A stretch of DNA of 41,576 nucleotides from a virus, in IMG/VR virus record IMGVR_UViG_3300044647_001572, positions 1 through 41,576 of that record; one strand, given 5' to 3'. A program made the translations under genes and the position numbers. Below are positions 1 through 41,576 of this stretch, in pieces. Every line of letters starts with the position of its first letter. Position 1 is the first letter of the stretch. The notes under the pieces were generated by a model that saw only the letters and a list, made by a program, of their open reading frames with translations, made no database searches and was not told where the DNA came from.

Positions 1-539
1 CCGGGGATGAAGTACTCGTCGGGGGCTTCGGTGTCAGTCAGCAGATTCAGGGTGGAGTCGATGAAGTCGTCGGCGAACTCTGCGACGGTGCGGACCAGGC
101 CGTCGAACACGGTGCCGCCGTTGGATGTTCCGATGAACACACCGGACTTGTCCTCAATGGAAATGACCAACGTGCCCGAGCGCAAGTTGGCGCCGTCCCA
201 CGGCTCCGGGTCGCCCTCCAGATAGCGGGTACACACCAACGACAGCTCGGAGTCCTCAAGCAGGATCTTCGCCATGTCATGGAACGTCGCCCACCGTGAG
301 GACACCACACCCCACACCACACCGGACTGCGCGGCCTCAATAAAGCTCAGCGGCTTGACGACGACAGACCAGTTCGACTGATCGAACGTGTCATCCCACT
401 GGGTGATGTCGAGCGGGTCGTCAGGGATGGTGATTAAGGGGTTGTGCTCGCGCACCAGCTGCAGGTGCAGAGTGGTAAGCAAGATCCACGTGACAGGGCC
501 GGCTAGGAGCCATGAGCGCGGGAATTGCAGTGCGGCGGG
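1..539 (-). CDS. Gp37-like minor tail protein, middle part (continues at 41576)
   Basis: An open frame reading PAALQFPRSWLLAGP and onward to EYFIPG at base 1. Joined to base 41576 it continues as FYATNAEWPYVVYRTGENSG without loss of frame, which is the expected family sequence. No good start codon with a ribosome site is visible near 539. TTG or GTG codons occur within the first 35 codons (in the region reading WILLTTL and LVREHN), so it is either recoded from the N-terminal part, reinitiated, or dead. Conservation looks high, with no internal stops across 277 codons when the circle is closed, which argues against long decay. Confidence 0.7.
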
Positions 540-552
540 GAGTCATTCAAAG
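540..552 (-). other. Break in Gp37-like gene: Leu codon, TGA, Leu codon (possible hop site)
   Basis: On the coding strand the last sense codon is CTT (552-550), followed by TGA (549-547). The family sequence resumes with CCC at 539, directly preceded by CTC (542-540). The 10-nt gap also carries a TGA in the +1 frame (545-543), so a simple +1 shift at CTT TGA would terminate. A ribosome hopping from CTT to CTC, both leucine, would give FLPAALQFP, as expected for the family. A 10-nt insertion mutation or translational reinitiation are the plain alternatives. Confidence 0.4.
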
Positions 553-990
553 GAATGGATTCGACCACACGCTGTAGAACTTCAAGTTCTCGTAGTCGTG
601 GGCGAAATCCATTACCAATACATCATCACCATCCTCTCGTGATTCCACGATCGCCTTATCAAGACGACCTGACCAACGAGCGGACCCGCAATAATCCACG
701 GTGATATGAACGTTGCGGCCTTCGCCGCGATCAATACGGCCCTGGGAGTCATGCACCCACTGCGCCGCCGGATGATCAAACGGGATCTCGATCTGCCCCG
801 GCCCCGTGTCGTTCGACACCCAGCTGAACGACGCGGCATACTCGATGCCCGAGATCACATGCTGCAGATTCCACTCGCCGTCCCACAGCTTCACCTCGGG
901 GGCATCGCGACGGACCCGGTCCTGCGCGGCCTTCGTCTCACGGGTCAACCGCAAAATCTCAGTGCATTGCCGCTCCAACGGCAGCGTCAT
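547..990 (-). CDS. Gp37-like minor tail protein, N-terminal part
   Basis: About 147 residues matching, from memory, the N-terminal part of the ReqiPepy6 Gp37-like minor tail family found downstream of the tape measure gene in actinophages. It opens MTLPLERQCTEILRL and ends VWSNPFL followed by TGA. The family normally continues without a break into a proline and a QFPR-type stretch. Here that continuation lies 10 nt further on in another frame, beginning at 539. The start is ATG 990, 1 nt past the upstream TGA; GTG 999 is an alternative. It is probably part of the baseplate or tail tip. It may be a separate polypeptide, the first part of a recoded protein, or a frameshifted gene. Confidence 0.75.
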   Translation of the reverse strand: MTLPLERQCTEILRLTRETKAAQDRVRRDAPEVKLWDGEWNLQHVISGIEYAASFSWVSNDTGPGQIEIPFDHPAAQWVHDSQGRIDRGEGRNVHITVDYCGSARWSGRLDKAIVESREDGDDVLVMDFAHDYENLKFYSVWSNPFL

Positions 991-991
991 G

Positions 992-1918
992 TCAAGCACG
1001 AAGCTCCAGCCCCCACGGTCGCGGCCAGCGCCGCGGCTGAACCAGCTGAATCATCGCCCCCGCCGCCGGCGGCTCGCAATACACCGGCAGCGTTTGGCGT
1101 TGCGTGTACGGCGGCACAGGGTATTTGAAAAACTTCCCCCCGAACCGGGCCAGAATGTTCGTGTCGTTCGCCGATCGGGCCATCAACTCGGTCATATCCA
1201 AATCAATGACCATGCCCCCATCCGAGGCGGTGATGTCCGGGCAAGCAATATAGCGTTCCGCGTGCACCCCAGCCGGGAAGCGTTCACCCTTGCCGCCCTG
1301 CCACGAAAAGTCCGGTATCGTCCACAACCCTGCGGTGGCAACCCATTTGATCAGCATCGGGCGCGGGGTGGGGTTCTCGATGACCAGGTTCTGCCAGCCG
1401 TCGTCAGTCCACGTCGCCGACGACACCACATCCTCGGAGTACCAGTCCGGGTTACCGGAACGCAGTTTCAGGATCGGGTCGAGCATCTGGTGAAGGATCG
1501 GGTCTTGCCGGGGTGAGAAGTCGGGCTCTTGGTACTGCACAATGTCCAGATCCCGCCACCCTGACACGTCGGTGGTCACCCGCAGGCGGGCGTACCGGGC
1601 GTTGGTGTCCCACGGGTCCAACTCATAGCCGATCGCCTGAACCAGATAGGACTCGTTCTCCTCGGCGCTGTGGGTGTAGGTCTCCTTGCAGATGAACCGC
1701 AAATCCATATCCCTAGCCAGGATCTTGCGGTTCTTCTGCTTAGCCCCAATGGTTCTCGCACCGGACTTCCAGGTTTGCTTCTCCGGGGAGTCATAAATCC
1801 CGGCCACACCACCCTCAGCCAGATACACGCCGCGGTCGCCGGCACCGTCGCCGTGCACACACAGGTACTCCCCGCCCTGCCCGAAGATCTCAACCCTCGT
1901 GATACCGGGAGACGTCAT
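992..1918 (-). CDS. minor tail protein (distal-tail-like)
   Basis: 308 residues starting MTSPGITRVEIFGQGG at ATG 1918, which shares its A with the tape measure stop (TGATG). The position directly after the tape measure gene is that of the distal tail protein in siphoviruses. It builds the hub joining the tail tube to the tip. The protein is mostly beta-rich with many Trp and Asp residues and no membrane segment. An open frame extends upstream to 2065, but that part overlaps the tape measure coding region and lacks the family sequence. Assignment rests on gene order and general resemblance to actinophage minor tail proteins. Confidence 0.75.
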   Translation of the reverse strand: MTSPGITRVEIFGQGGEYLCVHGDGAGDRGVYLAEGGVAGIYDSPEKQTWKSGARTIGAKQKNRKILARDMDLRFICKETYTHSAEENESYLVQAIGYELDPWDTNARYARLRVTTDVSGWRDLDIVQYQEPDFSPRQDPILHQMLDPILKLRSGNPDWYSEDVVSSATWTDDGWQNLVIENPTPRPMLIKWVATAGLWTIPDFSWQGGKGERFPAGVHAERYIACPDITASDGGMVIDLDMTELMARSANDTNILARFGGKFFKYPVPPYTQRQTLPVYCEPPAAGAMIQLVQPRRWPRPWGLELRA

Positions 1919-4900
1919 CAGGGCCTGCCCGAGTACTGCATCATGTCGCGGCGCTTCACCTTGTCCAACTGGCGGATCGCGTCCTGCATGTCCTGGGCGT
2001 AAAGGTTCTGCACCAACGGTGCTCCTTGGCTGGGTGCCGACGACGACGCAGTGATCGCTTCCCACTGCTGGGGGGTCAGGACCGGCTCGGGCCGGTTAGT
2101 CATGTTGATGCCGATGCCCCCGGGCTGCAGCATTCCGCCCTCATCGAAGAGCCCCAACATGTTCGGCAGTGGAAGAGGAGCTGATGGTGGTGGGGTCGCG
2201 GCGGGCCCAGACGTTTCTAAGTTGACCCCGGAGTCGGGGCCTGGAGGCGGGCCGAGTGGCTGCGAGGCAGGCATGGTCATGGGCGTATTCGCGGGCGCTT
2301 CAGCTGGTGCGCCCGGTTGGGGGAACGCTTTCGCGATGGCGTCTGCGCCCATCTTTTCGACCGTGGACAGCGCAGCTTCTTGAATACCGATCTGCGGCAT
2401 GAAATTGCCGTAGTCATACCCAAGCCAACGAGGCATCCCGAACGGAGACAGCTGCTCCATCAACGCATCCGCGCCGATACCCGCCATCTGGAACCCATAC
2501 GACGACAGCCGTTTAGCGGTGTTCCCCAACAGTTGGATGCCGTAGCCCGCCGCCGCGGAGGCGGCCGGTGCTGCAGCCGCACCAGCACCAAACGACCCTG
2601 CTGCCGCCGCCCCGGTGATCGCGGCTGACACGGCCATCTGGGCAAGGTTCGTGCCGGTGTCAATGAGGCCGCCGACAACCTCGTTACCCATGCCGATGAA
2701 GTTCGCGAGACTGGATGTGCCGGCCACCCCGGTGTTACCCGCCGAAGCCGGAACGAATCCCAGCGAGCGCACGAAATCCATGCCGTAGTTCGGCTGGCCT
2801 TGCCCGGATGCCAGTGCTGCGTTGGGCGGGCCGGGAGGCGCACCGGCCGCGGAGCCGTGCAGCAGCGAGGCGGGGTCAATGCCTTGATCGGCCAGCGACT
2901 GCTGCTGCTCCGGGTTCAGAACCAACTCGTTCTCACCGGTTGCGTTCTCCACCAGAGTCATACCTGGGGGCAGCACACCGCCGCGGTCATACCGGTAGAA
3001 CCGTTGCGTTAAAGCCGGGTCAAATGCGCCTGTCCCGCCGATGCCGCGGTTTGCGGCAGCGGAGTTACTGCCCCAGTTGAAGTTCGTTCCACCGGGCAGC
3101 GTGGCCTGCATGTGTTCGCTGTTGAAGCCAACGTTGAACGCACCGGGTGCTGTGCCGGGGCGGAAACCGCGCGAGGCCAGCCACTCTTGTGCGTTGTGGG
3201 TCGACATCTCTCGGCCCGCGGTGGGCCTGCCGTCCATGATGTTAACCAAGTCCTCGATGGCGCTGCTGCAGTCGGCCAAACCTTGAGTGAGGTCCGCGGC
3301 AGAGGTTTGCGAATACTGGCCGGCCGGAACAGCAGACAACAGTGTCGCGTCGGTGCGGCGGCCGAGTTGGGCTGCTGCGGCGCGGGAGTTGAAGTAGCCA
3401 CGGCCCGCCGTCCCCAGCACGCCGCCACCCAGGCCGCCACCCGTCACATTGCCGCCGGATGCCCCGGCCATACCGCCGAGGATGCTTTGCGCCGCGTTCC
3501 CACTACCGGGAACCATCGGGGTGCCGCTGGACATGTTGCCGCCGCCGTCCGGGCCGCCGAACAAACCGTCAACAGCGCGACCGGCGAACGGGCCCAACAG
3601 GATTTCGGCGGGACTGCGTCGACCTAAATCGAAGTCGCTGGGTGTGGGGATCGCGCTGACCGGGTCGCCGTTGCCCCACTCCATCTGCGAGCGGGCTATT
3701 GACAGCGCACCGAGTGCGGTCACCAGTGCGCCGATCGGGCCGAGTGCGGCGGTCGCCCTCCCGGGCATCAACCCCAGAGCCGCGTTGACACCAGTCAGGG
3801 CCGTCGCAACAGCGGAAATGCCTTGAATAGTCTTGACCGCGGCGAACGCCGCGACCGCTGCGGTGATCAGACCGGGATGCTCACGAAGCAGATTAGCGAT
3901 GCTGCCGAGGACTTCAACGACTTTCGCGGCAGCATCTTTAGCGCCCTCAAAAAAGTCGCGGATCTTGTCCTTGTTCGCGACGATCCACGTATTGAGGTTG
4001 TTCAGCATTTCGGTGATCCGCTGAACCGCCGACTTCAACCCCTCAGTGGCGTCACCGGTCGGGCCACCGAAAATCGCGGCCAGCAGATTCGCCCCTGTGC
4101 GTGCCAAAGAGGTTTGCATGTTGTCGATCGAGCCCTGCAAGGTGTTACCGAGGGCTTTAGCCATGCCGGGAGCGAAACGCTCCACCGACTTCTGCAGCAT
4201 CTCAAGAGTGATCTCGCCGTCTTCCTGCATCTTGTCGAACTGATCTGCGGTGAGGTTGTAGGACTCTTGAATCCATGAGCGGGCCGGTAGACCGGCCTCC
4301 ATCAGCTGCATGGTCTCTTCGCCGGTCAGCTTGCCCTTGGCGAGAACCTGGTTGAATATCAAACCCATGCGGTCGAGGTCGGTGCCGGCGAAACCCGCGG
4401 CGTCCGACACGTTCTGCATGAACCGTTCAATGTCTTTCGCCCCGGCGCCGATGGCCTGGACGGCGGTGCCGAACGCCTGATCCAAACTGAACGGTGTTTG
4501 ATCTACCGCGGCTTGGACGGCTTTGTTGATCCGGTCGAAGTCTTTCGGGTTGCCCTGTGTGCGAAGGATGGCACGCAGTTTGTTCTGCGCGGTGTCCAAC
4601 GCCACCAGCCGGTCGAACCCGGTCTTCAACGCAGTTCCGACGATCGCGGTGGCGCCCGCTAAACCGACCTGCAAACCAGCCGAAATGCCTTTACCGGCCA
4701 AGAATCCGAGCTTGTTGGACTGTCCTTTCATGTCGGCCCGCCACCCGCTGATGACGCTGCCCAAACCGACTGAACCGGCCCCGGAGGCGAAACTCTTACC
4801 GAAGTCGCTGCCGAGCTGGCGGGCCTTCAACCCTCCGACAACACCCTTGCCGATGACTTGGCCGATGCGTGCACCGATGCGGTCCAGTTTGGTGTTGGGG

Positions 4901-5100
4901 ATTCCGGCCATGATGTCCTGGTCGGGGCGCCACCCATCCTTCAACGCTTTGGATGCGGTCCTCGCTAGCCGGGAACCCATGTCCTTACCGGCGAGGTCGG
5001 CCTGCTTACCGACACCGTTAAACGCCTGTTTGAGACCGGCTTCCAGTTTGGTGGTTTCCGGGACGAGAGACACATAGGCGGTCGCTAGCTCAATCGCCAC
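1918..5100 (-). CDS. tape measure protein
   Basis: 1060 residues, the longest gene of the window, starting at GTG 5100 behind an AGAAGGGCGG-type ribosome site. It sits after the tail chaperone pair and before the distal tail gene, as tape measure genes always do. The N-terminal third is alpha-helical and alanine/glycine rich. A central stretch (about residues 330-480) contains hydrophobic segments such as ITAAVAAFAAVKTIQGISAV, typical of the membrane-inserting region. The C-terminal half is rich in Gly, Ala and Pro. The protein sets tail length and is thought to help DNA entry; 1060 residues would suit a tail of roughly 150-160 nm at 0.15 nm per residue. No lytic domain is recognised. Confidence 0.95.
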   Translation of the reverse strand: MAIELATAYVSLVPETTKLEAGLKQAFNGVGKQADLAGKDMGSRLARTASKALKDGWRPDQDIMAGIPNTKLDRIGARIGQVIGKGVVGGLKARQLGSDFGKSFASGAGSVGLGSVISGWRADMKGQSNKLGFLAGKGISAGLQVGLAGATAIVGTALKTGFDRLVALDTAQNKLRAILRTQGNPKDFDRINKAVQAAVDQTPFSLDQAFGTAVQAIGAGAKDIERFMQNVSDAAGFAGTDLDRMGLIFNQVLAKGKLTGEETMQLMEAGLPARSWIQESYNLTADQFDKMQEDGEITLEMLQKSVERFAPGMAKALGNTLQGSIDNMQTSLARTGANLLAAIFGGPTGDATEGLKSAVQRITEMLNNLNTWIVANKDKIRDFFEGAKDAAAKVVEVLGSIANLLREHPGLITAAVAAFAAVKTIQGISAVATALTGVNAALGLMPGRATAALGPIGALVTALGALSIARSQMEWGNGDPVSAIPTPSDFDLGRRSPAEILLGPFAGRAVDGLFGGPDGGGNMSSGTPMVPGSGNAAQSILGGMAGASGGNVTGGGLGGGVLGTAGRGYFNSRAAAAQLGRRTDATLLSAVPAGQYSQTSAADLTQGLADCSSAIEDLVNIMDGRPTAGREMSTHNAQEWLASRGFRPGTAPGAFNVGFNSEHMQATLPGGTNFNWGSNSAAANRGIGGTGAFDPALTQRFYRYDRGGVLPPGMTLVENATGENELVLNPEQQQSLADQGIDPASLLHGSAAGAPPGPPNAALASGQGQPNYGMDFVRSLGFVPASAGNTGVAGTSSLANFIGMGNEVVGGLIDTGTNLAQMAVSAAITGAAAAGSFGAGAAAAPAASAAAGYGIQLLGNTAKRLSSYGFQMAGIGADALMEQLSPFGMPRWLGYDYGNFMPQIGIQEAALSTVEKMGADAIAKAFPQPGAPAEAPANTPMTMPASQPLGPPPGPDSGVNLETSGPAATPPPSAPLPLPNMLGLFDEGGMLQPGGIGINMTNRPEPVLTPQQWEAITASSSAPSQGAPLVQNLYAQDMQDAIRQLDKVKRRDMMQYSGRP

Positions 5101-5485
5101 TGGTCACCGCCCTTCTCCGTTTCACTGCGTTTCTCCGCGCTTCCAAGTCATCGGTGGACTTCGGCCCCTTCTTCGGCGCTTCTTTCGGCCGCTTGATCGG
5201 TTTGGGTTTGTCGCCCTTGCCGCCGCCGCGTTGCCAGTTCGCCCACTGCCCAGTCACCAGCAGCGCCGCCAGGAAATCCATCTCTGAGGTCCACCACCAC
5301 GAACTCGGGTACTGCGACCGATAGAAGGCGCAGTCCGCGACCGGAGGAAGATAGGCGATGAAATCCCGTAACGCGATCCAAGAGAATGTCTCCCCGATGT
5401 CGTCAAGGGTGACGCCCGCTTTGGTGATCAGGTCGTAGTTGACGGCCCCGCCATGCTCCTCTAGGAGCTGGTCGAGGCCAGCAAT
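5090..5485 (-). CDS. tail assembly chaperone, T extension made by -1 frameshift
   Basis: 131 codons in the -1 frame relative to the G gene, beginning directly after the slip site GGGGGAA (5491-5485) and running past the G stop. It reads through LDQLLEEHGGAVNYDLITKA and ends in a basic, lysine-rich tail before TGA at 5090. There is no start codon of its own with a ribosome site. The frame, the slip heptamer and the position before the tape measure gene are the classic lambda G/GT arrangement. The predicted fusion is 260 residues (129 + 131). The end overlaps the tape measure start by 11 nt, suggesting translational coupling. Confidence 0.88.
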   Translation of the reverse strand: MAGLDQLLEEHGGAVNYDLITKAGVTLDDIGETFSWIALRDFIAYLPPVADCAFYRSQYPSSWWWTSEMDFLAALLVTGQWANWQRGGGKGDKPKPIKRPKEAPKKGPKSTDDLEARRNAVKRRRAVTSGD

Positions 5486-5871
5486 TCCCCCACCGTGATC
5501 TTTGAGCCGTCCTGAATCCGTTCGGCGATCTGTTCCATCTCAAACAGGTGCAGGCCCTCAACGACTTTCAGTTGCTCGTCGGTGACGAAGGGGCGGACCA
5601 TCGCGAGCACGACGGCGATGCCGCGCTCCTGGGGGCTCAGCGGTTCCCCGTCGTCGTCGGTGCGGTCGTCGATGTCGGACAGTTCCTTGTTCAACGCTTT
5701 GAACTGTTCGCGGGACATGCAGTCGAAGCGGGGCACGGTGAACACCACCGGCACTTTGCCTTTGACGGGTTTGCCGTCCTCGTCGTAGGCGTACTCGCCG
5801 TCTTCGGTGACGGGCAGCACGATTTCGATTCGGGTGGCGCGGTGGTTAGCGCCGAGGATGGGTTTCATCAT
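5461..5871 (-). CDS. tail assembly chaperone, short (G) product
   Basis: 136 residues from MMKPILGANHRATRIEIVLP, ending in TAG at 5461. It lies between the major tail gene and the tape measure gene, and it is acidic with a helical C-terminal half. It is the zero-frame partner of a G/GT pair that holds the tape measure protein during tube assembly and is absent from the finished virion. Near its end the coding strand has the heptamer GGGGGAA (5491-5485), set as G GGG GAA in the reading frame, where a -1 shift yields the long form. The ATG ATG start has a purine-rich site upstream. Confidence 0.9.
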   Translation of the reverse strand: MMKPILGANHRATRIEIVLPVTEDGEYAYDEDGKPVKGKVPVVFTVPRFDCMSREQFKALNKELSDIDDRTDDDGEPLSPQERGIAVVLAMVRPFVTDEQLKVVEGLHLFEMEQIAERIQDGSKITVGELLASTSS

Positions 5872-5914
5872 GGGACAGCCTTTCTACAGTGGGACGAACA
5901 TTGGTTGGTGACTC

Positions 5915-5954
5915 CCCGGAGGGTGGTAGGCCGTCCCAGACACCACCCTCCGGG
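5915..5954 (-). terminator. hairpin between major tail gene and chaperone gene
   Basis: A perfect 13-bp inverted repeat (5915-5927 and 5942-5954, arms CCCGGAGGGTGGT and its complement) with a 14-nt loop. It lies just after the major tail stop on the minus strand. There is no clear T-tract. It probably attenuates read-through, or protects the 3' end of the abundant major tail message, so that chaperones are made in lower amount. Confidence 0.6.
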
Positions 5955-5960
5955 AAGGGT

Positions 5961-6518
5961 CTAGGAGCCGGCCGAGTAGTCGAAGTAGGTGACGACGGCG
6001 TTGGCGGCGTTGTCCGGCTTGAACACGTCGATCGTGATCTCGTAGCGGGTGAGATCCCGGTGCACGTAGACGACGTCGCCGAGTTCGGTGACCTGGCCTT
6101 CGCGGACCACGATGCGGCCGGCCTTGTCGCCGTCGATGAAGTCGATGACGAAGGACTGGCGCTCCAGCATGAGGCGGGAGTGCTCGACGGTGATCGTGTC
6201 GCCGTTTTCGGTGACGTTGTCCTCGCCGTACACGACCTTGAACACGTCAGCCGAGGACTCCAGCAGAGTCAGGGTGACAGTTTCGGTGTAGTTGTCCTGG
6301 GTGACCTTGACGACTTCGCCGCCCCAGGCGCGGTGCTTGGTGACCTCACGCGAGATGCTGTTGGTGACACCGTCTTCGGAGACCCAGCCGAGGTCAACGA
6401 ACGCGTTGTTCAGCGAGGCGGTCGCCGTGGTGGGGAGGGCGGTGCCGAGGGGCGCCGCGTACACGGCTGCCCCGTCGGCGGGGATTGTTGCGGCCCAGAT
6501 GTTGCCTGAATCGGCCAT
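5961..6518 (-). CDS. major tail protein
   Basis: 185 residues, starting MADSGNIWAATIPADGAAVY behind a GGAAGGGG ribosome site. It forms the tail tube. Size, beta-rich sequence, the opening and the central VSEDGVTNSISREVTKHRAWGG region resemble actinophage major tail proteins, and it is followed by the chaperone pair. A strong hairpin follows the stop. Expected to be one of the most abundant virion proteins. Confidence 0.92.
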   Translation of the reverse strand: MADSGNIWAATIPADGAAVYAAPLGTALPTTATASLNNAFVDLGWVSEDGVTNSISREVTKHRAWGGEVVKVTQDNYTETVTLTLLESSADVFKVVYGEDNVTENGDTITVEHSRLMLERQSFVIDFIDGDKAGRIVVREGQVTELGDVVYVHRDLTRYEITIDVFKPDNAANAVVTYFDYSAGS

Positions 6519-6582
6519 GATTGTTTACCCCTTCCAGGGCTCTTATCGGGACGGCCTGGATAGGTTTTTGTGAAGTTGTTAT

Positions 6583-6990
6583 TCAGTTGGCTTTGACCAT
6601 GAGTTGGCCGAAAAGCTGCCAGCGGTCGTAGTCGATCACTTCCGGGTTGGGGAAATCTGTGGGGCCTTGCTCGTTCTCCCAAGACCGCACGAACACATCG
6701 CCCTCAGTGGTGGTGACGGTGGTGCCGCCGGCATTTCGCAGCGCAGCCCTAGCGGTGTTGCACATCGCCTCCACTTGGCCGACGTCCTGGGCGTAACACT
6801 CTACGAGGATTCGGGCTGAATCGGTGGCGATGTTCTCCAGGCCGCCGCCCATGCGTGTCACCCGGACAAACCTTTCTGGGCGGCTACGCCCAGGCAGCTT
6901 GGCGGACACGAACGCGTAATCCCCGAACGCCTCAGCCAAAACGGTGATCGCCGTGAGTACCGCAGGTTTCGGGGTCGGCCATACCAACAT
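6583..6990 (-). CDS. tail terminator protein
   Basis: 135 residues starting MLVWPTPKPAVLTAI at ATG 6990, overlapping the preceding stop as TGATG. It is the last head-tail junction gene before the major tail gene, the usual place of the tail terminator that caps the tube. The open frame can be extended upstream to 7080 but that part overlaps the previous gene out of phase and is not used. The alpha/beta pattern and the motif ARILVECYAQD are typical of this family in mycobacteriophages. Confidence 0.8.
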   Translation of the reverse strand: MLVWPTPKPAVLTAITVLAEAFGDYAFVSAKLPGRSRPERFVRVTRMGGGLENIATDSARILVECYAQDVGQVEAMCNTARAALRNAGGTTVTTTEGDVFVRSWENEQGPTDFPNPEVIDYDRWQLFGQLMVKAN

Positions 6991-7265
6991 CAGCGGGCCT
7001 GAAGCAGACGCAGCAGAGTGTTGTGTTGGGCGTTGGAGTTCTTGGCGTGATTGCTTGACGTGTACACGTTGACCCGCCAATGCCCGTAGGGGTAGTTGAT
7101 GCCCCGGCTTGAGGACATGCGATAGCCCTCGTTCTCGGGCAACGTCGAGTTGGCTTCGTCGCGAAGCATGCTGCCCATCGCTTCAAGGAACTCACGAACC
7201 TCGGGGGCGTTGCGGATCTGGAACCGTGCGCCGGACTTAAACTTGATTCGCACGTTATTCGTCAT
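6990..7265 (-). CDS. head-to-tail connector (HK97 gp10-like)
   Basis: 91 residues, MTNNVRIKFKSGARFQIRNA, start ATG 7265. Small basic protein in the connector block between adaptor and tail terminator. Size and the sequence around VREFLEAMGSMLRDEAN followed by YGHWRVNVY agree with HK97 gp10-like connector or tail-completion proteins. It overlaps the 54-residue gene before it by 11 nt. Confidence 0.7.
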   Translation of the reverse strand: MTNNVRIKFKSGARFQIRNAPEVREFLEAMGSMLRDEANSTLPENEGYRMSSSRGINYPYGHWRVNVYTSSNHAKNSNAQHNTLLRLLQAR

Positions 7266-7419
7266 CGGCGAACTCCACCAGAATCCACGACCCGTCCGCG
7301 AACACCCCAAGTAGATCGGAGCCGTTCCAGATGCACAGGTTGTTGTACTCCTCCTCGGTACTGAACCGGGTACCGGCGGGGAAGTCGTGGGTGTTTTTCG
7401 GGGTGTGCACGCGGATCAC
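7255..7419 (-). CDS. small head-tail junction protein, unassigned
   Basis: 54 residues beginning VIRVHTPKNTHDFPAGTRFS at GTG 7419, which overlaps the adaptor stop as GTGA, and ending in TAA at 7255. It is embedded with overlaps on both sides in the connector operon, so it is very likely translated. Its place is that of the head-to-tail stopper, but it is only about half the usual stopper length. It contains an acidic EEEYNNLCIW and a C-terminal WILVEFADDE. Confidence 0.7.
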   Translation of the reverse strand: MIRVHTPKNTHDFPAGTRFSTEEEYNNLCIWNGSDLLGVFADGSWILVEFADDE

Positions 7420-7814
7420 GAACCGGCCTCCACTTCAGGATCAATCAAACTGATCGAGAACACACTGCGGGTTGCCGCAGTGCGGTACGGGCGGAGCCGC
7501 ATCTTTAGTGATGCGGTGAGCCACGGCCCCGTTGTGGTGGCCGACTCGGTCCCGATTTTGACGGTGGCCGATTCGCGGGCGATGTTGTAGCCCGACGCCC
7601 CGAAGTCACCCGTCGTGGTCGCCGGTTTGGTCAGGACAGCCGCCACCATCGTGGCGGCCACCCGGGCCACCGGATCGGGCACCGGGTCCGGTGTGTAGCC
7701 CAAGTAGCCACACACCAGATCCGATGCCTCCTCCAGCAGAGTCGACACATCCTCGGTTGACGTGAGAGAACGCCCGATGGCGTTCTCCACATCAGCCTCA
7801 GAAGCAAGGGGCAT
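7416..7814 (-). CDS. head-to-tail adaptor
   Basis: 132 residues, MPLASEADVENAIGRSLT, ATG 7814 overlapping the capsid stop (TAATG). First gene after the capsid gene; the helical bundle pattern with VSTLLEEASDLVCGYLGY and a conserved mid-region VARVAATMVAAVL matches the HK97 gp6/SPP1 gp15-like adaptor that docks beneath the portal. Confidence 0.82.
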   Translation of the reverse strand: MPLASEADVENAIGRSLTSTEDVSTLLEEASDLVCGYLGYTPDPVPDPVARVAATMVAAVLTKPATTTGDFGASGYNIARESATVKIGTESATTTGPWLTASLKMRLRPYRTAATRSVFSISLIDPEVEAGS

Positions 7815-8788
7815 TAGGAACCGGCGCCCGTCGCGGCCTCGACGATCTTGCCGTGCTTGCGCTCGTTGCCGTACCGCAACCCGATCTCACCGTAGATCTG
7901 CACCTTCTCTGACGCACCGGTCTTGGCGAGCGGCTCGGCGAAGAAGTGGCCCTTGCCCGGGATCTCCAGGAACGCCGGGGCGCAGTCCTCCAGTGAGGCC
8001 ACGATGATCGTGTCGGCCGGCACGTAGCGCGACAGCACGATGTTGCAGCGACCGAAGTCGGTCTCAAACGTCTGCAGGTTCACACCACCGACGTTGCGGG
8101 AGACCTCCTGGTAGGAGGAGTAGGAGGTGCTCGTGATGAACAGCGAGGTGAGCTTGCGCTTCATCGTCGCGTTCACCATCACGGTGCGGGTCTCGGACTC
8201 CTGAATGCCGCCGTTCTCCCACACCTCCTGCATGAGATCGAGCACGTTGTTCTTGGTCAGAACCGCACCGTTGAGGTCAACGACGTTGGTCTCGATGGCT
8301 TGCAGCACACCGCGGGTCTTGCGGGCCGTGGAGTTGTTCGACGGCAACTGGTAGGTGCCCGAGATGAAGGACTTCTCGACGTCGCGGGCGATCTGCTTGA
8401 ACTCCTGCTGCAGCTGCCACGCCAGCTCATCGTTGACGGCGTTGGGGCCACCCACGAACGGTGCGGACCCAGCGAACTGGTTGGTGGCGGCCTGCTTGGT
8501 GTAGGTGACCGACACCTGCTCCTGGTGGATTTCCAGCACGTTCTGCGCGGCAGCGCGGACACGGGCCCCCGCAGTCGGGGCGTCGGCCCCTTCCAGACGC
8601 TGACGGTCATCCGCAGCGTCACGCAGGTCGTACTGGCTCCACTGGAAGATGGTGGAGTTGACGGGCACACCGCCGGTCAGACCGCCGATGGCGGACAGGA
8701 ACGGGGTGTCCTCGGGGCTGATGTTGAACAGCTCCCCGACGTAGTTGGGCACATCGTAGGTTGTGCCCAAACCGGTGATACCGGCCAT
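7814..8788 (-). CDS. major capsid protein (SU10/DUF5309-like)
   Basis: 324 residues beginning MAGITGLGTTYDVPNYVGEL, right after the scaffold gene. The N-terminal NISPEDTPFLSAIGG, the EVSRNVGGVNLQTFETDFG segment and the C-terminal GEIGLRYGNERKHGKI are, from memory, hallmarks of the SU10-type capsid family (DUF5309) with an HK97 fold. No delta domain is seen because a separate scaffold gene precedes it. It assembles the icosahedral head. Confidence 0.93.
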   Translation of the reverse strand: MAGITGLGTTYDVPNYVGELFNISPEDTPFLSAIGGLTGGVPVNSTIFQWSQYDLRDAADDRQRLEGADAPTAGARVRAAAQNVLEIHQEQVSVTYTKQAATNQFAGSAPFVGGPNAVNDELAWQLQQEFKQIARDVEKSFISGTYQLPSNNSTARKTRGVLQAIETNVVDLNGAVLTKNNVLDLMQEVWENGGIQESETRTVMVNATMKRKLTSLFITSTSYSSYQEVSRNVGGVNLQTFETDFGRCNIVLSRYVPADTIIVASLEDCAPAFLEIPGKGHFFAEPLAKTGASEKVQIYGEIGLRYGNERKHGKIVEAATGAGS

Positions 8789-8807
8789 GATTTTCTAACC
8801 TTTCGTG

Positions 8808-9344
8808 TTAGTTCGTTTTACGGGCCAGGTCGGCCAGCTGCTGAGATTTCAGGCTGATGGCGAGTTTGAAATTGCCTGCAGCTTCAGCGGCCTGGATCTG
8901 ATCCGCGATGGATGCCGGGTTGTTCGGCTGATTGCCGATCCCGGGAACGATGGTCCCTTTGGAGGGTTTCACCGCAAGCTCTTTAAACCGTTCGGCCTGC
9001 CTAGCTAGGGTGTCCTCGTCGGAACCGGTGAGGAACAACTCAGCGTCCTCATCGGAGATGCCGTGCTTGGCGGCGATGCGCCAGCGCAGGGCTTCGGCCT
9101 CGGCTCGGGCGGCGCGTTGCGCGACCTCACCCAACTCCGCGGCCAGCTTCTCCTCGGTGGAAAGTTGAGCCTTTTTGAGTTCGTCCAGCTCGATGCGGGC
9201 TGCGGCGTTCTCTTTGGCTCGCTTTTCCTGTTCGCGTGCCTTCTCCTTCCAGAAGTCCACCGTTTCGGTGATTTTCGGGGCGGGTGTGGGCTGCTCGGCG
9301 GTCTCCGTTGCGGTTTCCGTTGGTGTCGTGTCCTCATCAGACAT
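8808..9344 (-). CDS. capsid scaffolding protein
   Basis: 178 residues with a low-complexity Thr/Glu N terminus, a long charged coiled coil (about residues 30-100, EKAREQEKRAKENAAARIELDEL) and a C-terminal helical region near IQAAEAAGNFKLAISLKSQQ. It lies immediately upstream of the capsid gene, the usual place of scaffold genes; the C terminus is expected to bind the capsid protein. No protease motif is seen, so it is probably removed by exit or by another protease. Confidence 0.87.
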   Translation of the reverse strand: MSDEDTTPTETATETAEQPTPAPKITETVDFWKEKAREQEKRAKENAAARIELDELKKAQLSTEEKLAAELGEVAQRAARAEAEALRWRIAAKHGISDEDAELFLTGSDEDTLARQAERFKELAVKPSKGTIVPGIGNQPNNPASIADQIQAAEAAGNFKLAISLKSQQLADLARKTN

Positions 9345-9396
9345 ATCGGTGTTTTCCTTTACTGTCCCGTTTCGGGTTGCGCCTCAACCGTTTCGG

Positions 9397-10125
9397 TTAA
9401 GACACTCCTTGCTGCCTCCAGGCAGCCAAGATCTGTTTGGGGTCGCCGGTCCCGGCGTTCGCCCGCGCTTTTAGGTACTCGTCGTTCCACTGGTCGACCA
9501 GGGCGGCGTCCTGTTCGGACAGCACATCGCCGACATCCTGGTTGCTGCGGATCTCCACTGGCTGGCAATAACAGTCGTCGTGGAACTTCTCACCCCGACG
9601 CCGTGAACCCCGATTACGGCGCCCCACCACGTTCACCGCGGCTGCCTTACTGCTGTAGGACGATTCGCCTGTCCTGGTGGCGAGCAGGCGGCAGAAACCA
9701 CACGCGTTCGGCCTAGCCACCCGAATCCACCGCGACCCCGACGCCTCGACGTTGTCGAACACCGTGTCCCGCGCCCCATCGAAGGTGGCCCGCTGCAACG
9801 ACCCCGTCATGCGCGACAACGCCTGCGTGCCGTCACCACCCAACGCCCACCGCGCCGTATTCGTCAGCCGCTCAGCCGCTAACGGTGCGGCGACCCGAGC
9901 CACATAGCTGGATAGCGGGTCGGACTCCTCAAACCAGTTCGACGCGACCTGCGCGGCGATCTGGTGATAGTTACCCGCCAGCTCCGGGAACCCGGCCAGA
10001 ATGTAGTCAAAGAAATCGTTGTCGGCGAGCACCTCGGCGGCCCGCCACAAATTGTTCAGGTCGGTTTGGGCCAGCCGGTTGATTTGATCGAGCAGAACCC
10101 GGCGTTCAGCTGCCGAGACTGCCAA
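9397..10125 (-). CDS. MuF-like minor capsid protein
   Basis: 242 residues, MAVSAAERRVLLDQINRLAQ, overlapping the portal gene end by 20 nt. The C-terminal half carries RWIRVARPNACGFCRLLATR and then FHDDCYC, a Cys/His pattern (CGFC and HxxCxC) typical of MuF-type head morphogenesis proteins. In mycobacteriophages this gene lies between portal and scaffold and is packaged or acts in head assembly. No toxin domain is fused at the C terminus, unlike some MuF proteins. Confidence 0.85.
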   Translation of the reverse strand: MAVSAAERRVLLDQINRLAQTDLNNLWRAAEVLADNDFFDYILAGFPELAGNYHQIAAQVASNWFEESDPLSSYVARVAAPLAAERLTNTARWALGGDGTQALSRMTGSLQRATFDGARDTVFDNVEASGSRWIRVARPNACGFCRLLATRTGESSYSSKAAAVNVVGRRNRGSRRRGEKFHDDCYCQPVEIRSNQDVGDVLSEQDAALVDQWNDEYLKARANAGTGDPKQILAAWRQQGVS

Positions 10126-11785
10126 CGGTCAACTCCGACACCCGTTTACCGACAAGCATCTCCGTTGCCGCACCGTTCTGATAGATCCGCACCAGGGCGG
10201 CCGGCTGATCCGGGCTCGCCGGGATCGCGAACTCGCTGCCCTCCACCCCGAGAACCCCGTCGACCATCAGGTGCTCGATCACACCCTGACCGTCGACCCA
10301 GGTCACGAAGTCACCCTCGGAGAACCCGCCCGCTTGGGGCACACCGCGGCCCAGATCCCCGCCAGCCGCCTCAGATTCCGGGGCAGGGGGTTGCGGTGGG
10401 GTGGCTAAACGCTGCAGCAGCGACGACACCCCGGCCCGACGTTTATCGGCCCAGGCCCGCTCCACCGTGGTGGAATCCCAACCCAGTTGCTCCAACGGAA
10501 CTTTCGATTCGGCCAGCCACGGCATCGCCTGCACCGTTTTGATCAGGAAGTCCCCGGCAGCGGACTGCGGTGGGTTCTCCGGGTCACGCCACAACGCATC
10601 CAGCCGGGACAGCTCAGCCGGCGGGGCGTCCAGGTCGTCGCGGATCTGCACCGCCGTCGCCATCGCCCGAGCCAACCGCGGCCCGAAGCAGTCCATCGCG
10701 TAGCGGGCCTCAATGATCAGATCCCGCTCAGCCGCCTCGATCGCATCCGCTGAGGACGGGTTGTCCTGCACGATGCCCAGCGCGTTCAGCGGCAACGACG
10801 ATTCGGAGCAGAACATCGCCGCCAAAGACCGCAACTGGTCGGTGTGCGGCTGCGGGCTTGACTGCGGGAACTGACCCAGCTGCGGCATGTCCCCGGTGTC
10901 CGGGTCACGCCCAGCCGCCCACACCCGGCCAAGGATCGCTTGCCACTGATTCAGCGGCTCACCGTCGGCGTCCACAAACATGGACTCGTCGGCGCCCATC
11001 GCGTACCGCTGGGGGCTGGAGAAGAACTCGGCGTGCACTTCCATGCGGAACAAGGTTCGCAACGCCGAATCCGACAGGCCCATCACCGCCCGCGAGATCC
11101 GCGAACACCCGAACGGGCGGTCAAGGCGCGGCTTGTACGGAATGACCTCCACCGGAAGCCGATCCAACGTGTGCGAAAAGCGGGACAGATTCCACTGCCC
11201 GTCATAAAACGCGGTCGCCGTCACCCCAGGCATGAACAACGCCCACCCGGTCACCCGGCCCAGATCATCCATGTCAGTGATCGTCAACGCGTACTTCAAA
11301 CGGCGGCGGCGGGCATCCCACACCCCGGACGCCAGCAGCGCTGACTGCGAGGAGATCAGAACCTCAGGCTCACCCAGGCTCTCATCGCCCTTAGTGACCG
11401 TCAGGAACGCGCACGAATGCACCAGAGCCGACGTCAACGTCTGAGGCAGTTCAATGTGCATGTCGTTGGCACGCCACACGTCGGTGATCCCGAACCGGTC
11501 ATCCTCATCCCCCGGCACCACGAACCCGTCAAGCTTCAACCGCCGCGAAAGGGTGTCCACCGCTTTCGCCGGCCACCCCAACACCAACTCCAAGTCGGTC
11601 AAATGCGGTGGGATCGCGATCTCAAGGTCTTTGAGCACGTTGTGCTGGTCGTAGTACTGCGCCCGAAGTAGGTTGCGGCGCAACTTCTGCGTCCACACCT
11701 TCCAGCACTCGTTGAACGCATACTTCTCGTCGTCAGTGAGGCCGTTGATCGGGCCGGTGGTCGCAATGAGCTGTGCAATGCTCAC
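10106..11785 (-). CDS. portal protein
   Basis: 559 residues, start GTG 11785 overlapping the terminase stop as GTGA. Size, place after the large terminase gene, and sequence such as LVLGWPAKAVDTLSRRLKLDGF and LGIVQDNPSSADAIEAAERDLI place it in the SPP1 gp6-like portal family. It forms the dodecameric ring for DNA entry at the head vertex. The C-terminal 100 residues are Pro/Gly rich and continue into a small beta domain after residue 480, longer than minimal portals. Confidence 0.94.
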   Translation of the reverse strand: MSIAQLIATTGPINGLTDDEKYAFNECWKVWTQKLRRNLLRAQYYDQHNVLKDLEIAIPPHLTDLELVLGWPAKAVDTLSRRLKLDGFVVPGDEDDRFGITDVWRANDMHIELPQTLTSALVHSCAFLTVTKGDESLGEPEVLISSQSALLASGVWDARRRRLKYALTITDMDDLGRVTGWALFMPGVTATAFYDGQWNLSRFSHTLDRLPVEVIPYKPRLDRPFGCSRISRAVMGLSDSALRTLFRMEVHAEFFSSPQRYAMGADESMFVDADGEPLNQWQAILGRVWAAGRDPDTGDMPQLGQFPQSSPQPHTDQLRSLAAMFCSESSLPLNALGIVQDNPSSADAIEAAERDLIIEARYAMDCFGPRLARAMATAVQIRDDLDAPPAELSRLDALWRDPENPPQSAAGDFLIKTVQAMPWLAESKVPLEQLGWDSTTVERAWADKRRAGVSSLLQRLATPPQPPAPESEAAGGDLGRGVPQAGGFSEGDFVTWVDGQGVIEHLMVDGVLGVEGSEFAIPASPDQPAALVRIYQNGAATEMLVGKRVSELTVGSLGS

Positions 11786-13206
11786 GTCAACACCACCACC
11801 CTTCCTGTATTAGTTCGTGACCGTCGGTGGCTGGTGGCGCCGTACAGGGCCAACGTGGCAGCCACGATCGGATAAATGGACTGGGTGGGGTCTGAGCGGT
11901 CCAACGCCCAGCCACCCGCATCCCGGATAGGACGGCGGCGGGCCCCCAAGATCGCGTCGGTAACCTTCGGCTGCGCCGCGTGGGTCAAAGAGTCAGTGGC
12001 GATTCGGTTTTCCAGAACCCCGCACGCCTGCCCCATCTGCGTCGCCGTGGTCACCACAACCTGGCAGCGCCGCGCCTTCAAGTCCGGCACCAACGACGCC
12101 GCCGGGGAAGCAGCATCCAGGATGATCGGGATGCGCCGGCCCGCCCGCTCGAGCAGCCAATCCAACGCGTGCACCGGATCGGTTCCCGCCCACACCTGCT
12201 CGATGTGCGCCGACTCGCCTTCGATCCAACACCCCGCAATCGCAATGTCCCGGCCGTGCGACATGTCCACCCCGATCGCGTCCGGGCGGACACCGTCAGC
12301 GGGGCCGACATCGGCCATGTCCCGCCACTTCTGCGCCGTCACGATCGGCTTATGCACCGACACCTCATCCCAAATCCCCAACGCCTCACGGCGAAACGAA
12401 TCCTCGGACAGGTTCTTCTTCATCCGCAGCATCGCCCGCTCGGAGGTGCGGTGCGGGAAACTCGGGTTAGCTCGACGCCACTGCGCCCGATCCAACAGAT
12501 CGGCGTCCGGGTCAGCCGCCAACTCCACATACAGCACTTCGCTGGACTCCCCCGCCAAAGCCTCAGCCCTAGCGGTGGAGAACACTTCGCCCGGATCTCG
12601 CGGCCTGGGCGGGGTGCCCGTCAAAATGGTGAGCGGGTTCTCGGCCACGTTCTGCGAGGCGATCATGTCCTCCATCGCAGACTCGGTCAAAATCTGGGCC
12701 TCGTCGAACACCAGCACCCCGACGTTGGCGAAACCACGACCGAACCCCGCCTCCCGGGCGCCGAACAGAATCCGGGAACCGTTGGTAAACAACAACGCCT
12801 CATCACCGCGGCCCCGAACCACCTGGGCGACATGGGGGCGCACCGCGTCCTGCGATGCCAGACCGGCCATCGCGTTGAACTGCTCCTTGGCGGTCTTCAC
12901 CCGGTGCGCCGTCCAGATCACCGTCAAACCCGGTGTCAGCAGGCACATCGCGAACGACATCGCCGCGAACAAATAGCTTTTCCCCACCTGGCGAGGAATA
13001 GACGACACCACCAGATCGGCGGCCCACAAACCATCCTCACGTTTCCCGAGGATCAGCCGGCCCAACCCGTCCTGCCACCCGTCGAACTCCCAGCCCAACC
13101 GGTTACAGGTGTCCCGCACCTTCGGCCAGCCCGTCGCCACCACCCCGGAAGGCGCAACGACATGGCGGGCAACGTCAGACAGACGCAGCGTCGAAAGACT
13201 CGTCAT
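11782..13206 (-). CDS. terminase, large subunit
   Basis: 474 residues. The ATPase part has Walker A IPRQVGKS (about 70-77), Walker B VLVFDEAQ (164-171) and a TGTP coupling motif (196-199). The nuclease part has acidic residues in GVDMSHGRD (D314), IILDAASP (D364) and VTDAILGAR (D417). It cuts concatemers and drives DNA into the procapsid. It overlaps the small subunit gene by 32 nt and the portal gene by 4 nt. Confidence 0.96.
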   Translation of the reverse strand: MTSLSTLRLSDVARHVVAPSGVVATGWPKVRDTCNRLGWEFDGWQDGLGRLILGKREDGLWAADLVVSSIPRQVGKSYLFAAMSFAMCLLTPGLTVIWTAHRVKTAKEQFNAMAGLASQDAVRPHVAQVVRGRGDEALLFTNGSRILFGAREAGFGRGFANVGVLVFDEAQILTESAMEDMIASQNVAENPLTILTGTPPRPRDPGEVFSTARAEALAGESSEVLYVELAADPDADLLDRAQWRRANPSFPHRTSERAMLRMKKNLSEDSFRREALGIWDEVSVHKPIVTAQKWRDMADVGPADGVRPDAIGVDMSHGRDIAIAGCWIEGESAHIEQVWAGTDPVHALDWLLERAGRRIPIILDAASPAASLVPDLKARRCQVVVTTATQMGQACGVLENRIATDSLTHAAQPKVTDAILGARRRPIRDAGGWALDRSDPTQSIYPIVAATLALYGATSHRRSRTNTGRVVVLT

Positions 13207-13456
13207 CAGTCTCGGCGATCACCGAACCCGGACCCGACAACTTCTGATCCAACACCCGGATCGACTTGTCCACGTCCCGCAGCTCGGAAATGATGCCCTT
13301 GATCGCGTGGGCCGGAACACTGTTGTTGTCCAGCTCGTTGGCGAGCCGATCCCGCAACGCCAGAAGCAGAGCACGCTCCGACACATCCGCAGCAGCCTTG
13401 ATGGTGGCCGGTTTGGCGCGTTCCCCATCAGCCACCGCACGTAACGGCTTCGCCAT
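13175..13456 (-). CDS. terminase, small subunit (likely)
   Basis: 93 residues, MAKPLRAVADGERAKPATIK, start ATG 13456. Short helical protein (SERALLLALRDRLANELDN, then an IKGIISELRDVDKSIRVLDQ helix) directly upstream of and overlapping the large subunit gene, with an HNH gene before it. It has the size and context of actinophage small terminases that recognise packaging DNA. No sequence motif is decisive. Confidence 0.72.
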   Translation of the reverse strand: MAKPLRAVADGERAKPATIKAAADVSERALLLALRDRLANELDNNSVPAHAIKGIISELRDVDKSIRVLDQKLSGPGSVIAETDDESFDAASV

Positions 13457-13551
13457 TGGGTTCTCTCTTTCCAGTTTTTTCACACTAGGGGGGGCTTTTG
13501 CCTATGCCCTGAGTAGCGGCGGCATGGGGTGGTGGGGGTGTCACGCCCCCA
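13457..13551. other. 95-bp gap between HNH and small terminase; possible cos region
   Basis: The only sizeable gap in the packaging block. It contains a G7 run followed by CTTTT on the plus strand and an 11-bp inverted repeat with one wobble (13528-13538 with 13546-13556), the latter running into the HNH stop. In HK97-type phages cos lies between an HNH gene and the small terminase gene, so this is a candidate cohesive-end site. The hairpin might instead be a terminator or mRNA end. Confidence 0.3.
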
Positions 13552-13815
13552 TCACCAGGACCGGTCGGTCACGAAGTCGACGCCGGCTGCGACCTTGTCG
13601 GACTTGTCGCGGTTGCACTTGCGGTGGGCGGCCTGAAGGTTGTCCAACGTGTCGGGTCCGCCGCGGTTCACCGGGGTGATGTGGTCGATGGTGAAGGACA
13701 GCGGATCAAGGTGGTGGGCGTGGTAGTTGATGGGTTCGTGGCACACACCGCAGGGCGGTTCGTCTTTGCCGATGATGCGGCGGTGACGATCCCGCAGTGT
13801 GGTGGAGCGTGCCAC
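13552..13815 (-). CDS. HNH endonuclease (packaging-associated)
   Basis: 87 residues. CGVC (C22, C25), the FTIDHITPVNRGG core with the catalytic His at 45, then NLQAAHRKCN (N59, H64, C67) form a complete zinc-supported HNH fold. HNH proteins next to terminase genes in HK97-like phages stimulate cos cleavage with the large terminase. The start is GTG 13815, overlapping the upstream TAG as TAGTG. Confidence 0.93.
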   Translation of the reverse strand: MARSTTLRDRHRRIIGKDEPPCGVCHEPINYHAHHLDPLSFTIDHITPVNRGGPDTLDNLQAAHRKCNRDKSDKVAAGVDFVTDRSW

Positions 13816-14120
13816 TATTCGGCCGGGGAAACCTCGGACACCGGCTCGGGGACCGGGTCGACGACGGGCTCCTCGACGGGAACCTCAACCTCTTCTTCGT
13901 CGTCGTCGGTCTCTTCGACTGCGTCGGGCACGATGTCGTCGAGGGACTGTGCGACAGCCTTCAGGCCGGACAGGTCGACCTGCTCGGCGGGCACGCCAGC
14001 GTCAAGCTGGTTCTGCAGATCAACGATCTTCGCGACGAGTTCGTCTCGGGCTGCGACGATCTCGCCTTTGGCTTTGCCGAGCTGGGCTACGACGCTGTCG
14101 ACGGCTGCTTGTGTGGACAT
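13815..14120 (-). CDS. acidic coiled-coil protein with two possible starts
   Basis: 101 residues from ATG 14120, which has a strong GGAAGG ribosome site. A coiled coil (AQLGKAKGEIVAARDELVAK) is followed by a very acidic tail of Glu, Asp, Pro and Val. The same frame is open further upstream to an ATG at 14213 that overlaps the previous stop as ATGA. The longer form adds 31 residues with a hydrophobic stretch (YWFDAAMLAALSFAILQLTL). So a soluble short form and a membrane-anchored long form are both possible. Function unknown. Confidence 0.75.
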   Translation of the reverse strand: MSTQAAVDSVVAQLGKAKGEIVAARDELVAKIVDLQNQLDAGVPAEQVDLSGLKAVAQSLDDIVPDAVEETDDDEEEVEVPVEEPVVDPVPEPVSEVSPAE

Positions 14121-14209
14121 GATGGACCTTCCTTGCAATGTGAGTTGGAGAATGGCGAAACTCAGGGCGGCGAGCATGGCGGCGTCGAACCAGTAGGGCA
14201 GTGCGTCTT

Positions 14210-14842
14210 TCATCGCATCGTCACCGCCTTTGTTGTCCAGTGCTCACGTGTGGCCGTGTACCACGCTGTGCGGCCAGGGTGTCGGGGTTGGCCGTCGGGA
14301 TGGTCAACGATCGTGGGAAGGTCGGCGTGATCCACCAACGACGGGAAGGTGTAGGAGATGACGTGGCCGAATCGGCGTGCCCAGCTGGTGATGTGCTCAT
14401 CCGAGGGCCTAGCGGATGTGTGGTCCAGCAGCGACGGCAGCAGTTCGGTTCTGATGGCGTACCCCACCGCATGTAGCAGGTGGGTGGAGATGATCCATGA
14501 GGCGTCGTCGTTGGCGGCCTGGGCGACGGCGTCGCATGCCCGGTTCTGCCAGTGGGGTGGGCGCCGCTTCCCCAAGTAGAACGAGACGATCGGGGACGGT
14601 GCCATGACCAAGGCTTGTTCTGCTTGTCGGCGGAAGTTATTGACCGGGACGGCGTCGTCCTCCAACACGATCGACCACGTTGAAGGCAGGGCGCACAAAT
14701 GCTTCTGCACCGTGTAATGGTTCTCGTCGCAGCCCATCACACCGTTGTCAATGCTGATGAAATCGGATCGGGCGGTCTGGCCGAGTTGCTTGGCCTGGGT
14801 GGTGCGGCTGGTGTGGGCGACTATGCCGACACAGGCGAACAT
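14210..14842 (-). CDS. glycosyltransferase-like protein (LEDDA motif)
   Basis: 210 residues, MFACVGIVAHTSRTTQAKQL. Near residue 60 it has SIVLEDDAVPV, the metal-binding acidic motif seen in GT25-like and related GT-A enzymes, followed by TLR-like helical segments and a His-rich C terminus. It is the last gene of a run of sugar-transfer genes and overlaps the next upstream gene by 22 nt. Likely transfers a sugar to virion protein or host glycan; acceptor unknown. Confidence 0.72.
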   Translation of the reverse strand: MFACVGIVAHTSRTTQAKQLGQTARSDFISIDNGVMGCDENHYTVQKHLCALPSTWSIVLEDDAVPVNNFRRQAEQALVMAPSPIVSFYLGKRRPPHWQNRACDAVAQAANDDASWIISTHLLHAVGYAIRTELLPSLLDHTSARPSDEHITSWARRFGHVISYTFPSLVDHADLPTIVDHPDGQPRHPGRTAWYTATREHWTTKAVTMR

Positions 14843-15498
14843 TGAACCGCCCTCAATTGCTCAACAGTTCGGGCTTCGTGGTAGCGCCGCCACAGGTTGA
14901 GGTTGCGTTTGTAGTCGATGCCGTGGCGGCGGGCCGGGGAATGCCACAGGTGGTAGGCGTTGCCCGAGATGCGGTTCGGTTCCCCGCCGAGGATGTCGCA
15001 GGCGTGCCAGAAGATGTTGTCCTCAGCGCCCCAGCCTTGGCAGCGGGCTTCCATGCCACCGACTTGGTCCCATAGTTGGCGGGGCACCACCAGCATGGAG
15101 GATTGGGTTTCTAGGGTGCGGGTGCGAACCCGGGTGGTGGTGAACGATCCGGCCAATGCGGTTCGGCCGGTCAGAATGTCGTCGGTGCACGGCGCGGACA
15201 GTTCGACTACCGCGTCGAACGCGGCGGTGAGCTTCTTGGTGACGTTGGTGACGGTGATCGCTTTGTGGAGTTGCTTGGCGGGCACCCAGGTGTCGTTGTC
15301 GGCGATGATCGCGATGTCCCACGGCCGGTCTGCGGCCTGGTTGACGGCTTTGGCGCGGTTGAACGGGCCATCGAGATGCTCACCGATGACGACGTCGTAG
15401 GGCTGGTGCGCCCAGTAGTTGTCTTTGAGGTGCGCCCACAGTCGGTCACGGTGGCCGTGGTCCGGGCGGTAGGGGACGATCACGATGATGGTGGTCAT
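14821..15498 (-). CDS. glycosyltransferase, GT-A fold
   Basis: 225 residues starting MTTIIVIVPYRPDHGHRDRL at ATG 15498. IIADNDTWVP (acidic DND at 67-69) acts as the metal-binding motif, and CQGWGAEDNIFW (GWGAED 155-160) is the galactosyltransferase-type C-terminal motif that closes over the acceptor. The frame is open further upstream but that part overlaps the neighbouring gene. Nucleotide-sugar donor and acceptor cannot be told from sequence. Confidence 0.87.
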   Translation of the reverse strand: MTTIIVIVPYRPDHGHRDRLWAHLKDNYWAHQPYDVVIGEHLDGPFNRAKAVNQAADRPWDIAIIADNDTWVPAKQLHKAITVTNVTKKLTAAFDAVVELSAPCTDDILTGRTALAGSFTTTRVRTRTLETQSSMLVVPRQLWDQVGGMEARCQGWGAEDNIFWHACDILGGEPNRISGNAYHLWHSPARRHGIDYKRNLNLWRRYHEARTVEQLRAVQCSPVSA

Positions 15499-16184
15499 GG
15501 GACGGTGTGACCTAACTGGGCGAGGTAGTGTCGGGCGCCGGCCGGGTCTCGTCGGCGCCGGTAGTGGGTGAGCTTGTGCCACACCTCTCTGTTGGTGTTG
15601 GTGTGGTGGTCGCGTGGGGATTCGGGGTGCCACATGTGCAGGGTGATGTGGCCGGGAACCCAGGTGTTACCTGCGGCGAAGATGCCGCACATCTGCAGGA
15701 AGACGAGGTCTTCGTAACCCCAACCCTGCAGGGTTTCGACGTATCCGCCTACCTTGTCGAACACTTTGCGGTGCACGGCGAAAACGCCTGAGCATGGGCG
15801 CTGGTAGATGCCGTGTTCGTCGAACGTATTGGGTCTCGCGAAGGACGCGTTACCGCTTGCCATGATTCGCGCCGATGAGGGTTGGTCGCAGTACATGTGC
15901 GAGTCGCCCGCCACGACGATCTGCATTGAGTGGGCGGCCATGTCCACGGCCTGGGCGACCGCCTCGGGGTGGGCGATCGTGTCCGCGTCGTGGAACAGGG
16001 CAACATCCCAGTCACCGGCAAGTCGGGCAGCGTTGTTGCGTGCAGCGGATGGGCTGAAAGATCCCGCGTTGTCGCCCACATACAGGGGCAGGTTGTAGTT
16101 GTCGGAAATCCAGCCTCGCACCCACTGCCACACCACATCCCGCCCGGGCTGGGCCCGGAAAGGGGTCAGGATGACGGTTCGCAT
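15495..16184 (-). CDS. glycosyltransferase family 2-like
   Basis: 229 residues, MRTVILTPFRAQPGRDVVWQ. It has LFHDADTIAHP (DxD at 66-68), a substrate region ending SFARPNTFDEHGIYQRPCSG, and LQGWGYEDLVFL (GWGYED 154-159), the same two motifs as the next gene, so the two are probably ancient paralogs. Overlaps of 4 and 19 nt with its neighbours show one operon. Confidence 0.9.
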   Translation of the reverse strand: MRTVILTPFRAQPGRDVVWQWVRGWISDNYNLPLYVGDNAGSFSPSAARNNAARLAGDWDVALFHDADTIAHPEAVAQAVDMAAHSMQIVVAGDSHMYCDQPSSARIMASGNASFARPNTFDEHGIYQRPCSGVFAVHRKVFDKVGGYVETLQGWGYEDLVFLQMCGIFAAGNTWVPGHITLHMWHPESPRDHHTNTNREVWHKLTHYRRRRDPAGARHYLAQLGHTVP

Positions 16185-16723
16185 ACCGGTTCACACGGTT
16201 CGCATGAGGATTCGCGTGGTGTCCACCAGAACCGGCCCACCACATCGCCGCGCAAGCCGTGCAAGACACCGTCGGACAGGACGTCCCACATCTCGGCGAA
16301 CGTCCACTGATCCAGATGTTCTTCGAAGGGGTTGCCGTGGCTGCCGTGCTGCGGATAGCTCACCACCGGCACTGACACCATGATGGCTTCGGCGTGCTCT
16401 TTGGCGCGGTGCAGAATGTCGAGGGCGTCGATGCGGTGCATGTGTTCCAGCACGTCGCCGGCCAACAGCACGAACGGTGTTCGGGGGAAGTCGAAGTGGC
16501 GGGCATCCCGCACCGCCACAACATCGTATTTGCGCCAGAGTTGGTAGCGGGCGACGTACGGCGCCCAGATCTCCACACCCACCCACCAGGCGTCGGGCCG
16601 CCAACCTTTTGCCAGATCCGAGTAGGTGCCTTCGCCGGGTCCGAGGTCAACGATGATCGGGGCGGTCGTTGCGGCGATGCGTTCCACCACCCAGTCCCGG
16701 CCCTGAGGGTCAGAGCACGGCAC
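16166..16723 (-). CDS. class I SAM-dependent methyltransferase
   Basis: 185 residues, start GTG 16723, 3 nt after the upstream TAG. PIIVDLGPGEGTYSDLAKGW is the SAM-binding motif I (about 25-36), followed by VGVEIWAPYVARY (motif II acid), then DVVAVRDARHFDF and LLAGDVLEHMHRIDA. The C terminus has FWWTPRESSCEPCEPVCEP, Cys-rich. In this cassette it may methylate a sugar added by the transferases, although a nucleic acid or protein target is not excluded. Confidence 0.85.
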   Translation of the reverse strand: MPCSDPQGRDWVVERIAATTAPIIVDLGPGEGTYSDLAKGWRPDAWWVGVEIWAPYVARYQLWRKYDVVAVRDARHFDFPRTPFVLLAGDVLEHMHRIDALDILHRAKEHAEAIMVSVPVVSYPQHGSHGNPFEEHLDQWTFAEMWDVLSDGVLHGLRGDVVGRFWWTPRESSCEPCEPVCEPSS

Positions 16724-16726
16724 GAT

Positions 16727-17320
16727 CTAGTGCCAGCTCGCTTTGTACCGGTGCAGACAAAACGCCCACGGGTTCATCCGGGCCGCGTCAGACCAGTTCA
16801 CCAACCCTTTGTGGGCGTCTTTCCAGTGCACCGGATAAAACGATCCCGGTGGCAGCAGGGTCATGTCGGCGCCGCGGAACACCTGGGTGGTCACACCGAC
16901 CCCGGCGATCCAGGTTCCCGAGAACCGTTTCGCGATAGCGAGATCCAGCACTTCCCGTAACGCCTCATGGCCGGGTGCGAACCCGAGAACGGCGTTCGGG
17001 ATGTACAGGTGGTCCTCCCACCCGGCGACACCGCGAAGGTTGGACAGGCTGTCGAACGATCGGAGCATTTCCACATCGGAGTCGATGTAGAAGCCGCCGT
17101 TGTGGAGCAGGTCTTCGATGCGAACAAGGTCGGCGAGCTGCGCCCCGGTCTCGCAGTCTTTCCAATACGGCGAGGTGATCGGGAACGCGGCCGGGTCGAT
17201 CGGGTCGCGCCAGGTGACGTGTTCCCACTCCGGGTGCAGCCGGCAAGCCCCATGCCACAGCCGCTCCTGTTCGGGGTCAACGGTTTCGGGGACGGTGCGG
17301 ACCAGGCGGTGTGGGATCAC
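16727..17320 (-). CDS. glycosyltransferase with DXD sugar-binding motif (GT32-like)
   Basis: 197 residues, MIPHRLVRTVPETVDPEQER, a start typical of the Gly_transf_sug/OCH1-like family (IPK-W opening). LADLVRIEDLLHNGGFYIDSDVE contains the defining helix and DxD motif (D80, D82). The C-terminal GSFYPVHWKDAHKGLV and HRYKASWH fit the family end. The start overlaps the upstream small gene as ATGA. First transferase of the cassette. Confidence 0.9.
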   Translation of the reverse strand: MIPHRLVRTVPETVDPEQERLWHGACRLHPEWEHVTWRDPIDPAAFPITSPYWKDCETGAQLADLVRIEDLLHNGGFYIDSDVEMLRSFDSLSNLRGVAGWEDHLYIPNAVLGFAPGHEALREVLDLAIAKRFSGTWIAGVGVTTQVFRGADMTLLPPGSFYPVHWKDAHKGLVNWSDAARMNPWAFCLHRYKASWH

Positions 17321-17490
17321 ATCTGCTCAAGTTCGTCGTTCATGGCTTTGGTCCACACGAAGTCGGCCTCGGTGCAGGCTTCGCGTTGGTACATGCGGCA
17401 TTGGCAGTCGCGATAGTGCCGGTTCAGCCGTGCTTTATGCAGGGCGAACATCACTCGCAGCTGCGGGGTGGTTTTAAGGGTGCGGGCCAT
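17317..17490 (-). CDS. small Cys-containing protein, first gene after the early terminator
   Basis: 57 residues, MARTLKTTPQLRVMFALHKA, ATG 17490, ending with an ATGA overlap to the GT32-like gene. Contains RDCQCRMYQREAC (CxC then C), a possible metal site, and a C-terminal acidic helix. It follows the 17528-17564 hairpin, so it is likely the first gene of the late transcript. Function unknown. Confidence 0.75.
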   Translation of the reverse strand: MARTLKTTPQLRVMFALHKARLNRHYRDCQCRMYQREACTEADFVWTKAMNDELEQM

Positions 17491-17527
17491 CACGCCTCGC
17501 TAGAGGGGGGAAGGGTCAGGGGATGAA

Positions 17528-17564
17528 AGAACCCGGCAGAGGGGGGGTGGGTCTGCCGGGTTCT
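17528..17564 (-). terminator. intrinsic terminator between early and late blocks
   Basis: Perfect 13-bp inverted repeat (17528-17540 and 17552-17564, arm AGAACCCGGCAGA) with an 11-nt G-rich loop. On the minus strand it is followed by a short TTTC run. It lies 54 nt beyond the last early gene. The remaining spacer 17565-17617 is AT-rich (a TTATATTTG stretch on the minus strand) with an 8-bp inverted repeat CACAACAA/TTGTTGTG, possibly a promoter or regulator site. No late promoter could be fixed between here and 17490. Confidence 0.75.
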
Positions 17565-17617
17565 AGGCGCACTACTGGCGCACAACAAATATAACACACA
17601 TAATTACATTGTTGTGA

Positions 17618-17818
17618 TTACTTGTGTCGGACGTGGGTTTCTTTCACGCACACGGTTGGTTCCGGGTCCAACCTGGGCCCGATCGACCCGTAATCCCATG
17701 CCGGGTCGGACAGGACGATCCGCACCATCACATAACCTGAGCGTTGTTCGATGACTTCGCCCTGGTGCTCGATGCCCGCGAAATCCACCATCACGTCGTC
17801 GCCCGCGTTGAACTTCAC
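17618..17818 (-). CDS. small conserved-looking protein, unknown
   Basis: 66 residues starting VKFNAGDDVMVDFAGIEHQG at GTG 17818 (GTGA overlap with the gene before). The beginning resembles a small beta-barrel (SH3/KOW-like VxFAGIEHQGEVIE), seen in small phage nucleic-acid-associated proteins, but this is only a pattern. Last gene before the terminator. Confidence 0.7.
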   Translation of the reverse strand: MKFNAGDDVMVDFAGIEHQGEVIEQRSGYVMVRIVLSDPAWDYGSIGPRLDPEPTVCVKETHVRHK

Positions 17819-18423
17819 TCCAGAACTCCTTCGGGTAGGTCGAACCCGAGGACTCGGGCCAAGTGCATGTAGAGGTCTGGGCCCCAGTGGGCTTTGCAGT
17901 GCTGGCATTGGCAGCCGATGTTGAGTTCCATTTTGAGGGCGGGCTGCCGGACGATATCTCCTGCGGAGTCTTTGCGGTAGACGGTTTCCCGGCCGCAGGC
18001 GGGGCAGGCCGCGGAGATGAACTTTTGTGATTGCGGTTCTAGTAGGTTGGTGATGGATTCGCACCAGGTGTCGATGGTGCGGGCCATGTCGGAGACGTGG
18101 TCGGTGTCTTGGGGGCGCCACCGGTTGTCGGCCAGCATGACCAGGCGGCGTGGGGTGGACACGTCGTGGGGGCGGCGGCACCACTTGTGGACTTGGCGGT
18201 CGATGTCGTCGCGGAGCTGCACCGCATCAATCCACAACGGGGGCAGGGATTTGGCGGGTGTTCGGGTGTCGCCTTGGCTGCCGGCGGCTTCGGATTGGAG
18301 TTGGTGGTACAGGCCGGGGGCAGTGTGCTGGGTGTGGTTGATCGTCCGGTAGGTGGGTTGGGTGAGCCTGTCGACCGCATAGTTGAGCCGGGTTCTCGCG
18401 GCCTGAATGTTCCCGTCGCTCAC
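17815..18423 (-). CDS. zinc-ribbon protein, DUF7341-like
   Basis: 202 residues from GTG 18423 (GTGA overlap). Helical N-terminal region beginning NIQAARTRLNYAVDRLTQ; central helices near DNRWRPQDTDHVSDMARTID; C-terminal zinc ribbon with CPACGRETVYR and GCQCQHCKAHWG. The helical body plus C-terminal ribbon resembles a family common in mycobacteriophages; I recall a DUF label but no activity. Could bind DNA. Confidence 0.75.
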   Translation of the reverse strand: MSDGNIQAARTRLNYAVDRLTQPTYRTINHTQHTAPGLYHQLQSEAAGSQGDTRTPAKSLPPLWIDAVQLRDDIDRQVHKWCRRPHDVSTPRRLVMLADNRWRPQDTDHVSDMARTIDTWCESITNLLEPQSQKFISAACPACGRETVYRKDSAGDIVRQPALKMELNIGCQCQHCKAHWGPDLYMHLARVLGFDLPEGVLE

Positions 18424-18653
18424 GACGCCTCCTCTTCGTTGTCGTGCTCGGATGCGATGAGGTCAGACACCCAGATCTGGGTTCCCTTTGGGGCGACGAA
18501 CTCGGTGCCGTCCGGGTGGATCAGTCGGCACTGCTGGCCGTGCAGTTGCGGGTTGGTGACGATGAACCCGTATTTGGCGGCCCACCGCTCCACATCGTCG
18601 GGTTCCATTTCGTCGTGGCAGTACATGATGATCCGGCGGCTAATTTCCATCAT
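18420..18653 (-). CDS. small unknown protein
   Basis: 77 residues from ATG 18653 (TGATG overlap); GTG 18656 is an equally coupled start. Reads MMEISRRIIMYCHDEMEPDD and later GQQCRLIHPDGTEFVAPKGT. Acidic C terminus EHDNEEEAS. Not recognised; membership of the coupled early operon supports expression. Confidence 0.7.
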   Translation of the reverse strand: MMEISRRIIMYCHDEMEPDDVERWAAKYGFIVTNPQLHGQQCRLIHPDGTEFVAPKGTQIWVSDLIASEHDNEEEAS

Positions 18654-18877
18654 CACCAAAACCTTTCGCGGTGACGCATCATCGCGGCGACCTGACAGGA
18701 CTTCCGCAGCTTCTCGGTGATGGGCTCCTGGGTAACTTGGAGTTCCACCCGGTGGCCGGTGTCGCGGCGGTGTTGGTCGGCGTGCTCAGTGGCGCACTCC
18801 TCGCACAACCACCGCCACAGCTTCGGTTCGTTGTTGTCGTTGCGGCACGTTCGGCAGGTCACCGTGCACTCAGCCAT
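18653..18877 (-). CDS. small zinc-finger-like protein
   Basis: 74 residues, MAECTVTCRTCRNDNNEPKL, ATG 18877. Two paired cysteine sets (CTVTCRTC and CEECATEH) with histidines downstream suggest a treble-clef or ribbon zinc site. Basic C terminus (MMRHRERFW). Overlaps both neighbours. Unknown role. Confidence 0.7.
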   Translation of the reverse strand: MAECTVTCRTCRNDNNEPKLWRWLCEECATEHADQHRRDTGHRVELQVTQEPITEKLRKSCQVAAMMRHRERFW

Positions 18878-19100
18878 GACTGCACGCACCGCACGCCGTT
18901 TGCATGGCTTTGAGTCGGGTCAGCCCGCCCGCAGTGAACAGTTCATCCATGACGGCGTACTGGGTTGCTGCGGTGTGCGCTGCAGCCAAAGTGTCTTCGC
19001 TGTTATGCCATGACCAGCCGTCGCGCCACTGTTGGTAGATGCGCCACTGGCCGTCGCGCTTGCAGACCGCCCAATCGTGACCGCCGTGAAAGCTAGGCAT
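18870..19100 (-). CDS. small unknown protein, Trp-rich
   Basis: 76 residues, MPSFHGGHDWAVCKRDGQWR, rich in Trp and His in the first half (QQWRDGWSWHNSEDTL). The first part looks like a short beta hairpin domain; the second is helical and ends in CGACSHG. Overlaps the neighbours by 8 nt on each side. Unknown. Confidence 0.68.
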   Translation of the reverse strand: MPSFHGGHDWAVCKRDGQWRIYQQWRDGWSWHNSEDTLAAAHTAATQYAVMDELFTAGGLTRLKAMQTACGACSHG

Positions 19101-19347
19101 CGGCGGGCCTTTGGCATGGCGTGGTGTGGGGGATGCCGCAGCGGTTGCAGTACGGCGCGAATCGTTCGTTGGGCTGCCACTGGGTGACGTAGCGGCAAAA
19201 CGCCACTGTGCTGAATGGGTCGCGGATGAGACCCAGTTCGCGGATCACCGCGTCGGCCACGTCAAGGCCAAGCTCTGTGCCGCTACCTAACGTGTTGCCA
19301 ATCACTGACACCACGGCGGCGGCGATACGGGTGCGGAGATCACCCAT
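19093..19347 (-). CDS. LRTRIA-family small protein 1
   Basis: 84 residues, MGDLRTRIAAAVVSVIGNTL, with the later motif VADAVIRELGLI. Both motifs recur in the next genes upstream, making this the last member of a tandem family. The C terminus has CNRCGIPHTTPC, a possible zinc site unique to this copy. Start ATG 19347, 8-nt overlap with the upstream member. Function unknown. Confidence 0.75.
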   Translation of the reverse strand: MGDLRTRIAAAVVSVIGNTLGSGTELGLDVADAVIRELGLIRDPFSTVAFCRYVTQWQPNERFAPYCNRCGIPHTTPCQRPADA

Positions 19348-19660
19348 CTTCGGCCTTCCCGTTCCACTTCTCATGCGTAGTCGCGTAGTTGGCGATATTC
19401 GCGGCGTGCATGTTCAGCCGATTCATCTCACAAATCGCTTCTGCGTGCCCGTGGTGGCTTAACGCCGCCAGTTGCTCGTCGGCGTAGGCATGGATGGCTG
19501 ACGCGACGATGGGCGGTATGTGAAGGGTCAGCATCTCCATCACCGCGTCGGCGTCCCCCAGGTACATGCGCTGTGCCGAATGGCTTTTCTCGTCCCACGG
19601 GTCTGGACCGGACCAACGGCTTTGCAGCACCTGGGCGATGCGGGTGCGGAGGTCAGTCAT
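19340..19660 (-). CDS. LRTRIA-family small protein 2
   Basis: 106 residues, MTDLRTRIAQVLQSRWSGPD, then YLGDADAVMEMLTLHIPP. ATG 19660 overlaps the preceding stop as ATGA. The C-terminal half (HAYADEQLAALSHHGHAEAI) is helical and not shared with other members. Unknown role; fits a family with a common N-terminal module and variable tails. Confidence 0.76.
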   Translation of the reverse strand: MTDLRTRIAQVLQSRWSGPDPWDEKSHSAQRMYLGDADAVMEMLTLHIPPIVASAIHAYADEQLAALSHHGHAEAICEMNRLNMHAANIANYATTHEKWNGKAEDG

Positions 19661-19908
19661 TCGTCGGCCTTCCAGTCGGTGACGTAGCGGTGGTGGGTTC
19701 GCAGGTATTCCGCGCATGGGATGACTTGCGGGTAGGCGGCGTTATTGCCGGTTTGTTCCCGCATCCCGAGTTCCGCGATCACCGCGTCGGCCTGCCCGAG
19801 ATACAACGCCTGGACGTGCGCAGCCAACGCATCCCACGGGTAGTCATCCCACTGCGATGCCGCGCCGTAGATCACGGCGGCGATACGGGTGCGGAGGTCG
19901 TCACTCAT
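19657..19908 (-). CDS. LRTRIA-family small protein 3
   Basis: 83 residues, MSDDLRTRIAAVIYGAASQW, then LYLGQADAVIAELGM. The tail includes CAEYLRTHHRYVTDWKADE, resembling the YVTQWQ region of copy 1. Starts at ATG 19908, 8-nt overlap with copy 4. Unknown role. Confidence 0.76.
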   Translation of the reverse strand: MSDDLRTRIAAVIYGAASQWDDYPWDALAAHVQALYLGQADAVIAELGMREQTGNNAAYPQVIPCAEYLRTHHRYVTDWKADE

Positions 19909-20098
19909 CGTCTTCCTGCCAGTCAGACTCAGGTATCAGAACCGCGATCACCGCGTCGGCCATTTCGACATACGGGTCGCAGTCTGTCGACGGCATAACG
20001 TCTGCCGCCCTGATGGCGTCGGCGATGCGGGTGCGGAGGTTCTGGTTATTGCTTTGTTCCGTTACCAACGGAATCGGTGTATTTCCAGAATCACTCAT
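19901..20098 (-). CDS. LRTRIA-family small protein 4
   Basis: 65 residues, MSDSGNTPIPLVTEQSNNQN, then LRTRIADAIRAADVM and VEMADAVIAVLI. It carries an extra N-terminal 20 residues and a short acidic tail. ATG 20098. The nucleotide repeat coding LRTRIA is at 20021-20040. Confidence 0.75.
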   Translation of the reverse strand: MSDSGNTPIPLVTEQSNNQNLRTRIADAIRAADVMPSTDCDPYVEMADAVIAVLIPESDWQEDDE

Positions 20099-20237
20099 GT
20101 GCCCACCCCAACCGGATCTCGTTGTCGCCCACACCGATCATCAGCAGCGGGTCACCATCGGTCAGTGCGTTGACGGCGGCCAGGACCAGCCGGTCCCGCA
20201 ACTGATCCGAACCGATTGGCACATCAGGGTCACTCAT
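20091..20237 (-). CDS. small protein, possible degenerate LRTRIA relative
   Basis: 48 residues, MSDPDVPIGSDQLRDRLVLA, ATG 20237. The LRDRLVLAAVNAL stretch is a weaker version of the LRTRIA module and the second motif is missing. Overlaps its neighbours by 8 nt on both sides like the other members, so it probably belongs to the same duplication series. Confidence 0.62.
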   Translation of the reverse strand: MSDPDVPIGSDQLRDRLVLAAVNALTDGDPLLMIGVGDNEIRLGWAHE

Positions 20238-20460
20238 CGTCGGGCCTTTCTGCGAGTCGAGCGACGGCAGTGGCAAGCAGCGCCGCATAGCTTGTAGACG
20301 AAATGGCAGTGAGGATGTGGGTCAGTGCAGCCACCTCGTCGGACTTGCCAAGGTCACAGCGGGTGCGAGTTTGTTCCCACCACTTGATAAGACTGGTCAG
20401 GGTTGCCTCCGCTTCCGCGTGTGCCTGGTCTGCTGCCGCAATCACACCGGGGTCACTCAC
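20230..20460 (-). CDS. small helical protein, unknown
   Basis: 76 residues from GTG 20460 (GTGA overlap), VSDPGVIAAADQAHAEAEAT. Two long alanine-rich helices separated by a KSDEVAAL segment; ends in acidic RPDDE. The shared MSDP/VSDP opening links it to the gene downstream. Unknown. Confidence 0.65.
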   Translation of the reverse strand: MSDPGVIAAADQAHAEAEATLTSLIKWWEQTRTRCDLGKSDEVAALTHILTAISSTSYAALLATAVARLAERPDDE

Positions 20461-20597
20461 GACACACCCACGCACTGCTGGGGCGGCACCTGCGGTTCGC
20501 ACGACGCCAAACCCACGATCAGCCCGAACAGCAACCCGATTAACGAAAACGTGACAGCTGTGTCACGGCGGTGCCGATACACCCACAGGTCTTTCAT
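20457..20597 (-). CDS. small membrane or lipoprotein-like protein
   Basis: 46 residues, MKDLWVYRHRRDTAVTFSLI. Positively charged start, one hydrophobic segment (about 15-31) and LVGLASC, which fits a lipobox with Cys33, followed by a short Pro/Gln-rich exposed end. ATG 20597 overlaps the resolvase stop as ATGA. Either a lipoprotein or a single-span membrane peptide. Confidence 0.68.
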   Translation of the reverse strand: MKDLWVYRHRRDTAVTFSLIGLLFGLIVGLASCEPQVPPQQCVGVS

Positions 20598-20974
20598 GCG
20601 ATGTCCTTTCGGTGGCCGTGGCGCTCCAAGGTCAGCAGCGCCAGAAGGTCATCAACGGTCATGTGGACCCAGAAGCGGCCCGGATCGGTGGTCCCCCTTC
20701 GCTTGGCGACAACGAAACCCATGAGTGCGTCGTCGTTGCACGCCTCGACATGTGCTTCTGTGACCCATCCGGCCAGATCGGTTTTCGCGCAGTCCTTGAC
20801 CTCGACGACAAGACGACTGCCTTGATGCCTCAGGCCCTGGATGTCGCCGCGGTCCTTCGCCCCCGTTTTCACCCGGCGGTCGATGTCAGCGTCCAACTCC
20901 TGGGCCAGATAGTCGGCCACCACACGCTCACACCGGGCACCCGCCTGACGGGCCGTAGAACGCGACCTAGGCAT
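20594..20974 (-). CDS. Holliday-junction-resolvase-like PD-(D/E)XK nuclease
   Basis: 126 residues, MPRSRSTARQAGARCERVVA. E17 in ERVVADYL, D44 in AKDRGDIQG and E58-V-K60 in RLVVEVKDC form the PD-(D/E)XK active site pattern E...GD...EVK. The size matches phage RusA-unrelated, archaeal-Hjc-like resolvases in actinophages. It probably resolves recombination or replication branches. Start at ATG 20974; an upstream extension would overlap the previous gene. Confidence 0.8.
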   Translation of the reverse strand: MPRSRSTARQAGARCERVVADYLAQELDADIDRRVKTGAKDRGDIQGLRHQGSRLVVEVKDCAKTDLAGWVTEAHVEACNDDALMGFVVAKRRGTTDPGRFWVHMTVDDLLALLTLERHGHRKDIA

Positions 20975-21116
20975 CAAACAACTCGCTCTCCGCGAACTCC
21001 ACCCGCACCGAATGCACATCGGTGGGCGGATTGCCGGGAAGCATGGTGTGCCGGCACAGATCCGACGGCTCAGCCCCGCAAAACGGGCAGGGAACCGCGT
21101 AGGCGAAATGTGGCAT
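20967..21116 (-). CDS. zinc microprotein (CPFCGAEP)
   Basis: 49 residues, MPHFAYAVPCPFCGAEPSDL, ATG 21116, stop TAG 20967. A CxxC knuckle (C10, C13) with C21 and H23 is enough for one zinc. Very similar short C-P-x-C-G-A proteins are frequent in actinophage replication regions. Overlaps the resolvase gene by 8 nt. Confidence 0.75.
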   Translation of the reverse strand: MPHFAYAVPCPFCGAEPSDLCRHTMLPGNPPTDVHSVRVEFAESELFDA

Positions 21117-21117
21117 G

Positions 21118-21546
21118 TCAGAACGGGGCTTCGTCGGTCTCAACACCCCACGGGTCCGGCTCCGGGGCGTTTGTTTTCGGTCTGGGGGATTTCCCGCCCG
21201 TTTTCTCCACCCGGGCGGTCGCCCACTTCAAGCTGGGGCCGACTTCGGTGGCGGTCACGTCCTTCACGGTGCGCTTCTCACCCTGCTTGGTTTCAAAGCT
21301 GCGATCCGAGATCTCACCGACGACGATGACCCGCTGCCCCTTGTGCAGACTCTCGGTCATGTTTTCCGCGGCCGACTCCCAGATGCTGCACCGCCAGAAC
21401 GTGGACGGGCCGTCAACCCAGGTGCCGTCCGGCTGCTTCACCCGCTTCGACTCAGCCACGGTGAACGACGCCACCGCCTTCCCACCCGACGTAAACCGCA
21501 ACTCCGGTTCATCAGTCAGGTTCCCAACGATCGTCACAGCTGTCAT
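21118..21546 (-). CDS. ssb: single-stranded DNA-binding protein
   Basis: 142 residues, MTAVTIVGNLTDEPELRFTS. Typical OB-fold SSB: VGNLTxxPELR, AVASFTVA, then FWRCSIWESAAENMTESLHKG and RVIVVGEI. The C terminus ends DEAPF, an acidic tip with the terminal Phe that recruits partner proteins. It covers single strands during phage replication and recombination. ATG 21546 overlaps the upstream stop as ATGA. Shorter linker than the usual host SSB. Confidence 0.95.
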   Translation of the reverse strand: MTAVTIVGNLTDEPELRFTSGGKAVASFTVAESKRVKQPDGTWVDGPSTFWRCSIWESAAENMTESLHKGQRVIVVGEISDRSFETKQGEKRTVKDVTATEVGPSLKWATARVEKTGGKSPRPKTNAPEPDPWGVETDEAPF

Positions 21547-21710
21547 TTCTTCTCCTTGCGTAGTGCTTCCCGGATCATTTCCATGCCGCGTTTCGCCGCG
21601 GCGGCGTAGTCGATGTGGTCGCACACCCCGAGCTGGTTGAGGCGTAACCCGTTCTCGTCGCAGTGCTCGCACTCGGCGATCTCCAGCAGTTCGTCCCGCC
21701 AGTCAGCCAT
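21543..21710 (-). CDS. small Cys/His protein upstream of SSB
   Basis: 55 residues, MADWRDELLEIAECEHCDEN, with C14, H16, C17 and later CDHIDY forming a likely zinc site, and a basic helical end MIREALRKEKK. Couples to SSB by ATGA. First gene after the 21711-21853 repeat region. Unknown function; nucleic-acid binding plausible. Confidence 0.75.
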   Translation of the reverse strand: MADWRDELLEIAECEHCDENGLRLNQLGVCDHIDYAAAAKRGMEMIREALRKEKK

Positions 21711-21784
21711 TTTTTGCAGCCCCCCCGTGCGCGTTACGAAACGTAAGAGAAGAACTCAAAGGTGAGTAGTTCTTGTCTGAGTGG

Positions 21785-21854
21785 TCTCGTCTTGTCTCGT
21801 CTTGTCTGCATTGCTTGAGCCGCATTGCTTGCCGGATTGCTTGCCGCATTGCTT
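21785..21854 (+). repeat. iteron-like repeats beside the replisome-organizer-like gene
   Basis: In the 143-bp spacer 21711-21853, four copies of GCATTGCTT (one GGATTGCTT) start at 21808, 21822, 21834 and 21846, spaced 14, 12 and 12 bp. They are preceded by two tandem copies of TCTCGTCTTG (21785-21804). Further along are a 7-bp inverted repeat AAGAACT/AGTTCTT and a TTACG/CGTAA palindrome. Phased short repeats next to a putative initiator and SSB suggest a replication origin; a promoter/operator is the alternative. Confidence 0.5.
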
Positions 21855-22225
21855 TAAGCATTGAGATTCACCACGTTGTCGGGACGGTCGTCGCCCCGTT
21901 TCCACCGACCGGCCGCGCCGCGTTGTGCCCGCTCACGCCGCTTTTCCATGTCCTCCGCGGACATCTGGTAGTCGCCCCAGTCGTGGATCATCCAGCCGCC
22001 CTGGGCGATGTCCCAAAGACCCGCATTTACGAGCCGGTTAGCGTCCCCGGAAGTGGCTCCGATGACCCGCAAAGCTGCCTTCGGAATGAACCCGGCGAGG
22101 GCATGTCGGCCGCTATATGTCATGCCTTCTAGGTGCACAACGATCGCCCGGAACTGCTTGTCTTCCTTCAGGTACAGCAGTTTCGGGTTCTCAAACATCT
22201 GGGTGTCGATCCGAATCCACTTCAT
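21854..22225 (-). CDS. replisome-organizer-like DNA-binding protein
   Basis: 123 residues, MKWIRIDTQMFENPKLLYLK. The opening (W-I-R-I, then NPKxxxL, then HLEGMTYSGRHALAGFIPK) is the pattern of replisome-organizer/DnaD N-terminal winged-helix domains, and the C terminus is basic and low complexity (MEKRRERAQRGAAGRWKRG). It may recruit host helicase to the origin, and lies directly beside iteron-like repeats. ATG 22225 makes an ATGA overlap with the HNH gene; ATG 22234 is possible. No helicase or loader gene is seen elsewhere. Confidence 0.68.
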   Translation of the reverse strand: MKWIRIDTQMFENPKLLYLKEDKQFRAIVVHLEGMTYSGRHALAGFIPKAALRVIGATSGDANRLVNAGLWDIAQGGWMIHDWGDYQMSAEDMEKRRERAQRGAAGRWKRGDDRPDNVVNLNA

Positions 22226-22626
22226 GCCGGCCATTCGCAGCCCTCTCGATGTTGTTGCGTCGGAACGTGGAAACCGCACCGCAGGCACCGCCCCGGCCCG
22301 ATAGCGGGCATGAACACCGCCCCGGCATCGGTTAACACCACCCACTGGCCGCGGCGGAACACCGGCACCTCGGCCGGGTTGGCGCCCTGGCGGACCAACC
22401 ACCCGAACTTCAACGCATCATCCCGATCGGATTCGATGCTCCGGTGGCACGATTCGCACAACGCCAGAGCGTTAGGTGCGGTGTTGGTGTCGTCGGCTTT
22501 AGATCCGCCCATGCCGCGGGGCCGGCGGTGGTGCAGCTGCACGGGTGCGTTGATTCCGCACACTTCGCAGAAGCCGTTCGCCCGCATGATGACGGTAAAG
22601 CGGACGTGCTTCGGGAACCCACTCAC
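22222..22626 (-). CDS. HNH endonuclease (early region)
   Basis: 134 residues, MSGFPKHVRFTVIMRANGFC, start GTG 22626. CEVCG (C20, C23), LHHRRPRGMGG (H32, H33), N52 and LCESCHR (C57, C60, H61) make a full HNH domain; a C-terminal CLRCGFHVPTQQHREGCEW adds another zinc-like cluster. It may be a homing nuclease or take part in recombination. Distinct from the packaging HNH at 13552. Confidence 0.92.
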   Translation of the reverse strand: MSGFPKHVRFTVIMRANGFCEVCGINAPVQLHHRRPRGMGGSKADDTNTAPNALALCESCHRSIESDRDDALKFGWLVRQGANPAEVPVFRRGQWVVLTDAGAVFMPAIGPGRCLRCGFHVPTQQHREGCEWPA

Positions 22627-22955
22627 AGGCTCATCTCCGCTTTGGTCAACGAGTTTAACGACCTGGCCACATCAATGGATGACTCAACCGCCCGAACCTG
22701 AGCACGTTTGTCCCGCACCGACGCTTCGGCAGTCTCGGCCGTTAGCCGCTCCATATGGGTCGCTTCAGTAGCTACATAACGGCGAACGTCCATCGCTCCG
22801 TCCGCGCGGAGAAATGCTTTAGCGAACGCTAAAGTGAACGCTTCTCGTGCTTTGACGGCTTCACGGTCCAGCTCTGCCAATGCCTTGGTGAGAGAGTGCA
22901 TTTCCCGGTCAAGGTTGATTAGACGGGAAGCCAACTGGTTCGGAGTAAGAGTCAT
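22623..22955 (-). CDS. coiled-coil protein, unknown
   Basis: 110 residues, MTLTPNQLASRLINLDREMH. Almost entirely helical with heptads (LTKALAELDREAVKAREAFT, then ETAEASVRDKRAQVRAVESS). ATG 22955 chosen over TTG 22961. Paired upstream with the 127-residue gene in the recombination/replication segment; may oligomerise with it, but this is inference. Confidence 0.72.
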   Translation of the reverse strand: MTLTPNQLASRLINLDREMHSLTKALAELDREAVKAREAFTLAFAKAFLRADGAMDVRRYVATEATHMERLTAETAEASVRDKRAQVRAVESSIDVARSLNSLTKAEMSL

Positions 22956-22976
22956 CGGCAAGATTGCATTTCATCC

Positions 22977-23360
22977 TCAAGCACGGCGGGCCTGCACTTC
23001 ATCCCGAGACGCCACACCCTTGCGGGTGTCCGCCGCTAGGACCGCGATGATCGCTCTGCCCCAAGCCGAAGTCTCAGCATTCATAAGCTCTGAGTCTTTG
23101 GTGTACGGCGTCTTACCCGGGTAGGCCTCTTGGGCGTGCCCAATGCCTGGACGCTTATCGTCCGGTGTCCGATAGGCGTAAGCCCTGCACACGATTGCGA
23201 CTGGCTTATCTACCGCTTCCCAAGTTCCGTCTTCACGCTTAAGCGGTGTCGGGACAGTCATCCACTGCCACTCCGTCTGCAGGCATCCCTCGGGATACTT
23301 CTCCCGGAACTTCTCGATGCGCTCCGCAACGGTGACGTAGTCATCTAACGAAAAAGCCAT
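22977..23360 (-). CDS. conserved actinophage protein, recombination-associated by context
   Basis: 127 residues, MAFSLDDYVTVAERIEKFRE. The middle has VAIVCRAYAYRTPDD, and the end SELMNAETSAWGRAIIAVLA followed by GVASRDEV. The AWGRAI helix near the end is reminiscent of ERF-type annealing proteins, which have a similar GRA segment, but the protein is much shorter than ERF. SSB and a resolvase lie downstream. Function unproven. Confidence 0.7.
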   Translation of the reverse strand: MAFSLDDYVTVAERIEKFREKYPEGCLQTEWQWMTVPTPLKREDGTWEAVDKPVAIVCRAYAYRTPDDKRPGIGHAQEAYPGKTPYTKDSELMNAETSAWGRAIIAVLAADTRKGVASRDEVQARRA

Positions 23361-23504
23361 TTACTTTCCCCCTTGCTGGTTTTTGTAGAGCGGTTCATAG
23401 CCGCGGCACTGGCCGCACGCCTCGCAAAACTTCAGAATCTTGGGCCACAAGGTGACGGTGTGTTTATGGGATGGGTGCCCGCACAGGCAGTCCAAGGGGT
23501 TCAC
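23361..23504 (-). CDS. zinc microprotein
   Basis: 47 residues, VNPLDCLCGHPSHKHTVTLW, GTG 23504 overlapping the preceding stop (GTGA), TAA at 23361. CLCGHPSHKH and FCEACGQC give up to five Cys and three His for one or two zinc ions. One of three such genes in a row. Confidence 0.72.
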   Translation of the reverse strand: MNPLDCLCGHPSHKHTVTLWPKILKFCEACGQCRGYEPLYKNQQGGK

Positions 23505-23647
23505 GCCAGGTCCTCCAACAACTCCGAGCACAGCCGTGCGGGGATACCTGAGGCGGGGCAGGGCCGGCCCACTTTGTCGCGGTGATACGCCAGGTTGATT
23601 CCGCCCGCGTTGGTTTTGATGTCGCGGCAGCACACCGGGCAGGTCAC
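23501..23647 (-). CDS. zinc microprotein
   Basis: 48 residues from GTG 23647 (GTGA overlap), VTCPVCCRDIKTNAGGINLA. The CPVCC knuckle is followed by YHRDKVGRPCPASG; a zinc-ribbon-like pattern C-x2-C...H...C. Short basic middle. Unknown role. Confidence 0.72.
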   Translation of the reverse strand: MTCPVCCRDIKTNAGGINLAYHRDKVGRPCPASGIPARLCSELLEDLA

Positions 23648-23790
23648 GACCCCACCTCCTGCAATTTCATGCAGGGGCAGAACCGGAGGGTGCGCCCCTC
23701 ATGCCGGTCGAGCAGGGTTGCCGGACCTGAGACTGTGAGGGTTCGGCAGTCACCGTTGTGATGCCAGTACGGGTGCCCGCACGTGCACAT
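23644..23790 (-). CDS. zinc microprotein
   Basis: 48 residues, MCTCGHPYWHHNGDCRTLTV, ATG 23790 overlapping the WhiB stop as TGATG. CTCGHPYWHH and FCPCMK supply the ligands. Its CxCGHPxxHH opening resembles the gene at 23361 (CLCGHPSHKH), so these two are likely paralogs. Confidence 0.74.
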   Translation of the reverse strand: MCTCGHPYWHHNGDCRTLTVSGPATLLDRHEGRTLRFCPCMKLQEVGS

Positions 23791-24197
23791 CAGCGGGCCA
23801 CCCTGTCCAGCATCTCGGCGCGGCGGCAATCCGGGCACACCTTTTCGTTGCGCCGGTAGTGGCGTCTCGCCCCGGCCGAGGTTCCGCAGCGGTCGTAATA
23901 GTTTTCGGTCTTCACACCGAGTTCACGCCGCAGCTCTTGGCGCTCCTTGGGTGTTGTGCCGCCCCAGATCCCGTCAACGCGGATCGGCGATTTCAACGCG
24001 AACTCCAGGCACGCCGCTGTCACGGGGCAGCGGCGGCACACCAGCTTCGCCGACACAGAAGGCTTGCCCTTGTCAGGGAAGAACAGTTCCGGGTCGGTTT
24101 GGGCGCACGCCGCGCCTTCCACCCAGTTACGGGTTGACCGGGTCGCGGCGAGTTCCCTGGCCGCCCAGGGCGATAACGCTCCTGGTGGGGTGCTCAC
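23790..24197 (-). CDS. whiB: WhiB-family iron-sulfur regulator
   Basis: 135 residues, start GTG 24197. Four cysteines C31, C54, C57 and C63 in the order C...CxxCxxxxxC, with GIWGG (76-80), define a WhiB [4Fe-4S] protein. Beyond the core is a C-terminal extension CGTSAGARRHYRRNEKVCPD, a basic motif with CxxC seen in other actinophage proteins. Phage WhiB proteins are known to interfere with host WhiB regulons and superinfection. Overlaps both neighbours. Confidence 0.93.
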   Translation of the reverse strand: MSTPPGALSPWAARELAATRSTRNWVEGAACAQTDPELFFPDKGKPSVSAKLVCRRCPVTAACLEFALKSPIRVDGIWGGTTPKERQELRRELGVKTENYYDRCGTSAGARRHYRRNEKVCPDCRRAEMLDRVAR

Positions 24198-24358
24198 TGG
24201 CGTTCCTCCAGCCAGTCGATGAGGCCCCAGCCCATGACCGATGCGGCGGTGACGGCCATGCCCAGTCCGACTTGCGGGAGCCCTTCAAAGAGGCCGATGA
24301 GGGCGTACATGGCTCCGAGGAACCCGATCAGCCAGAGGACAGCGCGAGCGGTGATCAT
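24194..24358 (-). CDS. small two-span membrane protein
   Basis: 54 residues, MITARAVLWLIGFLGAMYAL, ATG 24358 (ATGA overlap). Two hydrophobic segments (about 5-25 and 30-48) separated by FEGLPQ, with acidic C terminus LEERQ. It sits beside the secreted DUF732-like gene, suggesting a pair acting at the envelope. Could be superinfection-exclusion related; no direct evidence. Confidence 0.75.
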   Translation of the reverse strand: MITARAVLWLIGFLGAMYALIGLFEGLPQVGLGMAVTAASVMGWGLIDWLEERQ

Positions 24359-24684
24359 GCGACCTGCTCTGCGGCCGAGGCGAAGTTCTGCAACAGGTCG
24401 ATGTGTTGGGGGCAGATCTCCAACACCGATAAGCCGATGACTTGGCCGGCCTGAAACGAGGTGAGCCCGTCTTCCATGATGGCCTGCCCGATGCCGTAAA
24501 CCCCGTCGATGGTGGGGTATTCGTCGAGGGTGGTGCAGACGGCACCACCGTACTGTGCGGCGTAGGCGACAACGACCCGGTCCACGTCGGCTTTGACGGG
24601 GAACGCGACGGTGAGTGTCGCGGCGGTCAGGAATGAGCCGGTGATGATGCCGAGCGCGTAGGCCCGGACCACAGAAGTTCTCAT
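24355..24684 (-). CDS. secreted DUF732-like protein
   Basis: 109 residues. Signal peptide: RTSVVRAYALGIITGSFLTA to about residue 32 with KAD as likely cleavage point. The mature part has two cysteines (C50 in GAVCTTLDE, C91 in EICPQH) and GLTSFQAGQVIGLSV, matching as I recall the mycobacterial DUF732 family of small exported helical proteins. Its presence in a phage early operon suggests capture from the host. Role unknown. Confidence 0.75.
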   Translation of the reverse strand: MRTSVVRAYALGIITGSFLTAATLTVAFPVKADVDRVVVAYAAQYGGAVCTTLDEYPTIDGVYGIGQAIMEDGLTSFQAGQVIGLSVLEICPQHIDLLQNFASAAEQVA

Positions 24685-25025
24685 GCGATGTCCTCAAAGA
24701 AGTTGGGGTTGGGCCAGTCGGGCATGTCGACCAGGCCCCGCGGCCCGAATACCGATGCGTGGGCGAAGATTTCGATCTTCAGGTCGTTGAAATACCGAAG
24801 GTCCGAGATAAAGTCGACTTCGTCGTCAGTCATGCGGGCCGACAGAACCTGCACGGTCGGCAGGTCATCAAACTCGGGGTTCCGTTTAGGCGTAACCGGT
24901 TCCCGCACTTCGGTCTGTTCCTCTTCAGCGGCCAACGCTTCGGCGTGGTCGACGTAGGGCTGGATCGTGGCGGGGAACAAACGATCCAAGATGCGGTCCA
25001 CAGCGTGCGCAAGTCTCTTGTTCAC
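24681..25025 (-). CDS. unknown acidic protein
   Basis: 114 residues from GTG 25025, VNKRLAHAVDRILDRLFPAT. An N-terminal helix precedes an acidic linker (AEEEQTEVREP). The second half, beginning LSARMTDDEVDFISDLRYFN, looks folded. GTG overlaps the upstream TAG. Not recognised. Confidence 0.68.
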   Translation of the reverse strand: MNKRLAHAVDRILDRLFPATIQPYVDHAEALAAEEEQTEVREPVTPKRNPEFDDLPTVQVLSARMTDDEVDFISDLRYFNDLKIEIFAHASVFGPRGLVDMPDWPNPNFFEDIA

Positions 25026-25225
25026 TAGTTCCACCGCCACCGGTCGCGGTCCAACGCTTCCTGCAGCTCGGTGTCCCACCTGGCTGTGTCCCAGTCCTCC
25101 TCAATGGGTGTGGACATGACGAGCTGCTGGATGGCTTGGTCCATCTGGTGTTTCGCTTCCGCCCAGCGGATGGCCCACCAAGTGCCGGCCGCGAGGGACA
25201 CGGCGATGATGGCGATCGTGGTCAT
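25025..25225 (-). CDS. single-span membrane protein
   Basis: 66 residues, MTTIAIIAVSLAAGTWWAIR: N-terminal membrane helix (2-18) then a charged helical domain facing the cytoplasm, with Trp residues at the end (DRDRWRWN). Coupled to the coiled-coil gene upstream by ATGA. Unknown. Confidence 0.72.
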   Translation of the reverse strand: MTTIAIIAVSLAAGTWWAIRWAEAKHQMDQAIQQLVMSTPIEEDWDTARWDTELQEALDRDRWRWN

Positions 25226-25512
25226 CGGGTCACCGACACTTGGGCGCGGTAGGTGTCGCGTTCCGCCCTAACGGAATCCAGTTCCCCGTCGAGCTGGGAG
25301 ATGGTGAGCTGGGCGCATTCGACGTCGGCGCGGGCCTGCTCCAACTCACTGACGGTGACTTTCAGTTCCTCGGCCTGGATCGCCAGGGCTCGGGCTGTGG
25401 TCTGCTGCACCGCAGTCAGATTGTCCAACTGGGCGCGGTAGTCATCGAGGCGAGCGTTGAGCTTCCCGATGAGGTCGGTGGCGTTAGCGATGCTTGTCGG
25501 GACCACGATCAT
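25222..25512 (-). CDS. coiled-coil protein
   Basis: 96 residues, MIVVPTSIANATDLIGKLNA, then almost uninterrupted heptads (RALAIQAEELKVTVSELEQA, ADVECAQLTISQLDGELDSV). The N terminus is only weakly hydrophobic, so it is probably soluble and oligomeric. Coupled on both sides by ATGA overlaps. Unknown. Confidence 0.7.
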   Translation of the reverse strand: MIVVPTSIANATDLIGKLNARLDDYRAQLDNLTAVQQTTARALAIQAEELKVTVSELEQARADVECAQLTISQLDGELDSVRAERDTYRAQVSVTR

Positions 25513-25733
25513 TGGGTCACCGACTTCATGGCCTGAATGGCTTTGATGGCGGCGTCGACCCCGTTGGCGGTGCCCTGCTTGAGGCAGTGGTAGGCCAAGT
25601 CTTTGTGGCCTGCGGCGTCGGCTTCGGCCTGGACCTCTTTGCTCAGTTTGGTGAGTTCCAGAAGGATGAGCAGCTTCTCGACGCTGTCTGTGCCTTTGGC
25701 GGGGTGGCGGTTCATCGCCTCAGCGCGGGTCAT
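25509..25733 (-). CDS. small helical protein, unknown
   Basis: 74 residues, MTRAEAMNRHPAKGTDSVEK; two or three helices (KLLILLELTKLSKEVQAEAD, then DAAIKAIQAM). ATG 25733, ATGA coupled to both neighbours. Not recognised. Confidence 0.68.
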   Translation of the reverse strand: MTRAEAMNRHPAKGTDSVEKLLILLELTKLSKEVQAEADAAGHKDLAYHCLKQGTANGVDAAIKAIQAMKSVTQ

Positions 25734-26011
25734 GCGGTCACACCGTTCGCGGCCAGCGTCAACGTGGCGAGGGTGACCAGGTACGGTTCGGCCTCACTCA
25801 TGTCGGCCAGCTCGACGGCGGGGATCTTGTGGCGAACCTCCCCGATGTACGTCGTCGCGAACGCGAATCGGTTTCCGCAGAAACCGTCGAACACCACGGG
25901 GTTCCAGGTCTGGTTGTCGTAAAGGAGTTGTGGGGCGCGGGCTTCGACGTTGATGGCACCGTCGGGATGCCTAGTTATCGTGATCCGCTCCGTTATGCTC
26001 GTACTGCTCAC
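25730..26011 (-). CDS. small unknown protein, first after excise
   Basis: 93 residues from GTG 26011 with an AAAGGAAATGCA leader supplying the ribosome site. MSSTSITERITITRHPDGAI, then beta-rich with FDGFCGNRFAFATTYIG. Starts a new coupled set after the 26040-26068 hairpin. Unknown. Confidence 0.7.
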   Translation of the reverse strand: MSSTSITERITITRHPDGAINVEARAPQLLYDNQTWNPVVFDGFCGNRFAFATTYIGEVRHKIPAVELADMSEAEPYLVTLATLTLAANGVTA

Positions 26012-26039
26012 TGCATTTCCTTCTTTCTTGTGGTGGGTT

Positions 26040-26068
26040 GGCCCCGGCCGTGTCAGCGGCGCGGGGCC
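26040..26068. terminator. hairpin between excise gene and next early gene
   Basis: 7-bp GC stem GGCCCCG/CGGGGCC with a 15-nt loop. On the plus strand it is followed by GTTTATTTAT, but no plus-strand gene enters from the left; on the minus strand there is no T-tract. It may attenuate early minus-strand transcription after excise or serve as an antitermination site. Confidence 0.4.
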
Positions 26069-26074
26069 GTTTAT

Positions 26075-26356
26075 TTATGGGTTGGTCATGCCAAACGCCC
26101 TGCGGCGCATCGACGCGATCGACGGCATCCCCACCGGGGCCGGATCAACAACTTCTTGATCGACCGGGGCGGTCGCGAGCTGGTCGAGCATGTACTCGAT
26201 GTCCGATGCGGTCATGGCCCACTGCCGGCCGATCCGGCGGGCCTTGAAGCGGCCCTTTTTGATCTCCCGGACCAGCCACTGCTGCGGGTTGGCGGACAGG
26301 CTGTCGAGGCGGGTCATCTCGCAGATCTCGGGGATCGGATACAAAGCGACGTTCAT
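26075..26356 (-). CDS. xis: excisionase-like MerR-type DNA-binding protein
   Basis: 93 residues, MNVALYPIPEICEMTRLDSL. A winged-helix HTH_17 pattern: EICEMTRLDSLSANPQQWLV then KGRFKARRIGRQWAMTASDI, typical of phage excisionases and recombination directionality factors. Immediately downstream of cro, so expressed in early lytic growth when it would steer the integrase toward excision. ATGA overlap with cro. Confidence 0.85.
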   Translation of the reverse strand: MNVALYPIPEICEMTRLDSLSANPQQWLVREIKKGRFKARRIGRQWAMTASDIEYMLDQLATAPVDQEVVDPAPVGMPSIASMRRRAFGMTNP

Positions 26357-26589
26357 GCCGACACCTGTTCCATAGTGGACGACACCTCAGACACGAACAA
26401 GGTGCCCGGGAGAACACGAAGGATGCGTTCGATGCGTTGAGCCAGCTCCGCAGTGCAGGTGTGCCGCTTGCCTGTGGTCAGCATATGAATGAACTGCCGC
26501 GTGCATTTTGCGTGCTTAGCCAGCCGAGACTGAGTGAAGTCCTGGGCTTCCATGTGCGACACCAGCAGGGCCGGATCGTGTAGTCGCAC
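26353..26589 (-). CDS. cro: Cro-like HTH regulator
   Basis: 78 residues from GTG 26589 with an AGGGGGA ribosome site. FTQSRLAKHAKCTRQFIHML (about 18-37) is an XRE-type helix-turn-helix. It is the first gene of the leftward early operon and diverges from the repressor gene. Expected to shut off the repressor and tune early transcription. Confidence 0.87.
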   Translation of the reverse strand: MRLHDPALLVSHMEAQDFTQSRLAKHAKCTRQFIHMLTTGKRHTCTAELAQRIERILRVLPGTLFVSEVSSTMEQVSA

Positions 26590-26762
26590 TGTTCCCCCTT
26601 CCGGTGTGGTGTAGATCGCTTGACGACAGATAGTTCCATAGCGGTCTACATCATGTCAACCACATTGGAACATGCGGTGTGTTTAAAATGTTGTAGGAAG
26701 GGGAACGTGCTGCTCAGCGTTAGTTGACAGAACGTCACCAGGGGGGCGACATTGAACGTGAA
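26590..26762. promoter_or_regulatory. divergent promoter and operator region
   Basis: Separates cro (minus) from the repressor (plus). A minus-strand TTGACA lies at 26659-26654 as a likely -35 for the early promoter; the -10 is less clear, with TATCTG or AACTAT-like candidates near 26632-26627. Inverted repeats that could bind repressor/Cro: TGTAGATCGCT (26610-26620) with AGCGGTCTACA (26640-26650), 10 of 11 matching; and GTTCCA (26633-26638) with TGGAAC (26666-26671). A TTTAAAAT at about 26682-26689 may be the plus-strand -10. Confidence 0.65.
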
Positions 26763-27131
26763 ATGCACGAATACAAACGGCTGATCCAGCAGGGCCTTGA
26801 CGAGCGCGGCTGGCGACAAGCTGACTTAGCTCGCCGCGGCGGCCTGCACCGGTCCCTGATCAGCAAGATCTTGAAAGACGAACGCGATCACCTCGGCCAG
26901 ATGCCCGACGACGCCACAATGCAGGGCATTGCAGACGGTTTCGGCATCCCGGTTGAGCGTGTACGGCAAGCCGCGGCCCGCTCACTCATCGGCTACATCG
27001 ACATCGGTAGCGGCGATCCGCTGGACTCCTACTCCACCGACTACCTGCTCGACGTAATTCGCCGACGAATGAAACCGTCGGACAACCTGCCGATCGCGGC
27101 CCGCACCTCAGACGAACCCAAACCCGAATAA
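26763..27131 (+). CDS. immunity repressor (HTH, mycobacteriophage type)
   Basis: 122 residues from ATG 26763, MHEYKRLIQQGLDERGWRQA. HTH at about 18-38 (RQADLARRGGLHRSLISKIL), then a C-terminal part with GIPVERVRQAAARSLIGYID, typical of mycobacteriophage repressors without a protease domain. The frame also opens at TTG 26724. An AGGGGGG site lies 4 nt before an ATT codon (26751), so the true start is uncertain. It would keep the divergent early promoter off in lysogens. Confidence 0.88.
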   Translation: MHEYKRLIQQGLDERGWRQADLARRGGLHRSLISKILKDERDHLGQMPDDATMQGIADGFGIPVERVRQAAARSLIGYIDIGSGDPLDSYSTDYLLDVIRRRMKPSDNLPIAARTSDEPKPE

Positions 27132-27191
27132 CAGCGGTGTAATTGCTGCTCACAGCGGTTTCTGTCAGAGCCGAACCATACTGTCCCCCGC

Positions 27192-27617
27192 ATGGGGTGG
27201 AATCCTTGGCGACACGTCGGAGACAACTATCCGCACATCACCGTTGTGCGGGACAAAGAACTACCTGGCCGCATTTGGGGTTTGACCGACGGCACGCGGA
27301 TTTGGATCTGCCGGCGCCTTAACCAAGCACAGCGCCGCAGCACCTTGGCCCATGAACTGCTCCACATCGAACGGGGATTACCGCCCAACGATCCGCGGGG
27401 TATGGCCCGCGAGGAGAAGATCGTGTCCGCTTTGGCTGCCCAACGGCTGATCGCCCTGCCGGATCTCATCGAAGCGTTGCGGTGGACCCGCGAACCTGCC
27501 GAGCTGGCCGATGCACTGTGGGTTGACCTCGACACCGTCCGGGCCCGCATGAACTCACTGGACCCCATCGAAACCGCGCAACTTGAACACGCACTGGAGG
27601 GCCAATGGACGCCATGA
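27192..27617 (+). CDS. ImmA/IrrE-family metalloprotease
   Basis: 141 residues, MGWNPWRHVGDNYPHITVVR. STLAHELLHIERG contains the HExxH zinc site (H54, E55, H58), and REEKIVSALAAQ supplies the third acidic ligand. ImmA-type proteases cleave phage or mobile-element repressors to trigger induction. Here it follows the repressor by 60 bp on the same strand, so it may control repressor turnover; in mycobacteriophages this activity is inferred rather than shown. Confidence 0.9.
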   Translation: MGWNPWRHVGDNYPHITVVRDKELPGRIWGLTDGTRIWICRRLNQAQRRSTLAHELLHIERGLPPNDPRGMAREEKIVSALAAQRLIALPDLIEALRWTREPAELADALWVDLDTVRARMNSLDPIETAQLEHALEGQWTP

Positions 27618-27799
27618 TTCTCGCCCTGGAGAAGCGGTTCTTCCGCACCGCCGGGGCCAAGGATGAGGCGATCAAAGCGTTGGGGTTGACCCCGATGCGT
27701 TACTACCAGCTGCTCAACCGGCTGCTGGATGACCCGGCGGCATTGGCTGCGGAGCCGCAGCTGGTGTACCGGCTGCGCCGGATAGCGCACCGGACATGA
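27605..27799 (+). CDS. DUF3263 family small protein
   Basis: 64 residues, MDAMILALEKRFFRTAGAKD, then EAIKALGLTPMRYYQLLNRL. The ALGLTPMRYYQLLNRLLDDP segment is the conserved core of DUF3263, a helix-turn-helix-like family common in actinobacteria and their phages. It starts inside the end of the protease gene (13-nt overlap) and its 3' end overlaps the integrase 3' end by 86 bp on the opposite strand. Confidence 0.85.
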   Translation: MDAMILALEKRFFRTAGAKDEAIKALGLTPMRYYQLLNRLLDDPAALAAEPQLVYRLRRIAHRT

Positions 27800-28871
27800 A
27801 GTCGGCCGCCAACTGCGCCGACTGTTCGTCCACATCTCCGTACACATCCACGGTGATCTTGATGGACTCATGCCCAAGATGGCGGGACACCACAGTGACG
27901 GGCACACCACCGGTCAGCATCCAACTGGCGCAGGTATGCCTCAGATCGTGCGGGGTGGGTGGCGGGTCCAACTTCGACCGCGCCACAGCCTTATCCCACA
28001 CCCTCCTGCGGAACCCCATGTACCGAACAGGGCCGCCGTCACGGTTCACAAACACCCAGTCATCGTCGGGCTTATACGTCAGCTTCGCCAAAGTTGAAGC
28101 CGGGACTTTGATGGTCCGCCGGGACCGCCGCGTCTTCGGCGGCCCGATCTTGTAGCCCTCACTTGAATGCTTCCACGCCCGCCGGATCTTCACCGTGCAG
28201 GCATCCCGGTCGATGTCGCCCGGTTTCAACGCCACCGTCTCACCCCACCGGCACCCCGACACCACCAAGAACTCCATCAGGGGGCGCCAATACTCGGTCG
28301 TCGAATTCAGCAGCGCCGCGAATTCGGCGCGGGTCAGCATCCGCATCTCGTCGTCGTCGCCCAGGCCCCGAGGCAACCTGCGCCCCGCCGCCGGGTTCGA
28401 TGGGATCAGCGTCGGCACCGCCTTACCCAACGCCGAACTCAGGAACCCGTGTTTGTTGCGGATGGTTTTTGGGCTATTGCCGACTTCCACTTCCAGATGT
28501 TTGATCCATCGGGCGATGTCGTCGGCTGTCAGCGCCGCCAACGGCAGGTCAGCAAAGAACTCTTTTAGCTGCCGGGTGTAGCGCCCGTAGTCGTCCAGGG
28601 TTTTCTGTTCGCAGCCGGTCAGATGTTGGACGTGCTGGGTCAGCCACTCCACCAGTGTCGGGCCATCACGGCGCGGGTTGGCTTTGGGTGCGTCAGGGAT
28701 TTCCCAGGCGAGCATGGCCCGTCGGGCGCCGACTTTGTCGACCATGTCGCGGAACTGTTCGGCGGCCTCAAGGGTGTCGAAGGTGACTGAGGTTTGGCGG
28801 CCTTCGATGGCGTAGAGCACGGCGTGGCCGGTGCTGCCGTCGCTGCGTTGTCTGCTGCGGATGGAGGCCAT
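27714..28871 (-). CDS. int: tyrosine integrase
   Basis: 385 residues. N-terminal arm-binding and SAM-like core-binding domain (about 70-155), then the catalytic domain with R208 (SGCRWGE), K246 (GPPKTRRS), H308 and R311 (PHDLRHT), H334 (HLGH) and nucleophile Y344 (VDVYGDV). After the catalytic Tyr the tail is 41 residues, ending Pro/Ala-rich. It recombines attP, just upstream at about 28950, with a host tRNA gene. Its 3' end runs into the DUF3263 gene from the opposite side. Confidence 0.95.
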   Translation of the reverse strand: MASIRSRQRSDGSTGHAVLYAIEGRQTSVTFDTLEAAEQFRDMVDKVGARRAMLAWEIPDAPKANPRRDGPTLVEWLTQHVQHLTGCEQKTLDDYGRYTRQLKEFFADLPLAALTADDIARWIKHLEVEVGNSPKTIRNKHGFLSSALGKAVPTLIPSNPAAGRRLPRGLGDDDEMRMLTRAEFAALLNSTTEYWRPLMEFLVVSGCRWGETVALKPGDIDRDACTVKIRRAWKHSSEGYKIGPPKTRRSRRTIKVPASTLAKLTYKPDDDWVFVNRDGGPVRYMGFRRRVWDKAVARSKLDPPPTPHDLRHTCASWMLTGGVPVTVVSRHLGHESIKITVDVYGDVDEQSAQLAADFMSGALSGAAGTPAAAPQPMPPGHPAAG

Positions 28872-28896
28872 GAACCGCAGTGTAGCGACGAAAGTC

Positions 28897-29086
28897 TTGA
28901 CAAGCCCTTTGACAAGCCCTATTTGGTTGTGTTTCCGCAGGTCAAACGGTGGAGCTAAGGGGATTCGAACCTGTCGTCAATACCGTGTTCGCGCAGTTCA
29001 GAGCGTGTATGTAGGTTCCCTAATGACTTTTTGTGACTTCTGGTGACCTGCGGAAACCTGCCGTGTCATTGACGGTGTCAAAGGGG
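28897..29086. other. attP region with integrase arm-type repeats
   Basis: Part of the 310-bp gene-free stretch 28872-29181. Left arm: two perfect tandem copies of TTGACAAGCCCT (28897-28908, 28909-28920). A 14-bp inverted repeat GTTTCCGCAGGTCA (28931-28944) has its complement TGACCTGCGGAAAC at 29044-29057. CCCTTTGACA (28905-28914) has its complement TGTCAAAGGG at 29076-29085. These flank the tRNA-like core on both sides, as integrase arm sites do. The rest of the gap holds only the terminator at 29136. Confidence 0.8.
28950..28971 (-). other. attP core matching a tRNA 3' end
   Basis: On the minus strand GGTTCGAATCCCCTTAGCTC plus CA reads as the T-loop (TTCGAAT), the 3' side of the T stem and the acceptor strand TAGCTCC with A73. 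The upstream bases do not complete a tRNA, so this is only the shared core. U70 in the acceptor would suit a G3-U70 tRNA-Ala as attB, but any tRNA starting with a compatible acceptor is possible. Confidence 0.78.
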
Positions 29087-29135
29087 TCTCGGGGAAGCAC
29101 CGGATCAGTGCCTTTAGTCCAGCAAACACAAAAGG

Positions 29136-29155
29136 CCCCCACCCGAAGGTGGGGG
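29136..29155 (-). terminator. intrinsic terminator at the end of the late operon
   Basis: Stem CCCCCACC/GGTGGGGG (29136-29143, 29148-29155) with a TTCG loop on the minus strand, followed by CCTTTTGTGTTTG. UUCG loop plus T-rich tail is a canonical terminator for minus-strand transcription coming from 29182, keeping late transcripts out of attP and int. Confidence 0.85.
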
Positions 29156-29181
29156 AAAGTTGTGGAGCTGGCGCCGTGGCT

Positions 29182-29433
29182 TTAGTCGTCGTCGTCGATC
29201 ACCGAGGCGCAGGCCCGCATATCCTCGGCCGCAGTGATCAGCCCATCGGTGACGTAGTCCGGCTGATCGACCGGCGAGGTCACCCACACCGTTGAGGCCA
29301 CGTTGCCGTTGGAATCGAGCCGGTTGAGGCCCAGGGCGATGGCGTAGTGGTTGAGTTGCCAGCCGTCGCCCTCGCAGTCCAGAAGATATTGCAACGCGAT
29401 CTTCAGGTGGTCGAACGGGTTCGGCATCGTCAT
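29182..29433 (-). CDS. small unknown protein, last late gene
   Basis: 83 residues, MTMPNPFDHLKIALQYLLDC, ending in four Asp codons after ASVI. Coupled to the gene before by ATGA. A helix is followed by beta strands (VASTVWVTSPV). Not recognised; sits just before the terminator. Confidence 0.7.
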   Translation of the reverse strand: MTMPNPFDHLKIALQYLLDCEGDGWQLNHYAIALGLNRLDSNGNVASTVWVTSPVDQPDYVTDGLITAAEDMRACASVIDDDD

Positions 29434-29666
29434 CGTTGGGACATCCTCACCGCGAGCTGGTGCAATGGATCGAACTGTTCAGGCCACAGCCGCAGCAGAT
29501 GACCGGCCAGGTAAATCACCGCCACATGAGTGATGATCGGGTGGGCGGTGCGGTAGCGGTCTGCCGCCTCAGACAGCAACTCCCAATCCTGGCGGCTGGC
29601 GGCGGCAGCCTCATAGCCGAGTACCGCCGCAGCCAGACCGATCCAGCCCGCGTCGGCGGCACGCAT
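29430..29666 (-). CDS. small unknown protein, alanine-rich
   Basis: 78 residues, MRAADAGWIGLAAAVLGYEA. A weakly hydrophobic N-terminal helix, then a helical region IITHVAVIYLAGHLLRLWPE that may touch the membrane. Common type of small protein at the distal end of mycobacteriophage late operons. Function unknown. Confidence 0.68.
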   Translation of the reverse strand: MRAADAGWIGLAAAVLGYEAAAASRQDWELLSEAADRYRTAHPIITHVAVIYLAGHLLRLWPEQFDPLHQLAVRMSQR

Positions 29667-29675
29667 TGACCCGGC

Positions 29676-30950
29676 CTAGCTTCCGCCGTCGTCGCCGTCG
29701 ACCGGGTCGAACTTGCTCGCGTCGTAAGCCGCGATGTTGAGCGGCTCCACACCCAAGGTGAGGAAGTCGGCGGTCCATGACAGGCCCACGTATCGGCCCG
29801 TGCCGTTGAAGTTGGCACCAGCTGCCCACGACAGGACCGGGGTGCGCCGGCCCCCGCGGTACACCTTGATGGTTTCGGTGTCCTCATTCCAGGTCACCGA
29901 CCAGGTCTGCCACGTCGACACCCAGTCATAGGCTGAGGCGCGGGTGGTCACGGTGGCCGGCCCGGAACCGGTGACGATCTGCACCTTGTTCAGTAACGCG
30001 TCGAACTGAACACCCACCCAGTTCGTCATGTTGGCGTTGGATCGCAGAACGACCCGCATCTTGCCGGACAAGATGCGGTAAGCGGTGAACACGCAGCGCA
30101 CACTGTTGGTGTTCATCGGGGTGTTCCAGCGGGCCGCCGCAGACGCGAACAGCACCGCGTTGGGGCCAAGTGAGGGTTCAGCGAACAGGTGCGGATGAAC
30201 TTCCAGCGACCCGAGCACGTTCACCCAGTTGGGGTTGACCGTGAAGCTGTCGATGGGGTCGAACACCAGCGGTTGTGGTTCCTCCACATCGGAGGCCTCA
30301 AAGGTGTCGAACCTCGGGCCCTGATCCAGCAGCCACCGGGCTGACATGACGACGCCGGTCCAGCGGGCGCCCGGGCCGTGCGGAATGTCAGTGGGCGGGA
30401 AAAACTTGGAGACGATCTCCACATCGTTTTTATAGATGCGGACGGTGGAGTTGCGGCGGTCGTACCACACCTCAAACTCGTCGCCAGCGGTGAAAGATGC
30501 AGTCGTCCACTGGTAGTGGTCCACCGAGATGCTGGATTTACCGCGAATAATGGCGACTTTCTGGCCGAGCAAGTCGTTGGAGAACGCCATCCCGTAATAG
30601 GAGTTCATGCGGTCGTCGGCGCAGATGAACACCCGCGATTCCCCGAACAGAATGGCCCCGTCCTGGATGGTGACTTTGGCGCGGTGGTTGTCGGTGAGCA
30701 TCTGCGTCTTATGTCTGCCCGCCGCATACCCAATCAGTGGGCCGTACACATCGGAGGTTGCGCCACCGGAGACCAGGAGCTGCCCGTGCACCATGACCCA
30801 GTCGTCCACAGTGTTGTAGTCGTCGTAGGCATACGACAGCCCGGACGCTTTCACGCTTACGTGGACGTTGCTCAAAGTGCCCTTGGCGTAGCCCGGATAC
30901 CATTGGGGCACTTGGGGGCGCAGGTTCAGGGTGTCGGCTTCACCGATCAC
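29676..30950 (-). CDS. minor tail protein with two beta-sandwich repeats
   Basis: 424 residues from GTG 30950 (GTGA overlap with the gene before), VIGEADTLNLRPQVPQWYPG. Two related halves: about 40-225 with FEVWYDRRNSTVRIYKN and 235-410 with WSVTWNEDTETIKVYRGGRR, each ending in a GxGxRW/GxGRYVG strand and a repeat-like WTADFL or ARWLLD. They resemble LamG/concanavalin-like carbohydrate-binding folds of minor tail proteins. The second repeat resembles the C-terminal half of the 39300 protein. Probably surface-exposed and host-binding. Confidence 0.72.
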   Translation of the reverse strand: MIGEADTLNLRPQVPQWYPGYAKGTLSNVHVSVKASGLSYAYDDYNTVDDWVMVHGQLLVSGGATSDVYGPLIGYAAGRHKTQMLTDNHRAKVTIQDGAILFGESRVFICADDRMNSYYGMAFSNDLLGQKVAIIRGKSSISVDHYQWTTASFTAGDEFEVWYDRRNSTVRIYKNDVEIVSKFFPPTDIPHGPGARWTGVVMSARWLLDQGPRFDTFEASDVEEPQPLVFDPIDSFTVNPNWVNVLGSLEVHPHLFAEPSLGPNAVLFASAAARWNTPMNTNSVRCVFTAYRILSGKMRVVLRSNANMTNWVGVQFDALLNKVQIVTGSGPATVTTRASAYDWVSTWQTWSVTWNEDTETIKVYRGGRRTPVLSWAAGANFNGTGRYVGLSWTADFLTLGVEPLNIAAYDASKFDPVDGDDGGS

Positions 30951-31258
30951 GCCGTGACCCCTACCGAGATTTCCACCAACACCTTCAAGTCCTGCTCGGT
31001 GGGCAGGGTGACATTCAGGATGCGGGACTCGATGAAGACGTTGCCGTCCCACAATCCGATGTGGGTGAACGTGCCCGACACGTCGGCGAACGTCACCAGA
31101 GCTTTCATCGTGCCGCCGGCTGGGGTCGACCAGGACAGGGTTTGTTTGGTTTCCCCGGAGTCGTAGGCCCCGGTATTCCCCGGGTCGTCGGTGTGCAGGC
31201 TGACTTTGTCGATGTTCTGCAACGCCGCCACGACGGTGTTGAGTTGACTGGCAAGCAT
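30947..31258 (-). CDS. minor tail protein, small
   Basis: 103 residues, MLASQLNTVVAALQNIDKVS, then LHTDDPGNTGAYDSGE, and a beta-rich end GTFTHIGLWDGNVFIESRIL. The TDDPG-T-G-----GETK opening and THIGLWDG are characteristic of a small minor tail protein found in many actinophage tail operons. ATG 31258; ends at the GTGA overlap. Confidence 0.72.
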   Translation of the reverse strand: MLASQLNTVVAALQNIDKVSLHTDDPGNTGAYDSGETKQTLSWSTPAGGTMKALVTFADVSGTFTHIGLWDGNVFIESRILNVTLPTEQDLKVLVEISVGVTA

Positions 31259-31259
31259 T

Positions 31260-31571
31260 TTAGGCTCTCCTCCACACTCGGCCGCGGTACCACACCAGGT
31301 TCTGGCCGTCCGGGTACTCCACGAACACTTTGAACGTCGCCGCGTCAGGGATGGGGTCTAGGTCGTCGGCGGTGATCTGCACCCGCGCCCCCGACGGGGT
31401 GATCGTCACCGCGGGCCACGCCCCGAGCTGGTCGCCGTCCCGCGAGTAGATCTTCATCGTGAGGTCGGTGCCGACGGGGAACGGGTCGAGCTGGTCAGCC
31501 CCGAAGAAGTGAGTGAAGTCCTGGCCGGCGACGACGACCATGCGGTCGACGATCGGCTCATAACCGAGCAT
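31260..31571 (-). CDS. LtfC-like beta-sandwich protein 1
   Basis: 103 residues, MLGYEPIVDRMVVVAGQDFT, then PVGTDLTMKIYSRDGDQLGA and VQITADDLDPIPDAATFKVF. The pattern of a short immunoglobulin-like sandwich with a basic RGRVWRRA end matches LtfC/p132/Gp6-like proteins. A second such gene lies at 34511. Tail- or capsid-accessory role assumed. Confidence 0.68.
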   Translation of the reverse strand: MLGYEPIVDRMVVVAGQDFTHFFGADQLDPFPVGTDLTMKIYSRDGDQLGAWPAVTITPSGARVQITADDLDPIPDAATFKVFVEYPDGQNLVWYRGRVWRRA

Positions 31572-31583
31572 CAGCAGCCCTTT

Positions 31584-32402
31584 CTAAACGGAGCGGACAA
31601 TTGAGAGCCTCTCGGGTTCTATGGAAATCCTGCTGTGGCCGCCACATTGGGTGCAGCGGCGCATCGAGTAGGTGAGCACGTTCGCGACGTAGCGTTTGGG
31701 GATCGGTTCGGTGTCGTGGCCGCAGCGGTGACACGTGGTCAAACTGTCTTTGCCGTCCACGAATAGGCTTGGGTGGTTTGGTATGTACGGGCGCAACCAG
31801 TCGTAGAGCCCCTGGGTGGCGAGCACATCTCCGGTGCAGTACGCCACCAAGCGTTCACGATCGGCCGCCGACTTCTCGGTGACGGCTCGTTCCATCGCCC
31901 TTTGGTCATACCGGTCGGACTTTGAGTCAATTCCCACCACCTGGCAGAACGCGTCCAGGCTTTTGAAGGGCGCCCCGGAGCCGAATACCTTGCGGATGAC
32001 CTTCAACGTGTCGACCGTTTTGTAGGGCGGCAGCGGCGGCAACCCCGCCTCCACATGCATGTCCCCGGCCAGCCACGGCAAATCGGCCCCGGTGATGAAG
32101 TGCCCCACCACGATGTCGGCCTGGGCGAGGAGGTGATGCACCTTGCGGAGGAACTTCTTCCGGCCGCCGGCATCCCACTCGGCCAGCTGAATGACATTAG
32201 GCTGGTCGTACCACTTCGCGCACACAATCGTGGTCCGCGGGTTCCGCTCCACCGACTCGTAGTGGATGTAACGGTTCTTCAGATCCCCCCGGTCCCACCA
32301 AAATTGCTTCGTGATCCCTGGCAGCCGCTCCACATCCAGAACAAGGATTTTGTTGCGGACGCGATCCGAGATCGCGGTTGTCAAAGCCCCGGCAAGGCTC
32401 AC
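31584..32402 (-). CDS. DnaQ-like 3'-5' exonuclease with C-terminal zinc ribbon
   Basis: 272 residues from GTG 32402 (GTGA overlap). Exo I LVLDVERLPG (D23, E25), Exo II VVGHFITGADLPWL (D107) and Exo III LVAYCTGDVLAT (D192) form the RNase-H-fold active site. A C-terminal ribbon has C224, C227 (CHRCG) and C250, C253 (CTQCG). It may process DNA or RNA; its place among tail and lysis genes is unusual for a replication nuclease. An in-frame 31-residue extension upstream overlaps the previous gene and is ignored. Confidence 0.87.
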   Translation of the reverse strand: MSLAGALTTAISDRVRNKILVLDVERLPGITKQFWWDRGDLKNRYIHYESVERNPRTTIVCAKWYDQPNVIQLAEWDAGGRKKFLRKVHHLLAQADIVVGHFITGADLPWLAGDMHVEAGLPPLPPYKTVDTLKVIRKVFGSGAPFKSLDAFCQVVGIDSKSDRYDQRAMERAVTEKSAADRERLVAYCTGDVLATQGLYDWLRPYIPNHPSLFVDGKDSLTTCHRCGHDTEPIPKRYVANVLTYSMRRCTQCGGHSRISIEPERLSIVRSV

Positions 32403-32641
32403 TGGCTGTCCCGCACATGCGCCCTCACGCAGGCCCGCATCGCTCCGAGGCTCAACGTGTAGGGCTGGTCGGGATCGTTCACCGCAATCTCCCACAACTG
32501 CGTCAAAGAGCGGTCCCTACCGATCCACTCATCGAATGCCGCCCGGTCGGAATCACTGAGCCGTTCAATCCACGTGCATGTCCCGCAGCGGCGACAGGAA
32601 CTCTGCGGGGTGACAACACTCAAGCGTTCAGCCAGAGACAC
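32399..32641 (-). CDS. small CxxC protein paired with the exonuclease
   Basis: 80 residues, MSLAERLSVVTPQSSCRRCG, with SCRRCGTC providing a zinc knuckle, then a helical region LSDSDRAAFDEWIGRDRSLT. GTGA overlap with the exonuclease gene suggests a functional pair. Unknown. Confidence 0.7.
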   Translation of the reverse strand: MSLAERLSVVTPQSSCRRCGTCTWIERLSDSDRAAFDEWIGRDRSLTQLWEIAVNDPDQPYTLSLGAMRACVRAHVRDSQ

Positions 32642-32650
32642 AACGGGCTC

Positions 32651-32968
32651 CTAACGTTGCCGTCTATCCCGATGGTGCAATTCCTCTTGGAGGTCCGAAA
32701 TCTGCAGTCGACGGTGATCAGACTCCAACATCAGATCGGCCTTCAGCGACCGCACATCGTGACCTAAAGCCTCAATCGCGGCGATGGCCCGATCCAGATC
32801 GGCCCGCAGCGGCGGGGAGTCTTTGTGCCCGTTGACAACCTGGCCTTTGATGTCTTGAACAATCTTGTGGTTCCGGTGAGCCAGCCAGCTAGGGACAGCA
32901 GCGATCAACGCGACCGCGAGAATGGTGAACACATCCATCCAGTTCTCGGGGTCGGGGATCGTGTTCAT
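32651..32968 (-). CDS. DUF2746-like membrane protein
   Basis: 105 residues, MNTIPDPENWMDVFTILAVA: one membrane helix (about 12-31, VFTILAVALIAAVPSWLAHR) then GQVVNGHKDSPPLRADLDRA and a coiled coil to a basic end. The NGHKD(S/T)PPLRxDLD segment is diagnostic, as I recall, of mycobacteriophage DUF2746, found near holins. Possibly part of the lysis timing set. Confidence 0.8.
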   Translation of the reverse strand: MNTIPDPENWMDVFTILAVALIAAVPSWLAHRNHKIVQDIKGQVVNGHKDSPPLRADLDRAIAAIEALGHDVRSLKADLMLESDHRRLQISDLQEELHHRDRRQR

Positions 32969-33349
32969 CTACGTCAGCCGGTCGATCGCCTGCTGGGCGA
33001 GCGGCCCCAGGATCGGTACGTCGGCCACTGCGGTGCTTACCGCTTCTTTGACCCGCTCCACTTCGGCCTGGGCGTTGGCGGCCTGCTCGATGACCCTGTT
33101 GATGCCGGTCACCACCTGATCGGCCGGCGACGCCGGGGGATCAAACGAACCGTTGTGCTGTTGCTTCGTAACTGCCCCGTAAGCCACACCTGACACGGTT
33201 ACCCCGAACAGCCCTAGAACTGCGGTCAACGCGGCGGACACTGAGGCGGCGGTTTGGCCGTCGATCACCCTGGTGGCCGACAACAACGTGAGCAGTGCGA
33301 ACGCGACCACACCCGCGACGTAAAGGATTTGACGAACTTTCGGTGTCAT
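32969..33349 (-). CDS. holin (two membrane spans)
   Basis: 126 residues, MTPKVRQILYVAGVVAFALL, start with a GGAAAGGGG ribosome site. Membrane helices at about 8-26 and 38-60 (AALTAVLGLFGVTVSGVAYG), then a cytoplasmic coiled coil. Shape and position next to DUF2746 are those of actinophage holins. It would open the membrane for the endolysin at 34849. Confidence 0.8.
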   Translation of the reverse strand: MTPKVRQILYVAGVVAFALLTLLSATRVIDGQTAASVSAALTAVLGLFGVTVSGVAYGAVTKQQHNGSFDPPASPADQVVTGINRVIEQAANAQAEVERVKEAVSTAVADVPILGPLAQQAIDRLT

Positions 33350-33453
33350 TTGAGATGCCCCTTTCCGGGATTAAATGTGAGTACGGACGACACTGGATCG
33401 GATGGCAGGCAACGTCGTAAAGATCAGACTGTTGTGGGCTTCCAAGGAGTAGA

Positions 33454-34509
33454 TCACCGGATGATGGTGGCCCTAAAAGTGCCCGATGCCGGATCGAGCG
33501 GGCCAGCGGTGTAGTTGTGCGCCCGAACCGTGACCGTGTTCGTCGCCGACACCCAGGCGGTGTAGGCGATTCCGGCGGTCACCGCTTCCGTCGGTGTGCC
33601 CAGCGCGACAGCATCTCCTGTGGCTGCTCCTGTCACAGTGAGAGTGAGGTCCACAAAAGACTGCGCCGACACAGAACTGAAGTTGAGTGCTGCCGTGTTG
33701 GTCAGCCGGGTTGCGACAGGAACACCGTTAGCCTGAATCGTCCCAGTGCCTTTGGTGGTCAGATTCATGCTGACATTGGTGTCAGAGCCAGTGGCAAGAA
33801 TAGTTGCCGGGTTGCCTAGGGTGGCTCCGCTGATCCTTAGAAAGTTGGCCGCCGAAGTCACTGTCGAGAGTTGCAGTGCAGAAGTGTTTCCGGGGCTGAC
33901 GAAGATGGTCGAGGTACCTTTCGACACGATGTTCAGAGAGACATCGCTTGGTGTGCCGACTGACTCGATAGTCGGGGTAGCCGAATGGTTACGGACATTG
34001 ATGTTCGTTGCCGGACTAGTGCCTGCGGTGAAGGTAAGCACCGAGTTACCGTTGCTGTCGTTGATCTGCGCGATACGCGGCGTTGTCAACGTCTTGTTTG
34101 TAAGCGTTGCAGTGCCCGTCAAGGTGACCGCCGTCGAAGCGTCCTGCTTCGCGTCCAACGCAGCCTGCAACCCAGTGGTGTCCGATACCAGATGGGTGTG
34201 AGAAGTCGGAGCAAACACCGCTGGCTTATCGGTGATGCCAGCCCAAGAAGTAGTGCCGGGTGCCCCAGTCGCCCCGGTCGCCCCGGCGGGAATCGCTATG
34301 TTCAGCACGGCAGCGCTGGACGTGCCAACATTAGTGACTGACGCTGATGATCCAGGGCTGCCGGTAGCAACTGTGCCCACACTGATGGTTGCAGCCGGTC
34401 CAGCTACTGTTACCGCGGCCACGACCGACTCCACCACTGAAACATCCACCAAAGGTGGCGGCTCCACGACAACGTCGACGACCTGGGCGTCCTCAATCAC
34501 AAGATCCAT
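33454..34509 (-). CDS. tail fibre protein with shared C-terminal module
   Basis: 351 residues from ATG 34509, 1 nt after the previous stop (TTG 34533 is possible). Acidic N terminus, collagen-like GATGATGAPG (75-85), an HTHLVSDTTGLQAALDAKQD element (104-123) and a C-terminal module (about 145-351) nearly the same as the C terminus of the large fibre at 35867. The module ends FRATIIR. Likely trimeric receptor-binding fibre. DNA identity with the second copy reaches 29 of 29 at 33935-33963. Confidence 0.85.
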   Translation of the reverse strand: MDLVIEDAQVVDVVVEPPPLVDVSVVESVVAAVTVAGPAATISVGTVATGSPGSSASVTNVGTSSAAVLNIAIPAGATGATGAPGTTSWAGITDKPAVFAPTSHTHLVSDTTGLQAALDAKQDASTAVTLTGTATLTNKTLTTPRIAQINDSNGNSVLTFTAGTSPATNINVRNHSATPTIESVGTPSDVSLNIVSKGTSTIFVSPGNTSALQLSTVTSAANFLRISGATLGNPATILATGSDTNVSMNLTTKGTGTIQANGVPVATRLTNTAALNFSSVSAQSFVDLTLTVTGAATGDAVALGTPTEAVTAGIAYTAWVSATNTVTVRAHNYTAGPLDPASGTFRATIIR

Positions 34510-34510
34510 C

Positions 34511-34846
34511 TCAGCGACCGTCGTTGCGCTCAAAAGTGCCGACGAGAAGCGCGGTCTCCAAAGACGGGTTACCCGCCGACATCACAGCCCGCCACGCTGT
34601 GCCCGTCTTAACCTGATCGCACACCGTGGACTCGATCCGCACCGTTGCCAAATCGTTAAGGACAGTGGCCGCAACCCTTGTCGGGCTCGACTTGTTGATG
34701 TCGATGTCGACAAACACGTTAGCGTTCCAATTCACCGGATTGCCGGTAGCCGGGTCGCGCCGCCGGATTGAGAACTGCCGGTCTGTTCCCTTGACGACGG
34801 GAATGACCCGGTTGGGTAGCTTGGCCGCAATGTAATCAGTCACCAC
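34511..34846 (-). CDS. LtfC-like beta-sandwich protein 2
   Basis: 111 residues, MVTDYIAAKLPNRVIPVVKG, then TDRQFSIRRRDPATGNPVNW and VFVDIDINKSSPTRVAATVL. This is the recognisable LtfC-like family opening (KLPNRVIPVVKG). It lies between fibre and endolysin genes. It shares fold class but little sequence with the 31260 copy. Confidence 0.75.
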   Translation of the reverse strand: MVTDYIAAKLPNRVIPVVKGTDRQFSIRRRDPATGNPVNWNANVFVDIDINKSSPTRVAATVLNDLATVRIESTVCDQVKTGTAWRAVMSAGNPSLETALLVGTFERNDGR

Positions 34847-34848
34847 TC

Positions 34849-35667
34849 TCAGCCTTTCGGTGCTAGGAACGCAGTAAGCGCGGCCGGGTTGACCTGCTCC
34901 AAACGGGCTAAGGCTCGGGTGGCGCGGGCGTCGCCGGTTTTTGCGGCTGCGACCAGCTCCCTAACGGCTTTGTCGTCGCCGTAGGTGAACGCCAGCCACT
35001 CGATGTGGCTGCGCCACACCTGATCCCAGTCCGCCTGCCGGATCGACGCCAACACAGCCGTATCGGGCTTTGGCGGCTCAGGCTTAGGCGCGGGAGGGGC
35101 GACCACCGGCGCCGCCGAGTACGCATATCCTTTCGGCACGATCAGCCCAACGATCTGCTCGATCGACACCCACCCGCCACCTGGGCGGAAACCGCTGTCG
35201 GCGACCCACCCCTTACGCATCCCGCTCACATCGGAGATGCCCATGAGGGCCACGTAGTGCCACACCCACGCATTTGGGTAGGCGAACGCCACCGTCGAAG
35301 GTGGCACAGGTCGCGGTCGGTTCCACGGCGGCACCACCCAGTTGAGCACCATCCCGCGGCGGTTGCCCTCGATGGACTGCACCGCGTGCTTCCAGAACGT
35401 TTCCTTCTGTGCCTGGCTGGGCGGGTCTTGCGGCAAATACACCGATTTCCATTTGCCGGCCGGGTCGTACTTGTTCAGGCCGCGTTGCTCGATCAGACCC
35501 ACAAAGTCGGTGCCGTCCTGATCGGTGCCGATGTCCCGAATGAGTTGCCGCTCAGACACGTTGATTCCGCGGCCACGCAACACGACCTCCCCTGCGCCAG
35601 GACCGCATGACCAGAACTCGGTCTGCGGCACGATCTCTCGGGGGTAGTCCAGCACTATGTCAGTCAT
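34849..35667 (-). CDS. lysA: endolysin with C39-type peptidase domain
   Basis: 272 residues. FWSCGPGAGEVVLRG (C21), VWHYVALMGI (H137) and WVADSGFRPG (D157) form a papain-like C39 peptidase of the kind found at the N terminus of mycobacteriophage lysin A. A Pro-rich linker (about 185-203) leads to a small helical domain that may bind the cell wall. No muramidase or amidase domain is present, unusually short for lysin A. No lysin B esterase is found anywhere. Preceded by two mini membrane genes and followed by fibre and holin genes. Confidence 0.87.
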   Translation of the reverse strand: MTDIVLDYPREIVPQTEFWSCGPGAGEVVLRGRGINVSERQLIRDIGTDQDGTDFVGLIEQRGLNKYDPAGKWKSVYLPQDPPSQAQKETFWKHAVQSIEGNRRGMVLNWVVPPWNRPRPVPPSTVAFAYPNAWVWHYVALMGISDVSGMRKGWVADSGFRPGGGWVSIEQIVGLIVPKGYAYSAAPVVAPPAPKPEPPKPDTAVLASIRQADWDQVWRSHIEWLAFTYGDDKAVRELVAAAKTGDARATRALARLEQVNPAALTAFLAPKG

Positions 35668-35758
35668 GCCTGTCCCATCGCAGGTAGTAGGCGGTCACAC
35701 CAAGGGTTGCCATTGCGGCGCTGTAGATCCCGAGCGCGGTCAGGGTGTCAGCAATCAT
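35660..35758 (-). CDS. 32-residue membrane microprotein
   Basis: MIADTLTALGIYSAAMATLG then VTAYYLRWDRHD: one hydrophobic helix and a charged C-terminal end. ATG 35758 lies inside the end of the gene before (11-nt overlap) and the stop overlaps the lysA start. Small single-span proteins directly before an endolysin are candidate holin or antiholin partners. Coding is inferred from tight overlaps. Confidence 0.6.
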   Translation of the reverse strand: MIADTLTALGIYSAAMATLGVTAYYLRWDRHD

Positions 35759-35870
35759 CGTCATCGAGGTCGATGGTGGTGTCCTCGATGAGCGCCCCGA
35801 GTGCGCCCACAAAAAAACCGCCCAGCAGGACGGTTCCGAGGATCGCGGCGGCTAGGGCGGCGCGGGTCAT
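35748..35870 (-). CDS. 40-residue membrane microprotein
   Basis: MTRAALAAAILGTVLLGGFF then VGALGALIEDTTIDLDDDDC: basic start, one strongly hydrophobic segment (4-27) and an acidic tail of Asp. ATG 35870 overlaps the fibre stop as ATGA. The tail topology suggests a type I or tail-anchored membrane peptide. With the next microprotein it lies between fibre and lysin, where small holins occur. Confidence 0.65.
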   Translation of the reverse strand: MTRAALAAAILGTVLLGGFFVGALGALIEDTTIDLDDDDC

Positions 35871-38248
35871 CGGACTATCGTCGCCCTGAACGAACCTGAT
35901 GCGGGGTCAGAGCTATTGGTGGTTGCACAGTTGGCGGCCCTGACCGTAACCGTGTCGGTAGCCGACACCCATGCTGTGTAGGAAAGACCCGCCACTGCCG
36001 CCACCGCCGTCGGTACACCCAATGCCACCGCATCGCCAACAGCAGCCCCAGTGACGGTCATTGTCAGATCAGCGTGTGAATTAGCAGTCACTACACCGAA
36101 ATCCAGTGTCGCGGTTCCGGTCAGCCTAGTGGCGACGGTGTTGCCTTCGATGGTGACTACGCCGGCTGAGGCCCGCGCAATGGTGGTATCGGAGGCATGA
36201 CCTAGCTCGATCTGCTGAGCGGTGTGGGTGCTTGTTGTTGAGTTCAGCGACACACCGACGCCGTTAGCCTGAACCGTGCCGGACCCCTTGGTGGTCAGGT
36301 TCAGGGACACGTTGGTGTCAGAGCCAGTGGCAAAAAGGCTTGGGGTGCCGGTAGCCACGGCTCCGCTGATTCGCAGAAAGTTGACCGCTGAAGTAACTGG
36401 CGCCACCTGGAGTGCAGAAGTGTTGCCTGGGCTGACGAAAATGCTTGACGTGCCCTTGGACACGATGCTTAGAGAGACATCGCTTGGTGTGCCGACTGAT
36501 TCAATCGTCGGGGTATTCGCATGATTACGGACGTTGATGTTCGTTGCCGGACTAGTGGCTGCGGTGAACGTCAATACGTCCGCGCCGTTGGTGTCCAGAA
36601 CTTTGTTGATTCGGGGTGACGTGAGCGGCGGTCGGGTCAGGCTGACCGTTGCGGGGATAACATTGGCTCCCGCGCAGGTAGAAGTCTCGTTGTCGTAGAC
36701 GGCCAGGTCGGTGCTGGTTGTCTGCAAACGCAACCCGCGAGAGCCATTGGTCACCCGGTTACCGCAGACCGTCAATCCTGTGCACGCAGCAGCCGTGCCT
36801 GCGTTACCTATCCCCGCTGCGTCTGGCGCTGCGGCTACGGTGCCGGTAAACATGATGTCGTTGTTAGCGACATACGTGTCGCTGGTCAGTGCATCGGGGG
36901 TCACCCGAATGACATCAACGCCGTCATCGCCCGCTGGGGCACCGCCGGTCACCAAATTGCGGTTAATGCGGATCGTGTTGCGGACGATGCTTGTGCGGAT
37001 TGCAGAACGCACGTTCACCGTGAGTATCGGCGTGTTTGGATCGGAAATCACAAACGTATTGGATTCCACCACAACATCTTGCGGTACGGGCGTGTTGTCA
37101 CTACCGTTGCCGATACGCACGGCAGATCGCAAGTATTGCCAGTCTTTAAAAATGTTGTTTGCGATTCGCGCCCTGGCTACACGGCGGAATACAATCGCGT
37201 CCGAGCTGGACGTTGCAGTCCTGCCGCTACCCGAATAGGTATTGCCGACGATCAGAATGTCGGAAATCTGATCGGTTCCGTCGTTGGAGTCAACGGCGAA
37301 CGTTTCGCAATTCTCGGTGACGTTGTTCACGATGCTGATGCGCTGGCCGCCGTTCAACTCAAAAGCATAGAAACTTTGGTTGCGGATGACGTTGCCGGTG
37401 ATCGTCAAGTTTCTGCAATTTCCCGTCGAAATACCGCGAGCCGACGGCCCTTCAATGTGGTTGTTCGATATCCGAATGTTCGACACCCCTATAGGCTCAA
37501 TGGGGATGGGTAGAGCCGGTGACGTCTGAGTAAGTTCGCGGATGTCATTGCCGACTATCTCCACACCGGAAACGGTGTTCACTCCCGGCGGATTGATGAG
37601 CAGACCGTTGTAAACACCCAGGTTTGTTGTTCCGACGCGGCGGAACCTGTTCCACGACAGAATGATCTGCGTGCTCAGCAGGCCCGAAGCCTGAGTCGGC
37701 CCGTACAACACCACGCCGCCGTAGGAGTCCTCAATGATGTTGTGTGTAACCGTTAACTGCTCAACAGCGAACGGGAACCTCACCGCCGTGTTAGTAGCGC
37801 CGGTAATCCGGCACCTCGTCACCGTGACACGTTTCTGCACCCCGGTTGAAAAGTCACCGATCACCACGATGGAACTAGTTCCAGTTGCCGTCGATTGAAG
37901 GTGCAGATCGCTCACCGTGATATCCGAAGCGCCCATTAATCGCAGAACACCCAACGTGCTGGAACCCCTGAGAGTTGTCGCACCAATCCCCGCGCCCCGC
38001 AGTGTCACACCCGAGCCGACATTAATCCGCGTTGTCAGAGACAAGGTTCCCGGCGGGATGTAAACCTCGACGGTACCGGCGCCTGCTGCCGCGTCGGCGG
38101 CGGCAGCGGTAAGGATGGCCTGAAACGCAGTGTCGCTGCTGGTTGCCCCGGTCAGGTCGATGCCTGGCCCGGAAACGATGCGGCTTCCCGCAACTCCGAG
38201 TGCAGTACGGGCCGCAGCCTTGTTAGTGACTTCCAGAAACTTCGGCAC
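35867..38248 (-). CDS. tail spike/fibre with parallel beta-helix (pectate-lyase-like)
   Basis: 793 residues, MPKFLEVTNKAAARTALGVA. The N-terminal anchor is short; residues about 30-520 form a right-handed beta-helix: VEVYIPPGTLSL, GVTLRGAGIGATTLRG, then repeated NNxIxG-type turns (ISNNHIEGPSARGI, LTITGNVIRN, SDILIVGNTYSGSG). This pectate-lyase superfamily fold is typical of spikes that bind or degrade surface glycans. The C-terminal 245 residues repeat the module of the 33454 fibre. No signal or membrane segment. Confidence 0.88.
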   Translation of the reverse strand: MPKFLEVTNKAAARTALGVAGSRIVSGPGIDLTGATSSDTAFQAILTAAAADAAAGAGTVEVYIPPGTLSLTTRINVGSGVTLRGAGIGATTLRGSSTLGVLRLMGASDITVSDLHLQSTATGTSSIVVIGDFSTGVQKRVTVTRCRITGATNTAVRFPFAVEQLTVTHNIIEDSYGGVVLYGPTQASGLLSTQIILSWNRFRRVGTTNLGVYNGLLINPPGVNTVSGVEIVGNDIRELTQTSPALPIPIEPIGVSNIRISNNHIEGPSARGISTGNCRNLTITGNVIRNQSFYAFELNGGQRISIVNNVTENCETFAVDSNDGTDQISDILIVGNTYSGSGRTATSSSDAIVFRRVARARIANNIFKDWQYLRSAVRIGNGSDNTPVPQDVVVESNTFVISDPNTPILTVNVRSAIRTSIVRNTIRINRNLVTGGAPAGDDGVDVIRVTPDALTSDTYVANNDIMFTGTVAAAPDAAGIGNAGTAAACTGLTVCGNRVTNGSRGLRLQTTSTDLAVYDNETSTCAGANVIPATVSLTRPPLTSPRINKVLDTNGADVLTFTAATSPATNINVRNHANTPTIESVGTPSDVSLSIVSKGTSSIFVSPGNTSALQVAPVTSAVNFLRISGAVATGTPSLFATGSDTNVSLNLTTKGSGTVQANGVGVSLNSTTSTHTAQQIELGHASDTTIARASAGVVTIEGNTVATRLTGTATLDFGVVTANSHADLTMTVTGAAVGDAVALGVPTAVAAVAGLSYTAWVSATDTVTVRAANCATTNSSDPASGSFRATIVR

Positions 38249-38258
38249 AGTCGCTCCT

Positions 38259-38429
38259 TTAGCTGCCGTCGAAAATGGCGTTGAAAGTTGAATCGGTGTT
38301 ATCCACCAGGGACACGCCCCGCACGATCACCACGCCGCACACCGCCGTGGAACCGTCCTCGCGGGTCAGGATTAAACGGCCAGTGTTGGCCTGGCCGCCA
38401 ACAAACTGCCAGCCCCGGGGCCGGATCAT
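38259..38429 (-). CDS. small tail-operon protein, unknown
   Basis: 56 residues, MIRPRGWQFVGGQANTGRLI, ATG 38429 overlapping the preceding stop (ATGA). Beta-rich, one Cys, ends in NAIFDGS. Probably a small minor tail or chaperone protein. A longer frame to 38444 is possible but uncoupled. Confidence 0.68.
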   Translation of the reverse strand: MIRPRGWQFVGGQANTGRLILTREDGSTAVCGVVIVRGVSLVDNTDSTFNAIFDGS

Positions 38430-39010
38430 GAACCCGCACTCCACGTGCTGTCGCCGTTGTCCAGAAACAACAGAAAGCCGTCCGGGATGGGAATCGACTC
38501 CAAAAAGTTGCCGTCGCCGTCCTCAAAGACAACATCGCCGTTGCCGTTGAAGAATCCACCCACCAGGCCCTGCGCCTGCGCGGTCGACGCCAGCGACGAC
38601 TGCAACACCTCTGCCAACTCAACAATCTGATCTGACTCGGGTGCCTCAAAGAATCCCGGATCAACCTGGACCTTCTCCCCCGCCGCGGTGTGCACATTGA
38701 AGTCCACCCGATAAATCAGGCCATCAACATCCATGATCGGGTCTTTGGCCGGCAGCCGGACGCCCACCGCGCCTCCCGGTGCGGCTTTGAGCCGGCCGTC
38801 AGAGTCCAAGTACCCCGAGATCGGCTGCAGCTTCAGACCAGCAGGGCGGGGATTGTGATCGGCCGCCATGACTGCCTTCTTGTCGGCGAAGTCCGGGGTG
38901 AACACCACTGTGCCGATCAACGCCACCAAGTCCGAATCCGCCCCAACGTCAGCAGAATCCGTTTGCGACGCCAGAAGATCGTAGTTGACGGTGAAGTTGA
39001 TGACGCTCAC
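38426..39010 (-). CDS. minor tail protein, unknown subclass
   Basis: 194 residues from GTG 39010 (GTGA overlap), VSVINFTVNYDLLASQTDSA. Middle has GLKLQPISGYLDSDGRLKAA and RLPAKDPIMDVDGLIYRVDF, a beta-rich pattern; the end FNGNGDVVFEDGDGNFLESI, then GFLLFLDNGDSTW. This looks like a tail-fibre accessory module often placed before fibre genes in actinophages. Function not assigned. Confidence 0.7.
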   Translation of the reverse strand: MSVINFTVNYDLLASQTDSADVGADSDLVALIGTVVFTPDFADKKAVMAADHNPRPAGLKLQPISGYLDSDGRLKAAPGGAVGVRLPAKDPIMDVDGLIYRVDFNVHTAAGEKVQVDPGFFEAPESDQIVELAEVLQSSLASTAQAQGLVGGFFNGNGDVVFEDGDGNFLESIPIPDGFLLFLDNGDSTWSAGS

Positions 39011-39285
39011 GAACCGGGCTCCACTTCGTCGTAGTTCTCGGCGCACTCCTGATCGGTCAACAACCGGACGTCCATGTCAACGACGAGCCAGTCACCGATA
39101 CTCGCGACGATTTGGGCGTGCGGTTCGTCTCGGTTCAATTCCAGCCGCAGCTCACTTCCGCTACCGGAACTGATGCCGCCACGCCAACCCTCCGCAGTCA
39201 ATGCGGAGAATGCCCCGGCCATTGCTGAAATATCAACGAGATGCCACGCCTGTAAGTCAGCGGGTTTGCGGCGCAATACCTTCAC
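39007..39285 (-). CDS. small unknown protein in tail operon
   Basis: 92 residues, MKVLRRKPADLQAWHLVDIS, with ASIGDWLVVDMDVRLLTDQE near the end. The RRKPxDLQAWH opening and the IGDWLVVDxxVRLLTDQEC end match the general shape of small phage proteins that begin MxxRRKPxxVxAxxW. Not a structural family I can name. Confidence 0.68.
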   Translation of the reverse strand: MKVLRRKPADLQAWHLVDISAMAGAFSALTAEGWRGGISSGSGSELRLELNRDEPHAQIVASIGDWLVVDMDVRLLTDQECAENYDEVEPGS

Positions 39286-39299
39286 AGTCTGAACCTTTC

Positions 39300-40373
39300 T
39301 TAGGTCGTTCCGGGCAGCCGGTCAGCGGCAGACCAGACCTCAAGTTCGGCCGGCGCGAACTGGACGGCGAACCCGCGCGATACGCCGCCGACAGCTATCG
39401 ACGACAGCCCGACGTAGCGGTAACTCGCCCCGAATGCCGAACTCGTCGTATCGGTGTGAGTGATCCGTACAACCCCGTTCTGCCGCACGATCACCTGGCG
39501 GTCATTGACTGACGTACCAACGAGGAACGTGAACTGATCCCCGGCAGACACAGTCACACTCTGCGATGCCCACACCGACGACGTGCCGGAAGCGAACTTC
39601 CCAACACGAACCAGCGCAGAACCGATCAACGCCCACACAAACTCCGTCGCCGCCGAATTGGCCCGGGCAATCAGCAGGGTGCTGCTACTGCTTTCGGGTG
39701 CTTTACTGACGACCACAGCCACCGACTGATAATCGGTAGCTAACGGGGTGTTGTACCGGTCGCGGTGCTCACGACTTAAGCCGCCGGATTTTTTCCACAC
39801 AGCTTTACCGCTACCGTTGGGCCCGAACCCACCAGCCCCGGCCCCGTCCGACGTGCGCGTCCATGCAACCCCGAGGTCGTTCGCCGCCGCCGCTGTGAAT
39901 TGATCGGACACCGTCACCCCACCGGAAACATCTGAGGCAAGCAGGCTGCTCTCCAATGCCGTAACCCGAGAGTTCACGTTGTTCGCCGAAACCTGGGCGG
40001 TGACGGTGTCATTGAACCGGACGCCGAACAGAGACGCAATCCACTCAAACGCGTCGGTAACGGTCTCAATGATGTCGTTGACGACCTGCGAACCCGCGTT
40101 GATGACGTCAGAAACGATGTCACTCGCGTTGGGGAATATCGCGTCAATGATCGCTTCGATGAGCGCGACGACGAACGGTTTACCCTCGGCTAAACCCTCA
40201 AACAAGCCACCCAGAAAGCCGCCCGAACCCCAACGGTTCAGCTCAGTCCCGCGCAGCTCGTCTTCCCAATCCTCTTCGGTCTTCGCCGCGAACGTGGCGA
40301 GGGAACCGTAGTTGGCTGCCCCCTCGGGTAGATCACCCTCAATAAGGGTGTCTTGGCCGACAACATCAGGCAC
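39300..40373 (-). CDS. minor tail protein with C-terminal beta-sandwich
   Basis: 357 residues, MPDVVGQDTLIEGDLPEGAA. Amphipathic helices in the first third (PFVVALIEAIIDAIFPNASD), then a beta-rich C-terminal domain starting VSDQFTAAAANDLGVAWTRT and ending YRYVGLSSIAVGGVSRGFAV. The C-terminal domain resembles the second repeat of the 29676 protein, with FTFLVGTSVNDRQVIVRQNG matching its strand order. Expected at the tail tip. Confidence 0.78.
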   Translation of the reverse strand: MPDVVGQDTLIEGDLPEGAANYGSLATFAAKTEEDWEDELRGTELNRWGSGGFLGGLFEGLAEGKPFVVALIEAIIDAIFPNASDIVSDVINAGSQVVNDIIETVTDAFEWIASLFGVRFNDTVTAQVSANNVNSRVTALESSLLASDVSGGVTVSDQFTAAAANDLGVAWTRTSDGAGAGGFGPNGSGKAVWKKSGGLSREHRDRYNTPLATDYQSVAVVVSKAPESSSSTLLIARANSAATEFVWALIGSALVRVGKFASGTSSVWASQSVTVSAGDQFTFLVGTSVNDRQVIVRQNGVVRITHTDTTSSAFGASYRYVGLSSIAVGGVSRGFAVQFAPAELEVWSAADRLPGTT

Positions 40374-40824
40374 CGGACACCTCCTGCAGAACCTCGAGGA
40401 CCACCCGGCGCTGCTCCTCGGACAGGGATTGCGCCACGCGGCCTGCGGGGGTGTCGGGCAGTTCGTCGGCGTTTAACGCTTTGAGCAGCTCGGCTTTCTG
40501 CTGCAACGACATCCGGGCGATCCCATCGCGGGCCTGGTCACGCTCCGAGCGTTTCGGGGTTTCCCCCGCTGGCACCCAACGTCCGGGTGAGGTCAGCCAG
40601 TTCGGCTCAGTCGCTGACGGCGCCACCCACTCCAACGTCGGCTGCGCTGCTGGGCGGGCACCCAGATCCCACATCCGTTTCGACACATGCCGGAAGTACT
40701 CGATCGGCATGATCAGCGGCGCACCCTTGACCAACGGCAGGCCCGCGAACATCCACAGAAAAGCTTCCTCCGGATTGTTTGGGTCGCAGTTGTCCCGCGT
40801 CGGGAACTCGCCACGCGCAAGCAT
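40366..40824 (-). CDS. DUF2744-like minor tail-associated protein
   Basis: 152 residues, MLARGEFPTRDNCDPNNPEE. EEAFLWMFAGLPLVKGAPLI then MPIEYFRHVSKRMWDLGARP is the recognised core of the DUF2744 family encoded right after Gp37-like minor tail genes in mycobacteriophages. C-terminal half is helical (LLKALNADELP, LSEEQRRVVLEVLQ). ATG 40824 overlaps the preceding stop as TGATG. Confidence 0.85.
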   Translation of the reverse strand: MLARGEFPTRDNCDPNNPEEAFLWMFAGLPLVKGAPLIMPIEYFRHVSKRMWDLGARPAAQPTLEWVAPSATEPNWLTSPGRWVPAGETPKRSERDQARDGIARMSLQQKAELLKALNADELPDTPAGRVAQSLSEEQRRVVLEVLQEVSGA

Positions 40825-41381
40825 CAATACACCCCTAAATCCCTCAGAGCGGCCACCATCGACTCAATGCGCCCCCACGCCCGCTGGGCTGGGTCTTGAA
40901 GGTTGCGCGGGTCACCGATCGTGGGCACCCACTCCGGGTAGGTTTCGGAATCCCACTTCAACTCGATCTTGCGGGCTCGGTCCACCCAGATCTGCCCGGT
41001 GGGGTCGTTCTCCAGGCTGAAGCCGATGCGGTCGTCCACCCAGAAGTGCCCGAACGGGGGCGGGGCGATCATGAACGGTGAAGCGTCCAGCACTTTCATT
41101 TCGTTGGCGAGAACTGTTCTGGTGGACCAGAATCCCGCCCTGAGCACCATCAGGGCGGCGATCGTGTAACTTTTGTTCGCGCCGTCCATAAAGTATTCGA
41201 AGTATCGGGACCAGCCCGAGTTCTGTGCTCGCTGAGTCGATTTGACGCTTTGCCACGCGAGCACAACGTCCTCATAGATCGGCTTCAAAAGGGTATCAAT
41301 GGTGCCCCCGAGTGACCCGATGAGGACGACGTTGCCGATGATGTCCCCCACCGCCTGGATGGACGCTGAGATCGCTTCATT
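40824..41381 (-). CDS. Gp37-like minor tail protein, C-terminal part
   Basis: Open frame reading NEAISASIQAVGDIIGNVVL at 41381 down to LRDLGVY and TGA at 40824. It is the expected C-terminal third of the Gp37-like family (GGTIDTLLKPIYEDVVLAWQ; FEYFMDGANKSYTIAALMVL; HFWVDDRIGFSLEND). It is in the -1 frame relative to the middle part and lacks an obvious start with a ribosome site; GTG 41351 is a possible internal start. The frame remains open through the hairpin segment at 41399-41440, so a -1 shift there would restore a single protein. Confidence 0.8.
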   Translation of the reverse strand, partial: NEAISASIQAVGDIIGNVVLIGSLGGTIDTLLKPIYEDVVLAWQSVKSTQRAQNSGWSRYFEYFMDGANKSYTIAALMVLRAGFWSTRTVLANEMKVLDASPFMIAPPPFGHFWVDDRIGFSLENDPTGQIWVDRARKIELKWDSETYPEWVPTIGDPRNLQDPAQRAWGRIESMVAALRDLGVY

Positions 41382-41576
41382 CGCTGGTGTGTGCCGGTGT
41401 GGCCCGCGCCCCCCCGGTTTCCCGGGGGGGCGCAGACCACGCCAGGCATCGAGTGCCCTCCGATATTGACCTGCACAGCCTTCGATGGGGAGTTAATGAA
41501 CCGGGACGCTTCGATTCCCGAGTTCTCCCCGGTGCGGTACACCACATACGGCCATTCGGCGTTGGTGGCGTAGAAG
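41285..41576 (-). CDS. Gp37-like minor tail protein, middle part continued
   Basis: Continues from base 1 of the circle: FYATNAEWPYVVYRTGENSG, then VNIGGHSMPGV, after which the family should read NEAIS. Instead the frame enters the GC hairpin (41399-41440), loses similarity, and drifts to a stop at 41285 through unrelated sequence such as HQRMKRSQRPSRRWG. So the family homology of this part ends at about 41438. Confidence 0.72.
   Translation of the reverse strand, partial: FYATNAEWPYVVYRTGENSGIEASRFINSPSKAVQVNIGGHSMPGVVCAPPGNRGGAGHTGTHQRMKRSQRPSRRWGTSSATSSSSGHSGAPLIPF
41399..41440 (-). other. 19-bp GAAA-loop hairpin with C7/G7 runs inside the tail gene
   Basis: In the message sense the arms pair over 19 bp (12 perfect GC-rich pairs plus 7 more with two G-U wobbles) around a GAAA tetraloop; the runs are C7 (41430-41424) and G7 (41415-41409). 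It starts exactly at the GTG of the family motif PGV and, with 17 further nt, forms a 56-nt insert before NEAIS. There is no T-tract, so it is not a normal terminator. The frame before C7 reads GCC CCC CCG, allowing a -1 slip on C CCC CCG. Confidence 0.6.

Follow-up and report, generated by a model that had tools for sequence, protein, structure and literature searches.

A hairpin-bearing insert of 56 nt interrupts a Sipho_Gp37-family minor tail gene (PF14594, phrog_110) in the viral record analyzed here (the window; IMG/VR record IMGVR_UViG_3300044647_001572, all 41,576 nucleotides), and we consider it probable that this insert is an intervening element that is skipped in translation, i.e., by programmed ribosomal bypass. 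The element occurs in five distinct versions on seven contigs of diverged actinobacterial phages, and about 140 other relatives, drawn from IMG/VR and GTDB genomes (GGHSMPGV-NEAIS unbroken), are uninterrupted at both of the sites at which it is found. The reading frame is always broken by the element, yet the protein evolves as if it were whole, which makes a ribosomal jump across the hairpin the most likely explanation. Judging from these comparisons, a transferable hairpin element bypassed by ribosomes is the best reading. The initial annotation of this DNA had proposed a recoding element working by frameshift or bypass; bypass is the best-supported of its options, and the frameshift part fell away, given that the versions have no common single-shift path.

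At this site (the PGV site), the minus strand of the window reads ATG CCT GGC GTG, then GTCTGCGCCCCCCCGGGAAACCGGGGGGGCGCGGGCCACACCGGCACACACCAGCG, then AAT GAA GCG ATC. The insert (41382..41437, minus strand) thus lies between the codons GTG (V) and AAT (N), breaks the gene exactly at PGV / NEAIS and shifts the frame. No copy is present in the ~140 uninterrupted relatives, which have PGV directly followed by NE, and same-site copies were found in L003/L056, L097/L231 and L099/L258. These observations bear out the boundaries, the family residues and the -1 change of frame (56 mod 3 = 2) given in the initial annotation; since GTG occupies 41438-41440 and the insert 41382-41437, its span of 41382-41440 corresponds to GTG plus the insert. 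The two 7-nt homopolymers that it had pointed out, C7 and G7, are both in the insert, and the hairpin that it had described, 19 bp with a GNRA loop, was recovered as well: the mRNA-sense strand forms a stem of 19 bp capped by a GAAA loop (41399..41440, minus strand; 5' arm 41422-41440, loop 41418-41421, 3' arm 41399-41417). The minimum free energy is -64.7 kcal/mol over 101 nt (z = -5.8), and none of 200 shuffled sequences was equally stable.

A search of relatives for the same hairpin at other places, as suggested in the initial annotation, revealed a second site, TGG|GCY (the W site). Three lineages carry inserts at the PGV site, of 56, 56 and 59 nt, and two further lineages carry inserts of 52 and 53 nt at the second site. 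Each of the five begins NNG|GTCTGCGCC; the gaps of the PGV group all have phase 2, and those at the W site have phase 1 or 2. The 56-nt insert of L003 (same contig as L056) shows a handful of differences from the window; one of its pairs is changed from C-G to A-U, and it has a TAG in the upstream frame. L097 and L099 come from two metagenomes and differ at one position in 1900 nt; their 59-nt inserts at the PGV site are identical and carry a TAA in the target frame two codons upstream of NEAIS. A pattern scan detected the shared core GGTCTGCGCC...GGGCGCRGGCC in L243/L257 and L260, at the second site, in a homologous tail gene. The closest uninterrupted kin of these phages read HIRVW|ANPFL (TGG GCC/GCT AAY), so the second-site insert, between TGG and GCY, has a length of exactly 52 nt in L257 and 53 nt in L260; the gap length varies here by 1 nt, with the protein kept on both sides. 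The IMG/VR search relied on specific patterns and may have missed diverged versions. Of the broader hairpin patterns, a first was too loose to be selective, and the later ones returned only this tail gene and unrelated hairpins without the GGTCTG...RGGCC ends or the fold, and a Blast search of isolated phages found no copy of the element. We also considered an actinobacterial chromosomal repeat or terminator hairpin, and set it aside after obtaining 5 weak matches in 396 actinobacterial genomes, the printed alignments of which lack the shared GGUCUGCGCC/GGCGCRGGCC core.

The recurrence also bears on whether the element acts at the level of DNA, as a palindromic mini-mobile insertion that would either inactivate the gene or be precisely excised, so that working phages would lack a copy. 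The palindromic sequence, the same core at two sites, the lack of a protein encoded by the element itself and the loss of sequence identity within about 15 nt of the insert would all agree with such an insertion, and the 'mini mobile hairpin' of the initial annotation is compatible with the evidence, although bypass recoding is better supported. That the element acts only in this way appears distinctly improbable to us, since seven contigs carry it and independent samples yielded identical copies, the downstream halves of long-diverged lineages are still under purifying selection, and each record has a single copy, always in this gene, with none elsewhere in those records.

Next, we tabulated the reading frames through all versions. 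L257 and L260 are without any single-frameshift path, and several versions have stops in both frames; in L097, a frameshift is possible only after the TAA, elsewhere than the place needed in L003. Formally, one -1 shift would suffice in the window taken alone and also in L003. Because there is no path in L257 and L260, because L097 could shift only after its TAA and because the gap phase varies, contiguous decoding is very unlikely as the common mechanism. The same two observations, the target-frame TAA of L097 and the lack of a path in L257/L260, tell against the -1 slip at C CCC CCG raised in the initial annotation. Programmed -1 frameshifting through the insert, which would add ~19-20 residues, is thus very improbable: the window is open in both frames, a C-run is present at the 5' arm and L003 could slip at CCC upstream of its TAG, but L097 would need a different slip site past its TAA, the gap phase differs between versions, and the C-run lies inside the hairpin arm instead of 5-9 nt upstream of the hairpin. 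An assembly or sequencing error at the homopolymers, to which the two 7-nt runs and the contig end 136 nt from the GTG-plus-insert segment might point, is hardly credible, as homologous inserts from other samples keep the break with different run content (CCCCCTAGGG, CCCTCCGGG), a compensatory base pair and lengths of 52-59 nt. A slippage-prone 7/8-nt phase switch, also suggested initially, found support in no relative.

We then examined the conservation of the hairpin. Across the five versions, 96.8% of the helix cells are paired, compared to 42-56% in slid controls, and two stem pairs are changed on both sides (compensatory); with five sequences, and with 15 of 500 shuffles reaching the covariation score of the observed helix, the support from covariation is moderate. 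The insert is ~91-94% identical between versions (about 91% for the window vs. L003) where synonymous sites differ by 0.5-0.7, and no 30-nt windows of the gene are better conserved than those at the hairpin boundary and at a second gap described below (0.97 each vs. a mean of 0.74). By these comparisons, the element is conserved as RNA, not as protein. That the stem extends into the 5' exon is unexceptional at the PGV site, where the exons of 22-24 of 65 relatives pair equally well. At the second site, where the 5' exon pairs with the 3' part of the insert, none of 42 relatives' exons pairs as well for L260 and 6 of 42 do for L257, so that this pairing is suggestive at the W site and not at PGV. 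Exon-insert pairing as a required part of the element was not retained, being weakly supported by the comparison of the relatives' exons.

The interrupted gene itself could be followed across the ends of the record (all parts on the minus strand). Its 3' part (40824..41381), from NEAIS... to the stop, corresponds to the C-terminal part of Sipho_Gp37 (PF14594, E 5e-29; phrog_110) and does not open with a start codon. The middle part up to PGV (41438..41576) runs on over the contig ends to 1-542 with the seamless join TEAPDEYFIP-GFYATNAEWPYVV, its upstream portion (LPAALQFPRSW...EYFIP) lying at 1..542, and the 5' part (...YSVWSNPFL; phrog_110 positions 32-174) lies at 550..1005, as placed by tblastn; the sequence 5' of the hairpin thus reaches across the record ends into window positions 1-1005. 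Since the reading of the tail gene is kept from 41576 to 1 without loss, the record is circularly permuted. It is an apparently complete genome, and no end repeat was found. For the part downstream of the break, dN/dS is 0.10 between the window and L003 and 0.10-0.19 among L257, L260 and L263 (L257 vs. L260: 0.19), similar to uninterrupted pairs. On this measure of sequence change, both halves of the interrupted gene are under purifying selection and the gene still evolves as one.

In the bypass that we propose, ribosomes would translate as far as the codon at the hairpin base (GTG at the PGV site, TGG at the second site) and stall there, upon which the peptidyl-tRNA would detach from its codon; the ribosome would slide across the folded 52-59-nt gap and resume decoding at AAY (or GCY), yielding one full-length tail protein. 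We infer the jump, the take-off and landing codons and the mobility of the element; seen in the sequences themselves are a non-coding gap that is absent from homologues, coding that resumes in another frame, and a stem-loop at the presumed take-off codon. If the join is exact, the take-off codon would be GTG (41438..41440, minus strand), the final codon 5' of the gap in the alignment with relatives, and the hop would lead from GTG to GCG at the PGV site and from TGG to TGA at the W site, with two of three bases alike in each pair. Alternatively, the ribosome could hop from Ala to Ala, taking off at GCC, codon 3 of the gap (41429..41431, minus strand), and landing at the GCN before AAY (GCG, GCG, GCG, GCT and GCC in the five versions), which would leave VCA (PGV site) or VC (W site) as extra residues. 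For this hop the first two bases of take-off and landing codons match throughout (GCC to GCG/GCT/GCC), and 5/5 versions share GTC TGC GCC unchanged, at one and the same codon phase. Under both readings, GCG, the final gap codon (41382..41384, minus strand), would be the landing codon in the window; it is conserved in all three PGV-site versions despite differing bases before it.

To our knowledge, proven long ribosomal bypassing in bacteria and phages is confined to a single gene, T4 gene 60, so that the rules of bypass are known from one example. The 50-nt coding gap of T4 gene 60 (PMC5009743) resembles the present one as a short, non-coding, out-of-frame gap of similar size in a phage gene, with a hairpin at the take-off codon, uninterrupted homologues and a site suspected of being related to mobile introns and homing endonucleases. 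In contrast to the matched GGA/GGA codons of T4, the exact join here would use GTG/GCG and TGG/TGA; no stop directly follows take-off in any of the five hairpin versions (GTC is next), and no Shine-Dalgarno-like motif was seen upstream of landing. The stem is also longer and G+C-rich, the gene is a tail gene, and two sites with five versions compare to one locus. The byp elements of Magnusiomyces capitatus mitochondria (PMC5009743) resemble the proposed element as blocks that are inserted into coding sequence and that translation skips, with imperfect take-off/landing matches tolerated; however, they number 81 copies in 12 genes of a mitochondrion with relaxed decoding, and here we found one copy per phage record, in one gene family. 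A candidate bypass proposed for the terminase, a packaging gene, of the actinobacterial Streptomyces phage Hau3 (cited in PMC5009743) differs by its proposed dependence on a UUA codon, a much shorter gap and the lack of a recurrent hairpin element.

The chief rival to bypass, which we regard as unlikely, is excision at the level of RNA: an endonuclease and a ligase of the host or the phage, or else a small self-splicing RNA of unknown type, would remove the hairpin from the mRNA and join the flanking ends. Any group I or II intron known to us is far larger than 52-59 nt, with a catalytic core of ~200 nt or more, and we know of no bulge-helix-bulge splicing endonuclease from bacteria. The size of the inserts, the lack of an Rfam family at gathering score and the absence of a 3' boundary consensus (GCG|AAY vs. 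TGA|GCY share no sequence) argue against splicing. Inteins do not fit gaps of 52-59 nt that are out of frame and contain stops in several versions. In favor of excision, the boundaries that restore the family sequence are exact at both sites, and a truly spliced intron interrupts the homologous minor tail gene of phage Baka (22% identity, E 6e-18): a 265-nt intron attributed to a group I ribozyme, with the restored mRNA shown by RT-PCR (PMC3706429). Our alignment places it at GG|KS, 5 codons upstream of the hairpin site; unlike the Baka intron, the 56-nt insert consists of a hairpin only. We also observed an intein (...GIWNHN|SIQAVGD) in L005, just upstream of position 3001, 6 codons downstream of the hairpin site. 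The Baka intron and the L005 intein at the same motif suggest that this motif attracts elements needing removal, which speaks for a skipped element as well; with the hairpin included, intervening sequences of three kinds fall within 12 codons, and this indicates a hotspot.

The T4 gap has been proposed to come from a degenerate intron (PMC5009743). A neighboring homing endonuclease cassette like that of T4 is not a general feature: the record of L260 has an HNH gene ~2.5 kb upstream of the element, and the 19-kb record of L003 yielded none. In L354, an HNH endonuclease gene (2595-3545) separates the tape-measure gene from the minor tail gene that precedes the hairpin-bearing tail gene, and the window has two further HNH-domain matches (13594-13752 and 22435-22569, minus strand).

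The chance that these elements form a natural family of long ribosomal bypasses seems to us a little short of even; such a family would be the first outside T4 gene 60 and yeast mitochondria. Five natural versions at two sites, with several gap lengths and close uninterrupted genes, would make the rules of bypass directly testable (the stem as driver, the need for a codon match, the host factors that help). They would also show whether such elements are able to spread as introns and inteins do. If the hairpin were excised from RNA instead, a bacterial virus with a removable RNA of 52-59 nt would be more unusual still. Automatic annotation splits or drops genes of this kind.

Finally, the tail gene contains other breaks. 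A second gap (TGAATGACTC; 540..549, minus strand) separates NPFL, ending in CTT (L), from PAAxQFP, starting with CCC (P), in the window and L003 (CTT-TGAATGA-CTC-CCC); its 30-nt context is identical in L003, and no single-frameshift path leads through it. A 0-frame TGA directly follows CTT, as in none of the hairpin gaps, a target-frame TGA precedes CTC, and CTC as landing codon would be matched to CTT for one Leu tRNA, so that this 10-nt gap looks like the stop-hop layout described in PMC5009743. A plainer account would have translation end at TGA, start again at the neighboring ATG and shift by +1 at CCCC. Every PGV-hairpin lineage carries such an extra break in the EHL..NPFL region, which is open in other relatives.

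These breaks could mean that the gene is split, with two or three separately translated chains that assemble. The predicted structure (mean pLDDT 61) has low-confidence stretches at 148-159 and 362-471, near both break regions, which together with the recurrent extra break would be in line with split chains. We nevertheless consider them quite unlikely, as no ATG, GTG or TTG opens the downstream part in the hairpin versions and no ribosome-binding motif was seen; the first candidate starts (GTG in the window and L003, TTG in L260) lie ~10-27 codons inside conserved sequence and are not themselves conserved. Split chains would also leave the exact boundaries, the recurrent hairpin and its conservation unexplained. 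In L231 (around 8243-8248) and L258 (around 11456-11461), the extra break is a 5-nt one, TTG-TAGTG-AAA, between EHL and KWYSVW, which may be a plain overlap of stop and start, as split chains would have it, or a hop.
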